Assembly: GCA_903833215.1 (NCBI GenBank)
Contig: CAILEM010000055.1
Coordinates: forward strand, 1 to 64,000
Length of the DNA: 64,000 bases
Direction: 5' to 3'
DNA from: an uncultured Armatimonadota bacterium
Lineage (GTDB): Bacteria > Armatimonadota > Fimbriimonadia > Fimbriimonadales > Fimbriimonadaceae
The translations under genes were made by a program, and so were the position numbers. The notes beneath the pieces were generated by a model. The model saw nothing but the letters and a program-made list of their open reading frames with translations, was not told the origin of the DNA and made no database searches. Shown here in pieces: positions 1 to 64,000 of this stretch (positions within the stretch are counted from its first letter, which is position 1; every line of letters begins with the position of its first letter).

Positions 1-81
1 GGCCTTCCGTACCTCACCAGCCTCCGCACGAACCCACTTCACCAGCGTCGTTCTATCCTTCTCCGACAACTCCACAGCCAT
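1..81 (-). CDS. Partial gene at left edge, possible transposase N-terminus
   Basis: An open minus-strand frame runs from an ATG at 81 off the left edge, giving 27 visible residues that begin MAVELSEKDRTTLVKW. This short, charged helical start resembles the N-terminus of IS630-type helix-turn-helix transposase subunits, but so little is visible that this is only a guess. A TATAAT hexamer sits directly before the ATG. The 19 bases around it match 16 of 19 at the start of the IS transposase near 25124, which is the other reason to suspect a mobile element. Confidence 0.45.
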   Translation of the reverse strand, partial: MAVELSEKDRTTLVKWVRAEAGEVRKA

Positions 82-136
82 ATTATAGAGACGAATTGAG
101 GCCTCCAAACGATTGAGTAATTAACGACTCAGAACA

Positions 137-817
137 CTAGGGCCTATCCGTTGTCGAAAACTTCAGTCCAAGGCGATCTGCAAGTTTGCCACCCAGGTCT
201 GCCACAGTTTGACTGTCAATCAGTGCCACGGGAATAAGTAAGAAATAGACGATTACGGGCGGAATGGCAGTGTCTGTGAAGATAATCTTCGTGACCCAAT
301 ATTCGGCCTTACTCCCCATTCGACCGCCGGTATAGCGCAATTCAGTTTGTAGCTCTACCCGAGCAAGGTCCGCGAATGTTCCTTTCCACGACCGAGCCAG
401 CGGAACAAATCCGCTTTGACGCAACCAAGTCTTCGACCCTATATCGAAATCGCCTCCGTCTCGCTCGGCAAGCATCGCGAGGCCGATCAGGATGAAAACG
501 AGAGGGACAAGGAATCCGATCAAGACATTCCCTTGAGCTTCTCCACGAATTGTTGACATGCAAACTAGAACCAGGAAGGTAAAGCCGAGAAATGACAGAA
601 CGCCACCGAGGAAGACATTCCTGGGCTTCCCGCATTTAACTGTGGGGCTATTTTGGATACGGCTGCTGGCCATATCGCAAAAGCGATTGACAGCCTTGAG
701 TTGGAGATCTTCAATCGTTCGCACGTTAAAAGTGTACGGGATTTCACAGTAACCCGGACCATTGAGGATAGAATGCACCTGATAGGTGAGGGCATCTCGT
801 AGCCCCGCTGACCCCAA
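137..817 (-). CDS. Hypothetical membrane protein
   Basis: I do not recognise this 226-residue protein. It has two adjacent hydrophobic helices at about residues 67-87 and 94-115, then a soluble segment rich in beta-prone residues, and a third hydrophobic stretch near 185-200. This layout resembles bacterial PH-domain-like membrane proteins, which is weak inference. The start is TTG at 817; no SD is visible, and a TATCCT hexamer lies only three bases upstream. It is divergent from the lipoprotein gene at 835, with only 17 bases between them, so the two may share a compact promoter region. Confidence 0.6.
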   Translation of the reverse strand: MGSAGLRDALTYQVHSILNGPGYCEIPYTFNVRTIEDLQLKAVNRFCDMASSRIQNSPTVKCGKPRNVFLGGVLSFLGFTFLVLVCMSTIRGEAQGNVLIGFLVPLVFILIGLAMLAERDGGDFDIGSKTWLRQSGFVPLARSWKGTFADLARVELQTELRYTGGRMGSKAEYWVTKIIFTDTAIPPVIVYFLLIPVALIDSQTVADLGGKLADRLGLKFSTTDRP

Positions 818-834
818 AGCAGGATAGGAATCAA

Positions 835-1956
835 ATGGATCACAGACTTGGGAAGGGTTTTGGTTTTGCTAGCCTAGTTGCCGTGGTAGCCATGGTAGGT
901 GTCGTTGGCGGATGTGGTGGCTCGTCCCCCAGCCACGCGGTTCCTACTGCTCGCACAGAGGTCGCAAAAATCCTTAGTATGGGTAAGAACGGCATTATGA
1001 GCTTGGCCCGTAACGCGAACATGACCGGCAGTGCAATGGTTGGCACAAATGGCGTGACTGGAGGGTCTGGTGGCTCCGGTACCGGGGCAGGCATGGGTGG
1101 AATGATGTTTTTCCCGGGAGTCTTGATGACCCAGGGAGTTGCGAAGGCAAACTCTAGCCCCCGCCTCGCAGCGACGCGCTCCGCGCTCCGATTCCTCGGG
1201 AGAAAGGCGGCAACGGCTTTACCACGATATGCCTCAAGAATAAAGTATGGCGTCACGAGCGGAGGAGGAGGATCAAACGGTGATGGCCCGCCACCACCTC
1301 CAAAGGTTGGCGATACCTACGAATATGGGGATTTGATCGCTCGGTACGACGAAGTTACGCTTTCCAGTAATGCCGATTTTCTCTATCCGATCGCGACCAA
1401 GGTGTCCTACTTCCTGGATACGGCCTTCAAGAATTCGGCTGGTTATTTGACATGGAGCAGCACTGACTGGTCGGATCAGGGCGCGTCATCACAAGCCATT
1501 TCTGATTTTGCATACGAAGAACGGATCACAGCAGGGGCCATGAAGGGCTTCTACGCAAAGTCCACTTCGCAGTTTGACCCGTCCACGAACGCGGGCTTTT
1601 ACAACTATCAAGGGACCGATACCGATGGCTCGCAGTACCAGGGTTCCTCGAAGTTTAACGCTGACTCAGCAACGTTTGATTTTGAGTATAAAACCTCTAC
1701 TGGTTACGGCTTCAAGTACATCGGCAAAGCTGATGCCAATGGCTTCTCTTACAGTGCTTCTTCCACCGATGGATACCAAGTCGACTGGACGTGGAATGCC
1801 GACGGCTCTGGTAACTTTCGAATCGTGAATCCGGCGAACCCTCTGACCCCGGCGACAGGAACTTACGATTCGAATGGAAACGGTGTGATTACGTTCGCAG
1901 ATGGCAGCAAGCGAAAGTTCAACCTCTGGTCCGATGGTGGACTGGACATTTTCTGA
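835..1956 (+). CDS. Secreted lipoprotein of unknown function
   Basis: The 373-residue product starts with a basic n-region, a hydrophobic core and a lipobox-like VVGGC at about residues 23-27, so it is probably exported and lipid-anchored. A low-complexity Gly/Met/Ser-rich segment follows (about 55-105), then a Gly/Pro linker near 140-155. The C-terminal 200 residues are rich in Tyr, Ser, Asp and aromatic beta strands with several YD/NG turns, which suggests a beta-rich outer-surface domain. No family is recognised. A weak AGGA lies about 10 bases before the ATG. Confidence 0.7.
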   Translation: MDHRLGKGFGFASLVAVVAMVGVVGGCGGSSPSHAVPTARTEVAKILSMGKNGIMSLARNANMTGSAMVGTNGVTGGSGGSGTGAGMGGMMFFPGVLMTQGVAKANSSPRLAATRSALRFLGRKAATALPRYASRIKYGVTSGGGGSNGDGPPPPPKVGDTYEYGDLIARYDEVTLSSNADFLYPIATKVSYFLDTAFKNSAGYLTWSSTDWSDQGASSQAISDFAYEERITAGAMKGFYAKSTSQFDPSTNAGFYNYQGTDTDGSQYQGSSKFNADSATFDFEYKTSTGYGFKYIGKADANGFSYSASSTDGYQVDWTWNADGSGNFRIVNPANPLTPATGTYDSNGNGVITFADGSKRKFNLWSDGGLDIF

Positions 1957-1969
1957 TCCGATCTCGACC

Positions 1970-2016
1970 CTAACCCAACAGTGGGCCCGTATGCTCGGTG
2001 CCCACTGTTGGGTTAG
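1970..2016. terminator. Strong 17-bp hairpin between convergent genes
   Basis: Arms at 1970-1986 and 2000-2016 are perfect 17-base inverted repeats (CTAACCCAACAGTGGGC and its complement) around a 13-base loop. The hairpin starts 13 bases after the lipoprotein stop and faces the minus-strand gene ending at 2072, so it can serve both. No T-tract follows on either side, so it may be a transcript-stabilising or factor-assisted terminator. A second 8-bp hairpin (2061-2068 with 2079-2086) overlaps the stop of the minus-strand gene. Confidence 0.7.
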
Positions 2017-2071
2017 AGCGTCTGCTAAACGGGCTGGAATCAGTCAAACCCCATGTGTCACCCCTGGAATT

Positions 2072-3001
2072 CTAGGTATCCAGGGGATTATTGAGAACGC
2101 CCCCGAGATCAGGCTCGGAGAGCAATTCCATGAAGCGTACAATTCTTAGTTCGATATATTCCGGGGATTTCCGCATCTCTTCCACGGCCAGTTGAGACCA
2201 CTCCTTTTGCGGAGTTGACTGAAGAATTTGGCCCGCAAGGCAAAGGCGCGAGTGGACGAACTCATAGGTCAGGCGGTCTTTTATTGCAGCGTGATGCTCG
2301 CCAAGGTAGCCGTGGTTGTAAATCGATGCGGCAGACTCCAGAATGTACACGCCCCCGCCTCCACCATCGGGAGTCCATGGTGGGATCATTGGAGCCTCGT
2401 CCTCATTCCAGATCAGTCCGCTTGCAAAGACAAGCCACCACTGCGCACGACCTTCGGTGCAAACGTCTGCCAACCGACCCAGAATGGAGTCGATAATGGG
2501 AACGGACTGCCCAAGCGCGTGGAAATACCAAAGAGGACCGTGTAAGTCATTGGGGCCGTTTGAGCTATAGGCAACTGACAATTGACCACCCCAGGCATCG
2601 ACTCCTTCCATGTAGGCATCGACCATCCAGCTGAGGACCTCGGACCGACGGTCCGCGTCCATCATCTTTGTCATGACCTGGCCATGATCGATCGCGCGGT
2701 AAATGTCGCACTCCGATTCCGGTCCACCCGTACGATTAAGCATCCCCTCCCACCAACGGATCAGGAAAGCAGGGAACAGGTAGTCAAACAGATCCTGATC
2801 GAGTTCGACGTAACATAGGTCCATGAGATAGTGCCAATAGTCGGTCTGGTCGATCTCGTGCCATGCTTTGTTGGCGGTTCGCCTCAACGCTTCGTCTGCC
2901 TCATCAAACTGATCCTGGCGGTAGGATTCTGGTTTGGTTGGCTCTCCGAAAATTCGGAAGAGTCGGTCCACCATCGGACGCCTGTAGAATGCGCTTGACA
3001 C
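2072..3001 (-). CDS. Hypothetical cytosolic protein
   Basis: This 309-residue protein has no signal peptide or membrane segment and is rich in Trp, Tyr, Asp and Glu. It looks like an all-helical cytosolic protein, and I cannot assign a family. The longest frame starts at GTG 3001. An ATG at 2974 (MVDRLFRIFGEPT) is an equally plausible start, and nothing upstream of either is a convincing SD. It stands alone between convergent and divergent neighbours. Confidence 0.6.
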   Translation of the reverse strand: MSSAFYRRPMVDRLFRIFGEPTKPESYRQDQFDEADEALRRTANKAWHEIDQTDYWHYLMDLCYVELDQDLFDYLFPAFLIRWWEGMLNRTGGPESECDIYRAIDHGQVMTKMMDADRRSEVLSWMVDAYMEGVDAWGGQLSVAYSSNGPNDLHGPLWYFHALGQSVPIIDSILGRLADVCTEGRAQWWLVFASGLIWNEDEAPMIPPWTPDGGGGGVYILESAASIYNHGYLGEHHAAIKDRLTYEFVHSRLCLAGQILQSTPQKEWSQLAVEEMRKSPEYIELRIVRFMELLSEPDLGGVLNNPLDT

Positions 3002-3133
3002 TCTGCGGATTGTACTGTGACATGCTTCGCCGCCTGCTCAATTGACACCGATCTGAGAAGCTCGTTGTTTACTTACGGTTCAGCGACATCGCAGTGCCCG
3101 CACCTTACATCCAGACATTGATGAGACTGCTGT

Positions 3134-3601
3134 CTACCACCTTCGTCGCACGTAGAGGGCGAAGAACCTAGCTCCTAAGTAGACAACCGCTCCCGCGACT
3201 CCGGCAGGGATATCAGCCAGATCTGCCTGTGTGAATGCATTTTGTCTCACCTCAAAGACCACAATGATGATTGCAGAGATCAGGCAAGCGATTACGGTAC
3301 GAATTCGTACCGAGAGAACGACGGGCAATTTTGGGAAGCGAGTCGCGGCGAGTGGAAGGAAGACGGTATCGACGAGACCATCGATCACAAAGGCGTTGAT
3401 GAACCCATTGGAGAAGTCTCCGAAATTGAAGTAATAGAAGTTTTGAAGCGATTCAGCAATCGGCAGTGTGCGATGTATTGTTCTGCATTCCAAGCGATAG
3501 TCCTCTTGGAACACGACTAATACAAAAGCCGCGCACTCAAGTATCCAGGGCGATTTCCAAGGCGACGGACGTGGTGGTTTGCCTCGAGGGTTCAACTTCA
3601 A
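3134..3601 (-). CDS. Hypothetical small membrane protein
   Basis: The 155-residue frame from TTG 3601 has a hydrophobic N-terminal segment (about residues 28-36), a segment near 80-95, a strong one near 100-118 and a last one near 132-148, ending in a basic YVRRRW tail. The pattern suggests three or four helices, as in small VanZ-like or DUF membrane proteins, but no diagnostic motif is seen. The start codon is uncertain. It is divergent from the PadR operon at 3741. Confidence 0.5.
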   Translation of the reverse strand: MKLNPRGKPPRPSPWKSPWILECAAFVLVVFQEDYRLECRTIHRTLPIAESLQNFYYFNFGDFSNGFINAFVIDGLVDTVFLPLAATRFPKLPVVLSVRIRTVIACLISAIIIVVFEVRQNAFTQADLADIPAGVAGAVVYLGARFFALYVRRRW

Positions 3602-3713
3602 TTTGTCGATACTCCGTTGATATCATTATCGATCTTCTACATAAATGGTGGGCCACTCAATCGCCGCGATGATCGAAAATTCAAACTGCCTCTTGCCGCT
3701 ACTACGTATTACG

Positions 3714-3730
3714 ATATAGCGTGATATGAT
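3714..3730 (+). promoter_or_regulatory. Possible PadR operator and promoter region
   Basis: An AT-rich stretch just before the padR-like gene holds the imperfect inverted repeat ATAT-N6-ATAT (3714-3717 and 3724-3727). PadR proteins usually bind short AT-rich palindromes at their own promoters. The site ends about 13 bases before the preferred ATG at 3741, so autoregulation is plausible but unproven. Confidence 0.35.
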
Positions 3731-3740
3731 AGATCGTATT

Positions 3741-4055
3741 ATGGAATCTCAAGACGATCGTGGACTCAGTAGGTATGGCGAGCCAGCAACTCTCGTGCTG
3801 CTTGCCCTGATGTCTGGACCCAAACACGGGTATGCGTTGATGCAATCCATTGAAGAGGAAATGGACTTCAAGATTGGGCCGGGAACTCTTTACGGAGCAA
3901 TTGCGAAGCTCCTGAAAATGGGGATGATTCGTGGATTGGAATCACAGGAACGGGCGAAGCCCTATGAAATCACTGACCAAGGTCGACGCGTCATCGAAGA
4001 ATACGTCCGACGTTGGTCACCCATCATCAAGTTAGGTCAAGCGAGGCTGGCATGA
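3741..4055 (+). CDS. PadR-family transcriptional regulator
   Basis: A compact winged-helix repressor of about 104 residues. The family signature is clear: LVLLALMSGPKHGYALMQ near the N-terminus (helices 1-2), then IGPGTLYGAIAKLLKMGMI (recognition helix and wing), then a wing with KPYEITDQGRRVI. PadR proteins sense small aromatic or xenobiotic ligands and usually repress a neighbouring transporter or membrane gene. ATG 3741 is chosen over 3726 because the latter lies inside the AT-rich palindrome. Its TGA overlaps the ATG of the next gene (ATGA), so the three genes 3741-5076 form one translationally coupled operon. Confidence 0.9.
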   Translation: MESQDDRGLSRYGEPATLVLLALMSGPKHGYALMQSIEEEMDFKIGPGTLYGAIAKLLKMGMIRGLESQERAKPYEITDQGRRVIEEYVRRWSPIIKLGQARLA

Positions 4056-4528
4056 AATCGATCCGTTGGTCGAAGCTGTATCCTCGAACGTGGCAGGAGC
4101 AGTTTGGAGAGGAGTTCGACGAGATGAACTCCATGCGAGGGGTGCGCGCCAAGGATGTCGTGGACATCGCCTTTCATGCGCTCGCCCTAAGGCTATCGGG
4201 ACTCGTTCGCGCACTGCCGTTTTTGGGCGCGTGGATCGTCGTCTGCTTCCTGAATGTTTGCGCAAAGGAAGTCCAGTGGGCGGCAGGCGCCCTCGTGATT
4301 TGCTCGGCAGGAGCGACGGCTATGCAGCCTAAGAAGTGGCTTCGAAATGCATTTGGCTTCTTCGCTGCGATTCCGATCTCATCGCTTTACCTCTACCAAG
4401 ATACCAGCACCAAGCACGCGCCACTTTATCAGACAGCGGTCGCGTTCATTCCCGCGTTGGTTGGCGCCTTATTCGGTTTGGCGATTGGATCATCAATAGG
4501 TTCGAGGTCAAACCCGAGAGTTTCATGA
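4052..4528 (+). CDS. PadR-coupled membrane protein
   Basis: The ATG at 4052 overlaps the padR stop. The 158-residue product begins KSIRWSKLYPRTWQEQFGEEF, the short amphipathic YPxxWxxxxGEEF leader often seen in membrane proteins encoded next to PadR regulators. At least four hydrophobic helices follow (about residues 52-70, 75-90, 98-115 and 126-148). The likely role is a membrane partner or sensor controlled by the PadR protein (inference from synteny). It overlaps the next gene by ATGA at 4525-4528. Confidence 0.75.
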   Translation: MKSIRWSKLYPRTWQEQFGEEFDEMNSMRGVRAKDVVDIAFHALALRLSGLVRALPFLGAWIVVCFLNVCAKEVQWAAGALVICSAGATAMQPKKWLRNAFGFFAAIPISSLYLYQDTSTKHAPLYQTAVAFIPALVGALFGLAIGSSIGSRSNPRVS

Positions 4529-5076
4529 CGATCTTTACACCAATCTTCCTCTTGGTGTTCCTCGTTCTCGTCGTGCTGTTCGTGCGCGTATTCGTACTAG
4601 CCGTGAGCAAGAACGGGGCCACGGCTTTCAGGGCCACCATCGCTCCAGTCAGCCTTGCGATCGTGTATACACTGACTCTGGTAGGCGTTGGATTGGCCAG
4701 CAGAAACACAACTCTCCCGATTGGTTGGCGGAAATGCTTTGATGACTGGTGTTTTGCCGTCACGGAAGTGAAAAGATCAGGCAACCACTTGGACTTAAGG
4801 GTGGAGACCAGCAACACCGGTCGACGTGCTCAACGTCCGGACTCACCGAAGCTGTCTTTAGTGTTTGATGGGCAAGCGTTTGGACTCGCCTGCCCCCAAC
4901 TCAACGATCGTTTGGAAGGGCATTCTCAGCATCCGTTCACGATCACGATTCAAGTGCCAGACACCGTTCAGAAAGTCGACTTGATCGCCACTGAAGGCGG
5001 TGGTCCCTCTGCCCTCATCATCGGCGATGAGAACAGCCCCTTTCACGGCAAGTCGGTTTGGCGTTTAGTGCCGTAG
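4525..5076 (+). CDS. Hypothetical membrane protein, third gene of PadR operon
   Basis: Starting at ATG 4525, which overlaps the previous stop, the 183-residue product has two N-terminal helices (about residues 2-27 and 38-60). An exported or periplasmic domain of about 120 residues follows. It contains a Cys pair (KCFDDWCFAV) and a beta-rich, DUF4352-like stretch with FDGQAFGLACPQLND and a C-terminal FHGKSVWRLVP. I do not recognise a defined family. The ATGA coupling implies co-expression with the regulator. Confidence 0.7.
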   Translation: MTIFTPIFLLVFLVLVVLFVRVFVLAVSKNGATAFRATIAPVSLAIVYTLTLVGVGLASRNTTLPIGWRKCFDDWCFAVTEVKRSGNHLDLRVETSNTGRRAQRPDSPKLSLVFDGQAFGLACPQLNDRLEGHSQHPFTITIQVPDTVQKVDLIATEGGGPSALIIGDENSPFHGKSVWRLVP

Positions 5077-5214
5077 TCGGAAACGGAACAAGAGGCGTTT
5101 ATAGACGCCAAAGAACTACGCTTTAGTGCAAGCCTGTGTGCACTCGACTAATGGATACAACGGCACGAAGAAGAGTTCAGTCCGGTTCATCGAGCCAAGG
5201 TTGAGACAAGCTGC

Positions 5215-5799
5215 CTAGTGGGCAACTCCAAACTCGACTCGAATGGCTGGCATCAGCCGCACCGTCTCTCCGAACGGCTTGTCACCGGCCTTTCTTCGCG
5301 AGCCAAGATAGCCAATGCCTTCAACCGTAATGGGCTCACTAAGCGCGAGAACATCTCGCTTTGGATGAAATCGGGTTTCAAGAATCTGGCGGACTTCGAT
5401 CATCTTTGCAAGGAACGGGCTGCCTTTGCATTCATCGGCTTCGGGAATTTCAATGATCGCGCGAGCCCCAGTTCGACCCTTGACGACAAAATTAAGGTCC
5501 CCTTCCTTGTCCACTCGAATAGATATGAGGGTGCCAGAGATCCGGTAAACGGTCATTTCAAATGGTTTGAACCTCCGGTCACGGAACTTCGCGAAGTCCA
5601 TTTTGGAGCAGGTTTTGTCACGAAGAGCCAGAAGCTCCTCCACAGAGACAACAGTCGGCTTCAGCTGAATCTTGACGGCATCAACATCTGTTCCGTGCTC
5701 GACTTGCCTTCGATGTGGCAGGTTCGATTGCGCAATGCCTAGGGACTCGCATCCACAGATTAGTACGAGCCCCAGAATCAACTTCTGGCCAAATTTCAT
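5215..5799 (-). CDS. Secreted hypothetical protein
   Basis: The 194-residue product has a Sec signal (KFGQKLILGLVLICGCESLG) with a possible lipobox Cys at 16 or 18. The mature part is beta-rich and ends in PFGETVRLMPAIRVEF, recalling small OB-fold-like proteins that close with an ELHPV-type strand. That resemblance is loose. ATG 5799 is preceded by TAATAT with six bases between them and no SD, which suggests leaderless expression. Confidence 0.65.
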   Translation of the reverse strand: MKFGQKLILGLVLICGCESLGIAQSNLPHRRQVEHGTDVDAVKIQLKPTVVSVEELLALRDKTCSKMDFAKFRDRRFKPFEMTVYRISGTLISIRVDKEGDLNFVVKGRTGARAIIEIPEADECKGSPFLAKMIEVRQILETRFHPKRDVLALSEPITVEGIGYLGSRRKAGDKPFGETVRLMPAIRVEFGVAH

Positions 5800-5811
5800 T
5801 GCAGGATATTA
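5797..5811 (-). promoter_or_regulatory. Leaderless -10 element (TAATAT-N6-ATG)
   Basis: On the minus strand TAATAT (5811-5806) is followed by six bases and the ATG at 5799. With initiation about seven bases after the hexamer, the transcript would begin at the A of the start codon. Confidence 0.5.
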
Positions 5812-6080
5812 CTTTCCAATCGTTAACGAATGTGTCGCCACCGCGATTGAGCCCAAAGCGCCACACCTAGTACGGACTTGTGGAGGCAAAACCATAGTCC
5901 AAGTGACTCCACCATCGCGCATCCACGCGCTCTGTGAGGTCAGACACGGTGATATCGACATGTGAGCGGGTTGACACCAGCGTCCTGCCACTAACGAAAC
6001 TCCGTCTGTTTCCCTAATTGCGGAACCACATACGCTACGTTTCAGTCTCCAAACAGCGAATAGAAGGTGACTTGATTTAT

Positions 6081-7193
6081 ATGCCGAAACGTTTGTCTAG
6101 GGTTCAGTTTGTCAAATTGGGTGCTAGTGTCTTCGGTGCCGCGGCCGGTGCCTATCTGCTATATGAAGGGGCGCCTTGGCTCAATTCGAGAAAGGAAGCC
6201 GCGAGAGTTCGAAGACCGCTTGAGCCTGCAAGCAAGGGAACTTCTCGGATGCATGAATGGGTTCGGTACGCAACCCTCGCTGCGAGTGGGCACAACGCGC
6301 AGCCTTGGAAATTTCGAATTGAAGAAAACACGATCCAAATTCACCCCGACAGCGCGCGACACCTGCCGGCAGTGGACCCGATAGACCGAGAACTTTGGAT
6401 CAGCTTAGGATGCGCCCTTGAGAACTTGACTCTTGCTGCACGTAGCGCGGGTTTTGAATCCGAAATCATCTATCCGGGTTCGAATGATTGGATTCAAATC
6501 GACTTTAATCAAGCGAAACCTGAGGAAGGGGCACATTTCGCCTCGATCAGGCATCGGCAGAACACGCGCTCACCCTATGATCATCAGAAGGTGGGGGCCG
6601 CAGAACTCGCTAAGGTGATGTCCATCCCAGTTGAACACGGAATTGAACTGCACCTTTTCGATAGCCCGTCGAGCACAGAAAATGTCTTGGAATATGTCAC
6701 TGCGGGAAACCTCAGCCAGTTCCGTGACAGAGCTTTCATTCAGGAACTTGTCGAGTGGATTCGTTTCGACAAGCGAGAGGCGTTAGCTTCTATGGACGGC
6801 CTCTTTTCGTTGTGCATGGGCACACCTGCTGTGCCTCGGTGGCTGGGACAACAAGTCGTCCGCCACATGGACCCACAATCCCAAGCGGACGCTGACGCGA
6901 ATCTTCTCCGAAGTTCAGCGGGCGCGATTGCAATCTCCTCCACCAAAGAGGACAAAACCGCATGGGTTCGGACAGGGCAGGTCTACCAACGGCTAGCACT
7001 TCGATTGACCTCCTTGAACATCAAATCAGCATTTCTCAATCAGCCAAACGAAGTGGCTGAAGTTCGCAAGCAGTTCCAAACTGCACTTGGATTTGGCGAT
7101 GCGTTGCCGCAGTTGTTGCTTCGATTTGGTTATGCCAACCCGATGCCATCCTCGCTTCGCCGATCCGTCGATGACGTGATTGTCGCGGTGTAG
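6081..7193 (+). CDS. Acg-type nitroreductase-family protein
   Basis: The product (about 370 residues from ATG 6081) is an FMN-dependent nitroreductase-like protein of the Acg type. It shows ASGHNAQPWKF near residue 70, the family's flavin-binding start, and later IRHRQNTRSPYD, GAIAISS and a closing LRFGYANPMPSSLRR. The N-terminus has a hydrophobic helix preceded by RLSRVQFVKLG, which resembles a twin-arginine leader but has no RR pair, so it may be a membrane anchor. ATG 6081 is preferred because AAGGTGA lies upstream. The substrate is unknown; the family has been linked to nitro- and quinone-compound stress. Confidence 0.85.
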   Translation: MPKRLSRVQFVKLGASVFGAAAGAYLLYEGAPWLNSRKEAARVRRPLEPASKGTSRMHEWVRYATLAASGHNAQPWKFRIEENTIQIHPDSARHLPAVDPIDRELWISLGCALENLTLAARSAGFESEIIYPGSNDWIQIDFNQAKPEEGAHFASIRHRQNTRSPYDHQKVGAAELAKVMSIPVEHGIELHLFDSPSSTENVLEYVTAGNLSQFRDRAFIQELVEWIRFDKREALASMDGLFSLCMGTPAVPRWLGQQVVRHMDPQSQADADANLLRSSAGAIAISSTKEDKTAWVRTGQVYQRLALRLTSLNIKSAFLNQPNEVAEVRKQFQTALGFGDALPQLLLRFGYANPMPSSLRRSVDDVIVAV

Positions 7194-7246
7194 CACTTAT
7201 CTTTTCTCACCTCATTCGAGTCATTCACACCGCGATCTATGTCGTT

Positions 7247-7543
7247 ATGGTCGCCTCGATTGCCTACGTTCTATTTGCTGGAATCACTGGCAAATCCACC
7301 CCTTGGATTCTCGATGCAGCCCTCGTCCTCGTGACGCTTGAGTGCATTGTCTTTGTTGGAAACGGCTGGAGATGCCCCCTGACGACCGTGGCGGTGTCAA
7401 TCTCTGGTCGACAAGGGAAGGACTACGCTCCAATGATTCCTGAGAAACTTGGTCGCTACACCCCAAGCTTATTCGGAGCACTGTTTGGTTTGGCGTTGAT
7501 CCTGCTCGTTGTGAGGATTACCTTGCTGGGCGGTTTTCGCTAA
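7247..7543 (+). CDS. Small membrane protein, N-terminus probably longer
   Basis: From ATG 7247 the product is 98 residues with two or three hydrophobic helices (about 2-14, 19-37 and 73-92) and a conserved-looking core VFVGNGWRCPLTTVAV followed by PEKLGRYTP. The frame stays open upstream to 7175 and encodes SHLIRVIHTAIYVV just before the ATG. That looks like the missing first half of the first transmembrane helix. No ATG, GTG or TTG exists there; an ATC at 7199 or ATT at 7214 would be needed. Start is therefore uncertain. It follows the nitroreductase by 53 bases and may be co-transcribed. Confidence 0.65.
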   Translation: MVASIAYVLFAGITGKSTPWILDAALVLVTLECIVFVGNGWRCPLTTVAVSISGRQGKDYAPMIPEKLGRYTPSLFGALFGLALILLVVRITLLGGFR

Positions 7544-7564
7544 AGGCTAAAGGTGCCCTGAAAT

Positions 7565-8011
7565 TCATCTGGCCGACAAATTGGGCCAAACTAGCCAATG
7601 CGGATCCAGTTGCTGGGCGCCGTGCCGAAAATACACCGTTCGAGCGACAACATTTTCAGAGGCAACGTTGACGCACACATTCAAAATTGAATGGTCAATG
7701 AACCAATCGAACATCCTTTCAATAAGGGCACCAGCCACGCCCATGCCTCGGTAGCATTCGGCCACGTTCAACCACTGAAGCTCGCCATCACAACCGTGAC
7801 GCGTCGTTCGATGGCCAGCGATGTATCCAGCGAATACATTGTCCACCGTGCCCACAAAAACGGCGCGATCTGCCAAGGCGCAGCTTGGGAAATAAGTGCC
7901 CTGGAGATATCCAAGCATCGTTTGCTCGAACCTCTCGCCTCCTCCGCGCAAGGAGACGAGTTTTGGAACATCCACAGGCTGGGCATCACGAATTTCAGGT
8001 TCGTTCGACAT
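7565..8011 (-). CDS. GNAT-family N-acetyltransferase
   Basis: A 148-residue single-domain acetyltransferase. It starts EPEIRDAQPVDVPKLVSL (strand 1 and helix 1). The acetyl-CoA loop is CYRGMGVAGALIERM, matching R/Q-x-x-G-x-G/A. The C-terminal part has NVASENVVARTVYFRHGA, typical of the last helix and strand. The acceptor cannot be predicted. It is convergent with the small membrane gene, with 21 bases between the stops. Confidence 0.85.
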   Translation of the reverse strand: MSNEPEIRDAQPVDVPKLVSLRGGGERFEQTMLGYLQGTYFPSCALADRAVFVGTVDNVFAGYIAGHRTTRHGCDGELQWLNVAECYRGMGVAGALIERMFDWFIDHSILNVCVNVASENVVARTVYFRHGAQQLDPHWLVWPNLSAR

Positions 8012-8081
8012 ATTGATGACAATGGTTGGACGGCGAGAGTCTTGTCACATGTTAACCAGTCTGTAATCGCCTAAGCAGACG

Positions 8082-9188
8082 CTAGCGGCTCTTGCAGGCG
8101 TCAACTACCAGCCGAATAACATCAGGATCTTGGGCCGCACCGGTGTTTCGATTGAACAGACCGCCGGTATCCCAATACATTGGAATCACACCGTGAGCCA
8201 CGGCTGATTTCGTGACAAAGGCGTCCCACAGCTTTCGGTAGGGCTCCATGCCAGGAAAGTTCTTCTTCATCCCGCAGCAGTATTCGCCGAGTATGACGGG
8301 GACCCCTTGGTCCACGAATGTTGCCTTCAGCTTTTGAAACTCGCCGTCGGTATAGGCTTCATTCGCCCAAGTTTCGGTTGCTTTCGGGTCTGTTGCCGTC
8401 TTGCCCCACTGCCAGATGTTGCTCTTGTCGTTGAGCGTAAAGTTGTAGGGCGAATAGTAGTGGACCTCTAGCATCAGGCGACCTTTCACCGTGTCGGTCG
8501 GTAGCTTTGCGTTAAATTTCACCGAATTGTCGATGTCGGTGTTGTAGGCCTGAACAACCAGGAATCGGTTTGCGTTTCGGCCGCCCGTAGCGCGAACGGT
8601 TTTAACAAAGATTTGATTGAAACCGTTTTGGATCGACGCGTTCTCCTCGGCCGGCGGTGCGTACACACCCTCAACGCCGACTTCATTCGTGCCTGCAAAA
8701 AGCAGATGATCATCGAAATTACGGAAGTTGGTCGCGATCTGGGTCCAGAATTTGCGCAACTTTGAATTCGCTTGTCCCTGTTTGGCGACCGTAGGTTGTA
8801 GCCAACCGCCATCCCAATGGACGTTGATCATTACATAGAGCCCGAACTTGGTTGCTTTCTGTACCACCTCTGTCACGTGGGACATCCACTTGGCGCTAAT
8901 CTGGTTCTCACTGTCGGAATATTGAGTCCACGCGATGGGAATCCGAATGCTCCGGAATCCGGCCTTTTTGACCGCAGCCATGAATGCATCGGTGGTTGGT
9001 GGATTTCCCCAAGACGTTTCGGTGGGAATCGCCTCAAGGGTGTTTCCCAGGTTGATGCCGGGCGACATCAGCCGGATGGCGTTTGACTTGTCAAGAATCT
9101 CACCACCATTGGTTTGGCACACGCCACTGGAGGCAAGGGCCATTGCTGCCACCAGCACATTCAGTCTTCTCGCATTGATTTGTTTCAT
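8082..9188 (-). CDS. Secreted GH5 endoglucanase/cellulase-like enzyme
   Basis: The 368-residue protein has a signal peptide (about residues 1-24) and one GH5 TIM barrel. Visible landmarks are GINLGNTLEA, FRSIRIPIAW, MINVHWDGGW, the acid/base Glu169 in AGTNEVG, the HYYSP strand and the nucleophile Glu302 in VILGEYC. GH5 enzymes cleave beta-1,4-glucans or mannans; the subfamily cannot be fixed here. An SD (GGGAAGA) precedes the ATG. The gene lies 27 bases downstream of the GH42 gene on the same strand and is very likely co-transcribed with it. Confidence 0.92.
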   Translation of the reverse strand: MKQINARRLNVLVAAMALASSGVCQTNGGEILDKSNAIRLMSPGINLGNTLEAIPTETSWGNPPTTDAFMAAVKKAGFRSIRIPIAWTQYSDSENQISAKWMSHVTEVVQKATKFGLYVMINVHWDGGWLQPTVAKQGQANSKLRKFWTQIATNFRNFDDHLLFAGTNEVGVEGVYAPPAEENASIQNGFNQIFVKTVRATGGRNANRFLVVQAYNTDIDNSVKFNAKLPTDTVKGRLMLEVHYYSPYNFTLNDKSNIWQWGKTATDPKATETWANEAYTDGEFQKLKATFVDQGVPVILGEYCCGMKKNFPGMEPYRKLWDAFVTKSAVAHGVIPMYWDTGGLFNRNTGAAQDPDVIRLVVDACKSR

Positions 9189-9215
9189 GGTTATCTTCCC
9201 GTCACCCTCCCGTGG

Positions 9216-11372
9216 CTACTCTACTAAGTCGGCGCCCTTTGCCGGCAGGGTTATGATGCCTGTGAAAGTCTTGCCCGATAATAAGCCCTTCTTTGTCCCA
9301 TTGATCGGGAAGCTCACATCCCCGTAGTTCGTGTTGACGTAGAAAACTCTTCCGTCGACGACACGTGCGTAAACTCCATCGGGTGTCGATAATCCATCGG
9401 TGATCCCAGCCGCCTTCTTAACCACTTCCAGCACCGGCCCAATCGCGGAGACATTCGATTCTGTGGCCATGTAGAAAGCTTGGCCCTTTCCGAATTTGTT
9501 CACGGTCAGGATAGGGAACTTGTCTGGCAGGTAAGAGTTGGTGATCTCGCCGAGAACAATTGCTGTGCGTGGCTCGAGCAACTCATAGTAGGTTGCGGTG
9601 GAGTTTACGGTTTGTCCGTTGAGCGAGTAATGAACTCCACCATCGTTTCTGTAAAAAGCCGCCGTCCGTAAGCCAAATACGTCGCTGAGTCTGCCAGGAA
9701 GGGTTGTCTCAAACCATTGCGCGTGGTCATCGACCTTTGCGCTGTATCCAGTCATTAGCGCCGTCCCACCGTTCTCAACGTAGGTGCGAATGGCCTTGGC
9801 GCTTGCTTCATCCATCAGGTACAGGGCAGGGACGACCACCAGTTTGTACTTGCTAAGGTCTTCATGGGCGATATTAATCACCGCCGCGTCGATGTTCTTT
9901 TTGTAAAGAGGCTCAAATGCAGCTTGAACTTGATCGCCGTACCCCGTTTTGAAATATTGCTTGGTGGTGCTAGACGGTCCGTTTGGGGCCGACGAAGTCG
10001 CACTCTCGAAGGAGTAAGCGATGGCTACTTCCGGCTGGAAGTAGCGCGGGAAGCCGTACTTCGCCAACGTCTTGAAATCCGAGGCGATGTGGCCCCATTC
10101 ATTCACCTTCCACGAGGGAACTCCGTCATGATCAACCAAGCCGAACAAGGCTTGCTCTTCGCCACCGGCATGGCTGTTGAATGTCCACGCCATGACACCC
10201 TGGGCACCAACGAGGAGCGTCACGAAGGCAAGCATTCGGCTGCGACCAGGGTCGCCATACCAGCCACCACCGCCCGCCGTGAACTCGTTGAGCCAGACTG
10301 GATTCTGTAGCGCTCCCTTGGTAAGCATGATCTGGTAAGAACCATCGATCGCGCCGCCAGCGTAAAAGCCCATCGCTCCAAAAGAGACGTAATCCTTGTA
10401 GCTTGAGAGATAGTCAAATCCTCTGCGCCAAGCGTAATCCCATAGGTTGGACAGCGTCGGTGTCTGCGGCATGTACTTGCGACGCAAATGCTCCAAGTCC
10501 ATCAAGTTCTCGACCGTGATATCGGACCAAAATCGATGGAGATCAAGATATCGCTCGGCCGGACCGGGACCGTTCTTCAGAGGCAAGTCAACGTCCTCAA
10601 AATGGTTCAGCCTGCGGGACCATCGTTGGGTTGCCCACACTCGGTTCAGAGTTTCGATGGAGCCGTATCGCTTCCGCAGCCAATCGATAAAGCGACGTCG
10701 ATCTGCCTCGGAATAGGACATCATCCCATTCCCGACCTCATTGTTGTATCCAATCGCCACGATGGACGGGTGCTTCGCATAGCGCGCGAGCATTTTATCG
10801 GCGAGGCGCTTGATGCAGCGGCGATAGTCTGGATCACTGATGTTGTCCATGTACCGTTCGGCAGGAGGAACGCGATTTCCGTCCTGATTCACGATATCGA
10901 CGCCAGGGTGCATGCGATGCAACCATATCGGCGCGGGGCTGCCAGGAATATCGAGAACGACGCGGATGCCCGCATCATGCATCTGGTCGAGGATCTTGTC
11001 GAACCAGCTGAACTCGAATTTGCCGTCCGACGGTTCAAATGAGTCCCACGATAGGTCACCCATGCGAACCACGTTGAAGCCCGCTGACTTCATGATCGCA
11101 ATGTCGGCTTTGATCTGCTCAAGGCTCCGATCGATGGGCTGATAGCAGGTCCCTACAAATAGTTGGCCGGGCCCGGGACCAGGAATGCTCGACGCGGTTG
11201 GACCACCTTGGGGCAGAGAAGTCTTGCTTTGAACAGTTTTGTGGTTCATGGTTGTCGGATTGTCCAGTTTAGGCATAAACGGATCAGGAGCAACGTGCAA
11301 ATCCTGGGCTTCCGCGCACGCGCAAGAGACGACCGCAGCGCATACACCTGCGACCCTGAAGAACCTCATCAT
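9216..11372 (-). CDS. Secreted GH42 beta-galactosidase-like enzyme
   Basis: A multidomain GH42 enzyme, 718 residues from the preferred ATG 11372, which gives a good signal peptide (MRFFRVAGVCAAVVSC). The frame stays open to 11423. Domain A is a TIM barrel with FNVVRMGDLSWDSFEP, the acid/base Glu212 in GYNNEVG and the nucleophile Glu363 in VWLNEFTAGG. Next comes a trimerisation-like domain B (LYLMDEASAKAIRTYVENGG) and a C-terminal beta domain. GH42 enzymes remove terminal beta-galactosides. A CATACT hexamer eight bases before the ATG could be its -10 element. First gene of the GH42-GH5 operon, divergent from the AraC regulator. Confidence 0.92.
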   Translation of the reverse strand: MMRFFRVAGVCAAVVSCACAEAQDLHVAPDPFMPKLDNPTTMNHKTVQSKTSLPQGGPTASSIPGPGPGQLFVGTCYQPIDRSLEQIKADIAIMKSAGFNVVRMGDLSWDSFEPSDGKFEFSWFDKILDQMHDAGIRVVLDIPGSPAPIWLHRMHPGVDIVNQDGNRVPPAERYMDNISDPDYRRCIKRLADKMLARYAKHPSIVAIGYNNEVGNGMMSYSEADRRRFIDWLRKRYGSIETLNRVWATQRWSRRLNHFEDVDLPLKNGPGPAERYLDLHRFWSDITVENLMDLEHLRRKYMPQTPTLSNLWDYAWRRGFDYLSSYKDYVSFGAMGFYAGGAIDGSYQIMLTKGALQNPVWLNEFTAGGGGWYGDPGRSRMLAFVTLLVGAQGVMAWTFNSHAGGEEQALFGLVDHDGVPSWKVNEWGHIASDFKTLAKYGFPRYFQPEVAIAYSFESATSSAPNGPSSTTKQYFKTGYGDQVQAAFEPLYKKNIDAAVINIAHEDLSKYKLVVVPALYLMDEASAKAIRTYVENGGTALMTGYSAKVDDHAQWFETTLPGRLSDVFGLRTAAFYRNDGGVHYSLNGQTVNSTATYYELLEPRTAIVLGEITNSYLPDKFPILTVNKFGKGQAFYMATESNVSAIGPVLEVVKKAAGITDGLSTPDGVYARVVDGRVFYVNTNYGDVSFPINGTKKGLLSGKTFTGIITLPAKGADLVE

Positions 11373-11481
11373 ATGAGGGCAGTATGTCACCGCTCGAGTT
11401 GGCCAAGGCGAGGCTTGAACCATTGGCTACTCTCGATGCACGTTGATATATTTGGACTCACATGCTCATTTTAGAGAACTT

Positions 11482-11496
11482 AGTTTGCACTAAACT
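11482..11496. promoter_or_regulatory. Possible operator in the GH42/AraC divergent region
   Basis: AGTTT-N5-AAACT (11482-11486, 11492-11496) is a small inverted repeat inside the 193-base divergent spacer, 70 bases upstream of the araC-like gene and 110 bases upstream of GH42. It is a reasonable AraC-protein or general operator candidate, but arms of five bases can arise by chance. Confidence 0.25.
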
Positions 11497-11565
11497 CCTC
11501 AGAGTGGCGGACACAGATGACAATCTGGGCTTCTTGCGTTTCCTACACACTAGAATAAGGGTTCA

Positions 11566-12339
11566 ATGGACCCGCCTGCACTGAAAATCGTCTACTCAGG
11601 AGGTTTCGATGGCGATGGTGATTATCCCGACCACCGGCACGAGAATGCCTGGGAGTTGCTCTATTTGCGTGAAGGAACCATCACAGAGAGATCTGGAGAC
11701 AGCACATACATTTTGGAGCCGGGTGCATTCGTGGTGCATGCGCCTGGCGTCGTCCATGGTGACTCGGCGGAAGGAAAGTACTTTCTCTATCACGTTTTGG
11801 TTTCCTCAGACCGTCCGTTGGAATGGCCCACATTTGGCCGAGAAGAAGAAACCGGGCCCATCGGGGCTCTCTTGGGAATTATCGTCAACGAGTGGTACAA
11901 CAACTTTCTTAACCGGGAAGCCGCCTTAAGAAACGCAGCGGTCTTGCTCAATATCTTGTTGAAGCGGCATGCTGGTGGTGAGCAACAAAGGAATATCGCC
12001 CTCGCGATCGTGAATCAAGCACGCGGCATCTTGCGTCGCGAGTTTCGACAAACGATCGAATTTGAGAGCATCGCCCGGCAACTCAATATTTCGAGGTCAA
12101 CTCTGTACACCCATTTCCATAAAATCCTTGGAAAGACGCCTCAGCAAGAGCTTGATCGAATTCGATTACGGCATGCGGTCTATCTCCTCAGGCATTCAAA
12201 ATTGCCGATCGATCAAATCGCCGAAAATTCCGGCTACTGCTCCTCAAGCCACCTGACACGAAAGCTTCGAGCGATCTACCAAAGAACTGCCAGTGAGATA
12301 CGAAAGACCATGGTGACGAAGGAGTCTGGAAGGGAATGA
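11566..12339 (+). CDS. AraC-family transcriptional regulator
   Basis: The 257-residue protein has an N-terminal cupin (HRHENAWELLYLREG at about 23-37, then EPGAFVVHAPGVVHG), which binds the inducer. The C-terminal AraC/XylS DNA-binding domain carries two helix-turn-helix motifs: SIARQLNISRSTLYTHFHKILGKTP and IDQIAENSGYCSSSHLTRKLR. It is divergent from GH42-GH5 and its stop overlaps an upstream ATG of GH2, so it probably controls all three glycosidases in response to a sugar released from the substrate. TAGAAT lies nine bases before the ATG. Confidence 0.92.
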   Translation: MDPPALKIVYSGGFDGDGDYPDHRHENAWELLYLREGTITERSGDSTYILEPGAFVVHAPGVVHGDSAEGKYFLYHVLVSSDRPLEWPTFGREEETGPIGALLGIIVNEWYNNFLNREAALRNAAVLLNILLKRHAGGEQQRNIALAIVNQARGILRREFRQTIEFESIARQLNISRSTLYTHFHKILGKTPQQELDRIRLRHAVYLLRHSKLPIDQIAENSGYCSSSHLTRKLRAIYQRTASEIRKTMVTKESGRE

Positions 12340-12419
12340 AGCAGAAAGAGGTCGCTTGGTTCAAATGCATCGACCGCAACAAGGGCGTTCACCCTATCTC
12401 GCGACGAGGAAAATGGCTA

Positions 12420-14858
12420 ATGAATATGGTTGAAATGGTTTTGCGAACGTGTGTCGGGATGGCCTTAACTGCGTTGTCGATGATCACTTTTGCCAGCACG
12501 GACGGTCGAGAAGTATTTTCGCTTGACCCGGCTTGGCGATTTCATCTTGGGGACATCCATCCCACATCTTTCCGTGCGAACGGCGATGAAGCTGAGGGCG
12601 GTGCCAAGGGCACCGGAGCATGGGGGGCGGCTGCACCAGCCTACGACGACAAAAGTTGGAGGATGCTTGACCTGCCCCACGATTGGGTTGTGGAGCAACC
12701 ATTCAACCAAAAATACGTGCGGAACCAGGGTTACCGCCCACGTGGCATCGGTTGGTACCGTCGTCAGTTCAAGTTGGCCTCTTCAGATCGTAGCAAGCAC
12801 CTCGAAATTCAGTTCGACGGTGTCTCCACCCACTGTGCGGTTTGGTTCAATGGCTCGCCGGTGTATCGAAGTTGGAACGGCTACGCCTCCTTCTCCATAG
12901 ACATCACTCCCCTCGCGCATTTCGGCGACAGTCCAAACACACTGGCCGTTCGAGTTGATGCTGAAGACATGGAGGGATGGTGGTACGAAGGAGGTGGGAT
13001 CTACCGCCATACCTGGCTGGTAAAGCGGAGCCCCGTTCACATCGTGACAGATGGGGTCTTCGCCAACCCGATCAAGGGTTCCAGCGAACGCTGGACCATT
13101 CCTGTGGAGGCAACCGTAGAAAATGCAAGCGCCTCAGCTTCCAGTTCTTTGGTGGAAGTTGAGATTGCTAACCCGCAAGGAAAGATAGTCGCTCGCGGCT
13201 CGACGCATGTTAACGTTGAACCCTGGCAAAGGGCAGTTGCGAAGCATTCCGTACCGGTAGCCTCTCCGCAACTGTGGTCGCTTGAGCATCCCAACTTGTA
13301 CTCGGTGACGACAAAGGTTTTAAGCGCAGGGAAGTCCGACTCCGTGACGACTAAGTGCGGATTTAGAACGATTCATTTCGATGCAAAGAAAGGTTTCTTC
13401 CTGAACGATCACCGGGTTGAGATTCAGGGTGCGTGCTGTCACCAAGATCACGCTGGAGTTGGCGTCGCCGTGCCAGATTCTCTCTTGGAATTTCGTCTTC
13501 GAAAGCTCAAGGAAATGGGGACCAACGCTTACCGATGCGCCCATAACCCACCAGCCAAGGAGTTGCTGGACTTCTGTGATCGCATGGGGATTCTTGTGAT
13601 GGATGAAAACCGTCACTTCAACACGTCCGCCGAGTGTCTCAACCAGCTTGAGTGGTTGGTTCGTCGAGACCGAAATCATCCGAGCGTCATCTTGTGGTCG
13701 TTGTTCAACGAGGAGAACGCCCTCCAAGGAAACGAGCAAGGTCGCCAGATGGTTCGCCGCATGGCGGGAGTTGTGAAGGCACTGGACAAGACGAGGCCGG
13801 TGACCGCTGCGCAGAACGGTGGCCAACTCGACGGTACGCGGGCCAACCTGCAAAATGCGTCAATGGAACTCGACGTGATAGGGATCAACTACCAAGTCGA
13901 TAAGTACAAAGCGATCCGTGCTGCCTACCCAGATAAGCCGATCATCAGCTCGGAGGACACATCGCAGGTAATGACCCGAGGTGCATTCACTACCGATTGG
14001 AACAAGCTCTCGCTGGCATCATACGACGATAAATATCCCGGCTGGTCCTCAGAAAATCGAGGCGATTGGCAGGCAATTGCTCAACAGCCTTCCTTTGGCG
14101 GAGGGTTCATTTGGACAGGATTCGACTATCGTGGTGAGCCGCCTCCCTTCGGCTGGCCGGCGGTAAGTTCCTATTTCGGATGTTTGGACTTGTGCGGATT
14201 TCCCAAAACAGCCTTCTACATTCGGCAAGCGCTTTGGGTGCACGACCGCCCGATCCTCACTCTGGTGCCTCACTGGAACTGGGCTGGGAAAGAAGGGCAA
14301 AACATCAGGGTGATGGCGCTCAGTAACGCCGAAACCGTATCACTCTTCCTGAACGGCAAGCTGATCGGAGAAAAGCCGGTGGATCCGTTCCGAATGGTTG
14401 AGTGGCAGGTCCCATACGCCGCCGGCACGCTCTCCGCCGTCGCGAAAAATCAGGGAAAAGAAGTAGCACGATACGCCGTGGAAACGACCGGTGAGCCTGT
14501 CGCCCTGCGGTTGACTCCTGACCGGAAAACGCTCGCGTGCGATGGGGATGACGCCCAGCCAGTGACGGTCGAAGTAGTCGACGCACTAGGACGTCCTGTG
14601 CCGACCGCCAACCTCATGGTTGAGTTCGAAACAGACGGTCCCGGCGGCATTATCGGTGTCGGAAACGGAGATCCGACGAGCCACGAACCCGAAAAAGGCA
14701 ACAAGCGAAGCCTATTCAACGGCCTGGCTCAGGTGATCGTTCAGAGTAGAAGAGGGCAAAAGGGTCCATTGACACTTCGTGCCAAAGCCGTGAATTTACG
14801 AACAGCCGAGATAATGATCGATGTCAAGATGCGTCCAGCACCTAGTGAGGGGCTGTAA
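12420..14858 (+). CDS. Secreted GH2 beta-galactosidase-like enzyme
   Basis: A GH2 enzyme of 812 residues. Domains in order: signal peptide, sugar-binding jelly roll (WYRRQFKL, EIQFDGVSTHCAVWFNG), immunoglobulin-like domain, TIM barrel with acid/base Glu431 in LFNEEN and nucleophile Glu512 in IISSEDTS, DUF4982-like domain (VSLFLNGKLIGEKPV) and a C-terminal Ig-like domain. It removes non-reducing beta-glycosides, probably galactose. ATG 12420 is chosen because GAGGA lies nine bases upstream and a signal peptide begins there. An in-frame ATG at 12336 overlaps the araC stop and would add 28 non-signal residues. Confidence 0.92.
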   Translation: MNMVEMVLRTCVGMALTALSMITFASTDGREVFSLDPAWRFHLGDIHPTSFRANGDEAEGGAKGTGAWGAAAPAYDDKSWRMLDLPHDWVVEQPFNQKYVRNQGYRPRGIGWYRRQFKLASSDRSKHLEIQFDGVSTHCAVWFNGSPVYRSWNGYASFSIDITPLAHFGDSPNTLAVRVDAEDMEGWWYEGGGIYRHTWLVKRSPVHIVTDGVFANPIKGSSERWTIPVEATVENASASASSSLVEVEIANPQGKIVARGSTHVNVEPWQRAVAKHSVPVASPQLWSLEHPNLYSVTTKVLSAGKSDSVTTKCGFRTIHFDAKKGFFLNDHRVEIQGACCHQDHAGVGVAVPDSLLEFRLRKLKEMGTNAYRCAHNPPAKELLDFCDRMGILVMDENRHFNTSAECLNQLEWLVRRDRNHPSVILWSLFNEENALQGNEQGRQMVRRMAGVVKALDKTRPVTAAQNGGQLDGTRANLQNASMELDVIGINYQVDKYKAIRAAYPDKPIISSEDTSQVMTRGAFTTDWNKLSLASYDDKYPGWSSENRGDWQAIAQQPSFGGGFIWTGFDYRGEPPPFGWPAVSSYFGCLDLCGFPKTAFYIRQALWVHDRPILTLVPHWNWAGKEGQNIRVMALSNAETVSLFLNGKLIGEKPVDPFRMVEWQVPYAAGTLSAVAKNQGKEVARYAVETTGEPVALRLTPDRKTLACDGDDAQPVTVEVVDALGRPVPTANLMVEFETDGPGGIIGVGNGDPTSHEPEKGNKRSLFNGLAQVIVQSRRGQKGPLTLRAKAVNLRTAEIMIDVKMRPAPSEGL

Positions 14859-14994
14859 GCACCCAGTCTCTGTCGACATAATGCACGCCTTCGGACGGCT
14901 CGTTGAAACTTGCCTAGAATGTGACTTGGCTTTGTTTCGTTGGGACTTTAGCCGAGCACTTTACGTATTCACTGTTTAGAACAAAGGAGCTACT

Positions 14995-15855
14995 ATGTGC
15001 GACCAGAAACATTTCGATGATGACCTTCAGGAATTTGAGCGCCAGGGCCTGATTACAAGGAGACAATTTGGCGTTATGTTGGGAGCAGGCATGGCCATGA
15101 TGCTTCCGAAAGTTGCCAATCCCGCGACCGTTACCGAATCTGAGGTGACGATCACGACTCCTGATGGAGTGGCCGATTGCTACTTCGTTCACCCTTCAAG
15201 CGGATCTGCCCCCGGCGTTCTGATTTGGCCGGACATCTTTGGTCTTCGACCTGCTTTCCGCACGATGGGCAAGCGTCTTGCTGAGTCGGGATATTCGGTC
15301 CTTGTCGTCAACCCGTTCTACCGCACGCTCAAGGCACCAACAGCCCCGAAAGGTACCGCGACGCCGATCCAGGACGTTATCCCCCTGGCAAGGAGTCTGA
15401 ACGAGACCACTCAATTGAAGGATGCCAAGGCGTTTATCGCTTGGATGGATGCGCAACGTTCTGTGGCCAAGAATCGCCATATTGGTACTCAGGGTTACTG
15501 TATGAGCGGTCCGATCGCCTTCCGCACCGCCGCCGCAGTTCCAGGTCGTGTAGGTGCAGTCGCCAGCTTCCACGGTGGTGGTCTTGTCACCGATCAACCC
15601 AACAGCCCGCATCTTGAAGCAGCTCGAAGCAAAGCCCAGTTCCTCGTAGCGATCGCTGCTAATGATGACGCCCGATCGCCGGACGACAAGACGACGCTGA
15701 AGGAAGCCTTCGAAAAAGCGAAGCTGCATGCTGAGATTGAAGTCTACGAAGGTGCCGCTCACGGCTGGTGTCCACCCGATTCGTCGGTCTATAGCGAGCC
15801 TAGAGCCGAAAAGGCATGGGCAAGACTACTCGCACTGTACGGAAAGGCTCTCTAA
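14995..15855 (+). CDS. Tat-exported dienelactone-hydrolase-family protein
   Basis: The 286-residue alpha/beta hydrolase has a twin-arginine signal (ITRRQFGVMLGAGMAMML, about residues 21-38). The dienelactone hydrolase triad is complete: nucleophile Cys in GYCMSG (near 169), Asp in ANDDARSP and His in AAHGWC. The oxyanion region is PDIFGLRPAFRTMG. The family hydrolyses dienelactones or other esters and lactones. A good SD (AAAGGAG) lies six bases before the ATG. A rho-independent terminator follows at 15887. Confidence 0.92.
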   Translation: MCDQKHFDDDLQEFERQGLITRRQFGVMLGAGMAMMLPKVANPATVTESEVTITTPDGVADCYFVHPSSGSAPGVLIWPDIFGLRPAFRTMGKRLAESGYSVLVVNPFYRTLKAPTAPKGTATPIQDVIPLARSLNETTQLKDAKAFIAWMDAQRSVAKNRHIGTQGYCMSGPIAFRTAAAVPGRVGAVASFHGGGLVTDQPNSPHLEAARSKAQFLVAIAANDDARSPDDKTTLKEAFEKAKLHAEIEVYEGAAHGWCPPDSSVYSEPRAEKAWARLLALYGKAL

Positions 15856-15886
15856 AAGGAGCCCCATACCGACCGTATAATTAAGT

Positions 15887-15921
15887 CGCGTTGACCAAGC
15901 GAATGCAGCCTGGTCAACGCG
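15887..15921 (+). terminator. Rho-independent terminator after the DLH gene
   Basis: An 11-bp perfect stem (CGCGTTGACCA at 15887-15897, complement at 15911-15921) with a 13-base loop is followed by a T-rich stretch. It starts 31 bases after the stop. Confidence 0.85.
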
Positions 15922-16020
15922 TTCTATTCCGAGTGTTTTCTGTTTTTGTCTCTAGGATGCGAAACTGAAGCGTTGATGTACGTTCTTGAGGTCAAGTGGT
16001 CTTAATGTGGGAGAAAGAAA

Positions 16021-16683
16021 ATGTTCATCCAGTACATTTGGCGCTACCCCATAAAGACGATGGCTGGCGAGCTTCTACAAGAGGCCCAAATCGGCGAATT
16101 TGGAATTGAAGGCGACCGAATCGTGCATGTTGAGCGAGCCGATGGACATGTCATTACCTCTCGCACCCATGCGGGGTTTCTCGGTCACAGGGGCACGCTT
16201 GCCACGGATGGAAAGCCACTGGTTGATGGCAGACCCTGGAATAGCGAAAGTGTCGCCCGGGATATCGAGAAAATTGGTGGACAGGGCGCAAGACTTGTTG
16301 CCAATGAAGGGTCGGAGCGATTTGACGTCTTGCCCTTGCTCGTAACGACAGATGGCGCAATTGAGGCGTTTGGGGAAGATTACCGACGACTGCGTCCAAA
16401 TATCGTGATCGGCAGCGCGTACGGATTGGTTGAACGAACCTGGGAAGGTGGGTATTTGCAGGTAGGCAAAGTGCTTATTGGTGTTCAAGACCTGCGATTG
16501 AGGTGCATCATGACCTCCTTCGACCCAGATACCCTTGAGCAAAACAAGCAAGTAACCCAAGGCATCTATAAGCGATTCGAGGGCAAACTTGCGCTAAATT
16601 GTTACGTCCTTGAAGGCGGAGCCATCGCAGTTGGTGACTCGGTGGAGTTCTTCAAGGATCGAACTCTTGCTCGGCCCGCATAG
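16021..16683 (+). CDS. MOSC domain protein
   Basis: A 220-residue MOSC protein with the N-terminal MOSC_N-like beta-barrel start (IQYIWRYPIKTMAGE, FGIEGDRI) and a C-terminal MOSC core. The core carries LRLRCIMTSFDPDT with the conserved Cys thought to bind molybdenum cofactor sulfur, then LALNCYVLEGGAIAVGDSV. Proteins of this type act in molybdenum-cofactor sulfur handling or reduction of N-hydroxylated substrates. GGGAGAAAG precedes the ATG as SD. It is convergent with the FMN reductase at 16693. Confidence 0.88.
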   Translation: MFIQYIWRYPIKTMAGELLQEAQIGEFGIEGDRIVHVERADGHVITSRTHAGFLGHRGTLATDGKPLVDGRPWNSESVARDIEKIGGQGARLVANEGSERFDVLPLLVTTDGAIEAFGEDYRRLRPNIVIGSAYGLVERTWEGGYLQVGKVLIGVQDLRLRCIMTSFDPDTLEQNKQVTQGIYKRFEGKLALNCYVLEGGAIAVGDSVEFFKDRTLARPA

Positions 16684-16692
16684 ATTGCAGCG

Positions 16693-17259
16693 CTAATTGT
16701 TTCTATGGGCTTGAACGAAGGCGCTCAACTCGCCGATAAGCCGTGAAACGCGCTTGGTCGACTTCTCAGAGGAGAGCTTATTGTCCCCTGAGAAATCGGC
16801 TTCGCCGAGTTCAATATGCGTCGGTGCGAGCCACGCTCTAAGCTCACGTGCGCAATCACGCATGGCGGCAAACGTGGTCGAATCGTTTATCGCGATGAGA
16901 CCCACTGGGCGGCCCTGGAAGTACGGCTCAGGATCGCCAGACAGCAGCTCTGCAAAGTCGAGCATGTTCTTGAACACGCCGCTCACGGTTCCGTGATAGG
17001 TTGGGCTTACCCAGACCATGGCATCGGCACCTCGGTGCAGTTCCACCAACCGCTCGATGCCTGCGTGATTGGGCGCATAGTCCTCCAACTCGAAATCAGG
17101 CACGTACATTGGCAGTGCCAAGTCCCTCGGGTCTGCAATCTCAACTCGGAATCCCATCCCCTCCGCCATCTCACGAATGGCTTCGCAAGTTGCGAAACTG
17201 TAAGAAGGCGACCGCAAACTCCCCGAGAGGCAAAGTAATGTGAAGGGTGGGCTGGACAT
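16693..17259 (-). CDS. NAD(P)H-dependent FMN reductase
   Basis: The 188-residue flavodoxin-fold protein shows LCLSGSLRSPSYSFATCEAI (phosphate-binding loop for FMN), then MVWVSPTYHGTVSGVFKNMLDF, the signature of the NADPH-dependent FMN reductase/chromate reductase family, and RPVGLIAI. It reduces FMN, quinones or similar acceptors with NAD(P)H in the cytosol. An AATACT hexamer lies about 10 bases before the ATG. Its stop is nine bases from that of the MOSC gene. Confidence 0.9.
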   Translation of the reverse strand: MSSPPFTLLCLSGSLRSPSYSFATCEAIREMAEGMGFRVEIADPRDLALPMYVPDFELEDYAPNHAGIERLVELHRGADAMVWVSPTYHGTVSGVFKNMLDFAELLSGDPEPYFQGRPVGLIAINDSTTFAAMRDCARELRAWLAPTHIELGEADFSGDNKLSSEKSTKRVSRLIGELSAFVQAHRNN

Positions 17260-17318
17260 GGCTCATAAGAGTATTCCCGTAATTCTGATCTCCATTGCGG
17301 TCTCCCAGATTTCGCCGC

Positions 17319-17332
17319 TAAAATGAAGTGTG
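17319..17332 (+). promoter_or_regulatory. Leaderless promoter (TAAAAT-N5-GTG)
   Basis: TTGCGG at 17295-17300 and TAAAAT at 17319-17324 are separated by 18 bases, a fair sigma-70-type pair. The GTG start follows five bases later, implying a leaderless transcript. Confidence 0.5.
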
Positions 17333-17794
17333 AATTCCATCTCACGCGTCCTTTGCATCATGCTTTTCGCCATTTCGGCCCTGGCACACGGTGCTCATCA
17401 GTCGGCAGCCCCAGTCGGTAAATGGAAGGTGAAGAGTGTTTCAGTCCCAGCCACTGCTCCCCAGGCGGAGAAGGCGAAGGCGATGCTGATGAGTGCCTCC
17501 ATCGATTTTTCGAAGAACAAGACTTTCGCAATGAGTATGGGTGGCCCCATGAACGGGACTTGGAAAGTGACTGGGCATGACGTCGCCCTCACAGTCGTCG
17601 ACATGATGGGTCGAAAGATGACCGATTTCGTGGCGATGGCACGTGCGAACTACAAGACCGGTCCTTCGGCTCGAAACAAAGCTATCCTTGAAGAACTTAG
17701 CAAACCCCTGATGGCGGTTCTGAGCGCAGATGGAAAGACCCTAACTCTAAAGCCCGCCCCTGGAAAAGCGGGAATTGTATTTATGAGGCGGTAA
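17330..17794 (+). CDS. Secreted hypothetical protein
   Basis: The 154-residue product starts at GTG and has a signal peptide (about residues 1-22). The mature part recalls lipocalin-like small domains: GKWKVKSVSV, then a strand with NGTWKVTGHDVALTVVDMMG, and at the end LSADGKTLTLKPAPG followed by VFMRR. That is the usual pattern of bacterial proteins scoring remaining error or degradation in a beta-barrel fold, but no function can be named. Confidence 0.65.
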   Translation: MNSISRVLCIMLFAISALAHGAHQSAAPVGKWKVKSVSVPATAPQAEKAKAMLMSASIDFSKNKTFAMSMGGPMNGTWKVTGHDVALTVVDMMGRKMTDFVAMARANYKTGPSARNKAILEELSKPLMAVLSADGKTLTLKPAPGKAGIVFMRR

Positions 17795-17827
17795 ATTCTG
17801 GTTCGCATCCCGCGGTAATTGAAAGAG

Positions 17828-18457
17828 ATGTTGCGAAAATCACTCATCGCGTTGATCGATCGAATGTGCCGTGAGGAGCCAAATGTCAATTCGGACAACT
17901 CGGTGTCTTGGCATGCCTATCGTGAGGCCGAGCAGTTGTCGGACCCAAGCATGGTCGATGAATTTAGCGAATTTCTGAATACTGAGAAGGAAAAGAAGAG
18001 AAGAGCGGCGGCATATTTTATCGTTGGAAAGCTAGGATTGAAATGCCGGAGCGCTGATTGTGCCCGGATTCTTATCGGAGCCATTTCGCGCGAAAAAGAC
18101 CGATACATCGTCTCAAGTATCCTCGACCGATTGGCTGCCATTGAAAAGCCTCGAGAGGTTGATTTGAGTCCGATATTTCCACTGCTAAAGGAGTCCAAAT
18201 GGATTGTTCGCCAATCCGCGATTGGCGCTTTAGCAAAATCCGACTCATCCGAGGCAGAGGTCGAAGTGATCGCCGTCCTGATCGCAACATCCGACCCCAA
18301 TGACATCATTTGCTGTAACCAAACGCTGGGTGAGATTGGATCGATGGACGCGATCCCGCACATCGAGAAGAACCTCACTTCTCGAAAGCGAGACGTGAAG
18401 TACACAGCAAACTACGCTGTCCAATCCATCATGGCAAGACACGGAGTCCAGCCCTAA
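17828..18457 (+). CDS. HEAT-repeat protein
   Basis: About 209 residues of tandem HEAT-type helical pairs: RRAAAYFIVGKLG, RYIVSSILDRLAAIEKP, KWIVRQSAIGALAKSDSSEAE and IICCNQTLGEIGSMDAIPHIEKNL. Such solenoids are protein-interaction scaffolds; the partner is unknown. ATG 17828 is preferred, with TTG 17819 as an alternative. It is 33 bases upstream of the next gene, and the two may be an operon. Confidence 0.75.
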   Translation: MLRKSLIALIDRMCREEPNVNSDNSVSWHAYREAEQLSDPSMVDEFSEFLNTEKEKKRRAAAYFIVGKLGLKCRSADCARILIGAISREKDRYIVSSILDRLAAIEKPREVDLSPIFPLLKESKWIVRQSAIGALAKSDSSEAEVEVIAVLIATSDPNDIICCNQTLGEIGSMDAIPHIEKNLTSRKRDVKYTANYAVQSIMARHGVQP

Positions 18458-18490
18458 GCACCTGTCGGGGTCGATTCGGGAAGGTGATGT

Positions 18491-19207
18491 ATGGCAAACA
18501 GCTACAGGGTTTCGTGCTTCTTCGGTGATGATTCCAATGGGGTCGGTGCTAATGAATTGCCTGGTTACATAGTCTGTGACGAGACCTTGGATGAATCCCT
18601 TGGGAAAATCAAAAGCTTCTTGCAATCGTGGATTGAGAAAGGAGAAGCGACCAGTCAATCCGAAGACGCGCTTCGCCAACTCAACATCACCATTTATGGT
18701 CCGTTTCCTGAGGAACCAAGCAAGGTTGTTAGCAAAACTCCTCTGGAGCGGTTGGCCGAGGCCGGCTCCCTCGATGAACGATTTAATGCGCTCGGCAACG
18801 CTGCAAAGAGCCAATTTGATGCTGGTGAGATTGAAACCGCGCGGATTTATGCGGAGGAACTACGTGATCTTCTCCCGAGCTTTGAAGGTCATTGGAACCT
18901 TCACCACAATGTCGAGGCAGTGCACGTCGTATTTGGGAGATTGGCGCTAAGAGAGGGGAAGGTTGAGGAAGCCAAGCAGCACTTGCTTGAATCTGCCCAG
19001 GGTAGCGGTTCGCCGACCATGTCTTCCTTTGGCCCTAATATGAGCCTTGCGAGAGACCTGCTATTGGCAGGGGAATCGGAAACCGTGCTGGAGTATTTCG
19101 ACCTCTGCCGTAAGTTCTGGGAGATGGGGTCAGACAACCTAGACGAGTGGATCATGTATGTGAACGCTGGTCGGATGCCTGAATTTGGAGCGAATCTAGT
19201 TTATTAA
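18491..19207 (+). CDS. Hypothetical TPR-like protein
   Basis: The 238-residue product has an N-terminal alpha/beta part (residues 1-80) and a helical part with TPR-like pairs: ALGNAAKSQFDAGEIETARIYA and RLALREGKVEEAKQHLLESA. A recurring bacterial motif, SFGPNMSLARDLLLAGE followed by VLEYFDLCRKFW, is clear near residues 175-210. Function is unknown; a scaffold or immunity-like role is possible. SD GGGAAGG is well placed before the ATG. Confidence 0.65.
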   Translation: MANSYRVSCFFGDDSNGVGANELPGYIVCDETLDESLGKIKSFLQSWIEKGEATSQSEDALRQLNITIYGPFPEEPSKVVSKTPLERLAEAGSLDERFNALGNAAKSQFDAGEIETARIYAEELRDLLPSFEGHWNLHHNVEAVHVVFGRLALREGKVEEAKQHLLESAQGSGSPTMSSFGPNMSLARDLLLAGESETVLEYFDLCRKFWEMGSDNLDEWIMYVNAGRMPEFGANLVY

Positions 19208-19315
19208 TGGCTTGATCAAGTTTGAGCATCTTTCGGGAAAGTCTTTTCGCTAAGGACTGATATGTTGAGGTGAGTTGCTCCTTGTAGCGAAAATGCAGGT
19301 TGGGAGAATGGAGGC

Positions 19316-20368
19316 TTGCGGCATAATCGGCTTATGTTAGCTGGATTGTTGGCGTTCATCCTGATGGCCCCGGCGGCTCCGAAGAGTGCGGACCCGCAAT
19401 TGCAACCTGAGGCACGTGGAGTGTTGGATTACCTCCACTCGATCTACGGGAAGAAGGTGATCTATGGGCAGAGCACCAACACGGGAGTCGGGATTGGCGA
19501 TTGGCCCAATGCGGAGGCGATGAACAGAGTCGCGGGGAAGTACCCGGCGATGCTGAGTATCGACGTCTACGGTTGGAACCCACCCCACTGGGGCGAATCC
19601 TATCGGGCAGTCGTGGCGAGCTACGTAAAGGATGCGGGCCGGTGGTGGCGTGACAAGCACGGGCTGGTCACAATGCAGTACCACTGGGGCAACCCGCTGA
19701 TGCCGGACGGAAGCGCATGGGTGGACCAGCCGAAGACTGCACCTCACATCGACGTTGGTAAGCTCGTGACTCCCGGCACAACTGAAAATCGAGCAGCGAT
19801 GGAGGATCTGCGCCGTACGGCCGATGCAATGCAGCCTCTGGCGGATGGTCACGTTCCAATCCTCTTTCGACCATTGCATGAGATCGACGGTGGGTGGTTT
19901 TGGTGGACCGATCGACAGAAACCCGAGAACACCGCCGCGCTGTTTCGCCTCATCTTCAACTACTTCGTGAACAAGCGTGGATTCCACAACCTCATCTGGG
20001 TTTACAGTGGAGGGGTGCAAAAGGACCCGGTGGAGTTTCGAAAGCGCTTCTATCCGGGATCGGATTACGTGGATATCGTCGGTGTCGACATCTACAGTAA
20101 CCAAGCTGGACAGGATTATCGGACCGATGCCTACCAAAACTACTACGACAACATGAGTCATGTCGCTCCCGGAAAGATGCTGGCTTTATGCGAGTGCGAC
20201 ACAGTTCCCAGTCCCGCCGTGATGGCTTCAAAAGGGCCGCGTTGGCTCTATTGCCTCCCTTGGTGGGCACCCGGCAAGGACAATCCATCTGCTTGGGTTA
20301 AGCAAACTTCCAACCATCCGCTTATGGTAACCCTGGACAAATTGCCTCAGCATCTGTTCAAGCAATAG
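19316..20368 (+). CDS. Secreted GH26 beta-mannanase-like enzyme
   Basis: The 350-residue enzyme has a short signal peptide and one GH26 TIM barrel. Landmarks are the start of the fold VLDYLHSIYGKKVIYGQS, acid/base Glu189 in FRPLHEIDGGWFWW, the ring of Trp residues after it, and nucleophile Glu293 in LALCECDTVP. GH26 enzymes hydrolyse beta-1,4-mannans or related hemicellulose. TTG 19316 is taken because GGGAG lies nine bases upstream; ATG 19334 is possible but shortens the signal peptide. Confidence 0.9.
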   Translation: MRHNRLMLAGLLAFILMAPAAPKSADPQLQPEARGVLDYLHSIYGKKVIYGQSTNTGVGIGDWPNAEAMNRVAGKYPAMLSIDVYGWNPPHWGESYRAVVASYVKDAGRWWRDKHGLVTMQYHWGNPLMPDGSAWVDQPKTAPHIDVGKLVTPGTTENRAAMEDLRRTADAMQPLADGHVPILFRPLHEIDGGWFWWTDRQKPENTAALFRLIFNYFVNKRGFHNLIWVYSGGVQKDPVEFRKRFYPGSDYVDIVGVDIYSNQAGQDYRTDAYQNYYDNMSHVAPGKMLALCECDTVPSPAVMASKGPRWLYCLPWWAPGKDNPSAWVKQTSNHPLMVTLDKLPQHLFKQ

Positions 20369-20631
20369 ATGGCGAGGCGTGCCGCTTACCGGCTCTGAAG
20401 GCCCAATCCTAGGTGGAAACCACAACACATATCTCCAAACTAGATATGCCGTTTGCATCCTCGTAAGAACGAGTTGATTCTAGGGACCTCTTAAGCGTGG
20501 ACACGCAAGGGCTTGGGTAAAACAGCCTGTCCAGATTTTCTTGTAGGATATGTCGATTTCTGAAGAGGCGCTTCGACTAGCTCATGAGGCAGGATAAGCA
20601 GCCTGCCAAGAAGATAGTTAATGGCGAAGAT

Positions 20632-20973
20632 ATGAAATATTTGGTTGCGCTTCACCACCCCGAAGGTTACGACGGCTCGAAAGAAGGGCCACAGATGGGA
20701 CTCGACATCGACGCGCTCAATGACGAAATGTCGGCTGCAGGCGCCAGATTCTTTGCAGGTGGACTGCACCCGCCAACGACTGCGAAGTCGTTGCATGCAG
20801 GGCCAGATGGCAAGATCGTCGTCACCGACGGTCCGTACCTTGAGACGAAGGAATACATAGGCGGCTTTTGGATTTTGGATGTCTCCAGCCAAGAAGAAGC
20901 AGTGGAATGGGGCCGTAAAGCCGTCATCGCCTGCCGCGCACCGGTAGAAGTGCGTCAGTTTCATGGAAGGTAA
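20632..20973 (+). CDS. YCII/DGPF-domain protein
   Basis: A 113-residue YCII-related (DGPF) domain starting at MKYLVALHHPEG. The diagnostic VVTDGPYLETKEYIGGFWILD and the ending EWGRKAVIACRAPVEVRQF are seen. Such small ferredoxin-fold proteins are common next to ECF sigma factors and DinB proteins, and many remain unassigned. The frame is open upstream to 20584, but ATG 20632 gives the usual family N-terminus. Confidence 0.88.
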   Translation: MKYLVALHHPEGYDGSKEGPQMGLDIDALNDEMSAAGARFFAGGLHPPTTAKSLHAGPDGKIVVTDGPYLETKEYIGGFWILDVSSQEEAVEWGRKAVIACRAPVEVRQFHGR

Positions 20974-21393
20974 GAAACCAGCGACTGAGAGTGACGTGCC
21001 CTAACAGGTTCGAATTCCTCAACCTGCGCATGCACCGTTCTCCGTGGCGGAGTTCGGAACGCATAGGTAGCCACCAACCGCTGAGGTTTATGCGAGAGCC
21101 AAAATCCGCGTGAATCCGGAGAATGAAAGTCCCACTAATTTCTCTAACCACAATCGTCGCGGTTTGCTCGTCGAGAGGCAGTCAACGGGCCACAGCCTGA
21201 CGTGCGCGGTGCGCATTGGGCACAAACCCAATGTCGATGGTTGCAAGAGCCAACCACTCCGCATGTCGCGGCAGCTAAATACTCTTCCCAAAAGGGGGAG
21301 TTACGTTCTATCGGTACGGTCCATCCCGGTATGCTGGCGTTCAGCCGTGGACATCCATACAGGTGCGCCTGTACAATAGGATTCTCGCACTCC
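20974..21393. other. 420-base gap with no convincing gene
   Basis: I see no supported gene. The stretch holds a small hairpin (CATTGGG at 21214-21220, CCCAATG at 21227-21233) and a shorter one near 21007-21030 (CAGGTT with AACCTG). TACAAT at 21372-21377 may be the -10 element of the gene starting at 21394. Open frames here show no family resemblance. Confidence 0.5.
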
Positions 21394-21939
21394 ATGGCCA
21401 AGACTGCTACTCTCACAAGATTCAAAGCAAAACTCCGCCGTCCCGCCGAAGGCGGAGATTGGACATTTCTCCGCTTGCCCCAAGAAGCCAGCGACGAGAT
21501 GCCAGCCAGAAGCATGGTCTCTGTCGAAGGAACCATGAACGGATTCCCCTTCGCCGCCACACTTGAGCCCGATAGCGAAGGTGGCCATTGGTTCAAAGTC
21601 CTCCCAGCCTGGAGCCAAGGTGCGAACGCCCAAGTCGGTTCAGAAGTTGAGTTTGAGATTGCACCCGCCAAAGTAGAGCCTGAGCCAGAAGTCCCTGCCG
21701 ACCTGCGCGAAGCCCTTGCCTCCGCCCCAATTGCGCTGGCCACGTGGAACGACACAACCGCGATCGCCCGCCGAGACTGGATCACCTGGATGGGACAAGG
21801 CAAACTTGCCGAAACCCGCCGAATCCGCCTCGAAAAAATGATCGACATGCTCAGTCACGGCAAACGCCGAGTCTGCTGCTACGACCGATCGGGTCAAGCT
21901 AGCAAAGCATTTGTCTGCCCGGTCGCTGCGGACGAATAG
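21394..21939 (+). CDS. DUF1905/YdeI-like protein
   Basis: About 181 residues from ATG 21394. The first half is a DUF1905-type beta barrel (FKAKLRRPAEGGDWTFLRLP, GTMNGFPFAATLEPDSEGGHWF). The second half is the YdeI/OmpD-associated helical tail (VPADLREALASAPIALATWND, RRDWITWMGQGKLAETRRIRLEKMIDML), which often ends with a Cys-containing segment as here. The biochemical role of the family is unknown. The frame is open upstream, but the domain starts at 21394. Confidence 0.85.
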   Translation: MAKTATLTRFKAKLRRPAEGGDWTFLRLPQEASDEMPARSMVSVEGTMNGFPFAATLEPDSEGGHWFKVLPAWSQGANAQVGSEVEFEIAPAKVEPEPEVPADLREALASAPIALATWNDTTAIARRDWITWMGQGKLAETRRIRLEKMIDMLSHGKRRVCCYDRSGQASKAFVCPVAADE

Positions 21940-22093
21940 CGCTGGCGAGTCGTCGGCCAAGATCTTCGCCCGTCGTGAGAGAACTCTTTAGGGCTTTGGT
22001 CCAGATCCCAGTCGCTGGACTGCCTCGATTACGCTGCTCTTGAGGACAGTGGACCTAGCGGGCGTTTGGGGTGGCGCAGAATCTAGCTTGTCT

Positions 22094-22372
22094 ATGAGCA
22101 TCCCGTCAAATTACACACGTCCACACTCGAAGATGCGAGGCGCCCAGCGATGCCCTGCATGCGGGGAAGCTGCCGGCAAACGGGTTCGAATCACTTGGTG
22201 GGGCCTCGGCGTTGGTCCCGAGCTCATGAGTCTTTCGAGGTGCCAGATATGTCGTCACCAATTTAACGCCAAGACGGGTCGGTCCGTGAAATGCACTGTC
22301 CTCGTTTGCAACATGGTTGGCGCCGCAGTGTTTTTCGTGGTCATTGCTGCCTCCATCCTGTTGCACAGGTGA
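22094..22372 (+). CDS. Small zinc-ribbon membrane protein
   Basis: A 92-residue protein with two Cys pairs, CPAC near residue 19 and CQIC near 49, that can form a zinc ribbon. It ends in one hydrophobic C-terminal helix (VGAAVFFVVIAASILLH). Such short ribbon-plus-helix proteins are common and uncharacterised. ATG 22094 is preferred over a TTG at 22040. Confidence 0.6.
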   Translation: MSIPSNYTRPHSKMRGAQRCPACGEAAGKRVRITWWGLGVGPELMSLSRCQICRHQFNAKTGRSVKCTVLVCNMVGAAVFFVVIAASILLHR

Positions 22373-22456
22373 GAACTCAAGGAGGACCGGCTTGCTTGAA
22401 TCGACGAAGTTGAGAACATCCTGTTTGAATCGTCCTACGACAATTTTTGGTGTACG

Positions 22457-22471
22457 TATAATCAGGAAATG
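22457..22471 (+). promoter_or_regulatory. Leaderless -10 element (TATAAT-N6-ATG)
   Basis: A consensus TATAAT at 22457-22462 ends six bases before the ATG at 22469, so no 5' leader or SD can be present if it is used. Confidence 0.55.
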
Positions 22472-22996
22472 GCCGATCTCGAAACCCTGATTAAGCTCTC
22501 AGACCTCGCCTGGGAGACGATACGTGAGTCCATCGCTGGATTGTCAGAAGAGCTTTCCTGGGCTTTGGTAGACCTCCAACCCGGTGAGTACCTCCACTCG
22601 GAAGGGTCGATTTTGAGCCAAATCGCCCATGTCGCCAACGGCAAAATCATCTACGGCAGTGTCGGCTTTCGAGATACGGAAGTGCGCTGGCGGGAGTTGT
22701 CGCCCAAGATCGATTCGCTTTGGCCGAATCTGGACGCAGTTGTAGGTTGGCTGGGCGAAGCGCACGAATACTGGATAAATTCTTGGGCCGATGTCGAAGA
22801 TCTCGATGCTGAGCGGCCCAGGTTTGATGGCTCACCTGTTCCCGGATGGAAGCTGATTGCGACGGTGATGAATCACGATCACTACCACGCCGGTCAGATT
22901 CACCTGCAGAGAGCGATTCTCGCACCGACGTCAACACCTCCGCCTCCAGAAGGTGCCCTTTGGGAGAAGCACTGCAAGGACTTTCCGTGTTGGTAG
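22469..22996 (+). CDS. DinB-family protein
   Basis: A 175-residue four-helix-bundle DinB-like protein. The metal-site residues are visible: SQIAHVANGK on helix 2, and NHDHYHAGQIHLQRAI on helix 4. DinB/YfiT proteins are putative metal-dependent thiol transferases or hydrolases. One of four DinB proteins in this window; the next lies about 390 bases downstream on the same strand. Confidence 0.88.
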   Translation: MADLETLIKLSDLAWETIRESIAGLSEELSWALVDLQPGEYLHSEGSILSQIAHVANGKIIYGSVGFRDTEVRWRELSPKIDSLWPNLDAVVGWLGEAHEYWINSWADVEDLDAERPRFDGSPVPGWKLIATVMNHDHYHAGQIHLQRAILAPTSTPPPPEGALWEKHCKDFPCW

Positions 22997-23383
22997 CGGC
23001 GCACCTCTCGTACCACTCAAACAATAGAGCCACAGTCCGATATCTGACCTCATCCCGCTCGAACGCTGAAAGCGTGCGGTCATCAAAGCCCAGTGTTGCG
23101 TCGCAAAGCGAGGCTACGCTGGGACCCATGATCGTCGTCCGGTCAACGCTGTAAGTGTTGAGTCACCGGCTTCGGTTTTGTAGAGTGATAGGAGGCGCTA
23201 CGACTATACGCTTCCGCTGTCTTCTCATCCGCTACCGGAATCAACACTTTCAGTGTTGATCATTTTGCATCGGTCCCAACCCAGAGAAGCGCCGTCGCCT
23301 GCGCATCCATGGGCTTTGGGCACAAAACAACTTCGGCGTTTCGGAGGCTTTCATATTCCGTGACTATCGGTATCATTCGCGAG
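22997..23383. other. 387-base gap with a 9-bp hairpin
   Basis: No convincing gene lies here. A perfect 9-bp stem with a 3-base loop (ATCAACACT at 23240-23248, AGTGTTGAT at 23252-23260) could terminate the upstream DinB transcript. A minus-strand frame over 22980-23129 starting GPSVASLCDATLGFDD has the look of a spurious frame in a repeated intergenic sequence. Confidence 0.5.
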
Positions 23384-23386
23384 ATG
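23371..23386 (+). promoter_or_regulatory. Leaderless -10 element (TATCAT-N7-ATG)
   Basis: TATCAT at 23371-23376 lies seven bases before the ATG at 23384. TTTCAT at 23349-23354 is a weak -35 candidate with a 16-base spacer. Confidence 0.4.
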
Positions 23387-23869
23387 GAAAACCTGGTTGA
23401 TGCATGCAAGAAGCGAGCGGTAGGCGAGATGGAACTCTTCCTGCGGACCTTTGCCTATGTGCCGGATGATAAGTTGAACTGGACACCGACCGCAACTTCG
23501 AAGTCGGCGATACGCATCGCTGTCCATACCGCTCTTCACGCCGGAAGGTTTGCAAAGATGATCAGAGACCGTGCGCTTCCGCAAGTCGACAACCTTGAAG
23601 AGTGGTTGGCGAAAAATCTCGCCGAAGAAGTGGCGGTCACTGACCGTGCGGAGATGGAAGCCATCTTCCGGAAGGGAACTGAAGAAGTCCTCACCGCGCT
23701 GGACTCCTTGACTGCGGAGGAGGTCGAAATTGTTCTAGATTCGGGCCAAGGCTGGTCCATGCCGATGACCCAACTCATGAATCTCCCCGGTTGGCACGCA
23801 ACCCTTCATGCCGGTCAGATCGACTACCTGCAAACCTGCTGGGATGATCAGCAAATCTATGTCGAATAG
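23384..23869 (+). CDS. DinB-family protein
   Basis: A 161-residue DinB-like four-helix protein: MENLVDACKKRAVGEMELFLRT, TALHAGRFAKMI with a putative metal His, and LPGWHATLHAGQIDYLQTCW with the helix-4 His residues. It differs clearly in sequence from the first DinB protein, so the pair is not a recent duplication. ATG 23384 is preferred over an upstream in-frame ATG at 23309. Confidence 0.88.
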   Translation: MENLVDACKKRAVGEMELFLRTFAYVPDDKLNWTPTATSKSAIRIAVHTALHAGRFAKMIRDRALPQVDNLEEWLAKNLAEEVAVTDRAEMEAIFRKGTEEVLTALDSLTAEEVEIVLDSGQGWSMPMTQLMNLPGWHATLHAGQIDYLQTCWDDQQIYVE

Positions 23870-23885
23870 GCTAAGAGGATATGTA

Positions 23886-25179
23886 AGGAGTTATCCGGAA
23901 ATAACCTGTTCAAAAAGTGTCGGCCTGGGTCGGATCTCGTAGTTCCAGTCTCCATGGAATTCGTCGCGGACGAGGTTGAGTTCGGCCATTTTGTCGTCCG
24001 AAATCCTGATCTGTCCCCTTGGAATACTTTCCTGTATCGAGTTCGGAGTGGACCCTGAGTCCGGTCTTGGTCTTTGTTGCGGCGATTAGGTTGACGATGA
24101 CCTCCAGACTTGAGAGTGGCTTGGCCCTCCAGTTTAATGTGATTCGGGAGAAGAGTCTGTGCTCGATCTTATTCCATTTGCTCGTACCGGGCGGGTAGTG
24201 GCAGACGGCAATGGATAGTCCCGTCTCATCGGCAAGGCTCTGCAACTCGGATTTCCATAGCCGCACACGCGAACCGTTACTTCCGCCGCCATCGGCGGTG
24301 ACGAGCAGTTTGGTCGCTTCCGGATAGAGCGGGCTTCCCATGGAGCGCCACCAGCGCCGGATACTCTCGACGGCAAACTCGGCGGTGTCGTGATCGATCC
24401 CCACACTTACCCAGCCCAGATCCTTGTCGATGTCGTAGATCCCGTACGGACTGGCCTTTCCCAGTTCGGGAATCTCGAAGTCGTGGACGCGCACATTCTC
24501 CGGATCGCCCTTGGGCCGGAGTTCCCGTCCCGCGTTCTTGAATTGCCCTACCAGTTCCTTCTTCTTGGTGTCCACCGAGATGACCGGCTGCTTATCAAGA
24601 AGATAGGCTTTGGCCTTGGCGTTCACGTGCTCGAACTGGGCGTTCCGGTCCGGGTGCGATGTACCCTCAGTTACCTTGCGGTTGGCTTGCAGGCTGTAGC
24701 CGAGCCCATGAAGCAGGTTTGACAAAACCGAATGTCCCACCGAATGCCCCATCGTCTTGAGTTCGGCTTCCAAGTTGCGAATGCTTCGGATCGTCCACCT
24801 GAGGGGTGATTCGGGATCGCCACGCGTTGTGGACTCAAGAAGCGCCTCCAGGTCCGGGATCAGAGTCGGGTCAAGTTCGGTGACCTTCTTGCGTCCGCCT
24901 CCAGACCGCCTGATGCGGCCTGTTTCCAGAGGCTCACTGCCCGCCAGATCCGCAAGCCCATGCCGAATCACCGAGCGGGCGACTCCCGTCGCCTTCGATA
25001 CCGCCGAAATGCCGCCACGACCCAGAACCTTGCTCTCAGCACCCAGAAGCAGCCTTCGGGACCGCTCGTCAAGAGAATCACTCAAAAGGGCATAGCGTTC
25101 AGCAATTCCATTTGTGTCGTCCACATAATAGAGACGATTCAGAAAACCAATACGGAGCTATTATTTGCGGACAATTCCT
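23886..25179. mobile_element. ISAzo13-type insertion sequence with terminal inverted repeats
   Basis: The element is about 1.29 kb. Its ends are imperfect inverted repeats: left 23886-23904 (AGGAGTTATCCGGAAATAA) and right 25161-25179, which on the complement reads AGGAATTGTCCGCAAATAA, 16 of 19 identical. One transposase gene fills it. No convincing target-site duplication is seen in the flanks, and the exact outer base is uncertain by one or two positions. It sits between a DinB gene and the pilin-like gene without breaking either. Confidence 0.85.
23910..25124 (-). CDS. ISAzo13-family transposase, C-terminus frameshifted
   Basis: A DDE transposase with an N-terminal helix-turn-helix (ISAVSKATGVARSVIRHGL). 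The DDE residues are visible: Asp in ISVDTKKKE, Asp in LLVTADGGGSN and Glu in SKWNKIEHRLFS. The last 27 or so residues after KYSKG are out of frame. With one G fewer in the GGGG run (CCCC at 24015-24018 on the plus strand) the frame would read KYSKGQIRISDDKMAEL and on to YEIRPRPTLFEQVISG, the normal family ending, stopping at 23891 inside the left repeat. Start is GTG 25124, directly after TATTAT. Confidence 0.88.
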   Translation of the reverse strand: MDDTNGIAERYALLSDSLDERSRRLLLGAESKVLGRGGISAVSKATGVARSVIRHGLADLAGSEPLETGRIRRSGGGRKKVTELDPTLIPDLEALLESTTRGDPESPLRWTIRSIRNLEAELKTMGHSVGHSVLSNLLHGLGYSLQANRKVTEGTSHPDRNAQFEHVNAKAKAYLLDKQPVISVDTKKKELVGQFKNAGRELRPKGDPENVRVHDFEIPELGKASPYGIYDIDKDLGWVSVGIDHDTAEFAVESIRRWWRSMGSPLYPEATKLLVTADGGGSNGSRVRLWKSELQSLADETGLSIAVCHYPPGTSKWNKIEHRLFSRITLNWRAKPLSSLEVIVNLIAATKTKTGLRVHSELDTGKYSKGTDQDFGRQNGRTQPRPRRIPWRLELRDPTQADTF

Positions 25180-25366
25180 AAGTCAAACTTGATGTAGCAG
25201 TTGACATGAAAGATGTTCTCTTCATGAGTGATCTGCGCCAACACTGGCTTCTTCTTCAGAGATGGCCACCCGATGATCGAGTGCAAGTAATCTGTGTGCA
25301 GACTCGCTTGAAACGATAACCACCGAGTGGCCCAAGTATGTTAGTCGAGGATCAGAAACTGATGCC

Positions 25367-26272
25367 TTAGTTACCGATTCCGTCCCCGGATTTACATCCG
25401 CCTGGGTTATTGCCTCCGTCATAGGCGGCCATGTAAATGCAAGGATTTGCAAAGACCTTAGGGTCGGTCTCCAGACCATTCAAGGGGCTTCGAATGGTCC
25501 AGCTTCCAATAGTCGTGTCCAGCTTAGTGTTCTTGGCATGGCCATCGGCATAGGCCGCGTTGATTGCATCGCCCGCCCATTCGGGCCAACCCTGCTTTCT
25601 TAACGCAGTACAAGCGTCCGGGGTTGGGCCGTCAAACTTTAGGAGATGTATGTCACCGCGTCCAAGGCCAGCAACAACCGTGTCGACAGTGTCGCCTAGC
25701 AGCATCAAATTCGCTGGGCTCGCGAAGGAGGTGGCACTTCTGCCAGCTAGCACTGGGTTGCGATACGCTGCAGTGTAGCTCGTTCCATTTACTGTGATCG
25801 TATAGGGCGTGCCGTCAGGTTGAGTTGCAGGGCCGGTAGTCTGAGTCGTTAATCCCGTGTCGTCATTCCACTCGTTGCCAGTATTGTATCCATAGCCCCA
25901 TTCGGTCTGTTCCCTGAATGGGTTGTCGAGCCCGCCTGGTGCGATGTTCGGGTTCCCGCAAGCACTTGCGAGAGCCGTGGTTGAGGTCAATCGCCCCGGG
26001 CTAATCAGGATATCCGCGTTTTTCAGGTAAGGCTGGATGTAATAGTTAAACTCTCCGGGAAATCCATAGGACCAACTTGTCACTGTCACGTCGTCGTTGT
26101 CGTTCCAGTACATGTGGTGGGCGAGGGCAAGCTGCTTGACGTTACTGAGGTCTTTTGTGCTTTTGGCGGCTTTCTTAGCCTGAGCGAAGACAGGAAACAA
26201 GATGGCTGCAAGGATCGCGATGATGGCAATTACGACCAGAAGTTCGATCAAGGTGAAAGCACGTTTCAGCAT
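25367..26272 (-). CDS. Prepilin-like protein (type II pseudopilin, DUF1559-like)
   Basis: The 301-residue protein starts with a class III prepilin signal, [20 protein letters not shown]. The prepilin peptidase site lies between Ala5 and Phe6, and Glu10 (fifth residue of the mature protein) is present. It continues [23 protein letters not shown], the long helix typical of these pseudopilins in Armatimonadota and Planctomycetota. The large C-terminal domain ends in the H-x-G-type loop [16 protein letters not shown]. It is exported and probably assembled into a surface or secretion filament. TATCCT lies seven bases before the ATG. Confidence 0.93.
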
Positions 26273-26285
26273 AAGGCCAAGGATA
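26270..26285 (-). promoter_or_regulatory. Possible leaderless -10 element (TATCCT-N7-ATG)
   Basis: On the minus strand TATCCT (26285-26280) precedes the pilin ATG by seven bases; no SD is seen. Confidence 0.35.
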
Positions 26286-26641
26286 CGACGAGCGGCGTTA
26301 AGGCCTAGTTAAAGCCAGATTAACACTTGTATTTAGATCGGAAGCGCGATGACTAACCTCCGCGCCGCGGAATGGTTTGTCGAGAAAGGAAATAGATCTG
26401 CAATCAGTCGTGCATGCGTATGCATTCTTATTCGCTTAAAACTCAGCCGTGGGTTCGAATGCTCTTGCCCATGACGAAGGAGGCACTTTCAAACCTTGGA
26501 AATTCGGCCAACCTAGTTCAGCAAACTCAAGATTAAGGCAGAATAATGCTCCTCGCGTGCGTGCACATTAGGCCGAATGAGGCGCAAACGTGGCGTACCG
26601 CTCACCAGCACCAAGCTTGTAGAAAAAATGCACCAAAATGG
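26286..26641. other. 356-base gap between pilin and SRPBCC operon
   Basis: I see no gene, repeat or RNA here beyond the two divergent promoters at its ends. Short frames lack family resemblance. Confidence 0.5.
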
Positions 26642-26691
26642 TTGCATTTCATTCGACTCCTTTGTATAATGCAACTCAAAAGTTGCATATG
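26642..26691 (+). promoter_or_regulatory. Promoter with overlapping ArsR-type operator
   Basis: TTGCAT (26642-26647), a 17-base spacer and TATAAT (26665-26670) form a near-consensus sigma-70-type promoter. Overlapping the -10 box and the expected +1 is a perfect palindrome, ATGCAACT (26669-26676), four bases, AGTTGCAT (26681-26688), which ends right at the ATG at 26689. The downstream operon encodes an ArsR protein, so autorepression by blocking the polymerase is the simple reading. The predicted leader is only about 12 bases. Confidence 0.75.
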
Positions 26692-27150
26692 AACTCAGCT
26701 ATTCAAGACACTATCGAAAAAGAAATCGTCGTTCGTGCATCGAAAGAGCGGGTGTATGCCGCGCTCACCACACCCGAACAGTTTGTGAAATGGTTCGCCA
26801 TCGGAGTCGAAGGGAAGTTCGACACTGGTGAGCGGCCAGTCCTCGACTTCGGAGAATTCGGCAAATTCAAGATCTTCGTGGTCGCCGCCGACCCGTTTGA
26901 CTACTTCGCATACCGATGCGTACCAGGGAGCATCTATTGTCCCAAGGGATTCCTAGACGATGTCCTGCAGGAACCAAACACCCTTGTTGAGTTCACCTTA
27001 GAGGCCGTCGACGGAGGCACTCGGATCCGAGTCAAAGAGAGCGGCATTGCGTCACTCCCCGCCGAGGTGATTGAAGAGACTCTCAAGGGCAACGATGCCG
27101 GTTGGACATTCATGATTGGCCGTCTGGAAGAGTATCTTAACAACGAGTAA
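26689..27150 (+). CDS. SRPBCC (AHSA1/START-like) protein
   Basis: A 153-residue helix-grip domain: EKEIVVRASKERVYAALTTPEQFVKWFA at the N-terminus, VEFTLEAVDGGTRIRVKESG in the middle and GWTFMIGRLEEYLN at the end. AHSA1-like proteins bind hydrophobic ligands, and in bacteria they are very often encoded with an ArsR regulator, as here. The stop overlaps the ArsR start by one base (TAATG), so the two are co-translated. Confidence 0.9.
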   Translation: MNSAIQDTIEKEIVVRASKERVYAALTTPEQFVKWFAIGVEGKFDTGERPVLDFGEFGKFKIFVVAADPFDYFAYRCVPGSIYCPKGFLDDVLQEPNTLVEFTLEAVDGGTRIRVKESGIASLPAEVIEETLKGNDAGWTFMIGRLEEYLNNE

Positions 27151-27467
27151 TGGCAGCGGCAGAGATTTTTAGAGCCTTGGGTGATCCCATCCGCCTAGAG
27201 ATGGTGCAGCGACTAACGCGTGGTAGCCGCTGTACCATCACCGCTATTTCTGAGGGTCTGGGCATCACTCGGCAAGGGGCTCGCAAGCACCTGCAAGTTC
27301 TCGCCGACGCGCGAGTCATTGCATTGCAGCCCGAGGGGCGTGACGTCCTCGTGTCACTTGAGCCCGAGAGCCTGGATCAAGCCAAGCTCTTCATTACCGA
27401 ACTCGAGCGCCAATGGGACGTCCGATTGGATGCCTTGCGTCGCTTCGTAGAGCAAGAACACCCATGA
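27150..27467 (+). CDS. ArsR-family transcriptional regulator
   Basis: A 105-residue winged-helix repressor: EIFRALGDPIRLEMVQRL, then ITAISEGLGITRQGARKHLQVLADARVI (helix-turn-helix), and a wing with EGRDVLVSLEPESL. There is no Cys pair for metal binding, so it belongs to the SRPBCC-associated, non-metal group. It probably represses its own operon through the palindrome at 26669-26688. An in-frame ATG for the next gene at 27464 overlaps its stop. Confidence 0.92.
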   Translation: MAAAEIFRALGDPIRLEMVQRLTRGSRCTITAISEGLGITRQGARKHLQVLADARVIALQPEGRDVLVSLEPESLDQAKLFITELERQWDVRLDALRRFVEQEHP

Positions 27468-27478
27468 CCAACTCCCGC

Positions 27479-27493
27479 TATAATTCCCGCATG
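27479..27493 (+). promoter_or_regulatory. Leaderless -10 element (TATAAT-N6-ATG)
   Basis: TATAAT at 27479-27484 is six bases before ATG 27491, inside the 5' end of the longer reading of the gene. The paralogous gene at 53852 has the same spacing, which supports both the element and the start. Confidence 0.5.
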
Positions 27494-28321
27494 TTTCGGC
27501 CACTTCCACTCGTGCTCTTGTCTTTCTTCGCAACCCTGGCGGCGGGACAGACCCGCGTTCAGGACGTGATCTACTTGAAGGTCGGCGGGACCGCGTTCAC
27601 GATGGACGTCGTGAAGCCAGCAAAGCCCAATAAGGCGGCGGTCGTATTCATGGTGAGTGGAGGGTGGACGTCCGATCACTCGATGTTCAAGACCTTTATG
27701 CCCGATATCGAGAAGGCCTTTGTCGAAGCAGGTTTCACGGTGTTTGAAGTCGTGCATGGCGCTCAGCCACGATTCAAGGTTGCCGACATCGTGGAGGAGG
27801 TTCGCACCGCAGCCCGGTTCGCGCATGCGCACGCAGCCGAATATGGAGTCGATGCCAACCGAATCGGAGTGTCGGGCATCAGTTCGGGCGGGCACCTCTC
27901 GCTTATGATTGCAGGAATGTCGGATTGTCCGATGAAGGCGGTTGCCGCCATCGCTCCACCGACCGATTTAGGCAACTGGGGCAAACAGGGCCTCGTTCTT
28001 ACTGATAATCCCCAAATGGCCATGTTCGTTCCTGCTCTCGGCTTCGACCCCACCGCACCTCGATCCACCATCGAAGCAGTGGCAAAACAGCTTTCGCCGA
28101 TCACAGACATAACCTCGAAGTTTCCTCCGACACTGATTGTTCACGGCGACGCGGATGTGATCGTGCCGCTCCAACAAGCTCTTGCCATGGATCAGGCGTT
28201 GACCAAAGCTGGAGTTGAGCACAAACTGGAGGTCATCCCCGGCGGTGGTCATGACGAAAAGACCTTTTTCCCAGGAGTGATGAAGGCAATCCAGTGGTTC
28301 AAGGACAAGCTGCTAAAGTAG
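27491..28321 (+). CDS. Secreted alpha/beta hydrolase (esterase/lipase-like)
   Basis: The 276-residue enzyme has a signal peptide (FRPLPLVLLSFFATLAAGQ) and an alpha/beta hydrolase fold. The oxyanion region is VVFMVSGGW, the nucleophile Ser lies in GVSGISSGGHLSLM, the Asp in IVHGDADVIVP and the His in GGGHDEKTF. It resembles BD-FAE-type carbohydrate esterases or dipeptidyl-peptidase-like small hydrolases. ATG 27491 is preferred because it starts the signal peptide and follows a TATAAT. ATG 27464, which overlaps the ArsR stop, is the alternative. A close paralog is at 53022-53852. Confidence 0.88.
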   Translation: MFRPLPLVLLSFFATLAAGQTRVQDVIYLKVGGTAFTMDVVKPAKPNKAAVVFMVSGGWTSDHSMFKTFMPDIEKAFVEAGFTVFEVVHGAQPRFKVADIVEEVRTAARFAHAHAAEYGVDANRIGVSGISSGGHLSLMIAGMSDCPMKAVAAIAPPTDLGNWGKQGLVLTDNPQMAMFVPALGFDPTAPRSTIEAVAKQLSPITDITSKFPPTLIVHGDADVIVPLQQALAMDQALTKAGVEHKLEVIPGGGHDEKTFFPGVMKAIQWFKDKLLK

Positions 28322-28375
28322 GCGGCGCCTTGCAAGTTTGTTTGACCCACTTGCGTCCTCAAGCGTCCTAGTGGG

Positions 28376-28399
28376 GGCCTGCCGCCGCAACGGCAGGCC
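28376..28399. terminator. GC-rich bidirectional terminator hairpin
   Basis: GGCCTGCCG (28376-28384), a six-base loop and CGGCAGGCC (28391-28399) form a 9-bp stem between two convergent hydrolase genes. It lies 55 bases after one stop and 10 before the other. There is no strong T-tract. Confidence 0.75.
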
Positions 28400-28408
28400 G
28401 AAGCTAAC

Positions 28409-29323
28409 CTACTTCTTAATGTAGCCGTGCATTCGTAACCACGAACAGAATGCTTCGAACCAGCCAGTGCTGGTGGTTTCCTTCGGATACATGCCAAAAC
28501 CATGTCCGCCCTGTTCGAAAAGGTGGAATTCAACAGGACGCTTGGCGGCTTTCCAGCTGTCGATGAGCCCAAATCCGCCGTTGGCAAAGAATGGGTCGTC
28601 AGCGGCAAGAGCAATGAACAGGGGTGGTGCATTTCTGGGCACCTTCACCGCACCAAGCGGTCCGTAGATGTCGCCGATAAAGGCAGGATTGACATCCTTT
28701 CCGTAGAGAGTCGTTGACAGCGTCAGCATGGCTCCCGCTGAAAAACCGATCATTCCGACTTTGGTCGGGTCGACATTCCATTCCGTTGCCCGTGATCGCA
28801 CGAGTGCAAATGCGGCAGCAGCGTCCGCAATCTGGGGTGCCAGGGCCAAGGATGGATCTTGTGCGGCCGCGGGTGGACGTCTTGCCGCCCCTGAGAACAT
28901 TTGGCGCATGGAAGCTTCAAAGCCAGCCATATCCGCCGGCGTCGGGTGAAGTCGGTATTTCAAGACGAATGCAGCCACGCCTTTCTTGTTGAGAGCCTTC
29001 GCCACGTCGTACCCCTCGTTCTCCATGGAGAGCGTTTGGAACCCTCCCCCTGGTGCCACGATCACCGCCGCTCCTGTTGCCCTTGATTTAGGGGGAAGGA
29101 AAGGGGTCAGCGTCGCAATGCTAACGTTTCGAGCGAAGTTCTTGCCGTATTGAAAATGCCAGGACTCCTCAGCCGTGGCTTCAGGCAATTTCCCTGTATC
29201 CAGAACAATCGCGTTCGACTGTTTGGGGGTAGGGATGGGGACCATCTTGTCGTTCTGAGCTGAGGCGGAGGATGTGGCTACTGAAGCTAACATGAGCATG
29301 GATAGTTTGGTGCTTAATTTCAT
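28409..29323 (-). CDS. Secreted alpha/beta hydrolase (acetyl-esterase-like)
   Basis: A 304-residue exported hydrolase. The signal peptide covers about residues 1-23. Landmarks are AAVIVAPGGGFQTLSMENEG (oxyanion hole), KKGVAAFVLKYRLHP, the nucleophile Ser in IGFSAGAML, an Asp in ALAADDPFF and the His in EQGGHGFGMYP. This is the pattern of acetyl- and xylan-esterase-like enzymes that strip side groups from hemicellulose. SD AGGACGAG lies just before the ATG. Confidence 0.88.
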   Translation of the reverse strand: MKLSTKLSMLMLASVATSSASAQNDKMVPIPTPKQSNAIVLDTGKLPEATAEESWHFQYGKNFARNVSIATLTPFLPPKSRATGAAVIVAPGGGFQTLSMENEGYDVAKALNKKGVAAFVLKYRLHPTPADMAGFEASMRQMFSGAARRPPAAAQDPSLALAPQIADAAAAFALVRSRATEWNVDPTKVGMIGFSAGAMLTLSTTLYGKDVNPAFIGDIYGPLGAVKVPRNAPPLFIALAADDPFFANGGFGLIDSWKAAKRPVEFHLFEQGGHGFGMYPKETTSTGWFEAFCSWLRMHGYIKK

Positions 29324-29521
29324 CTCGTCCTGTACGGTTACTACTGGTTCTCTCGTCGGCTCAATTCAATATCGGGGTGTCAGATTTGTTGGACCCAGAG
29401 TCGACTGCTGAGCTTCGATCATTCCAATTATATGGATGTCAAGAGCCAGAAATGCATTATTTACCGGTATATTTCGCTTTTTGGCAACATTCTTTGGCTG
29501 CGACGGCGCAAAGGTGAGACT

Positions 29522-30121
29522 TCAACTCTCCGACGGAAAGAAGGATTTGTTCAATTCACCCATCCTTTGGGTGATTCTCGAAGTTACATCCTCAAGCTGC
29601 TCTTGAGTAACGTTAGGATCGGCAAACACATTCATGTCTTGCATGGCTAGTTCTGCGTTTGTTGCCAATTGGGTCATGAGTTCACTCCGGCCAAGGTCTG
29701 TCTGCCTGCTGACCGCGCCCTTGAGTGTGTCGATCTGTTCAGCCATCTGAGATTGGATTTGACGGAAGGAACATGCATTGTAGTGTTCCTCGGTCAGCGG
29801 TCCATCCTCGTTCGTTTGTGACCTGACTTGAACCAATATGGGCATCAAACGCTCAACTTTGGCATCAATGATTCGTTGCGGTCCATCGCCGGTCTGAGTT
29901 TCAAGATGATCGAACCGATGCTCAATCAAATACGCCTTGTCGCGTTCCAGCAGAGCCTTGAATACAGGGTTTTGAGCACTCGATTGCATGTGCTCTTCCC
30001 ACCATTCCTCATCTGACAAGATATCAAGTCTCTCCTGCCGCTCACGTTTTCGAGCAAAGGATGGTTCGAATTTCTTGCGAACCAAAGCCTCAAGTTCGGC
30101 CCTTAGCTGCATGTTGTCCAT
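29522..30121 (-). CDS. Hypothetical helical protein
   Basis: The 199-residue product is charged, helical and probably partly coiled-coil (RRELEALVRKK-like N-terminus, SFRQIQSQMAEQIDTLKGAVSRQ). There are no membrane segments or known motifs. ATG 30121 is preceded by TATACT six bases upstream, with no SD. Confidence 0.6.
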   Translation of the reverse strand: MDNMQLRAELEALVRKKFEPSFARKRERQERLDILSDEEWWEEHMQSSAQNPVFKALLERDKAYLIEHRFDHLETQTGDGPQRIIDAKVERLMPILVQVRSQTNEDGPLTEEHYNACSFRQIQSQMAEQIDTLKGAVSRQTDLGRSELMTQLATNAELAMQDMNVFADPNVTQEQLEDVTSRITQRMGELNKSFFPSES

Positions 30122-30133
30122 GACGGGAGTATA
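30119..30133 (-). promoter_or_regulatory. Leaderless -10 element (TATACT-N6-ATG)
   Basis: On the minus strand TGATATACT, an extended -10, ends six bases before the ATG at 30121. Confidence 0.5.
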
Positions 30134-30199
30134 TCAACTGGGATATAGCAATAATTACAGCGCAGAATTCGAGCGTCCACGAACCCACGCATAATCCGG

Positions 30200-30406
30200 T
30201 CACTGGTAGTCTTCCATACCAGGAATCGGGTCGTCAAAATCGGGATGAATAGTGATCTTGCCTTTGATCCATCCGCCTTTTCGTCGAGCCCTGACTTCAG
30301 GCTTAAGCTTCAGCACGATCACCTCGACTCGATCGCCTTCTTGTACTTCGGGCAGATGAACGATGCCTTCATGGCCAACTGTCGTTTCGAATCGAATTGC
30401 TTCCAC
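30200..30406 (-). CDS. Antitoxin-like small protein (DUF2281-like), orphan
   Basis: A 68-residue protein from GTG 30406: EAIRFETTVGHEGIVHLPE, then EVQEGDRVEVIVLKL, and an acidic end GKITIHPDFDDPIPGMEDY. The layout (swapped-hairpin-like N-terminus, acidic DFDxP tail) recalls antitoxins that pair with PIN toxins. No PIN gene follows; the next gene is unrelated, so it is an orphan. GTG 30406 is chosen because TATCAT lies six bases upstream. ATG 30421 would start inside the predicted promoter. Confidence 0.6.
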   Translation of the reverse strand: MEAIRFETTVGHEGIVHLPEVQEGDRVEVIVLKLKPEVRARRKGGWIKGKITIHPDFDDPIPGMEDYQ

Positions 30407-30418
30407 TGATTGATGATA
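30404..30418 (-). promoter_or_regulatory. Leaderless -10 element (TATCAT-N6-GTG)
   Basis: TATCAT (30418-30413 on the minus strand) precedes the GTG by six bases. Confidence 0.45.
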
Positions 30419-30465
30419 CATCGAATTTGGTGTACCGCTCGAATGCAACAACCAAGGGGCGAGCT

Positions 30466-32151
30466 TTACCGTCCAGCCAAGCCCCAGGCCTTCTTCGCCC
30501 AAGGGGCCATGGCGCCATACTTCGACTCCCAGGTTGTGTACATAGCTCCGGTGACGCCGGGGATGGATATGGTTTTGTCCATCCATTGCTTGATCGCGTC
30601 ACCGTTTTCGTCGCTATCGTAGTAGCCTGAAAGGATCTGTTTGAGGCCCAAGTCGGCAAAGAACTTGCAGTTTTTGCCCATGAGGCCGCCGTGCCAGTTG
30701 ACGATGCCGACGTCCTTATCCAAGCCTTTCCAGGAACCAGAAAGGGTGCCGTTAACTGCAAAATAATGGTCGACGGCGTTATGCATCGGGTCGAACATGT
30801 CGTTCCAGACCCAAATCGATGCATCGGGACGAACTTCACGGATGATCGCAGAAGCTTTGCGAACATTCCAGGCGAGCAATTGGCCGGCCGTCATGTTCAT
30901 GCTTCGGCATTGGGCGCACTGATTCATGCAGCGCAGCTCGTCGTGGGACATAAAGAAGCCAGCCGGGTGCAACAAGTCGTTGGCACGCTTGATGTCATCA
31001 CGCCAATCGTCGAAGATCTTCGGCTCGGAGAGGCAGAAGGTGATCCGATCTTCGTATACGGTGATTGGGTGGTAGTAGCTCACGCGCAGGTGCTGGCTAT
31101 TCTTGATGCGTGAGGTGGAGGTTAGCTTGATCGTCGGAGATGCGCCGCGCCAGGGGACCCATGGATGGAACTGAGGGTCGAAGACTTTCTCATAATCCTG
31201 CCCCTCGCGGTAAACCATGCCATCTTCCCCACGAACCGTGATGGGGCAGCCGGGCCGTCGTAGGACATTTACGAGCCCGATCTCCTCAATCTTGAGATCG
31301 TCCCACCAGATCTTGCCGCTTTTGCCTCCCCAAAACCCGAGGTAGAGGTTGGCCGCCGTTTCGTCGAAGCTGTTGAAGACGAGGTCAACCTGCTTCCAAT
31401 CCTGGGTAGCGTCGACATGGAACGTCTGCCAGCTCACGCAGCCTATCGGTGTCGCCGTCAGAACCTTGATCTCGGGGACAGCCGGGCTGAGCTTTTCCGT
31501 TTTTATCCAAACCGAGACGTGGTATTGGCGGTGCGGCTGCAATTTGAGCGGTTGAACGATCCGGCACAAGCCATTTGCGTTCTTGCTGATGCTCTCCATC
31601 CGAAGCGAGGTCTTGCCACCATGCACAACATCGTGATCGGCAAAGGTTGTTACTCCAGTATCGTCCTGCCAGCCCCAACCTAGGAACTTATTGTCGGCGG
31701 TGGCCTCAAAATCTCCATTTTGAACTTGGGTGGGGTTGTCAGGCTGATGGACGGCAGTTCCGCCATGAACCACGTAGAGGGCGTCCTTTACCGGGACACC
31801 CTCGACATAGTTGCGGTCATGAGCACCGCCCATCACCGTGCAAATGATGTCGAGTCCATACCTTTTGGCCGCCGCCTTGAATTCGGCTGCCTTATCTTTT
31901 GCGACATCGAAGCCGCAGACAACGCCGTTATAGCCAGCGCCCTGAGCAGCAGGGAAGCGAGCGATCATCTGATCGACCTGCTTCGGGTCCGTCACGTCGC
32001 TTGTGAAAAATAGCCAGCGATTTTTCGTACGGGATACGGACTGACCCGCAGCCCCCGTCGCTTTCGGTTTAGCCTCCGCAACCGACCAAACAAGGACTGC
32101 GGCTGCACAGGCAGCGACGAAAAGCTTTGAAATAGTGGCTAATTGCGGCAC
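30466..32151 (-). CDS. Secreted GH20/GH84-like TIM-barrel protein with carbohydrate-binding domain
   Basis: The 561-residue exported protein has a signal peptide (about 1-27) and a split TIM barrel: it opens with NRWLFFTSDVTDPKQVDQMI, then comes a CBM4/9-like jelly roll (about 135-275, VQNGDFEATADNKFLGWGWQ to GKIWWDDLKIEE), and the barrel resumes with FMSHDELRCMNQCAQC, IWVWNDMFDP and GIVNWHGG. The HDE and WND positions match the catalytic layout of GH20-like hexosaminidases (inference). The start is GTG 32151. Confidence 0.7.
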   Translation of the reverse strand: MPQLATISKLFVAACAAAVLVWSVAEAKPKATGAAGQSVSRTKNRWLFFTSDVTDPKQVDQMIARFPAAQGAGYNGVVCGFDVAKDKAAEFKAAAKRYGLDIICTVMGGAHDRNYVEGVPVKDALYVVHGGTAVHQPDNPTQVQNGDFEATADNKFLGWGWQDDTGVTTFADHDVVHGGKTSLRMESISKNANGLCRIVQPLKLQPHRQYHVSVWIKTEKLSPAVPEIKVLTATPIGCVSWQTFHVDATQDWKQVDLVFNSFDETAANLYLGFWGGKSGKIWWDDLKIEEIGLVNVLRRPGCPITVRGEDGMVYREGQDYEKVFDPQFHPWVPWRGASPTIKLTSTSRIKNSQHLRVSYYHPITVYEDRITFCLSEPKIFDDWRDDIKRANDLLHPAGFFMSHDELRCMNQCAQCRSMNMTAGQLLAWNVRKASAIIREVRPDASIWVWNDMFDPMHNAVDHYFAVNGTLSGSWKGLDKDVGIVNWHGGLMGKNCKFFADLGLKQILSGYYDSDENGDAIKQWMDKTISIPGVTGAMYTTWESKYGAMAPWAKKAWGLAGR

Positions 32152-32277
32152 AGATAAAACACCTTGCGGACATGTGCCCGCGACGCCATTATGCTCTCGT
32201 CATCGCGAAAATGTGATTGCAAATTGGACAAAACTGGCAAGCGGACGACGCAGAGCAGAGAGAAGTGTCGGTAGCTA

Positions 32278-32961
32278 TCAGTTGAAGTACTTCCAATGTC
32301 CCTCGGAAATGACTTCAACGGAGCCCTCGACGACTTTGATTGCGGTCTCGTCGTCCATCGCATAACACGGCCCGTTCATTCCAGCGGCCCATTTTTCCGC
32401 GTGAGCCATCGTGTTATAGGCGAGAGAGGGATGATCGAGATGCGGGAATATCGAAAAATCAACCATTCCCAACGTTTCGTCGCCACCGGTGGGCGGAGTC
32501 CAGCCGACAAACCACTCACCGATGGAAGGAGCCATCACCATACTTCCCGCGCTCAGCCCTACCCAGACTTTCTCGTCTAGTGTCGGAATCAGGTCCGCGA
32601 GTCCGGACTGCTGTATCCAATAATTCAGATACAACGGGTCACCTCCGTTGACGAGTAACACATCGGCTTCGTGTACCCAGGGCAGCCAACGATCTTTCCC
32701 GATACTCGGAAGTGCGGTGAGTTCCAGCACACCAATAGCCTTCCATCCCAATTCCACCATGGGGCATTCCGGTTTTTGTCCGTCGGGTTCCTGGCCGCTG
32801 ACGAATGCCCAGGCGCGCACTGCACCATTGGAGTTGGCATAACCTGAAGTAGGGATGCAGAGGGCTTTGGATTCAGCAATGGGCTTGCCAAGCATTTCAA
32901 CCAAGGCGTCGTAGATGCTCTTGTTTCGGACGCCGCCGGAAGTTAGGAGAAGTTTCATCAT
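32278..32961 (-). CDS. Peptidase E (S51 family)
   Basis: A 227-residue class-I glutamine-amidotransferase-like fold. The landmarks of S51 are LLLTSGGVRNKSI at the N-terminus, VLLVNGGDPLYLNYW, and the nucleophile Ser in VWVGLSAGSMVM, followed by FSIFPHLDHPSLAYN with the His. Peptidase E cleaves Asp-X dipeptides; cyanophycinase is a relative. It is cytosolic, with no signal peptide. It lies 20 bases after the lipoprotein gene at 32982 on the same strand, so co-transcription is likely. Confidence 0.88.
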   Translation of the reverse strand: MMKLLLTSGGVRNKSIYDALVEMLGKPIAESKALCIPTSGYANSNGAVRAWAFVSGQEPDGQKPECPMVELGWKAIGVLELTALPSIGKDRWLPWVHEADVLLVNGGDPLYLNYWIQQSGLADLIPTLDEKVWVGLSAGSMVMAPSIGEWFVGWTPPTGGDETLGMVDFSIFPHLDHPSLAYNTMAHAEKWAAGMNGPCYAMDDETAIKVVEGSVEVISEGHWKYFN

Positions 32962-32981
32962 GACTTTTACTCAGCATCATT

Positions 32982-34094
32982 CTATCGGACGTAGCGCATC
33001 CGATAGAACCTGTCCCAGGCGACTTGGGCTGGCTTGGGTGCCGATGAACTCGTTTGCATGCCTGTAAATGCCCAGATCAGGGCAAGATCGCTTGATGAAG
33101 CGGGGAGCTTGGCTACCAACTTCTCGAAGTCAGTCTTCGCGAAGTTGATCACGAACTCATAGCGGTCGCGCTGTGCCGTCTTGAGAAGGGAATCGGTGAA
33201 TTGGCGCTGTTGATCCTCGGAGCCCCTCAGAGTCACCTGGTACGACTTCAGCGTCACGCCGCGGGATGTCATGCCTGACTCAGAGACCGCGATCGGTTTA
33301 TGGAACATGCGGGCGAAGTCGAGAAAGCCGGGACTCATCGCCGCCTTGAAGTCGAGATTGAAATATGGGTACAGGCTCATTGCGAAGAGATCGCTGTATT
33401 TCATCATCTCCGCGACCTCACCTTGTTGATCTTTGCCTTTGGCTTCTGGCGCGAACTTCAAGTAGTGACCAATGTCGGTGGTGAAGAAGACGGGAAGGGA
33501 TGGATACGCGCGTTTGAGGCCCAGGTACGTATCGCGGTGAAGATCCTTCAGCTCCGCCCACTTCGTGGGTTTCTTGCTCAGCAAGACGTTGTTCTCGACA
33601 CCGATCGCCAGATAATCGGGATGCATGCGCTCGATCACTCGCAAACAAAAGGCGAGATATGCCTTTTTGACCTTCGGGTCGTTCATCGCAAGTCCGGTCC
33701 AGCTCGCAGGAAGCGGCATGTTGTCATGCTCGCCCCAGTACGGGGCCAGGCCCTCTCTGCCGGTGTCCAAAATCGAAATCGATACGAAGAGCTTCTTGCC
33801 CTGGGGAGGCCGATAGGCAAGCTGCCTTTGAACGTCGGGCGAGAACGCTAGGTTCTCCAAGGCCTCTTGCCATGGCAGACCGCCATTCATCATGACGGAG
33901 ACGATGTCTCCGTGCTCGTGGGCAAAGTTCAGGGAGATCGTTACCCCTTCGACAGTTAAGTCCGCTGGCCATGGCGTGAATCCCATCCGAAATGGTCGGG
34001 TTCCATCTTCGGTCTTGGTTGGCTGGGCAGCGCACGACCCGAGCGCCAACGAGAACGTCATCGCAAACAAACCCACCAAGTGAAAGCCAGACAT
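32982..34094 (-). CDS. Exported TIM-barrel lipoprotein, glycoside-hydrolase-like
   Basis: The 370-residue product has a lipobox (LALGSCAAQ, Cys near 21) and a TIM-barrel layout: FRMGFTPWPADLTVEGV, ISLNFAHEHGDIVSVM, YLAIGVENNVLLSKKP with a Glu at the usual acid/base place, FFTTDIGHY, LYPYFN, KPIAVSESGM with a second Glu, and ALIWAFTGM. That places two Glu residues on strands 4 and 7, as in clan GH-A enzymes such as GH53, but I cannot assign the family. Confidence 0.7.
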   Translation of the reverse strand: MSGFHLVGLFAMTFSLALGSCAAQPTKTEDGTRPFRMGFTPWPADLTVEGVTISLNFAHEHGDIVSVMMNGGLPWQEALENLAFSPDVQRQLAYRPPQGKKLFVSISILDTGREGLAPYWGEHDNMPLPASWTGLAMNDPKVKKAYLAFCLRVIERMHPDYLAIGVENNVLLSKKPTKWAELKDLHRDTYLGLKRAYPSLPVFFTTDIGHYLKFAPEAKGKDQQGEVAEMMKYSDLFAMSLYPYFNLDFKAAMSPGFLDFARMFHKPIAVSESGMTSRGVTLKSYQVTLRGSEDQQRQFTDSLLKTAQRDRYEFVINFAKTDFEKLVAKLPASSSDLALIWAFTGMQTSSSAPKPAQVAWDRFYRMRYVR

Positions 34095-34105
34095 AACCTA
34101 GTATG
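34092..34105 (-). promoter_or_regulatory. Leaderless -10 element (CATACT-N5-ATG)
   Basis: CATACT (34105-34100) ends five bases before the ATG at 34094. Confidence 0.35.
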
Positions 34106-34206
34106 TGTCTGATTGGAGTCGGCAGTAGCGATGTGTCCGGCTACAAATGCAAACAAGACAGCCACTGCCTTGTCGATGAGACTTACCGCCCAGTAGGACA
34201 TGCATA

Positions 34207-34647
34207 ATGCCTGCAGAGGAAATCGAGAGGATGAGGTATTTCACAAGCAGCCTTCACAAAGAATACGTCTACCCCTGCTCGAAGTCGGATGTGAAAGCGG
34301 CTTTTGGCAATGACTTATTGGATAGTGCCTGTTTCGGTCTCAGTACCGCATTTTCGTTTGACTCCAGAACTTCACCTCAACCCAAGATCCTCGGGACCGT
34401 GTTGATGGGGCTAACGGCACCAAGATTAGATGACTCCATTCTTCCCAGCCTGTACATCTACAGGATCAGCAAGGAAGACTTTGGCGCACGGGCACATGCT
34501 GCTGTGGCCGAATTGATGAAGGGTGAAATGCGCCGTTGGCTGGACGTCAAGATCCAAAGATCGAAAACCGAAATATTCGGCCTAGACGAGCTACTGGTCG
34601 AATTTCGAAGTGGCAGACTGATCCTCCATGAAACACGCTTCCGATAA
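34207..34647 (+). CDS. Hypothetical protein
   Basis: The 146-residue product has no signal, helix or motif that I recognise; it looks like a small alpha/beta protein. ATG 34207 gives the full length; ATG 34231 (RYFTSSLHKEY) is an alternative and is preceded by GAGAGG. The stop TAA lies inside the terminator hairpin. Confidence 0.55.
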   Translation: MPAEEIERMRYFTSSLHKEYVYPCSKSDVKAAFGNDLLDSACFGLSTAFSFDSRTSPQPKILGTVLMGLTAPRLDDSILPSLYIYRISKEDFGARAHAAVAELMKGEMRRWLDVKIQRSKTEIFGLDELLVEFRSGRLILHETRFR

Positions 34648-34666
34648 CTAGGATCGGAAGCGTGTT
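34632..34666. terminator. 14-bp hairpin overlapping the stop codon
   Basis: AACACGCTTCCGAT (34632-34645) pairs perfectly with 34653-34666 around a seven-base loop. The stop codon at 34645-34647 is part of the structure. It serves the convergent gene ending at 34717 as well. Confidence 0.8.
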
Positions 34667-34716
34667 ATTAGGGTCTTCCGGGCAGTGCCCCAGACGCCTA
34701 CAGCAAGCCTTTCTGT

Positions 34717-36840
34717 CTACTTGCCGTCGACCAGTTTCTTGGTGAAGTAGTTGTACAAAACCGCGTCCGTCGTGGCTTTTTGCTTAAGGTCAGCTCCGCT
34801 GGAGTGACCACCTTCCAAGATCTCATAATAGAAGAACGGCTTGCCAAACTCCTCCATCCTCGCCGCGAACTTGCGGGCGTGGACGGGGCCGACGCGGTCG
34901 TCCTTGGTTGTTGTGAAGATCAGGGGTTCGGGATAGGTTACGTTCGCGTCGAGGCGATTGTAGGGAGAGATGTAAGCAAGGAATTTTCTTTCCTCTGGGT
35001 TGGCGACGGTTCCATATTCACCGGTCCAGGACGAACCGGCCGCGATCTTCTCGAAGCGCAGCATGTCCAGTAGCGGAATCTCGATCGAGATCGCCTTGTA
35101 CATCTCGGGGTGCTGAGTCATCTGGACGCCCATCAGCAATCCGCCATTGGATCCGCCTGAAATTCCAAGCTTCTCTGGTGATGTGATCTTGCGGGTGAAG
35201 AGGTCGTTGGCCACGGCGGCGAAGTCGTCGTAAATTCGCTGCCGGTGCGTCTTGAGGCCCGCATCATGCCACGCGGGTCCGAATTCAGACCCACCACGGA
35301 TATTGGCGAGGACGAACACTCCGCCCTTCTCCAACCACAGCTTGCCCATGATTGGATCGTAGTACGGCGTGCTCGGCGCACTGAATCCGCCATAGGCTGT
35401 CATGTGGGTTGGATTGTTGCCGTCGAGAGTATTGCCCTTCTTGTGAACGATGAAGTATGGAACCTTGGTGCCGTCCTTGCTGACCGCCCAATACTGCTCA
35501 TTGACCAAGTCGGACGCGTTGAACTGGCTCTTGCGAGACTTCACCTTCGTGAGCTTGGCGGTGCTGCCATCGCCCAAGAAGATCGAACTTGGGAGTAGGA
35601 AACCGCGAATGCTCAGGAAAAACTTGTCATCCGAACGATTGGCGCTCAGAATATCGACGGCGGCATTGGCTGGCACCGGCAGCTTGGTCTTCTTCCAAGT
35701 TCCGTTCGACCCCATTTTGCAGACATAGGCCTGACCATTTACGTTGAGCATCGTGGTGAGGAGCAGGGTGTGCTTCGTTGCCTGGACGGCCTGGAAGAAC
35801 TCAGATCCGGTAGGTTGGAAAATGATGGTTGGTTTCAGATGTTCGGGATCCCGCTTGAGGGCAGAGAAGCCAACCGATAAAACGGAGCCCTTCACGAACT
35901 TGTGCTTCGATCCCGTCGGTGTCCAGTCTTCGTCAATGTAAAAAACAAACTGGCCATCCACCAAGTCGATTGGATTGCACTTCTTGGGGACGCCGAGGTG
36001 CCGGGGTTTGTGCCCAGAGACGATAAACGTCTCTGTGTTGAAGAAGTCGAGGGCTCGCGAGATGGTGTTGAGCTTGTGGCCCGCGCCATCGTCCATGGAG
36101 CCCGGATACACAAGGGTGTCCTCTTTCTTCCCGCGGAAAATCTCTTTGGCGCTGCTGAGAGGCTGACCGCGCTTCACGGATTTGACGACGAAGGCATAGC
36201 CAGAGTACGTCATCGTGCCTTTGCCCCAATCCGTCGCGACCAGCAGTTCGTTGTCGTCCACCCAAGCGACTCCCTGCTTGGCCCGTGGCAGGTTGAACCC
36301 ATTCTTCACGAACTTGCCTTTTGCGAGATCAAATTCGCGCATGGTGACAGCGTCTTCGCCACCATCGGTAAGGCCGACTAGTATCCGTTTGTCGCCAGGG
36401 AACTGGGCGACGTTTCGGTCCATCAGCCAGTTTCGCTTATCCTTCTTGGCCAGGGCATCGATGTCGAGGACCGTCTTCCAGTGTGGGTTCGCCGAGAGGT
36501 AATCCTTCTGCGTGGTTACCCTCAAAATGCCACGAACGTGCTTGGAATCTTGCCAAGTGTTGAAGACTTTGCCGTTCTCGAAGTCAGGAATAGGTAACCG
36601 GTCAGGGGATTCAAGGATGCGCGTGGCGATCTTTTCGAATTCCTTGAAACGAGAATCGCCCTTGAGCTCCTTCTCTGAACGCTGATTGTGGGCCTTGACC
36701 CAGTCAATCGACTTCTTCCCCCAAACATCCTCAAGCCACTGATATTTCTCAACTTGTTCCGGAACCTGAGGAACCTGACCATAAACCGAAAATGCCATTA
36801 GCCCAAGAGCCATGACCGCAAAGGACCTGCGAAAACCCAT
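34717..36840 (-). CDS. Prolyl oligopeptidase (S9 family), exported
   Basis: About 707 residues from ATG 36840, with a signal peptide (GFRRSFAVMALGLMAFSVYGQ). The N-terminal part is a propeller (YQWLEDVWGKKSIDWVKAHN is the S9A start). The C-terminal hydrolase domain has NPTHMTAYGGFSAPSTPYY, GGVFVLANIRGGSEFGPAWHDAG, the nucleophile Ser in GISGGSNGGLLMG, the Asp in TTKDDRVGP and the His in GGHSSGADL. It cleaves short peptides after proline outside the cytosol. The frame is open to 36888. Confidence 0.93.
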   Translation of the reverse strand: MGFRRSFAVMALGLMAFSVYGQVPQVPEQVEKYQWLEDVWGKKSIDWVKAHNQRSEKELKGDSRFKEFEKIATRILESPDRLPIPDFENGKVFNTWQDSKHVRGILRVTTQKDYLSANPHWKTVLDIDALAKKDKRNWLMDRNVAQFPGDKRILVGLTDGGEDAVTMREFDLAKGKFVKNGFNLPRAKQGVAWVDDNELLVATDWGKGTMTYSGYAFVVKSVKRGQPLSSAKEIFRGKKEDTLVYPGSMDDGAGHKLNTISRALDFFNTETFIVSGHKPRHLGVPKKCNPIDLVDGQFVFYIDEDWTPTGSKHKFVKGSVLSVGFSALKRDPEHLKPTIIFQPTGSEFFQAVQATKHTLLLTTMLNVNGQAYVCKMGSNGTWKKTKLPVPANAAVDILSANRSDDKFFLSIRGFLLPSSIFLGDGSTAKLTKVKSRKSQFNASDLVNEQYWAVSKDGTKVPYFIVHKKGNTLDGNNPTHMTAYGGFSAPSTPYYDPIMGKLWLEKGGVFVLANIRGGSEFGPAWHDAGLKTHRQRIYDDFAAVANDLFTRKITSPEKLGISGGSNGGLLMGVQMTQHPEMYKAISIEIPLLDMLRFEKIAAGSSWTGEYGTVANPEERKFLAYISPYNRLDANVTYPEPLIFTTTKDDRVGPVHARKFAARMEEFGKPFFYYEILEGGHSSGADLKQKATTDAVLYNYFTKKLVDGK

Positions 36841-36926
36841 TCCGGGGATGTTATCACAAATCTGGGTGGCTGATCGGAAGGAGAGCAAGTCCTGGCTACG
36901 TCACCAGACCCCACGGGATTCTGTCG

Positions 36927-36941
36927 TACAATAACTTCGTG
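36927..36941 (+). promoter_or_regulatory. Leaderless -10 element (TACAAT-N6-GTG)
   Basis: TACAAT at 36927-36932 ends six bases before the GTG of the HicB-like gene. Confidence 0.5.
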
Positions 36942-37157
36942 ACCGAAATATTCTTCGAAGTCAGAGAATCTCCTGAAGGCGGCTATGAAGCGAACGCATT
37001 GGGTGCCTCAATTTACACTGGAGGAGACGACCTAGACGAAATTCGCAGCAATATCCTTGAAGCGGTACAGTGCCACTTTGACGAGGGCGAACGTCCGAAG
37101 TGGGTTCGAATGATGTTTGTCCGCGAAGAGGTCGTGCCCCTTGCGGCTTCCGCGTGA
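36939..37157 (+). CDS. HicB-like antitoxin
   Basis: A 72-residue partial-RNase-H-fold protein: EIFFEVRESPEGGYEANALGASI then DLDEIRSNILEAVQCHFDEGE, the usual layout of short HicB-like proteins. It lacks a C-terminal DNA-binding domain. Its stop overlaps the next gene by 17 bases, so the pair is one TA-type module with antitoxin first. Confidence 0.8.
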   Translation: MTEIFFEVRESPEGGYEANALGASIYTGGDDLDEIRSNILEAVQCHFDEGERPKWVRMMFVREEVVPLAASA

Positions 37158-37383
37158 TCTGTCCGGCCGAGAACTCGGAAAGAGGCTTGGACGTGTGGAC
37201 TATCTCTTTAGTAGACAGGTAGGTAGCCACATGCGATTTACGCGCGAGGAGCCACCCCAGCACAGCATCACGATTCCCGATCATAAAGAACTTCGACTTG
37301 GCACCCTGCGCCAGATTCTTGTCGACGTCGCCGGTCGACTCGAAATGTCGGTCGAAGACTTGGTTGGATTGCTTCTTGCGTAA
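37141..37383 (+). CDS. HicA-like mRNA interferase toxin
   Basis: From TTG 37141 the product is 80 residues: RLPRDLSGRELGKRLGRVDY, then the catalytic His in QVGSHMRFTREEP, and a conserved end LGTLRQILVDVAGRLEMSVEDL. HicA toxins have a dsRNA-binding-like fold and cleave mRNA using this His. TTG 37141 gives the normal start, overlapping hicB; ATG 37117 would add eight alien residues. Confidence 0.85.
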   Translation: MRLPRDLSGRELGKRLGRVDYLFSRQVGSHMRFTREEPPQHSITIPDHKELRLGTLRQILVDVAGRLEMSVEDLVGLLLA

Positions 37384-37497
37384 TTAGCTTTCGTAGCTCG
37401 GGCCAATAGAGTATTTTGTCGGTCCACTCGATATAGGTCGATGTCGGTGGCCGCTTTTGCGACTTCGTAACGCCACCTAAACTGCGAACCTCTTCTA

Positions 37498-37535
37498 GTA
37501 GCTGACACTCGGCACCCATGCCAAATGTCAGCTAC
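37498..37535. terminator. Compound hairpin between HicA and decayed barrel gene
   Basis: A 10-bp outer stem, GTAGCTGACA (37498-37507) with TGTCAGCTAC (37526-37535), encloses a second small stem GGCA/TGCC. It lies between two convergent genes and probably terminates both. Confidence 0.7.
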
Positions 37536-37543
37536 CTAACGGT

Positions 37544-38302
37544 CTAGAACCGATAGCCGAGGCTGAGGCCGAAGCGGCTTAGGTCTCGGTCGTATTGCTT
37601 GCCGAGATGGTTGTATTGCAGCTCGAGTAACGTTCCACCGCGGAACTGTAGGCCGAAGAAGGCCTTTCCGCCGAGCTTGTCGAAGTTCTCGTTTTGCAGG
37701 TCGTGGAGGTGTCCCGCGTAGTATCCAACTCCGAAACCGATGTAGGGCGTAATTGACTTCGTTGGGTCGGCGAAGTCTTGGCGATATTCAAGTCCGCCGC
37801 CGTACCAGGCGTAAGGCGAGTGCTTTTCAAGTTCACCGGCCATGTCGACGTAAATCCCCCATATGGCTGGTAGAGCTGAAGTGCCAGAGGTCAACATCCA
37901 GACTCACTGTCGCTAATGTCTCATTGGTGCCGAAGAACTCCGTCCATGTCAACGCTCCTGCCTTGATTCCAAGCCAACGGGCATGTTCGCTTTGCATAAC
38001 CACAAATGCTGCAGGTGGCGGGACGACCACAACCTCAACAGGGGGTGGCGGCGTTACAACGCTGTGGGCGATGGGGTGACGATGATCACAGGTGGCGGCG
38101 GTAGGATAACCTCGACTGGTGGCTGAGGTGGTGGCACGGCAACAACCTCGATAGAGCGTTGCCAGGCAAATAATGTCGGTTCGCAAGTGAAATGTCCGTG
38201 ACACCACTGGTCATCAATTCGCTCAAGCACGGGGCCTGATCGTGCTTGATACATCCATCGGCCTCGTCGCCGTACTCCCCATCGGCATGAGCCAGGTTTC
38301 AT
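37544..38302 (-). pseudogene. Outer-membrane beta-barrel protein split by two frameshifts
   Basis: Three overlapping minus-strand frames join into one protein. They are a Pro/Val-rich linker (PPPQPPVEV, then PPPPVEVVVVPPPA), then LGIKAGALTWTEFFG and SLDVDLWHFSS, then MAGELEKHSPYAWYGGGLEYRQDF, and an outer-membrane C-terminal strand ending LSLGYRF. The breaks are at GGGG (38073-38076, one C too few on the coding strand) and CCCCC (37856-37860, one G too many). Correcting both gives a continuous barrel of the OmpA/Ail type. The true start lies near or beyond 38302. Either a pseudogene or homopolymer sequencing error. Confidence 0.7.
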
Positions 38303-38487
38303 CGGTCGTTATGACCGCTGAAGTGGGCGTCACCGTTCGAAAGGGGGAAGAGTTGTCCTACTTCCAATTCGGAGGCTCCGACATCATCGTCGTTTTCGAA
38401 GCCAAAAGCAACGTCAGCATCACCGCCCAGGTCGGCACCCACTACAAAATGGGAACGCGGATCGCACAAGCTTTCCCCGTATGCTGA
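38191..38487 (+). pseudogene. C-terminal remnant of a phosphatidylserine decarboxylase-like gene
   Basis: An open frame without a proper start encodes ARGLIVLDTSIGLVAVLPIG, then MSQVSSVVMTAEVGVTVRKG, then EELSYFQFGGSDIIVVFE. These are the last third of Psd-family enzymes, in which the Gly-Ser (here FGGSD) is the self-cleavage site. The N-terminal two-thirds are missing, and the 5' end overlaps the opposite-strand barrel pseudogene. It is very probably a dead remnant. Confidence 0.65.
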
Positions 38488-38535
38488 GTGACTTCAGCGC
38501 TTAATGCACCACCGATCGAAGGGGGTTGAAGGGTC

Positions 38536-38967
38536 TTACTTTTGATTCTTGTTCTCAATCCCAAAACGTATGGCCGCTTCAAGCACGTCAACGTCGATAT
38601 CCTTAAGCGCCTTGAACTTGATGCAGTATCCCGTCACGCTCGCTTTGCCGATTGTTTTCCCAAAGGTCTCGGCTAAGAACGTCTTGTCTTCTAACCCAAG
38701 GATGTAAACGGAGATCCCGCTTGTGTTTGCGCTCAAGCCAACTTGATAGAACTCTTTTGTCGTTCCGTCGGCATATTGAATGGTGTAAGAGCCATAGCCG
38801 ATATTAGGGTTGGAGACAACTTTCCCCTCGCTATTCTTGCCGTCGAGAAACCACAACTTACAGCCTGATGACACCTCTAGCGTCAGTTGATGCAGCGTCT
38901 GCAAGTCACGTCGCTTGGGTTCCGGCAGGGATGCGATATAAGTCTCGATCTGTTCGGCTACGTCCAT
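38536..38967 (-). CDS. DUF1801-family protein
   Basis: A 143-residue protein from ATG 38967: MDVAEQIETYIASLPEPKR at the start, then IGYGSYTIQYADGTTKEFYQVGLS and YCIKFKALKDIDVDVLEAAI. This is the YdhG/DUF1801 fold, possibly iron-binding; function unknown. AGGTG lies upstream as a weak SD. Confidence 0.8.
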   Translation of the reverse strand: MDVAEQIETYIASLPEPKRRDLQTLHQLTLEVSSGCKLWFLDGKNSEGKVVSNPNIGYGSYTIQYADGTTKEFYQVGLSANTSGISVYILGLEDKTFLAETFGKTIGKASVTGYCIKFKALKDIDVDVLEAAIRFGIENKNQK

Positions 38968-39154
38968 TTTCTTTACACCTATTGTCTCCCAGATCGGCCT
39001 CAAAACGACTTGTCACTTTGACACCGAGATTGATCGTCGGTGCGTGGTCAAGACACCCTACGCAAACCACCTCTCCAGATTTTCGCTAATGTCCGAACGC
39101 TCTACCACCTAGGCGTAATCACTCACAATTGACCGTATTCGACTTCGATCGAGT

Positions 39155-39499
39155 TCAGTCGCGGCAGATACGTTCAGGGTGTCGGTCACGCAGGCGCTCC
39201 TGAACTTCGCTGTATGGCATTCGATGGGTCCTGGATTCGGGCTTACTGCGAGCTATTACAATCTGTCCATGTCCTGAAATAAAAGCCTGAAGCAGCCTCA
39301 TCCGCTCTGCAGGAGTTCGACTCCGCTTTTCTTCCAGAACGAGTTCATTGTCCGCATCCATCGCGGCCTTCCAGTGCCTGACTTTGGCTCTGAGCTCGGG
39401 GTCCATAAGCGTCCTCGCAAGCCACCCATTCGTCAAAGCATTGAAGGTGGTGACGGCGAAATCATACTGTCCAACCTGGCGGGCTTTGAGTCGGGTCAT
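39155..39499 (-). CDS. Hypothetical protein
   Basis: A 114-residue basic, helical protein (MTRLKARQVGQYDFAVTTFN). No membrane segment or motif is recognised. No SD or leaderless -10 is clear, so its reality rests on length and composition. Confidence 0.45.
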   Translation of the reverse strand: MTRLKARQVGQYDFAVTTFNALTNGWLARTLMDPELRAKVRHWKAAMDADNELVLEEKRSRTPAERMRLLQAFISGHGQIVIARSKPESRTHRMPYSEVQERLRDRHPERICRD

Positions 39500-39838
39500 G
39501 CTTCAACCCAGACGCGTTAACGTTCATTCTCACGTCCCTAAGGTCGCTCTAAACAAGCAGTTGGGGCAGAACCGTCAAGGCCATTCATAAGATGTTCATG
39601 ACGGAAAGCAGGCTTTGATTCTGATGCCGACTGCAATCAGGACGTGCCGACTGCGTCGACACCGTGCATGGCCGACCCCTCATCCTGACCTTCTGCCCCT
39701 GAAAGGGGAGAAGGAACCCGAACCGCATTTTCGACTCGTCTTGCAGAGGACCCAAAAGGCTACAGTGCGGGCACCTATCGGTGGTGCTCGACGTATTTTC
39801 CTCTCGCGGCAAACGACGATTTGTGATAAACAGGAGCT
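39500..39838. other. 339-base gap carrying an intergenic repeat
   Basis: No gene is supported. The region contains a hairpin (CTTCTGCCCC / GGGGAGAAG near 39690-39714) followed by GGAACCC and a tail with AGAGGACCCAAAAGGCTA; a diverged second copy lies near 49560-49660. GATAAAC and SD AGGAG at its right end belong to the next gene. Confidence 0.5.
39684..39775. repeat. Intergenic hairpin repeat, copy 1
   Basis: A stem-loop with GGGGAGAAGGAACC, then a tail with CGCATTTTCG and AGAGGACCCAAAAGGCTA. Copy 2 near 49562-49655 shares the GGGGAAGGAACC stem side and the tail CGCCAATTTGCC with AGAGAGCACCAAGGCTA. Agreement is patchy, so it is a tentative diverged family. Confidence 0.4.
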
Positions 39839-39841
39839 GTG

Positions 39842-40837
39842 ATGCTCGCTGTTGTTCTTTCGATCTGCATGATGGGTCAAGGTGCGCCGGATGATTCGGG
39901 CCATTGGGTCGAGATCTCTCGCGACATCTTGACTGAGTTGGCGAAGACCCACGTTCCGTCAGGCGATCCTTATGCAACGGCAACGGCCGGAATCTCCGTC
40001 GACCGGACGAATGGCGACGTCTACCTTTTGGCCAACAACATCGGCATCTGCAAGAGCGTCAACCAGGGAAGGACCTTTGAGTTGGTCTCGGGGGATGCGG
40101 TCACGGGACGGTTTGAGACCGGCTGGGGGCTAAACATCGATCCCAAGGGCAGGCGGCTAATGGCGTTCTCCATCTACGGCTCGTCGGCGTACAGTCCCGA
40201 TGCTGGCAAAACTTGGACCCGATCCCAACTTAGCCACCTCGACTACGGTGCCGTCGATTGGCGCGACTCCGGGTCGGCGCTGCTCGCCATCGCGCACGAG
40301 AGTGGTGGCAAGCTGGAACTGAGCCCAGACAGGGGGGGCCATTGGACAGCACTCGGAACCGGCTACTGGGGAGTTGGTCTCTGGGATCGCAAAACGATTT
40401 TGGCAACTCGAGAGGGCACTGCAGGAATCCTTCGGAGCACCGACAGCGGCCAATCGTGGCATCGGGTTTCCGATGAGCAGGTCGCTGCCCCGGTGATGGT
40501 GTCGTTTGAGGGTGCCTGCTACTGGTTAGGCGAGAATGGCCTCCTCGTCAGTCGTGATGGAGGGCTTCAGTGGGAGCTAAGGGCGAAAACGCCCGCCGGT
40601 GCGGCATTGGGGCCGATGTTCGGAGCCAATGCCAAGCACATGGTTGTTGGATCGCCGGATGGACTCTTTGAGTCCTCCGATGGCGGCCGTTCCTGGCGTC
40701 AGGTTGCTCCGATGGCACCAGAAATCAAGGTGCTTAAGGGCGGAAGATACGCCACCTACGGATGGGATCCAGTTCGGAACGTCTTCTACGCATCCCAGAT
40801 GCGGATGCCCGCGTACCGCTTCCGAGTTCATAAATAG
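39842..40837 (+). CDS. Secreted BNR/Asp-box propeller protein
   Basis: A 331-residue exported protein with a short signal peptide and at least five BNR/Asp-box repeats: SPDAGKTW, SPDRGGHW, STDSGQSWH, SRDGGLQW and SSDGGRSW. Sialidases and other glycan-processing or structural propellers carry these. No catalytic set is obvious, so it is called by fold only. SD AGGAG lies six bases before ATG 39842; GTG 39839 directly precedes it. Confidence 0.8.
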   Translation: MLAVVLSICMMGQGAPDDSGHWVEISRDILTELAKTHVPSGDPYATATAGISVDRTNGDVYLLANNIGICKSVNQGRTFELVSGDAVTGRFETGWGLNIDPKGRRLMAFSIYGSSAYSPDAGKTWTRSQLSHLDYGAVDWRDSGSALLAIAHESGGKLELSPDRGGHWTALGTGYWGVGLWDRKTILATREGTAGILRSTDSGQSWHRVSDEQVAAPVMVSFEGACYWLGENGLLVSRDGGLQWELRAKTPAGAALGPMFGANAKHMVVGSPDGLFESSDGGRSWRQVAPMAPEIKVLKGGRYATYGWDPVRNVFYASQMRMPAYRFRVHK

Positions 40838-40940
40838 CCTCGGCACACTTCATCAGACCGACGAAGTATCCTATCGCCCGATTCATTGTCATGCCAAAGT
40901 GGATTCGGATCAAAATCGCATGTTCCAGACCCGCGTGCAT

Positions 40941-41336
40941 TTACATGCAGTCGATTTCCAGACAATAAGCGGGTTGTGAGGCCAAACCTGCGGGCAGACT
41001 GACCGAGAGAGCCTCTGTGCTGCGGGTCCACTTGAGCTGACGAGATCCGTCCAGCAATTTGATGCTGCGTATATGGGCAATCTCGGGCGACGCGCCGATG
41101 CCTAGTGACTTCATGTCGCAGGGGCCACTGGGGGCACCGAAGAGGATTGCATATAGCTTTCCATGGTTCGTGGTGTAGCGAATCTCTTCGGGGGAGTAAT
41201 TGAGCTGTTCGCCAAACATCCCGGCTTTGACTTCTGTGGGCCCCTCGCCAAATGTCTTCCAGGGGCGCGAACCGTAGATGGCGGTGCCATTTCGGCGGAG
41301 CCACTTGCCGATGGTGCCAAGACTGTCCACAAGTTC
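40941..41336 (-). pseudogene. 3' part of GH29 gene after an in-frame stop
   Basis: In the same frame as the upstream GH29 gene, directly after a TAG codon at 41337-41339, the sequence continues ELVDSLGTIGKWLRRNGTA and IYGSRPWKTFGEGP. This is the end of the fucosidase catalytic domain and its C-terminal beta sandwich, ending YCLEIDCM. It has no start of its own except an internal GTG at 41330. Confidence 0.8.
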
Positions 41337-42497
41337 CTAATCGATTTCGCCGGTTGGATGGAGAGGCACGTTCAGCAGCAGGGTGCCGTTCTTGCTGACA
41401 ACATCCGCCAGCATGTGGATGACTTGGGTTGCCGTCTTGTACTTGATGCCCTTGTTGTAGAACCAATCCCCAAAACAGGTGTCCGTCTGATAGGGCCATT
41501 TCTCAATTCCTGTTGTTTGGCCCCGTTCCACATCGAGAACGCATGCGGTTCGATCGATGTCGGGAAGAACTTTCACGTTCATCACCGCCTTGGCTACACC
41601 GCCGTTCCACTTGGCGCTTTGGTTATAGTAGTGGGCAGCGATGTCGAGTCCGGTCTGGCGAAATGGGAGCGTTGACCAGTCGAAATAGATCAAGTCGGGC
41701 CGGTACCGGTCGACAACATCTTCCACCCGATCCTTAAAGTTGTTCACGAAGATGGGGTCGGCTTGGTCGTCGCTGAGGGATTCTGCGGGAGTTCGCGGGC
41801 GCAGATACAGTTGCCGTGGATCAAGACCTTCCCACCATTTGCCCTTGCCATCCGCCAGGGTCAAGTTGCCATCGTAGGGAACGCCTTTGAGTGGTCCAGT
41901 CGTGTCCGACTGAGACGCCGTCCACCACCACCGCCAAGCCCAGTTGTTGTGGATACTAACACCGAAATGTAAGCCTCGTTTGCGCGCCGCCTGAGCCCAC
42001 ATACTAAGAATGTTCTGTTTGGGGCCAACCTTGGTGGCGTTCCACGGCTGGAATTTCGAATCCCACAGGTCGAAATTATCGCAGTGGGCGCCCATCGAGA
42101 CGAAGTACTTGGCGCCAGCACGGACATAGAGGTCCATGAGCTTCTCGGGATCGAACTTTTCGGCTTTCCAGTCGTGAATCACTTCCTTGAAGCCGCTTTG
42201 AGAGGGATGCCCCCATCGCGCATCGTGGGCGGCTCGCTTTGCCTTGGCGAGATCGTGCTCCCAGGTGTCCAATTCGGGTCGGTCGCCATACATGTGCCGG
42301 GCATACCAATCGCCCATTTCCGGCACACTTTGGGGGCCCCAATGTGCCCAAATCCCGAATTTGGCATCGCGAAACCATTCCGGTGTTCGTGCCTGCCTTA
42401 ACGACTCCCAAGTGGGTTCGAAATGCTGCATTTTGTCCTTTGACGCACCTGAAGCTTGGACTGAAACGATCGCAACCAATACTTGGATGGCCAACAT
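41337..42497 (-). CDS. Secreted GH29 alpha-L-fucosidase, truncated by in-frame TAG
   Basis: The 386-residue reading has a signal peptide (about 1-19) and most of the GH29 barrel: EWFRDAKFGIWAHWGPQSVPE, GAKYFVSMGAHCDNFDLWDS, the nucleophile Asp in RPDLIYFDWSTLPF, and LLLNVPLHPTGEID. It should continue ELVDSLGTIGKWL, but an in-frame TAG stops it. The frame is otherwise intact on both sides, so this is a single-codon lesion or a readthrough site. GH29 enzymes remove alpha-L-fucose. TAGACT eight bases before the ATG is a -10 candidate. Confidence 0.85.
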   Translation of the reverse strand: MLAIQVLVAIVSVQASGASKDKMQHFEPTWESLRQARTPEWFRDAKFGIWAHWGPQSVPEMGDWYARHMYGDRPELDTWEHDLAKAKRAAHDARWGHPSQSGFKEVIHDWKAEKFDPEKLMDLYVRAGAKYFVSMGAHCDNFDLWDSKFQPWNATKVGPKQNILSMWAQAARKRGLHFGVSIHNNWAWRWWWTASQSDTTGPLKGVPYDGNLTLADGKGKWWEGLDPRQLYLRPRTPAESLSDDQADPIFVNNFKDRVEDVVDRYRPDLIYFDWSTLPFRQTGLDIAAHYYNQSAKWNGGVAKAVMNVKVLPDIDRTACVLDVERGQTTGIEKWPYQTDTCFGDWFYNKGIKYKTATQVIHMLADVVSKNGTLLLNVPLHPTGEID

Positions 42498-42583
42498 TTA
42501 TGCCTAGTCTATCACCGTCCGCGATGCTGATAACGCACAATTGGCAACTGCGTAAGGCGGGATGAACGCAGTTGCTTGAGCGA

Positions 42584-44704
42584 TTAGCGAGGTAACGCGA
42601 ATGCGACGTACTTACACCCTTTCGGGTCGCCGGGACGGCCCTTGCTACCCTCGGCACAAACGACGACAAATTGGCGTCCGTCGGCCATGTAGACGGCGGG
42701 AGTTCCGTTGGCGGAGAAGGGAAGAGTGGTCTCCCACAGCAGCTTTCCAGAGGACTTATCGAACGCGCGCAACTTGCGGTCATAGTTCGTGGCGGCGATG
42801 AAGACAAGGCCGCCTGCCGTTACCGCCGGCCCTCCGTAATTTTCGCTCCCGGTGTCTTTCATCCCTTTCGCGGCCAACTCTGGATATTCGCCAAGGGGAG
42901 TCTGCCAGGCGAAATCGCCCGTATTTAGGTTGATCGCGGTCAGGGTTCCCCAGGGTGGAGCGATGGCGGGGTAACCCTCGGGATCCAGGAATTTTCGGTA
43001 TCCGGTAAATCGATAGTCTTGCGCAATTGCGGCTTCTTCGTCTGCCTGGATCGGCTTACTCTCGCCAGTTAGGACGTAATTCGAGATGGCTTCCACGTCC
43101 GCATCGGAAAGATTGGGATAGCTCGGCATTCGCCCCGCGCCTCGGCGAATGATCCTGGTGATCGCGGCGATGGTCCACTTCGGGTCGAGGTTTGTTAGCT
43201 TGGGAAGCTGGGGAGGTGATCCCGCCTTGGTGTCTCCGTGGCAGTTACCGCAATGTCGAAGATAAAGCGTCTGCGCGGATTTGACGGTTTCGTTTCTGGT
43301 CAGGTGCGAGGTCCATGCCATCTCGTTGGCATTCACGTAGAGGAGCCCCGTTTCCGGATCGAACGCTGGGCCACCCCATTCCGCACCGCCGTCGAATCCT
43401 GGGAAAATGAGTGTCTCGTGATCGACCCGGAACGGGACAAATGGCGCGCCGCCGTAGAACTCCGCAAAGCGTTTCAGAGCCCACTCATGAGCTTCCGGCG
43501 TCCGATTCGTCAGCATGTCTTTCGTCAAAATTTGCCGGGCAAATGGATAAGGTTTCGTTGGCAGTGGCTGTGTCTCGGATGCAACCTCGCCGGGAACATA
43601 ACTCGGAGGATATTCACGATACTTGATGGGAAAAAGTGGTTTTCCCGTCCGCCGTTCGAATACATAGACATGTCCGGTCTTTGTGGTCTGAGCCACAGCG
43701 TCGATCCACTTTTGACCACGCTTGATCCTCACCAAGGCAGGTGGTGCAGGGAAGTCTCGATCCCAAATGTCGTGTTTGATGGCCTGGAAATGCCAGATTC
43801 GCTTACCGGTGTTTGCGTCGAGCGCCAACAGCGTATTGGCAAAAAGGTCGTCCCCCAACCGGTCGGCACCATAGAAATCACTCGCGGCCGAACCTGTCGG
43901 CACGAAGACGATTCCGAGGTTTGAGTCGACCGTCATCCCCGCCCAATTGTTGGCCGAACCGGACACCTTCCAAGCAAGTTTTGGCCATGTTTTGTATCCG
44001 AATTCACCGGGATGAGGAATCGTGTGGAACGACCATCGTAACTGGCCGGTGCGGACGTCATAGGCGCGGATATCTCCGGGAGTTGCTGGCAGTGATTCCG
44101 ATACTCGTCCCCCAACGATCAGCAGATCCTTGTAGATCACCCCAGGTGTCGTGAGGATGATGGACTGCTTTGCGGGATCCCGTCCAACCCCTTCGCGTAA
44201 GTCGATTCTCCCATCCGTACCAAAACTCTTGATGGCCTTGCCGGTCGCCGCATCCACCGCATAAACATATTGACTCACCGCCGAAAAAAGTCGGTGCTCG
44301 TTGCCGTCCGACCAGTAGGACAGCCCGCGATTCGGTCCACGACCGATGATGCCGGGTTCAAATTTCCAAATTTGGGTACCTGAGGCAGCATCGAGCGCAA
44401 CCACGTTGTGGCTCGCAGTAACCCCATAGAGAGCGCGGCCAATCACAATTGGTTGAGCCTGGGTGCCGCCTGGTCCCTCGGCACAATCGTAGGTCCATGC
44501 GACTTGCAGTTGGTTGACGTTCGAGCGGTTGATTTGAGATAGGGGCGAATACCGAATGCCATTTGGGCCACCGCCATAGCTCGGCCAATCCGTCTGAGAA
44601 TCTCCTCGCTGATGCGGTGGCTTTGCCTTGGTTGGAGAGTTTGTCAGCGCAAACAGAAGGGGAGCAACGCCAAGTACGCCAATGATCCAGTTGCCTAATC
44701 TCAT
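42584..44704 (-). CDS. PQQ-dependent dehydrogenase with cytochrome c domain
   Basis: A 706-residue exported quinoprotein from ATG 44704 (signal helix LGNWIIGVLGVAPLLFALT). It shows DWPSYGGGPNGIRYSPLSQI, the start of the eight-bladed PQQ propeller, W-motif repeats, and an inserted cytochrome c domain with LRHCGNCHGDTK (heme CxxCH) and the distal Met in GRMPSYPNLSDADVEAISNY. It oxidises sugars or alcohols in the periplasm and passes electrons to the respiratory chain. The substrate (for example glucose) cannot be told. Confidence 0.92.
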   Translation of the reverse strand: MRLGNWIIGVLGVAPLLFALTNSPTKAKPPHQRGDSQTDWPSYGGGPNGIRYSPLSQINRSNVNQLQVAWTYDCAEGPGGTQAQPIVIGRALYGVTASHNVVALDAASGTQIWKFEPGIIGRGPNRGLSYWSDGNEHRLFSAVSQYVYAVDAATGKAIKSFGTDGRIDLREGVGRDPAKQSIILTTPGVIYKDLLIVGGRVSESLPATPGDIRAYDVRTGQLRWSFHTIPHPGEFGYKTWPKLAWKVSGSANNWAGMTVDSNLGIVFVPTGSAASDFYGADRLGDDLFANTLLALDANTGKRIWHFQAIKHDIWDRDFPAPPALVRIKRGQKWIDAVAQTTKTGHVYVFERRTGKPLFPIKYREYPPSYVPGEVASETQPLPTKPYPFARQILTKDMLTNRTPEAHEWALKRFAEFYGGAPFVPFRVDHETLIFPGFDGGAEWGGPAFDPETGLLYVNANEMAWTSHLTRNETVKSAQTLYLRHCGNCHGDTKAGSPPQLPKLTNLDPKWTIAAITRIIRRGAGRMPSYPNLSDADVEAISNYVLTGESKPIQADEEAAIAQDYRFTGYRKFLDPEGYPAIAPPWGTLTAINLNTGDFAWQTPLGEYPELAAKGMKDTGSENYGGPAVTAGGLVFIAATNYDRKLRAFDKSSGKLLWETTLPFSANGTPAVYMADGRQFVVVCAEGSKGRPGDPKGCKYVAFALPR

Positions 44705-44942
44705 ATTTAGTCGTATATCACTCGTGAGTGAATGCCTGCCAAAGCTGATTATAAGCATTGTGGAGGGAGAGAACGGAGGTCAAAGTTTCGGATGCATTGT
44801 TGCTGGGGCTATCTCGGATAACGTCTAGGTTTGTCCCGCCCCAAGTCCTCCCGAGAGCAGAACCTTCGGTGCCTCCAACTCATTCCGTCTTGGCTAATCA
44901 GAATTCGTCTTGGAGATCACATCGACAAATTTCGTCCTGGAC

Positions 44943-44956
44943 CATAATGGTATGTG
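44943..44956 (+). promoter_or_regulatory. Leaderless -10 element (CATAAT-N5-GTG)
   Basis: CATAAT at 44943-44948 ends five bases before the GTG start at 44954. Confidence 0.4.
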
Positions 44957-45181
44957 ACTGACGCTGAGAAGGAGTTCGCTCGGAAGATATTCGCGCAACA
45001 GCGAGGGGGATGGGAATATCTCGAGGCTGAGCGCCTCGCCAAGATTGCCGGAACGGTCACTAAAGAGATTCTGCCATCCCTTCAGTCGTCTTTCGCATAT
45101 GCGAGGACCTTGCCTCCACGGCTTGAAAGCGGCTTCACGCAATTTTACGAAGCACTTGAACGAGGTGGCAGGGCGTGCTAG
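44954..45181 (+). CDS. Small helical protein before nucleotidyltransferase, possible antitoxin
   Basis: A 75-residue helical protein (TDAEKEFARKIFAQQRGGWEY) with no known motif. It overlaps the nucleotidyltransferase gene by seven bases, as in toxin-antitoxin pairs. Role as the partner of the enzyme is inferred from coupling only. Confidence 0.6.
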   Translation: MTDAEKEFARKIFAQQRGGWEYLEAERLAKIAGTVTKEILPSLQSSFAYARTLPPRLESGFTQFYEALERGGRAC

Positions 45182-45729
45182 ACCTTGTCCAGGCAGCCGC
45201 AAAACTTCAAAGCGAGTTGGATGCGCTTGGTTTGCCGAACTGCGTTATAGGAGGGTTGGCCCTCCAAGCCTGGGGTGAAGTCCGTTTGACCCGCGATGCC
45301 GACTTTACGGTGTTGACACGATTTATTGATGAGGAGGCCAAGGTGGGGGCGATTTTGGCCTTAGTAACACCACGTAGGCCGGATGCATTGGCGTTTGGTC
45401 TTCAAAATCGGGTCCTTCTCGGATTCGTCGACGGCGATATTTCAGTTGATATCGGCATTGGCGGCTTCGACTATGAAGAAAAGATCGTGGAGAGATCCAT
45501 TGAGGTTGAACTGGCCCCTTCCGTCTGGCTTCGGATCTGCAGTGCCGAGGACCTAATCGTTATGAAGGCTTTCGCAGGCAGGGACCAAGATTGGACTGAT
45601 ATCAAAGGAATCATCGCTCGTCAGAAGTCGCTCAACTGGCCGCAGATTGAACGCGAACTTCCACCTCTCTTAGAAATGGTAGAGGAACCCGAGAGGTTCG
45701 ATCGGCTTCAAGCCTTGCGGGGAAGCTAA
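45175..45729 (+). CDS. Nucleotidyltransferase, AbiEii/MNT-like
   Basis: A 184-residue nucleotidyltransferase-fold protein: LGLPNCVIGGLALQAWGEVR then LTRDADFTVLTRF with the metal-binding Asp pair, and later VDIGIGGFDYEEKIVERS and RICSAEDLIVMKAFAGRDQDWTDIKGI, typical of the AbiEii/AbiGii toxin and MNT group. Such enzymes add nucleotides to tRNA or to partner proteins, often as toxins. It starts at GTG inside the upstream gene. Confidence 0.8.
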   Translation: MLDLVQAAAKLQSELDALGLPNCVIGGLALQAWGEVRLTRDADFTVLTRFIDEEAKVGAILALVTPRRPDALAFGLQNRVLLGFVDGDISVDIGIGGFDYEEKIVERSIEVELAPSVWLRICSAEDLIVMKAFAGRDQDWTDIKGIIARQKSLNWPQIERELPPLLEMVEEPERFDRLQALRGS

Positions 45730-45946
45730 CCAAAATTAACGTCGTCGTACCAACAGTCGATGGCACAACTGTACGCAGCTCCCTGTGCCACTGCGACCCT
45801 GCTTTACCAAATTGTGAATCTGGAGCGATAGTAGTTGTCCCGGCCCTGTCTGCACTTTGGACAGACTTCAAGTTGGGATAGCGTCCGTGGTGAACGGCCC
45901 CTCCAAAACCTAAAGTCTGTCACTCCTTATCCTAAACTGTCGACCG

Positions 45947-46405
45947 TCAGTCCTTAACTCGGCTCATCTTCAGATCCTCACCCGCGCCGAGGCCTTCGTA
46001 GTGGTCGTTATCGATGAACTTCATCTTGATCTCGAAGTGGGCCCCCGGGTTATGCAACTCCCCGAATTTGTAGATCAAGACGCCTTTCTCAAGTGCCACG
46101 TGTCCGGTGTAGACCGTGTCGTTGTCATGGACATCGACATAGAATACGGATTTCGTTGCCCTATCCCAGCCAAGATTGGCGTGCAGATAGAGCACGGTCT
46201 TGCCGTTCATCGTCACCGTCCCATCCGATCGGATCAGCGTCCCGCCGACCTCGAAACGGAACCGATTCACGACTTTAACCTTTGAGCCCGAATTCTCCCA
46301 GTGACCGCCAACCAGCTTCGACAGCTCCTTAAACGTCGGATCGGATGTGATTGCGGGAGATCCTTGCCCGACGAGGACCCCGGCCAATGCGATGAAAGGG
46401 ATCAT
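45947..46405 (-). CDS. Secreted hypothetical protein, DUF1579-like
   Basis: A 152-residue exported protein (IPFIALAGVLVGQG signal). The mature part has FKELSKLVGGHWENSG, RFEVGGTLIRSDG and YTGHVALEKGVLIYKFGE, a small lipocalin-like beta barrel as in DUF1579 proteins. Its ATG overlaps the stop of the ArsR-SRPBCC gene (ATGA), so it is translationally coupled to it. Confidence 0.7.
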   Translation of the reverse strand: MIPFIALAGVLVGQGSPAITSDPTFKELSKLVGGHWENSGSKVKVVNRFRFEVGGTLIRSDGTVTMNGKTVLYLHANLGWDRATKSVFYVDVHDNDTVYTGHVALEKGVLIYKFGELHNPGAHFEIKMKFIDNDHYEGLGAGEDLKMSRVKD

Positions 46406-47184
46406 GCCTGCACCTTCGCCGAATACTTGATGCCTTGCTCGATGAACTCGACCATGCACTTCTCGATGAGAAACTGCGAGCCTTGCCTCAGGCCCTGTTC
46501 CGCCTCGGCAGACACGACTCCCCACACATCCATCCGCCGCTTGTAGACCGTCGAATCGCCATCCGCTTCAAAGGAGTGGACCGCATAGACCGAGCAGCCG
46601 TCGAGCATGGCACCGGGGCCACTCAAAACGAGCTTGTGGGGAGCATCGACGTAGACGACCGTCGAATGGATCGCTCCTCCGCCCTTCGCAAACCGTTCTC
46701 CGGTCGTGCCACCGAGTTCGGCGTCACAATAAACTTCGGAATCGGGTTTGTACCGGTGGGGGAACCAGTCGTTATAATGTCGGGTGAGTGCATGGAAACA
46801 CACTTCCGGACTTGCCTTGATACGCACTTCATGTTCAATTTGAACTTGTCTGAAATCACTCATAGATTTTTCCTCTGCGTACCGCTTGAAATGTAGGGTC
46901 GTCTCGGCCGCGCCCGATGCGAGGGTGTTCACCCAGCGATCGTAAATTTCCGTGAGTGGGATTGCATTCAGATAGTTGAACCGCTGACGGCCCTCCTTCC
47001 TGAAAAGCACTAAGCCCGATTCCTCAAGTACTCCTAGGTGCTGCATCACCGCAAATCGACTTAACTCGGGCAGAGATCGTGTGATCTCACCCGTAGTTTT
47101 GGGATCCTCGCGAAGGAGGTCCAATATCTTCCTGCGGTAAGGACTTGCAAGCGCCCGCCAAACGTCATCCGAATCCAGTTTCAT
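46402..47184 (-). CDS. Fused ArsR regulator-SRPBCC domain protein
   Basis: A 260-residue fusion. The N-terminal ArsR winged helix (SDDVWRALASPYRRKILDLL, RFAVMQHLGVLEESGLVLFR) is followed by a short linker and an AHSA1/SRPBCC domain (IEHEVRIKASPEVCFHALTRHYNDW, YKRRMDVWGVVSA, FIEQGIKYSAKVQ). The same two domains are split into two genes at 26689-27467. ATG 47184 is preferred; the frame is open to 47250. It is coupled to the secreted gene downstream. Confidence 0.9.
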   Translation of the reverse strand: MKLDSDDVWRALASPYRRKILDLLREDPKTTGEITRSLPELSRFAVMQHLGVLEESGLVLFRKEGRQRFNYLNAIPLTEIYDRWVNTLASGAAETTLHFKRYAEEKSMSDFRQVQIEHEVRIKASPEVCFHALTRHYNDWFPHRYKPDSEVYCDAELGGTTGERFAKGGGAIHSTVVYVDAPHKLVLSGPGAMLDGCSVYAVHSFEADGDSTVYKRRMDVWGVVSAEAEQGLRQGSQFLIEKCMVEFIEQGIKYSAKVQA

Positions 47185-47191
47185 TGGATAC

Positions 47192-47207
47192 GTGATAATT
47201 ATATCAC
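47192..47207. promoter_or_regulatory. ArsR-type operator overlapping -10
   Basis: GTGATA (47192-47197), four bases, TATCAC (47202-47207) is an inverted repeat eight bases upstream of the fused ArsR gene. It contains a TATAAT on the minus strand, so repressor binding would occlude the -10 box. Confidence 0.6.
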
Positions 47208-47337
47208 ATGATCTAAAGATCCTCAGCCTGATGTCTGGCAACTGAGCCAATCGCTTTGGGGAGCGTACAATACTGCTTGTGCGTACCGAATCCGGATGCG
47301 ATTCTGCCGCAAGTTGCCTATCTCATTCCTCACCGTC

Positions 47338-49422
47338 ATGACCAAAAACCTGATCGCCATTCTTGTCATTTGTCTGTTCTCAATCAGCGTTTGCGGCGCT
47401 CAAGTCAAACCGCCGGCGCCGTTTGGGCCCGTACCGTCGGAAAATCAAATGCGATGGCATGAGATGGAGTTTTATGCCTTTCTCCATTTCTCCCTCAATA
47501 CATACACCGATCACTCGTGGGGATTTGGTAACGAAGATATCAATCTGTTCAATCCGACAAACTTCGACGCGCGCGAATGGGTTCGGGTCTGTAAAGAGTC
47601 GGGAATGACCGGCGTGATCCTTACCGCGAAACACCATTGCGGCTTCTGTCTTTGGCCCTCCAAATACACGGACTATTCCGTGAAAAAAGCCAGGTGGAAA
47701 AACGGCCAAGGGGATATCGTTCGCGACGTGGCCAAAGCCTGCAAGGAATACGGCCTGAAGTTTGGCGTCTATCTCTCTCCGTGGGATCGAAACCGCGCGG
47801 ACTATGGCAAGCCGGAATATATCCAGTATTTCCGCAATCAGTTGACGGAACTCCTCACAGAGTACGGACCTGTGTTCGAAGTGTGGTTCGACGGCGCAAA
47901 CGGCGGAACTGGCTACTACGGCGGCGCGAATGAAGACCGAAAAATCGACTCAAAGACCTACTACGACTGGAAGAACACCTACGCACTCGTTCGAAAGCTC
48001 CAGCCCAAGATCGTCATCTGGAACGATGGCGGCGATCGCGGCGACCTGCGCTGGGTTGGGACAGAATCTGGCTATGTCGGCGAAACGAACTGGAGCCAGC
48101 TGAATTCAACCGGCGAAGTTGGCTGGGGGATGTTGCATTTCGGCCTGGAGGGCGGCGACTCCTGGGTTCCTGCCGAGGTGAATACTTCGATCCGGCCCGA
48201 GTGGTTTTACCATCCGATTGAGGACAGCAAGGTCAAAACCGTCCCGCAACTATTGGATGCGTATTACGCGTCGATTGGCCGCAACGCGACGTTCTTGCTT
48301 AATTTCCCAATCATGCCCGATGGCACGATTCACCCGACAGACGTAAAGCATGCCGTCGAAATGGGCAAAGTAGTCAAGCAGACTTTCGCCGTCAATCTTG
48401 CTGAACATGCGAAAGTTGAAGCATCCAACACCCGCGGTGGCTCAAAGACATTCGGTCCGCAAAACCTCCTTGATGGAAAAAAGGAAACGTACTGGGCTAC
48501 GGACGACAACGTCGTCAAGGCATCGCTCACCATTGAGTTCAGTAAGCCAACGTTGTTCAATCGATTCGTAGCGCAGGAATTCATTCGGCTCGGGCAGCGC
48601 GTTAAAGGCTTTACTGTGGAGGCAAATGTTGACGGCAATTGGAAGGAATTGGCCGGGGGTAGCACCATAGGTTACAAGCGTATCCTTCGTTTTCCGGCTG
48701 TCACCGCAACCAAAGTTCGTTTCAACATCACCGACTCGAAGGCGCCACCGGTAATTTCCGCTGTCGGACTTTATAACGCGCCGCTGATTCTCGACGCACC
48801 ACTTATCACTCGCAACCGCCAAGGTGAAATGGCAATCGCTTCCGGCGATGTCGGGCCCCATTTCTATTACACGCTCGATGGTTCGACACCAACCGTGAAA
48901 TCCGCCCATTTTACGGGCCCGGTACCAACAGGCGATGGCAAAGTTGTGGTCAAGGCCATCGCAGAAGATCCAGCCACAGGCAAGATCAGCCCGGTTGCCC
49001 AGGAGAATTTTGACATTTGCCGGAAAGACTGGAAGATCGTGGGAGTCACCGGCGATCAGCCTTATGCCCTCCTCGATGGCAACCCGGCCACTTCGTGGAA
49101 ACAGCCTGGGAGTATGAAATTGCCAATAGATCTGGTCATTGACCTCGGCCGTGATCAAACGCTTGCCGGATTCAAATACTTCCCAGATCAAGGGATGTGG
49201 GGGCCGGGTGCACTTACCCAATATGAGTTCTACGTCTCCAAGGACAATGCCAAGTGGACTCTGGTTGACAAAGGGGAGTTCTCGAACATCAAGAACAACC
49301 GCGTCTGGCAGATCAAGAAGTTTGCCCCTGCGATGGGACGCTACTTCAAGTTGCGCGCCTTGGGCAACACTGATGGCAACAACGAAGTTGGGTATGCCGA
49401 AGTGGATGTCATTACGAAATGA
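47338..49422 (+). CDS. Secreted multidomain GH29 alpha-L-fucosidase
   Basis: A 694-residue exported enzyme. Signal peptide (TKNLIAILVICLFSISVCG), then the GH29 barrel (RWHEMEFYAFLHFSLNTY, TGVILTAKHHCGFCLWPS, the nucleophile Asp in PVFEVWFDGANG). It is followed by an F5/8 type C-like discoidin domain, a chitobiase-like FN3/CHB_HEX domain with HFYYTLDGSTPTVKSA, and a second F5/8 domain. Such layouts bind fucosylated glycans. ATG 47338 starts the signal peptide; an in-frame ATG at 47296 is less likely. Confidence 0.93.
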   Translation: MTKNLIAILVICLFSISVCGAQVKPPAPFGPVPSENQMRWHEMEFYAFLHFSLNTYTDHSWGFGNEDINLFNPTNFDAREWVRVCKESGMTGVILTAKHHCGFCLWPSKYTDYSVKKARWKNGQGDIVRDVAKACKEYGLKFGVYLSPWDRNRADYGKPEYIQYFRNQLTELLTEYGPVFEVWFDGANGGTGYYGGANEDRKIDSKTYYDWKNTYALVRKLQPKIVIWNDGGDRGDLRWVGTESGYVGETNWSQLNSTGEVGWGMLHFGLEGGDSWVPAEVNTSIRPEWFYHPIEDSKVKTVPQLLDAYYASIGRNATFLLNFPIMPDGTIHPTDVKHAVEMGKVVKQTFAVNLAEHAKVEASNTRGGSKTFGPQNLLDGKKETYWATDDNVVKASLTIEFSKPTLFNRFVAQEFIRLGQRVKGFTVEANVDGNWKELAGGSTIGYKRILRFPAVTATKVRFNITDSKAPPVISAVGLYNAPLILDAPLITRNRQGEMAIASGDVGPHFYYTLDGSTPTVKSAHFTGPVPTGDGKVVVKAIAEDPATGKISPVAQENFDICRKDWKIVGVTGDQPYALLDGNPATSWKQPGSMKLPIDLVIDLGRDQTLAGFKYFPDQGMWGPGALTQYEFYVSKDNAKWTLVDKGEFSNIKNNRVWQIKKFAPAMGRYFKLRALGNTDGNNEVGYAEVDVITK

Positions 49423-49561
49423 CGTGCAGGGAGCTGCCTTAGGGGAGAAAGGCCTCTTGGCGCTTGGGTGCAACCAGCGGTTGACAGGACGTAGCGACCG
49501 TCTCAACTCGGTTTAGTTAACGCGAACAGATCTCTGATTGGCAGCGTCGAAATCGCAAGCC

Positions 49562-49655
49562 GGTTCCTCTCCCTGTTTAGAATGTACATTGGGCAAAGGG
49601 GAAGGAACCTGCTCGCCAATTTGCCTGAAATATCCAGAGAGCACCAAGGCTAACT
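49562..49655. repeat. Intergenic hairpin repeat, copy 2
   Basis: GGTTCCTCTCCCTG pairs imperfectly with CAAAGGGGAAGGAACC (near 49594-49609), followed by CGCCAATTTGCC and AGAGAGCACCAAGGCTA. It matches the copy at 39684-39775 in outline only. Confidence 0.4.
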
Positions 49656-49699
49656 AACCAGTATTAGTGACGGTCTAGGATGCCGCACGTCCAACAAAT

Positions 49700-51202
49700 A
49701 TGATCCTCAGTACGGTCGCCTTAATCCTAACCCAGAGCCAAATCCATGTGGATCCCCAAGTCCTTGGCAAATTGCCCGGTTCACTGGTGGGTCCCATGCT
49801 TTGTGGGCCAACGGGGCGGCATTCTGTTTGCGCGGTGCATTTGTCATCGGGTGGTTGGGCGGTGTTGGAGGATGGACACCTCATTGGAAGCTATGACGGA
49901 GAGGATCCCATCGTCATAATCCCCGAGTCGCACCGTCCCGGACTGGATGTGAAGTTCAGTCAGGATGGTCACCACTACGCCTTTGTCGGAACTCGGAAGG
50001 GACAGCAAATCCCCGTGTTCGATGGAATCGAAAGGCCGGCAGCGCAGCAGATCGGTGAGATCGCATTGAGCCCAACCGGGGACTCGTACGCTTACGTCGC
50101 GAAGGATTCCACGAAGTCGAGACTGATTCGTGACGGGAAAGAAGTTGCTTCGAATGAAAACTATATAGGAAGCCTAACTTATAGCCCTGACGGTCGGCAA
50201 CTCGCCTGGATTACCGACATCGGACACGGTTACGCGCAATTCCTGAATGGCAAGCAACTGACGCCTAGGGAAGGGGACGATCCGAAGGCGTTCCAACAGA
50301 TTCACCGATTCCGATTCAGCCCCGACAGCAAGCACTATGCCTACATTCAAGGTGCCGACCCCGATGTTCGAATTGTGCGCAACGGTCGGGTGGAGGCGAC
50401 CTTTAAAGAGATCTCGGGCGGTGTGGTTCAGGACATCGACTTCACTCCCGATAGTAAGCGACTCGCCGTGGCTTTTGGCGGCATCTGGACAACTCAGGTC
50501 GGATTTGTCCGCGATGGCAAGGTGGTGCCTGCCGGGCCAGCGTCAGGAACGACTCAGGCCGGGCAATTCATTTGGAGTCCGAACAGTAAGCATTTCGCTA
50601 CGGCGGTTTGGCGTGCCAACAAGACTTACGCCGTCCTTGACGGGCAAGAGATGCCCGAGCACGTCTATGCCTTCAGCAAGCCGGGGTGGGTGATGGACGA
50701 CGGTAGGTTCGCCTATTGCTCAAGCGACCTGAATAGCTCGGTGCTGTGGGCCACCCATTTCGGCGGCCAGGACTTTAAAGGGTGGCTTTTGCACGACATG
50801 ACTGCAGATGGTTCGCACCTTGCCATGTGCCGCAGCCTGCAAGATCGTAACGTCACGCCAGTTCAAGTCGATGGCCGGACCTATGGGCCGGAAGGTGAGC
50901 ACGTGCGCGAACTTGCGTTCAGCCGACCGAATGCAAAGCACTTCTACTTCCGAACGGAGTCGGCGAATGTGGCCAAGCTGTACCTGGATGGTGTGCTTCA
51001 GCCATTTGATGGCGAGGTCTCATTCTCGCCAGACGAACGCCACGTTGCCGTAGTAGGTCGCGATAGAGCATCAGTCGATGGCACGCTCGTTGTCACTGAA
51101 GGATGTTCACAGCCTCACCTCTTTTGGGACAATGCGACAGCTTTTCTTGGCTATTCTATTGAAGGTGATCAATTGGTCCGGATCAAAGGGAAAGTCAAAT
51201 AG
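49700..51202 (+). CDS. Beta-propeller protein (TolB/WD40-like)
   Basis: The 500-residue protein is built of repeated propeller blades with the recurring pattern F-S-P-D-x-K: VKFSQDGHHYAFVG, LTYSPDGRQLAWIT, FRFSPDSKHYAYIQG, IDFTPDSKRLAVAFG, FIWSPNSKHFATAV and VSFSPDERHVAVVG. There is a short hydrophobic N-terminus that may be a signal. Function is unknown. Confidence 0.8.
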   Translation: MILSTVALILTQSQIHVDPQVLGKLPGSLVGPMLCGPTGRHSVCAVHLSSGGWAVLEDGHLIGSYDGEDPIVIIPESHRPGLDVKFSQDGHHYAFVGTRKGQQIPVFDGIERPAAQQIGEIALSPTGDSYAYVAKDSTKSRLIRDGKEVASNENYIGSLTYSPDGRQLAWITDIGHGYAQFLNGKQLTPREGDDPKAFQQIHRFRFSPDSKHYAYIQGADPDVRIVRNGRVEATFKEISGGVVQDIDFTPDSKRLAVAFGGIWTTQVGFVRDGKVVPAGPASGTTQAGQFIWSPNSKHFATAVWRANKTYAVLDGQEMPEHVYAFSKPGWVMDDGRFAYCSSDLNSSVLWATHFGGQDFKGWLLHDMTADGSHLAMCRSLQDRNVTPVQVDGRTYGPEGEHVRELAFSRPNAKHFYFRTESANVAKLYLDGVLQPFDGEVSFSPDERHVAVVGRDRASVDGTLVVTEGCSQPHLFWDNATAFLGYSIEGDQLVRIKGKVK

Positions 51203-51333
51203 CGGTCATGACGCCTTTGGCGGCTGCTGATTCTTGGCTTTGATTCGAGTCTCCGAGAAATCGATGCCAGCCAAACGGTCCTGATGCGACCTCCGGCCTC
51301 CCTTACAGCAGACTCAGGGCACCTCGCCGCGAG

Positions 51334-51348
51334 CATAATATTCACGTG
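51334..51348 (+). promoter_or_regulatory. Leaderless -10 element (CATAAT-N6-GTG)
   Basis: CATAAT at 51334-51339 ends six bases before the GTG at 51346. Confidence 0.45.
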
Positions 51349-52254
51349 GAGGGCCCGAGGGAGCACCTGGATCCAATCGTCGCTGCTTGGGCTGAGAGTG
51401 TTCTGGGCCCCGTAGATGTCCGATCTCACTTCTCGCACGCGCACGGTAACGCGGAGCTATGGCGTCTGGAATCGCGGGGAGAAACCGTTTGGCTCAAGAT
51501 GCATGCACGACGCGACGCGTGGTCGGCTGAGGTGAATGCGCTTGGAGCATGGGGAAGACACGTTGGTCGAACACCCCTCTTGGTAGCTGTATGTCAGGCG
51601 CCTGAGGCGATTCTCATCACAGAGGCTGAGGGAGTCGCGGCCAAATCTCTTGGCTGGGACGGTATGGCGACGGAGCGTCTGTGGATGGAGGCCGGAGCCT
51701 GGCTTTCGAAGCTGCACCAGATATCGAACGACTGGTTCGGGCGTGTCAGTGAAGTGGGCGCGCAATTTGCTAATGCCGACACTGAAGTCGTGTCATACCA
51801 GCAAACACACTGGGAACGCGTTCTAGCGGATGTGTCTCAGTCGGGGCTGTTCGACGATGCAGATCTCAAGTTTGCGGCAGGAATGGCAAAGCGGGGGCTT
51901 GAGGCACTCGAGGGCGAGCGACCATGCGCGGTCCACGGCGACTTTTCACCTCGCAACTGGTTCGCCCACCCTTCCGGCGAACTCTCAGGCGTTATCGACT
52001 TCGAACACTCCCACTGGGGTTGCCGAGCTTTCGACCTATGCTTTCCGTACAACCGCCAGTTCCTACGTAATCCTCGGCTTGAACCGGCATTCTATCAAGG
52101 ATACGGAGCAATCAGTGCCCAACTCCGAGAGCAGATCGCCGCCTTCCGCGCCATTCTCGCACTACGTCAGGCGACGTGGGCGGCGATGGTCGGTGCGTAC
52201 GAGTTCGCACAAGAGAATGTCGAAGCGCTTCGGCGCCAACAGAGATGCGTGTGA
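51346..52254 (+). CDS. Phosphotransferase (APH/choline-kinase-like)
   Basis: A 302-residue aminoglycoside-phosphotransferase-fold kinase: SHAHGNAELWRLESRGETVWLKMHA (Gly-rich loop and Lys), the catalytic HGDFSPRNW (HxDxxxxN) and the metal Asp in GVIDFEHSHWG. Such kinases phosphorylate small molecules such as aminoglycosides, choline or homoserine. GTG start preceded by a leaderless -10. Confidence 0.88.
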   Translation: MEGPREHLDPIVAAWAESVLGPVDVRSHFSHAHGNAELWRLESRGETVWLKMHARRDAWSAEVNALGAWGRHVGRTPLLVAVCQAPEAILITEAEGVAAKSLGWDGMATERLWMEAGAWLSKLHQISNDWFGRVSEVGAQFANADTEVVSYQQTHWERVLADVSQSGLFDDADLKFAAGMAKRGLEALEGERPCAVHGDFSPRNWFAHPSGELSGVIDFEHSHWGCRAFDLCFPYNRQFLRNPRLEPAFYQGYGAISAQLREQIAAFRAILALRQATWAAMVGAYEFAQENVEALRRQQRCV

Positions 52255-52317
52255 CTTTGACCAAATCCTCAACATAATGAATGCGGTCGAGCAGAACCAC
52301 CTAAGTATTTCCACACC

Positions 52318-52893
52318 ATGAAACGCGCGGCCCTACGACGTAGCCTTGGATTCGCTGCTTTAGTGGCAGCGATCTTCAGCTTTGTGAGTATGCAGCAAGT
52401 GGGTGACGGGGAAGCTGAACCGCTGCGACTCCCTTACTCCGGAGAAACCTACTCAGATTTGACCCCTCGGATCGTCAAGGATGGGTTCTACCTTGTTCAA
52501 CTTGAGGTTTCGCGTAAGACACAGGGAGAGGACATTAGGGAACCAGCCGCCTCGCCTCTAGATGCCTCTGTCGCACGCAATGGGAAGGAGATCGGTTCGG
52601 CGACAAGGGCGGACTGGTACGCGCAAGAGGATGCCTCCTTCTGCTTTTACGGATTTAGTGCCACTAAAGGACAGAGCGTGCAACTGAGCGTCAAGCCAGG
52701 GAGCACTCTCACCAAGTATAGAACTCACTTAATGCATCTATCTGTGCAAAGGGATGAGTCGGATTACGGGGTGTACATGTGGCAGGAATTCGGATGGTTT
52801 GTCCTCGTGCTGCTTTTCCTGCTCTTTGCCGCTGGGTTCCTCAAGGGTGATTTGAAAGCCCTATTTCATAGGTACGGATTCCGACCGAAATAG
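52318..52893 (+). CDS. Hypothetical membrane-anchored protein
   Basis: The 191-residue product has an N-terminal hydrophobic segment (about 12-27), a beta-rich soluble domain, and a C-terminal helix (WFVLVLLFLLFAAGFLKG) with a basic tail. It probably sits in the membrane with its middle domain outside. No family is recognised. Confidence 0.6.
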   Translation: MKRAALRRSLGFAALVAAIFSFVSMQQVGDGEAEPLRLPYSGETYSDLTPRIVKDGFYLVQLEVSRKTQGEDIREPAASPLDASVARNGKEIGSATRADWYAQEDASFCFYGFSATKGQSVQLSVKPGSTLTKYRTHLMHLSVQRDESDYGVYMWQEFGWFVLVLLFLLFAAGFLKGDLKALFHRYGFRPK

Positions 52894-52904
52894 CGCCGTC
52901 GTCG

Positions 52905-52972
52905 GAGATCGATGCCGTCGTATTAGCCGTGACAGCCTTCGTCGTTATCGTAAACGTGGTGGTGGAAGAAGC
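52905..52972 (-). pseudogene. Relic of an Ig-like repeat
   Basis: On the minus strand this 68-base piece encodes TTFTITTKAVTANTTASIS, nearly the end of the last Ig-like repeat of the DUF4434-type gene at 54790 (ATFTIATKAVTTNTTATIT). DNA identity in the core is high by eye. It has no start or surrounding frame, so it looks like a leftover from a deletion or duplication about 1.9 kb away. Confidence 0.65.
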
Positions 52973-53021
52973 TCGCTCCTAACGAACTCGCATCTCTGAC
53001 ACGTCCTCCTCTCACGGATAC

Positions 53022-53852
53022 CTATTTCAGAAGTTTGTCCTTGAACCACTGAAGAGCTTTCATCAATCCAGGGCCAAAGGTCTTCTCATCGTGGCCGCAG
53101 CCAGGGATGATCTCGAACTTGTGTTGGACGCCAGCTTTGGTCAATGCTTCATCCATGGCTTGGGATTGTTGCAAAGGGACGAGCTTGTCATCGTCGCCAT
53201 GAACGATCAGAGTCGGAGGGTACTTGGCATTCACAAGGCTGATCGGCGACAGCTGCTTCAGCCGAGTTTCGACGTCGTTTTTGGACGCTTTGGGATCGAT
53301 CCCCAGCGCGGTTTTGAACATAGCTATGGCGGGATCGTCGGTGAACAGGAATCCTGGCTTGCCCCAGTTGGTCAAATCGGTGCCAGGAGAGATTGCCGCG
53401 ACGGCATTCACCGGAGAATCCGCGGAGCCTGCGATCATAAGCGAAAGATGTGCCCCCGAGCTGATTCCTGCTACACCCACACGGTCCGCATCGACTCCGT
53501 AGTCGGCAGCATGAGAATGCACGAACCGGACCGCCGTTCGCACCTGTTCGACAATCTCGGCAACCTTATAGCGCGGCTGCGTGCCATGAACGACTTCGAA
53601 CACGGTGAAACCCGCGTCGCCAAAAATCTTTTCGATTGCTGGTGCCATTCTCTGAAGCCTTGAGTGGTCGGAGGACCACCCCCCGCTTACCAGGAAGACC
53701 ACCGCCGCCTTGGTAGGTTTTGCAGGTCGGAAAACGTCCATCGTGAACGCTGCCCCTCCCGACTTCATGTAGATCACGTCCGGAGTTCGAATCTGGGCCC
53801 CAGCCCTGGTGGCTAGGAACGACAAGAGTAGGATAGGAAGTTGCCGCGACAT
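53022..53852 (-). CDS. Secreted alpha/beta hydrolase, paralog of 27491-28321
   Basis: A 276-residue exported hydrolase: signal SRQLPILLLSFLATRAGA, then VVFLVSGGW, nucleophile Ser in GVAGISSGAHLSLM, Asp in IVHGDDDKLVP and His in GCGHDEKTF. It is clearly homologous along the full length to the enzyme at 27491. ATG 53852 is chosen because TATACT lies six bases upstream, the same spacing as in the paralog. Confidence 0.88.
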   Translation of the reverse strand: MSRQLPILLLSFLATRAGAQIRTPDVIYMKSGGAAFTMDVFRPAKPTKAAVVFLVSGGWSSDHSRLQRMAPAIEKIFGDAGFTVFEVVHGTQPRYKVAEIVEQVRTAVRFVHSHAADYGVDADRVGVAGISSGAHLSLMIAGSADSPVNAVAAISPGTDLTNWGKPGFLFTDDPAIAMFKTALGIDPKASKNDVETRLKQLSPISLVNAKYPPTLIVHGDDDKLVPLQQSQAMDEALTKAGVQHKFEIIPGCGHDEKTFGPGLMKALQWFKDKLLK

Positions 53853-53864
53853 TTTGGCAGTATA
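53850..53864 (-). promoter_or_regulatory. Leaderless -10 element (TATACT-N6-ATG)
   Basis: TATACT (53864-53859) ends six bases before the ATG, matching the paralog's TATAAT-N6-ATG. Confidence 0.5.
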
Positions 53865-53980
53865 GCTGGGCATCCGTTCGAAAGATCGACAGCGAAGAAT
53901 TATCGGTACACGAACCTGACGCTGTTAAGGCGAATGGATGGTTTCTGGATGAAGCCATTCAAGGTGCCCAGGAGATCGAA

Positions 53981-53996
53981 TATCCTTTGGCGTATG
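53981..53996 (+). promoter_or_regulatory. Leaderless -10 element (TATCCT-N7-ATG)
   Basis: TATCCT at 53981-53986 lies seven bases before ATG 53994. Confidence 0.4.
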
Positions 53997-54803
53997 TCCT
54001 GCAGCGCTGGTGACGGTGAGATTCCATTGGCTGGAGGCAACATGAGTGCGGTCGTGAAGTCTGGGAGCACCGTGAAGCGCACCGCAACCGCGGGATCACG
54101 CACGATTCAGCAGTTCCTATCCCACCTCCGGGGAGCGGGTGTTGATTGGGTTCCTGAGCCGTTGGGGTTTGACGACTCTGGACGTGAGATTCTTAGCTTT
54201 GTCGAGGGGCAAGCAATTGATGGGGTCCCGCCAGAGTGGTTTTGGGATGAGGGTGTGCTGGTTGATATTGCCAAGCGACTGCGGCAACTCCACGACGCCT
54301 CAATATCGTTTGATGGTACTTCGGCGGTCTGGAATTGGGAGTCTGCCTCTCCGGCAGAGGTGATTCTGCATCGGGACTTTGCACCCTACAACTGCATCTT
54401 TAGAAAACAGCGCTTTATCGGGCTCATCGACTTTGATCTCAGCGCACCGGGTCCCCGAATCTGGGATATCGCCTACACTGCGTATCGCTTCGTGCCTCTC
54501 ATGCCTATCGGGCCCCTCGGTCACGCACAGTCGTGGTCAGTTTCGCCCTTCAACACAGAAATCATGATCAAGCGCTTAGATGCATTCCTTGTCGCCTACG
54601 GTTTAGGCGCTCAGCGACTGGAATACTCGACCGCGGACGTCCTGGCAATGACAATCAAACGTTTGGACGCGATGATCGAGTGGATCAAAATGCGGCTGCA
54701 AACTCACCCAAACCCTGGACTCGCAGAAAACGCGGAGACCTACGCGGAGCATCGCGCTTGGCTATCAGGAATTTGTCCGGTGGAGCGAGCTAAGGATGCT
54801 TGA
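53994..54803 (+). CDS. Phosphotransferase (APH-like)
   Basis: About 269 residues from ATG 53994; the frame is open to 53841. It shows the APH-fold core: AVVKSGSTVKR, VILHRDFAPYNCIFR (HxDxxxxN) and LIDFDLSAPGPRIWDIAY (metal Asp). A small-molecule kinase; the substrate is unknown. Its stop overlaps the end of the convergent DUF4434-type gene by 14 bases. Confidence 0.85.
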   Translation: MSCSAGDGEIPLAGGNMSAVVKSGSTVKRTATAGSRTIQQFLSHLRGAGVDWVPEPLGFDDSGREILSFVEGQAIDGVPPEWFWDEGVLVDIAKRLRQLHDASISFDGTSAVWNWESASPAEVILHRDFAPYNCIFRKQRFIGLIDFDLSAPGPRIWDIAYTAYRFVPLMPIGPLGHAQSWSVSPFNTEIMIKRLDAFLVAYGLGAQRLEYSTADVLAMTIKRLDAMIEWIKMRLQTHPNPGLAENAETYAEHRAWLSGICPVERAKDA

Positions 54804-57459
54804 TCGTTAGGACTGCCGAGGCGTACACGTAATCGGCTCCAGCAGTGATCGTCGCCGTTGTATTCGTCGTAACCGCCTTCGTCGCGATCGTAAACGTGGC
54901 AGTCTTGCCGCCAGCAGGGACCGTGACTGTCGTCGAGACGATTGCCGATCCACTACTTGATGTTAGGGTGACAACCTCGCCGCTGGGGCCCGCCAGTCCG
55001 TTCAAGGTGACGGTTCCGGTGGAGGAGGTTCCGCCGACTACGGAACTCGGGGAAAGGGATACGCTTGCCACGCCAGCAGGCACGACGCCAACGTAAATTG
55101 TTTGGCTACTACTACCGATCGCGGCGGTGATGGCCACCGTTGTGAAGCCGTTAACGCCAGAGGTTGCTACCGCAAAGGTTGCCTTGGTGGCCCCGGATGC
55201 GACGGTTACGGTTGAAGGAACACTTGCGCAGGCAAGATTCGATGAGAGATTGACCACGACTCCGCCTGGTCCGGCGGCGGTGCTCAGGGTCACTGTGCCG
55301 GTCGCAATGGAACCACCGTAGATCGGCGAAGGGGAAACGGAAACGCTCGAAACGGTGTCGGCATTGATCATCAAGATGACGGATTGAGAAGTACCGCCGA
55401 CGGATCCCGTGATCGTCGCCGTTGTGACAGCGCTGACACCAGTGGTGGCGATGCTGAAGGTTGTTGTCTTCGAACCGGACGCTACCGTAACGGTGGCTGG
55501 CACGGTGGCGTACGGGCTATTCGACGAAAGGGAGACGCTAAGCCCGCCCGAGGGCGCTGGCGAACTCAGGGTGATCGTTCCCGTCGAAGTTGCGCCAGCA
55601 GAGACTGTGGCTGGGCTCAAAGAGAGTCGTGCCGTGCCGGCGAGATGGGCGAACTTGGTGACCGAAGATACATTCCCGTAGACGTCGAATGCGGCGACAT
55701 AGTAAGTGTGGGTGAGGGCGTAGGAATTGGGATCCGGGTCGAGGAAAGCGGTCGTGGAACCTGCCGAAATCGGGATCTCGCTGCATACGTACGGTGTCGT
55801 TCCCGCTGTATAGCTGTCTCGCCAAACGTAGAATCCGCAGACTCCATTAGGACTCGACGCAACTGCCAGCGTAAGGCGACAATGTCCGCTCGAACTGGCA
55901 GGCCCGCTAACTGTTGGCGCACTCGGGGCACCGGAATTTCCTAGCGAGCGATTCGTCTGCCAAGAACCCCATGCATTGCTCCAGGCGGCATTGGCCCAGA
56001 CGGCTACAGGATCGTAGTAGTAGGCGTTCGAGCAGTTCATGATCCCGCTTAGTCGGAAGCTACCCGCGTAATTCACGGTCGCTTCTGCTTGAAACTGCGC
56101 GGCGACCCGGCTAATTCCTGCATTGACGAAAGCACCGTCGATCCATGGGTAGGTTGAATGGGCCGGGTCATTCTCGACATAAACCGCTGGCGACCCATAG
56201 ACTTCAACGTCAACCTGATAGGTATCAGCGTTGGCCCAAACTTGCATGCCTGCGACATTTGACGCGGCCTGCAGCAGGGGTGGGTACCAGGTTTTGATCA
56301 CGGAGACGATCGCAGCGACGGTTGGTGGACCCTGAAGGGAACTGCTTCCGGCTAGCTGCGGCTGATAGTCGCCGGCGCCGTCTTGAGGAGCAAAGATATC
56401 CGTGCCCGTAAAGATCGGCGAACCTGCGTACGTCGTGGAGAATATCTGCTGCCAAAGGGTTCCGTATTCCGATGCCGTGTAGGCCGAATAGGGGAGTTGA
56501 TTCGCCGTGTTCTGATAGTACGGATTGAAGAACGGCGACATCAAGCGAGGCTTTCCCGACAATGGGACGTAGCTCGTCACGAGCATCGATATAAGGTTGT
56601 TGTAAGCGGCCGTTGCGTAGCCTGTGGGTAGGAAGGAGCTTTCGTCGTCACCGATGTTCTTATCGAAATAGACGTTGTCGACTTCCCACGGCCAATACCA
56701 ACCGGCGAAGCTCGAGTAGCTGCCAAGCTGGTTGCCGAGATCCGAGGCGACAAGCGCGCCCAAGCGGGCTTCACTTGCGCAGAATTGGGGGTCTGTGATG
56801 GGATCGGTAAGGCCAGAACCGTAGGCATTGCCCGACCGGAACCCCCATTCGTCAGCGTAGAAGTTGAGTCCGACGTAAACCGTCATCGTGTTGTTCACGC
56901 CGTTGTGCTGGGCGTAGTAGAGGCACTGTTCGACGGGCGACCTTGAAGCGCCGATTGCATTTCCGGGATAGGCGACGTTGGGATAGGCGGCAGTAACGGT
57001 GCTCGAAACTGGATACCAAGCCGTTGCCGTACTCGCTGGATAGGCGTTTGACGTTCCAAGAGTTTGCCCAGGTCCCTCTGTTTCGTCTACGGACGAAGCG
57101 AATACGACGCTCTTGATCCCTTGGCTTGCAAGTCCCCGAAACAAGGATTGCCACTGTGCATCCGTATAGCTTTGAACGGTCCAGCCCTGCAAAAGCGTCG
57201 CCGTCGAAACGGGGGGAATGGAGTTTCCCGAAGCCAGGGTATGACCTACCGCACCGTTGTTGCCTCCCTTCGCCACACGACCATCACGCAACGTTCCTGG
57301 CCAGTGGCGGACATGCTGATTCGCTCCCGGAAGGAAGGGAACCGCTCGTTGTTTGTGAGCTAGCCGCGGCGTCCCTTGGATGGCTACTGAGTCGGCAACG
57401 CCGCTCGCCGAAGAGAGAATTGAAGAGCCGAGAAGGAGAGAAGACAGGAGCGTTAGCAT
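54790..57459 (-). CDS. Secreted DUF4434-like TIM-barrel protein with Ig-like repeats
   Basis: An 889-residue exported protein. Signal peptide (about 1-22), then a long domain (about 75-490) with FRGLASQGIKSVVFASSVDE, VGLNFYADEWGF, GWYWPWEVDNVYFD and GTDIFAPQDG, which resembles the DUF4434 barrel. A fibronectin-like segment (about 500-605) follows. Three Ig-like repeats of about 94 residues end the protein (about 609-702, 703-796 and 797-889), each with VTV-A-G-x-x-T-x-T-F and TATIT. Probably a surface glycan-binding or glycan-cleaving protein. ATG 57459. Confidence 0.75.
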   Translation of the reverse strand: MLTLLSSLLLGSSILSSASGVADSVAIQGTPRLAHKQRAVPFLPGANQHVRHWPGTLRDGRVAKGGNNGAVGHTLASGNSIPPVSTATLLQGWTVQSYTDAQWQSLFRGLASQGIKSVVFASSVDETEGPGQTLGTSNAYPASTATAWYPVSSTVTAAYPNVAYPGNAIGASRSPVEQCLYYAQHNGVNNTMTVYVGLNFYADEWGFRSGNAYGSGLTDPITDPQFCASEARLGALVASDLGNQLGSYSSFAGWYWPWEVDNVYFDKNIGDDESSFLPTGYATAAYNNLISMLVTSYVPLSGKPRLMSPFFNPYYQNTANQLPYSAYTASEYGTLWQQIFSTTYAGSPIFTGTDIFAPQDGAGDYQPQLAGSSSLQGPPTVAAIVSVIKTWYPPLLQAASNVAGMQVWANADTYQVDVEVYGSPAVYVENDPAHSTYPWIDGAFVNAGISRVAAQFQAEATVNYAGSFRLSGIMNCSNAYYYDPVAVWANAAWSNAWGSWQTNRSLGNSGAPSAPTVSGPASSSGHCRLTLAVASSPNGVCGFYVWRDSYTAGTTPYVCSEIPISAGSTTAFLDPDPNSYALTHTYYVAAFDVYGNVSSVTKFAHLAGTARLSLSPATVSAGATSTGTITLSSPAPSGGLSVSLSSNSPYATVPATVTVASGSKTTTFSIATTGVSAVTTATITGSVGGTSQSVILMINADTVSSVSVSPSPIYGGSIATGTVTLSTAAGPGGVVVNLSSNLACASVPSTVTVASGATKATFAVATSGVNGFTTVAITAAIGSSSQTIYVGVVPAGVASVSLSPSSVVGGTSSTGTVTLNGLAGPSGEVVTLTSSSGSAIVSTTVTVPAGGKTATFTIATKAVTTNTTATITAGADYVYASAVLTIKHP
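54793..55635 (-). repeat. Three tandem Ig-like coding repeats
   Basis: These are the three C-terminal repeats of the DUF4434-like gene, each about 280 bases. A fourth partial copy lies outside the gene at 52905-52972. Confidence 0.8.
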
Positions 57460-57875
57460 TTGACCCGACCGCCGGGATCCGTCGGCAGGTTAGCCGCGTG
57501 ACCACTAACTATCTCCTTGGTCGATTGCCTGGTTTTGAGAACTGCTGTACGATGAAATCAAGTGTAAATACTAGGTACGAATGAGCAGACGATGGCAGTA
57601 GACGACTTTCGAGACTGCTGTTGTCCTTCTACTCGGACTGATATGCAACGAACTTCTTCTGGAGCAGATTATTAGCTTTTGCCGTTCTTAACTGTGTCTT
57701 GGTCTCACTATGGTCGACTTCGCGCAACCCATGAGCGTAATGGCCCTGATCAAGTCCCCAGAATTGTGGCTTTTGAAGTGATGGCAATCGCACCTGCCTT
57801 TTGCAATGTTTGGATACTCTGGCTCTGCTCTCACGAGTGATCGAAGGACCCGCTACCGCATATCAGCTTTTTACG
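57460..57875. other. 416-base gap with no gene
   Basis: No supported gene, RNA or repeat is seen. It holds the 5' side of the DUF4434-like gene and ends at the -10 element of the next gene. Short frames lack resemblance to known families. Confidence 0.5.
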
Positions 57876-57890
57876 TAGGATGAGATCGTG
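57876..57890 (+). promoter_or_regulatory. Leaderless -10 element (TAGGAT-N6-GTG)
   Basis: TAGGAT at 57876-57881 lies six bases before the GTG at 57888. Confidence 0.45.
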
Positions 57891-59405
57891 TTGCAAGAAA
57901 ATGAGCGATCATGCCAAATTCAGAGGATCTTCCTTACGGGTTCAACGGGTTACATAGGTGGGCGGCTCGCTCCCAGATTGCTCGAAAACGGCTACGTCGT
58001 CAGGTGTTTTGCTCGAAGCGCTGGAAAGCTTCGGGCTCGGCCTTGGGCTTCGAGCGAAGGTGTCGAAATTGTGGAAGGGGACGTCGTCAGTGAGGCGGAT
58101 CTGACAGTGGCTCTCAAAAACTGTGACGTTGCCTACTACTTGATCCACTCCATGGAGGCCTCAGGCGGTGAATACCGGGTTACAGACTTAGCGCTTGCCG
58201 AGACGTTCGGCCGTGCTTGTGTAAAAGCTGGGATCAAGCGGATTATTTACTTGGGCGGCCTGGGAGAGACGGGCAAGGGCCTGAGTAAGCATCTAACCTC
58301 GCGAAGAGAAGTTGAACAGGCGTTGGAATCGTGCGGAGTTCCCGTAACAGTTCTACGCGCGGCGATGATCATTGGCTCAGGTTCAGCGTCCTTTGAGATT
58401 TTGAGATATCTTGTGGAGCGGTTGCCGCTTATGATCACCCCGCGATGGGTCTCCACAGAGTCGCAGCCCATCGCGATCCGTGATGTGTTGTACTACTTGA
58501 TGGAGGTCCTCTCGGTACCGGAAACAATCGGAAAGACCATCGACATTGGCGGTCCTGACGTCGCTTCCTACTCTGAACTGATGCGTGAGATGGCATCCGC
58601 GTTGGGCCTAAGGCGCAGACTTGTCATCCCTGTGCCGGTTCTCACTCCGCGTTTGAGTTCTTTGTGGATACACCTTGTGACCCCCCTTCACTCAAGCATC
58701 GCGAGGCCACTTGCCGAAGGATTGAGAAACCGGGTGGTTTGCCGTGATAATGAAGCCGCACGCCTGATGCCTCACCAATGCCTAACAATTCGTGAGGCGA
58801 TCGATGCCTCAATAGAAAAGATGCGCGGCGGGTTGGTCGAGACATTCTGGGGTGATGCTGGCATCATGCCTGGTGATCCTTCATGGGCTGGCGGAACCGT
58901 TTACACGGACCGTCGTGATGCGTCCACGACTGCCTCGATGGAAGCTCTTTGGGCGTCAGTGTCATCCCTCGGCGGCAGCCGTGGATATCTGGGAGCAGAC
59001 TGGCTGTGGCGCTTACGAGGGGCAATGGACAGACTGGTTGGAGGGCCTGGGCTTCGCCGTGGCCGACGACATCCCCAGGACCTGCGGTTGGGTGATTCTC
59101 TAGACTTCTGGCGCGTCGCTGCGATCAGTCCACCCTATTGCCTTGAACTCCGGGCTGAAATGAAACTCCCCGGTGTGGCGACCTTGAGTTTTGAACTCGA
59201 ACCGAAGGATGATGAGAATCCTAATGTGAGGCTCACGATGACGGCGCGATTCAGGCCACGTGGGCTGTTTGGCATTGCTTACTGGTACTCAGTCGTCCCG
59301 CTACACGGAATCGTGTTCAGTCAGATGCTCACGGGTCTCGTACGTTCCGCAGAGTTGGCCGAAATCCCTCGATGCGCGCGACGAGACGAAACGTCTAGTC
59401 GGTGA
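57888..59405 (+). CDS. NAD(P)-binding SDR/DUF2867 protein
   Basis: The 505-residue protein has an N-terminal Rossmann domain (IFLTGSTGYIGGRLAPRLLENGY, about 14-36, then DVAYYLIHSMEASGGEY, IIYLGGLGETG and VTVLRAAMIIGSGS), typical of atypical SDR/NmrA-like proteins, and a C-terminal DUF2867 domain (LGADWLWRLRGAMDRLVGGPG, SLDFWRVAAI and FGIAYWYSVVPLHGIVF). It may bind NAD(P)H and act on quinone or lipid-like substrates, which is not certain. Confidence 0.88.
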   Translation: MLQENERSCQIQRIFLTGSTGYIGGRLAPRLLENGYVVRCFARSAGKLRARPWASSEGVEIVEGDVVSEADLTVALKNCDVAYYLIHSMEASGGEYRVTDLALAETFGRACVKAGIKRIIYLGGLGETGKGLSKHLTSRREVEQALESCGVPVTVLRAAMIIGSGSASFEILRYLVERLPLMITPRWVSTESQPIAIRDVLYYLMEVLSVPETIGKTIDIGGPDVASYSELMREMASALGLRRRLVIPVPVLTPRLSSLWIHLVTPLHSSIARPLAEGLRNRVVCRDNEAARLMPHQCLTIREAIDASIEKMRGGLVETFWGDAGIMPGDPSWAGGTVYTDRRDASTTASMEALWASVSSLGGSRGYLGADWLWRLRGAMDRLVGGPGLRRGRRHPQDLRLGDSLDFWRVAAISPPYCLELRAEMKLPGVATLSFELEPKDDENPNVRLTMTARFRPRGLFGIAYWYSVVPLHGIVFSQMLTGLVRSAELAEIPRCARRDETSSR

Positions 59406-59539
59406 TTGAGTTATTTCCAGTAGTCGAGGCCCAGTGCTACCTTACTAAGCCGGCTACGGTAAATCGCGAACTTCGAACAGCTCGCTAAATTCATTGCCCT
59501 TCCGTGGGTCAATCTTCATTTTCGGCGACCTCGAAGCTC

Positions 59540-59782
59540 TCAACCCTGCGGTTTGGGTGGCGTTGAAATGATTCCCAGGCGGATGGCTAACTTGTAGCCG
59601 AGCGACGCTCCCGCAATTGCTCCCACACCAACTGCCGCTATTGCGACCAGTCTGGCGTCATCTAGGCGAGCAAATAGCATGAACTTCAGGAAGCCAGCCA
59701 AAAAGCCGAGAAGCAAGGATCCAATCGAACCGCATACGACGACCAAGGCAATCGACAAAAAACTTCGAACTGTACTATTCAT
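59540..59782 (-). CDS. Small hypothetical membrane protein
   Basis: An 80-residue protein with two hydrophobic helices (about 9-33 and 43-67) rich in Gly and Ala. SD AAAGGAAG is well placed before the ATG at 59782. Function unknown. Confidence 0.65.
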   Translation of the reverse strand: MNSTVRSFLSIALVVVCGSIGSLLLGFLAGFLKFMLFARLDDARLVAIAAVGVGAIAGASLGYKLAIRLGIISTPPKPQG

Positions 59783-59992
59783 GATTGGTCTTCCTTTGTC
59801 GGTTTTAAAGCGATGTTCCCAATACCGCTCCAGAATTTCAGGACAGTGTGCAGACCCCGGTTATCCACGGGCCCGCGCTGTTCCAAAGACGGACCAACGA
59901 ATTATATACAAGTCAATAATATGCCAATGGTCTGAGTTTGTTCAGACCGGGGGCTACGCCCACTCACTGCCTGGGCCACCATCGTTCCAAGT

Positions 59993-61219
59993 TCAGCCGC
60001 GCGCAGTGACGGCCACGTGCTCACTGCTGGCCACGAGTCCCCGGTCATCGATGATGTTGAAGAAGTACACTGTCGTCCCTTTCGGCAAGATTGCATCGGC
60101 CTGGCCTCGACGTAGATCAACCCCAGCCGGAATGTTTTTCCAAACTCGGGTCTGCCATGGCCCCAGGTCTTGCGTATAGTTGAGTTCGATCTTGGCAATT
60201 GGCCGAGAACCTGCAAATGTCAACCAGACCGTGTCTCCATTTCGCCCTTGCGAGGTGACCATGGTTAGTGGTGAGCCTCCCTTGAACAGGGCATCGGCCA
60301 TGGCATGAATCTCCTCTGGATTCTCTCCTGGCCCACCGTGGCCGTGGGCCATCCCCGGGCGGATACTTAGCGTTCTGGCAGAACTAGGAAGGCGATAGGA
60401 CTTTTGCAGGGAATCCATGGGATAGGCAAAATCGTTGGGGCCCGTAACCCATAGCATTGGCATTTTCGTTTTCGGCAAGTACACCGAGGGATCCCACAGT
60501 CCAAGCCATCGCTTCGCTTTTTCCTCACCCATCGCATGGAAGGAGTCACCCCATACCGAGTTGTCGCCAAGAAACCCGCAGCCGTATACCGGTGCCACAA
60601 ACCGAAAGCGCGCGTCGACCCCCGACGTAATACATGCAAGATAGCCGCCCCATGAGATGCCGGTGAGTCCAATTCGCTGCGAATCTACTTCTGGGAAAGA
60701 TCGGATTAACGAATTCGCGAGGATGATGTCCGCCACGGCGTGGTAGGTCCACTGATCTTGGATACCTTCATCCAATTGAGTAAAGCTGGCGTCCCATCCG
60801 GGAGGGCCACCATCGGCATGCCGAGGATGTTCTTGGAAACCGCCACTGCTCACACATCCGCAGGTGTCCATGGCGATGGCTGCATACCCCCGACTGACCC
60901 ACAACTTCACCCAAGGAATATAGGCCGATCCACCGCCGCCGTGAACGAGAACCATGGCGGGGACCTTCTTGCCTGGCTCGGTTTTTGGGGCACCGTAATA
61001 GGCAAAGACGTGGGTAGGTTTTCCTTTCCACGGAAGGCCCTCGTAGAAGAGAGCCCGCACGCCGTCAACGCTACGCCCAGGATCATCGTAAACCTTGGGC
61101 GCTTGATAGAGTGCGCGTAAGTTCCAACGGGCTCCACGCTCACCTTCTGTGCCCAATGCCGTAGTTGGACTCAGCGAGTAGAGAAGAATGAATCCCAAAA
61201 AGTGGTATGGAAGGTTCAT
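59993..61219 (-). CDS. Secreted acetylxylan-esterase/PhoPQ-like hydrolase
   Basis: About 408 residues from ATG 61219 (GTG 61222 adjoins it). Signal peptide (NLPYHFLGFILLYSLSPTTALG), then an alpha/beta hydrolase: VPAMVLVHGGGGSAYIPWVK (oxyanion), the nucleophile Ser in GLTGISWGGYLACI, the Asp in VTGPNDFAYP and the His in MAHGHGG. It belongs with carbohydrate acetyl-esterase-like hydrolases. The C-terminal 100 residues form an extra beta domain. Confidence 0.85.
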   Translation of the reverse strand: MNLPYHFLGFILLYSLSPTTALGTEGERGARWNLRALYQAPKVYDDPGRSVDGVRALFYEGLPWKGKPTHVFAYYGAPKTEPGKKVPAMVLVHGGGGSAYIPWVKLWVSRGYAAIAMDTCGCVSSGGFQEHPRHADGGPPGWDASFTQLDEGIQDQWTYHAVADIILANSLIRSFPEVDSQRIGLTGISWGGYLACITSGVDARFRFVAPVYGCGFLGDNSVWGDSFHAMGEEKAKRWLGLWDPSVYLPKTKMPMLWVTGPNDFAYPMDSLQKSYRLPSSARTLSIRPGMAHGHGGPGENPEEIHAMADALFKGGSPLTMVTSQGRNGDTVWLTFAGSRPIAKIELNYTQDLGPWQTRVWKNIPAGVDLRRGQADAILPKGTTVYFFNIIDDRGLVASSEHVAVTARG

Positions 61220-61609
61220 CACTGCAATTCTTTCCCTTGACTACTGAGCTAATTCCTTGAGCCGATCATTCTTGCTCAGTCACCCCTCTCAGGTCACTAA
61301 ACTCTACCCATAGTGGGTTTAGTGCTACGTTCCTAGTGAACTAGCGAATCGACCTTTTCAAACTCACCGGGGCGACCAAGTCCGAGAACAAAATCTCGCG
61401 CTTCCTCCAGCCGATTTCCGTTCGGGCTGTGGATTAACTAATACCAGCGGTCCTCGTATCCGCCCTTTGGATAAGGGCTTAGCACATCGTTAGAGACGAT
61501 CATGTAAACATTTTTGGCGTCTCTCGAAGTTTGATAGAAATGGTGGAACTCATCGAAGATTGACGCAGAACCCCGTATTGCAGCGAGTGCCTGGTGTTGT
61601 GCTGGGGAG

Positions 61610-62143
61610 TTACTGAGTAGGAAGGGGAAGCAGTCCCCAGCGATGCGGATTCTCTTCGTAGGCCCAGTAAAGGTAATCCGTATCCACCGTCTCCCCACCT
61701 AATTCATGAACCAGGAGCGCGATTTGACCCCGATGATAGAACCCATGTCCCACAAGTTGCATCAATTGCCCCGCGACGTTCCATCGATACGTTCCTGATG
61801 TCGTCGAGAAATCGAAATCTCGATCAATCTCATCTTCGGAGAGTCCGCCGATGAAGGTTTGCCACTCTGCCTCAACCATGGCCATCTTGCTTGACAGGTT
61901 GGTAAATTCACAGTCTGGCCACCATGGCTCAAGCACCTTTTTGGAGCCCGTCATGCGAATAAGCCAATTGGTGCGACATGCTAGCTGGTGGCCAAATAGG
62001 TTCACGGCTCGGGCGAAAGCGGGGTCCTGCTTCCGAGAGTCAGGAACACTTTGCAGCATCTCCAGGGTCAGCCGGCTGGCATGACATTCCTGCTGAAACC
62101 ACAGGCGAAATGCCTCCACCAGGTTCATCGGGCTGATTTCCAC
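61610..62143 (-). CDS. DinB-family protein
   Basis: A 177-residue DinB protein from GTG 62143: SPMNLVEAFRLWFQQECHAS, then AVNLFGHQLACRTNWLIRM with the metal His, and LMQLVGHGFYHRGQIALLVHELGGE with the helix-4 His pair. GTG 62143 is chosen because a full promoter ends seven bases upstream. The frame is open to 62203. Confidence 0.88.
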   Translation of the reverse strand: MEISPMNLVEAFRLWFQQECHASRLTLEMLQSVPDSRKQDPAFARAVNLFGHQLACRTNWLIRMTGSKKVLEPWWPDCEFTNLSSKMAMVEAEWQTFIGGLSEDEIDRDFDFSTTSGTYRWNVAGQLMQLVGHGFYHRGQIALLVHELGGETVDTDYLYWAYEENPHRWGLLPLPTQ

Positions 62144-62179
62144 GCAGAAAATTATAACCCCAGTGTGGCCTTCTGACAA
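62141..62179 (-). promoter_or_regulatory. Leaderless sigma-70-type promoter (TTGTCA-N17-TATAAT-N7-GTG)
   Basis: On the minus strand TTGTCA (62179-62174), a 17-base spacer and TATAAT (62156-62151) are near consensus, and the GTG start follows after seven bases. This is the clearest leaderless promoter in the window. Confidence 0.75.
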
Positions 62180-62265
62180 ACTCCTGTCCGGAACGATTGG
62201 CATCGCCTATCCGATGTCCGCGAACCCCGACGGCCCTGGGTAAGAATTTGAACCTAAAAAGTCCA

Positions 62266-62348
62266 GTACGCCGAACGCTCCCGAGTGTAGCCCTTGGCCA
62301 CCATTTCCCTCCAACGAGAAATCGGCTCCACCTGTGGGCACGAACTCT
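62266..62348. repeat. Intergenic direct repeat, copy A
   Basis: GTAC-x-CCGAACG, CCATTT-CCCTC and GCTCCACC-x-GTGGGCACGAAC occur in the same order and orientation as in copy B at 63078-63189; B carries an extra 44-base segment. The pair flanks the DinB gene at 62500. Confidence 0.65.
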
Positions 62349-62499
62349 CACCCAGCCCGAAAATCAAGAAAGGCCGAAACCCTGGCAAATTCAACCACCC
62401 TTCGGGGCTTTCTTGGTACGCCGAAGTGGACGCGCTTTAAACAGCTGTAGTGCTGGGTTCTTGCGAAATAGCACTTGAGTTATACTCTGCTATTCAGTC

Positions 62500-62964
62500 A
62501 TGACTCTGGAAGAAGCCTTAAAGCCAATGGATTCAGCATTTTGGGAAATGAGCGAGGCGTTTGATGGCCTCACAGACCAAGACCTTTGGATCCGCGCCCA
62601 TCCACGGTTGCTCTCCGTCGGTGAATTGGCGGTGCATGTCGCCTTTGGCGAGGTGAGGTGGCTTTATCCAGAGCTTTCTAGTCCGTTAGTGAATGACCAA
62701 GCCAGCTACTATCTCCATTCTGTGAATCATCCACTCAAGCTGGAAATGGGTGTCGAGGCCATTTATGCCGAAGTTAAGCGGGTTCATGAGGCATGCAAAG
62801 CCTACGTTATCGCTGAGCAGTCAGACATTACGAGCATGTTGCCCGGTCGTGAAGACTGGACCTGGGGTTACACGCTTGAATACATGGCCTTTCACATTGC
62901 CTACCATACGGGGCAAATGTATTCGGTGCGTCACCTGCTCGGCCACGAAACTTCAAACAACTAG
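62500..62964 (+). CDS. DinB-family protein
   Basis: A 154-residue DinB-like four-helix protein: TLEEALKPMDSAFWEMSEAFD, LAVHVAFGEVRWLYP (metal His) and YMAFHIAYHTGQMYSVRHLLG. TATACT at 62481-62486 lies 13 bases before ATG 62500. It is flanked by two direct intergenic repeats. Confidence 0.85.
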   Translation: MTLEEALKPMDSAFWEMSEAFDGLTDQDLWIRAHPRLLSVGELAVHVAFGEVRWLYPELSSPLVNDQASYYLHSVNHPLKLEMGVEAIYAEVKRVHEACKAYVIAEQSDITSMLPGREDWTWGYTLEYMAFHIAYHTGQMYSVRHLLGHETSNN

Positions 62965-63077
62965 CAGTGTGTGACAATCGGTCGATCTCACAATCTCTGT
63001 GCACATGCAGCCCCACTTCCGACGAGTTGGAGCGCCCTTTGGCACGTACTTTTAATACGTAGAGCCGATAGGCGGCG

Positions 63078-63189
63078 GTACTCCGAACGGACCTTCCTCC
63101 ATTTTCCCTCGAGCGGGAAGTCGTCTGCGCCTCCAAATTAGAACCCCGAAAAATCGGGATGTCCCTAGCTCCACCCGTGGGCACGAACC
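63078..63189. repeat. Intergenic direct repeat, copy B
   Basis: Same elements as copy A, plus an insert with a small CCCGA/TCGGG hairpin near 63145-63160. Confidence 0.65.
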
Positions 63190-63225
63190 TTCGCTGTTGA
63201 TCGTGCCAGATTCGACTAACTGCAG

Positions 63226-64000
63226 CTAGTGAACCTGCTTAATCCAAGCAGCCGTCCCAGCTTCCCACTTGTTATCTGTGATCTGGCGCAATCCAGAACC
63301 GTCAGGGCGGATCATGAAGAGTTGACCGTATGGCTGAGGGGACTCAGAAAGGGCGTGTTCATCCTTAAACCCCATCCGTGCGCTGGAAAAGACGATCCAA
63401 TTGCCATCAGGCGACCAAGAGCAGTGCGAGTCGCCCGACTTGTCGGTCAGTCTGTGCAGTCCAGTACCGTCAGGTCGGATCAAGAAGAGTTTGAAGTCTT
63501 CGTCGCTGTCGCGGTCGCTAGAAAAGGCGATCCAATCTCCTTTGGGTGACCATTGCGGAAAGGTGTCGCGCTGACCTCCCGGCAGGGTCAGGTTTCGCGC
63601 CCGTCCCGTCGCCAGATCCCAAACAACGAGGTGGGCGTCCTGTGAATACACAATACTCTTGCCGTCTGGAGACCAGGTGGGGAAGCCACTGTTAGTGTTC
63701 GCTACTCCGATGTAATGGATGTTAGTTCCGTCGGCGTTCATGATGCCGATCTGGCCCACAGGATGGCCGCCGGGTCGAAAATACATGCCCTTGGAAAAAG
63801 CGATTTTGCCTCCGTCCGGCGACCATGCGGGTGACAAGAGCAAAGCATCTGACTCCGCCAATAGTTCCTTGCGACTCGAACCGTCCGAACGCATCGTGAC
63901 TAGGCTCTGCATATTCGAGCTGACCACAATCTTGCCCGTCAAACTTGAAGCCCCAGGGAAGAACCCACCACTCGCAAGCTTGGTCAGGTGTACGTCAGCT
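63226..64000 (-). CDS. TolB-like propeller protein, 5' end outside window
   Basis: The frame is open to the right edge. At least five blades with PDG/PKG-type turns are visible: PAWSPDGGKIAFS, PTWSPDGKSIVYS, PQWSPKGDWIAFSSDRD, CSWSPDGNWIVFSSA and LFMIRPDGSGLRQITD. This is the WD40-like/TolB repeat. The start is upstream of 64000 or at an internal TTG 63942. The product may be exported. Confidence 0.8.
   Translation of the reverse strand, partial: ADVHLTKLASGGFFPGASSLTGKIVVSSNMQSLVTMRSDGSSRKELLAESDALLLSPAWSPDGGKIAFSKGMYFRPGGHPVGQIGIMNADGTNIHYIGVANTNSGFPTWSPDGKSIVYSQDAHLVVWDLATGRARNLTLPGGQRDTFPQWSPKGDWIAFSSDRDSDEDFKLFLIRPDGTGLHRLTDKSGDSHCSWSPDGNWIVFSSARMGFKDEHALSESPQPYGQLFMIRPDGSGLRQITDNKWEAGTAAWIKQVH

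Follow-up and report, generated by a model that had tools for sequence, protein, structure and literature searches.

A single in-frame TAG interrupts an otherwise continuous GH29 alpha-L-fucosidase gene in an uncultured Armatimonadota bacterium

On the minus strand of the window (the whole 64,000-nucleotide stretch of DNA analysed here, part of contig 55 of a 6.22-Mb draft genome in 168 contigs with a completeness of 99.97% and a contamination of 1.82%), a GH29 alpha-L-fucosidase gene is broken at codon 387 by one in-frame TAG. The interruption is probably a recent nonsense substitution, with translation ending where the last helix of the catalytic barrel begins (Table 1). Minus-strand translation of 40941-42497 yields 386 residues up to the TAG and a further 131 from there to a terminal TAA, with the peptide around the stop reading ...LHPTGEID-stop-ELVDSLGTIGKWL.... 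An earlier, sequence-only reading of this DNA had given the flanking peptide as HPTGEID-stop-ELVDSLGTIGKWL and had described a frame that is continuous on both sides of the TAG and needs no indel to join its halves; the translation bears out all three points, and domain matches and codon usage confirm that the frame is continuous. Pfam Alpha_L_fucos covers residues 18-386 (PF01120; positions 6-326 of the 345 in the profile, E 5.8e-75), and the score of 253.3 bits against a cut-off of 25.2 places the protein in GH29, while the 131 codons after the TAG are matched by Fucosidase_C (PF16757; E 7.1e-7). Because PF01120 precedes the stop and Fucosidase_C follows it, the halves belong to one gene. 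Furthermore, intact relatives align with the read-through protein over its length (43-50% identity), codon usage scores best in the coding frame (0.199 per codon before the TAG and 0.114 after it, with 0.074 and 0.042 in the best other frame), and GC3 is almost equal across the stop (0.661 before, 0.659 after). That both halves are one gene with one stop is well beyond chance. A frameshift was rejected as the cause of the interruption because the halves share one frame; a single frame runs throughout, and the downstream part does not lie in the -1 frame that a -1 programmed frameshift would demand.

Table 1. Positions in the window of the interrupted GH29 gene and of features within it
Feature	Position	Strand	Description	Basis
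GH29 alpha-L-fucosidase gene	40941..42497	-	ATG at 42497; 518 codons if read through; one in-frame TAG; TAA end 40941-40943	
In-frame TAG, codon 387	41337..41339	-	plus-strand letters cta	
386 codons before TAG	41340..42497	-	N-terminal stretch and catalytic barrel to eighth strand (residues 371-376)	PF01120, AlphaFold2 model
131 codons after TAG	40944..41336	-	last barrel helix (387-406) and C-terminal beta-sandwich; same frame, no further stops	PF16757, model
GTG codon 390	41328..41330	-	AGGA four bases before; possible reinitiation start, unproven	
Codon 139, TGC (Cys)	42081..42083	-	second His of HHD in relatives	sequence and alignment

The read-through protein was modelled with AlphaFold2 (mean pLDDT 89.0, pTM 0.90). 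In this model, residue 387 opens helix 387-406, which comes after barrel strand eight (371-376) and before the beta-sandwich; residues ~1-20 are modelled at low confidence and look signal-peptide-like by eye. Because the stop hits the first residue of this helix, past strand 371-376, the barrel is cut, and the product read by the standard code has no complete barrel in the model. A fragment ending at residue 386 would be without the last barrel helix and the whole beta-sandwich. AlfC, a GH29 enzyme, has no C-terminal domain (PMC10154630). Here the last helix of the barrel would be lost besides that domain, a loss that, to judge from the model, makes activity of the fragment unlikely. By sequence and by fold, the closest solved structures are the GH29 enzymes of Bacteroides plebeius (BpGH29 and related; PDB 7ljj, 7lk7, 7lnp, 7snk), with sequence matches at E 7.8e-70 for 7snk and E 9.7e-70 for 7ljj, and structural matches to 7lnp, 7lk7, 7ljj, and 7snk at TM 0.78-0.81 by query length and 30-31% identity.

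The residues expected in a GH29 active site are present before the stop, as predicted by position: an Asp, D273, lies after the fourth barrel strand (269-272) and a candidate acid/base, E324, after the sixth (320-322), and neither varies among the 80 relatives compared (the best 80 of 579 confirmed loci). By position, and from the accessible text of PMC10154630, which describes the GH29 acid/base as differing between subfamilies, D273 is the putative nucleophile and E324 the putative acid/base. The HHD motif, in contrast, reads HCD in the focal protein. Its second His is present in all 16 other sequences of alignment A1 and in 79 of the 80 named loci (best 80 of 579; the lone exception, L117, has Glu), and it is kept in the Bacteroides plebeius enzymes, whereas the focal protein has Cys there; residue 336 is Tyr, with Trp in 16 of the 16 other A1 sequences. 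We take the HHD motif to be part of the GH29 sugar pocket, with the second His presumably contacting the sugar in GH29 structures. Cys139 and Tyr336 together hint that the pocket was changed, or the enzyme weakened, before the stop arose, and Cys139 may mark either an altered specificity or an earlier loss of function.

A search of public genomes with the single focal protein gave 0 confirmed loci, and a search with alignment A1 gave 579, of which the best 80 were kept. All 80 entered the residue counts, and 37 of them, selected by hand to be diverse, were used for alignment A2 and for the structure model. At the TAG site a sense codon stands in each of the 80 named loci (best 80 of 579), encoding E in 36, D in 14, S in 10, A in 8, P in 6, T in 3, and N, R, and F in one each, and none of these 80 has a stop within its best aligned stretch. 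A sense codon likewise fills all 32 aligned places in 31 further loci, 2 in the focal genome and 29 in genomes of the genus, family, or phylum, which are a subset of the matches in those genomes. Among the matches listed from the 101 genomes searched, the sole other one with an internal stop carries one TGA (genome G093). The residue in orthologues, which the sequence-only reading had proposed to look up, is therefore a varied set of sense codons in the relatives examined. Judging from these alignments, the position is one that tolerates many residues, with no sign of a conserved stop (0 of the best 80 of 579 and 0 of 32, none of them a close orthologue), and the variation in the residue at codon 387 shows that no conserved recoding site is involved. 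The 19 other genomes of the genus yielded no close orthologue (best match 49% identical), and neither dN/dS nor a sister species can therefore bound the age of the lesion.

The state of the sequence downstream of the stop bears on the age of the lesion in another way. The ratio of identity in the C-part to that in the N-part is 0.688, and 16 relatives range from 0.600 to 0.815. In a fixed 54-sequence tree, made up of the focal protein, 16 sequences of A1, and the 37 hand-chosen named relatives, the C/N ratio of the focal terminal branch is 2.15 (rank 17 of 54, median 1.75). An excess of decay after the stop was rejected, as both the identity and the branch ratios fall within the spread of the relatives. 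The focal terminal branch is nonetheless the longest of the 54 (0.783 vs a median of 0.335), and it is the longest in both parts (N 0.56, C 1.21); its length may reflect faster evolution or merely missing close relatives, and would also be expected of a gene that was decaying already before the stop. At columns conserved in at least 95%, the focal protein has three deviations upstream of the TAG (rank 9 of 54) and one downstream, which is not unusual. Under neutral drift, the probability that 131 codons remain without a new stop or frameshift is 0.44, 0.13, and 0.016 at 0.02, 0.05, and 0.1 substitutions per site, respectively, and for stops alone it is 0.22 at 0.1 substitutions per site, the frameshift share of these figures resting on an assumed indel rate. 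Since erosion downstream of the TAG does not exceed that in relatives, the TAG is a young lesion, an error, or a stop that is bypassed. A single lesion with no excess of downstream erosion is the pattern of a young nonsense pseudogene or null allele.

If the gene was indeed struck by a recent nonsense mutation, a single substitution would have created the TAG at codon 387, and translation would stop short of the barrel's last helix, such that at most a 386-residue fragment would be made, presumably inactive or unstable. The gene would then be either a pseudogene of recent origin or a polymorphic null allele, the loss of which would be bearable because the genome holds many other GH29 genes. 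The sequence-only reading had instead credited tolerance of the loss to an intact GH29 gene at 47.3 kb, a suggestion that found no support: the best aligned segment between the two proteins covers 61 residues at 31% identity, and the 47.3-kb protein differs in architecture and carries F5/8 type C domains. By this comparison the 47.3-kb gene appears too remote to be an obvious backup. A closer paralogue lies at C129:91896-93284 (42% identity over 492 columns), and 16 other GH29 matches in the genome, among them the gene at 47.3 kb, exceed the Pfam cut-off. If the loss is tolerable, its ground would thus be these many other GH29 genes rather than the 47.3-kb neighbour, with a shared substrate being hypothetical. 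Counting the interrupted gene, 17 PF01120 matches lie above the cut-off in the genome, two of them sharing a 1084-codon frame on contig 50. The window also encodes, in the neighbourhood of its GH29 pair, an 889-aa protein with a DUF4434 domain (54790-57459, minus strand).

Besides the want of a close orthologue, two considerations weigh against a nonsense substitution. An intact downstream part is equally expected under readthrough with continuing selection, and a base-calling or assembly error would give the same picture as a true stop. The latter explanation, that sequencing, assembly, or binning introduced the TAG and that the organism has a sense codon and an intact gene, is the less likely account but one to be taken seriously. 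It would fit a TAG that is the gene's sole lesion over 518 codons and is followed by no excess decay, relatives that are intact at codon 387 wherever examined, and the fragmentation and contamination of the draft (168 contigs, 1.82%). The assembly, however, is not visibly error-ridden, although one error is possible: internal stops are found in 0 of 75 ABC transporter, 0 of 19 MFS, and 0 of 17 other GH29 domain matches in the genome (111 in total). This count also answers a check for other interrupted genes suggested by the sequence-only reading, none being found in the three domain families searched genome-wide. That reading had left a young nonsense mutation, a sequencing error, and readthrough side by side; the first is favoured here, the second is left standing, and the third found no positive support.

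Readthrough of the TAG at some level, leaky or regulated, with small amounts of full-length enzyme as the outcome, is improbable, even though the downstream part is preserved as well as in relatives. The RF1 gene is intact (356 aa); a TGA that had been reported inside prfA as a second in-frame stop was rejected, as it is merely the codon preceding the ATG. TAG is a common ORF end in the window, closing 14 of 30 long ORFs (TGA 10, TAA 6) that were hand-picked from the ORF list and are not all proven genes. For instance, TAG 9216-9218 lies between GH42 and GH5 genes that are both complete and share a frame, a control showing that TAG ends genes here. This GH42 and GH5 tandem (8082-11423, minus strand), with its TAG and a short gap, is easily misread as an interrupted gene, and as a candidate for another such gene it was rejected because each of its members is complete; five further same-frame ORF pairs in the window look, on the ORF list alone, like shadows of opposite-strand genes. 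The amber suppressor tRNA that the sequence-only reading had wished to see checked was not found: no CUA anticodon is present among the 47 tRNA matches of the genome (ARAGORN, all 47 loci; 259 candidates, 150 scored, 47 matched). The missing CUA tRNA is strong but not absolute evidence, and a draft genome could miss a tRNA gene. Similarly, no PylS above the cut-off is present in the genome, where one partial match reaches 20.8 bits vs 178.15; in a control search, matches were obtained in 13 of 14 genomes and exceeded the cut-off in one. Genome-wide recoding of TAG was rejected on these grounds, namely an intact RF1, the many ORFs ending in TAG, the failure to find a CUA tRNA, and PylS below the cut-off, and neither of the two hallmarks of a reassigned TAG, a CUA tRNA with PylS (as for pyrrolysine) or loss of RF1, was seen in the 168-contig draft. 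A stimulating RNA structure after the stop was not found either: over 126 bases (the codon before the TAG, the TAG, and 120 bases after it) the fold has z = +0.89, with 166 of 200 shuffles folding at least as well, which is not unusually stable. Furthermore, no relative examined has a stop at this place, and a readthrough signal is therefore not conserved. On contig 97 of the same genome, an RF2-like prfB (L087) has a short first frame that ends in TGA and is followed by the main frame, a layout resembling the well-known RF2 autoregulatory frameshift.

Belinky et al. 2021 (PMC7918605) describe in-frame stops as widespread in bacterial genes and mostly short-lived, on the scale of polymorphism, with a mean dN/dS below 1, and the report of such values for many bacterial genes is a point in favour of readthrough. 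The same text names carbohydrate metabolism as the next most frequent category after mobile elements, notes no major category trend save for mobile elements, warns of artefacts, and gives as an example of its own a TAG common to several Paenibacillus genes. The present case is like these in having a single in-frame TAG in a gene that is otherwise conserved. It is unlike them in that the stop is found in one genome only, with no close orthologue carrying or lacking the TAG, and for this reason persistence of the TAG, or selection on it, is not measurable.

The archaeal fucA1 gene of Saccharolobus solfataricus encodes a GH29 enzyme, and like the gene described here it is an interrupted alpha-L-fucosidase gene. 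Saccharolobus (Sulfolobus) solfataricus fucA1 is expressed by -1 programmed frameshifting, and a review that deals with it knows of no fucosidase gene regulated in this way in Bacteria or Eukarya (PMC8211752); in the texts consulted, fucA1 is the only recoded fucosidase. The parts of fucA1 lie in different frames and are joined at a slippery heptamer, whereas both parts of the focal gene lie in one frame, and a single frameshift would therefore not rejoin them. Readthrough of nonsense variants of human FUCA1 is the topic of PMC12817336, to go by its listing, and no bacterial read-through fucosidase was described in the titles and beginnings of abstracts surveyed, a survey that mostly left subscription journals outside its range. 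It is a long shot that the TAG is a leaky switch in a bacterial counterpart of fucA1, a GH29 enzyme with an altered pocket (Cys139) that would be made at full length only via low-level UAG readthrough. If this were true, with the TAG confirmed in reads and the full-length protein found, the gene would be a bacterial case of fucosidase recoding.

Least credible of all is a split gene in which translation stops at the TAG and restarts at GTG codon 390, the second polypeptide (helix and beta-sandwich) joining the first: the AGGA ahead of the GTG would suit such a restart, but the cut falls, in the model, within the barrel before its last helix, the second piece has by eye no N-terminal export-like segment, no relative examined has a stop at codon 387, and Shine-Dalgarno-like cores precede just 5 of 16 window genes (hand-picked from the ORF list, not all of them proven genes), such that the motif is weak evidence either way.

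Taken as a recent nonsense substitution, the TAG at codon 387 would be an ordinary event, one more young in-frame stop in a redundant family of carbohydrate-degrading enzymes. It also carries a warning for the reading of such genomes, as automatic annotation may call two genes at this locus, or one truncated GH29.
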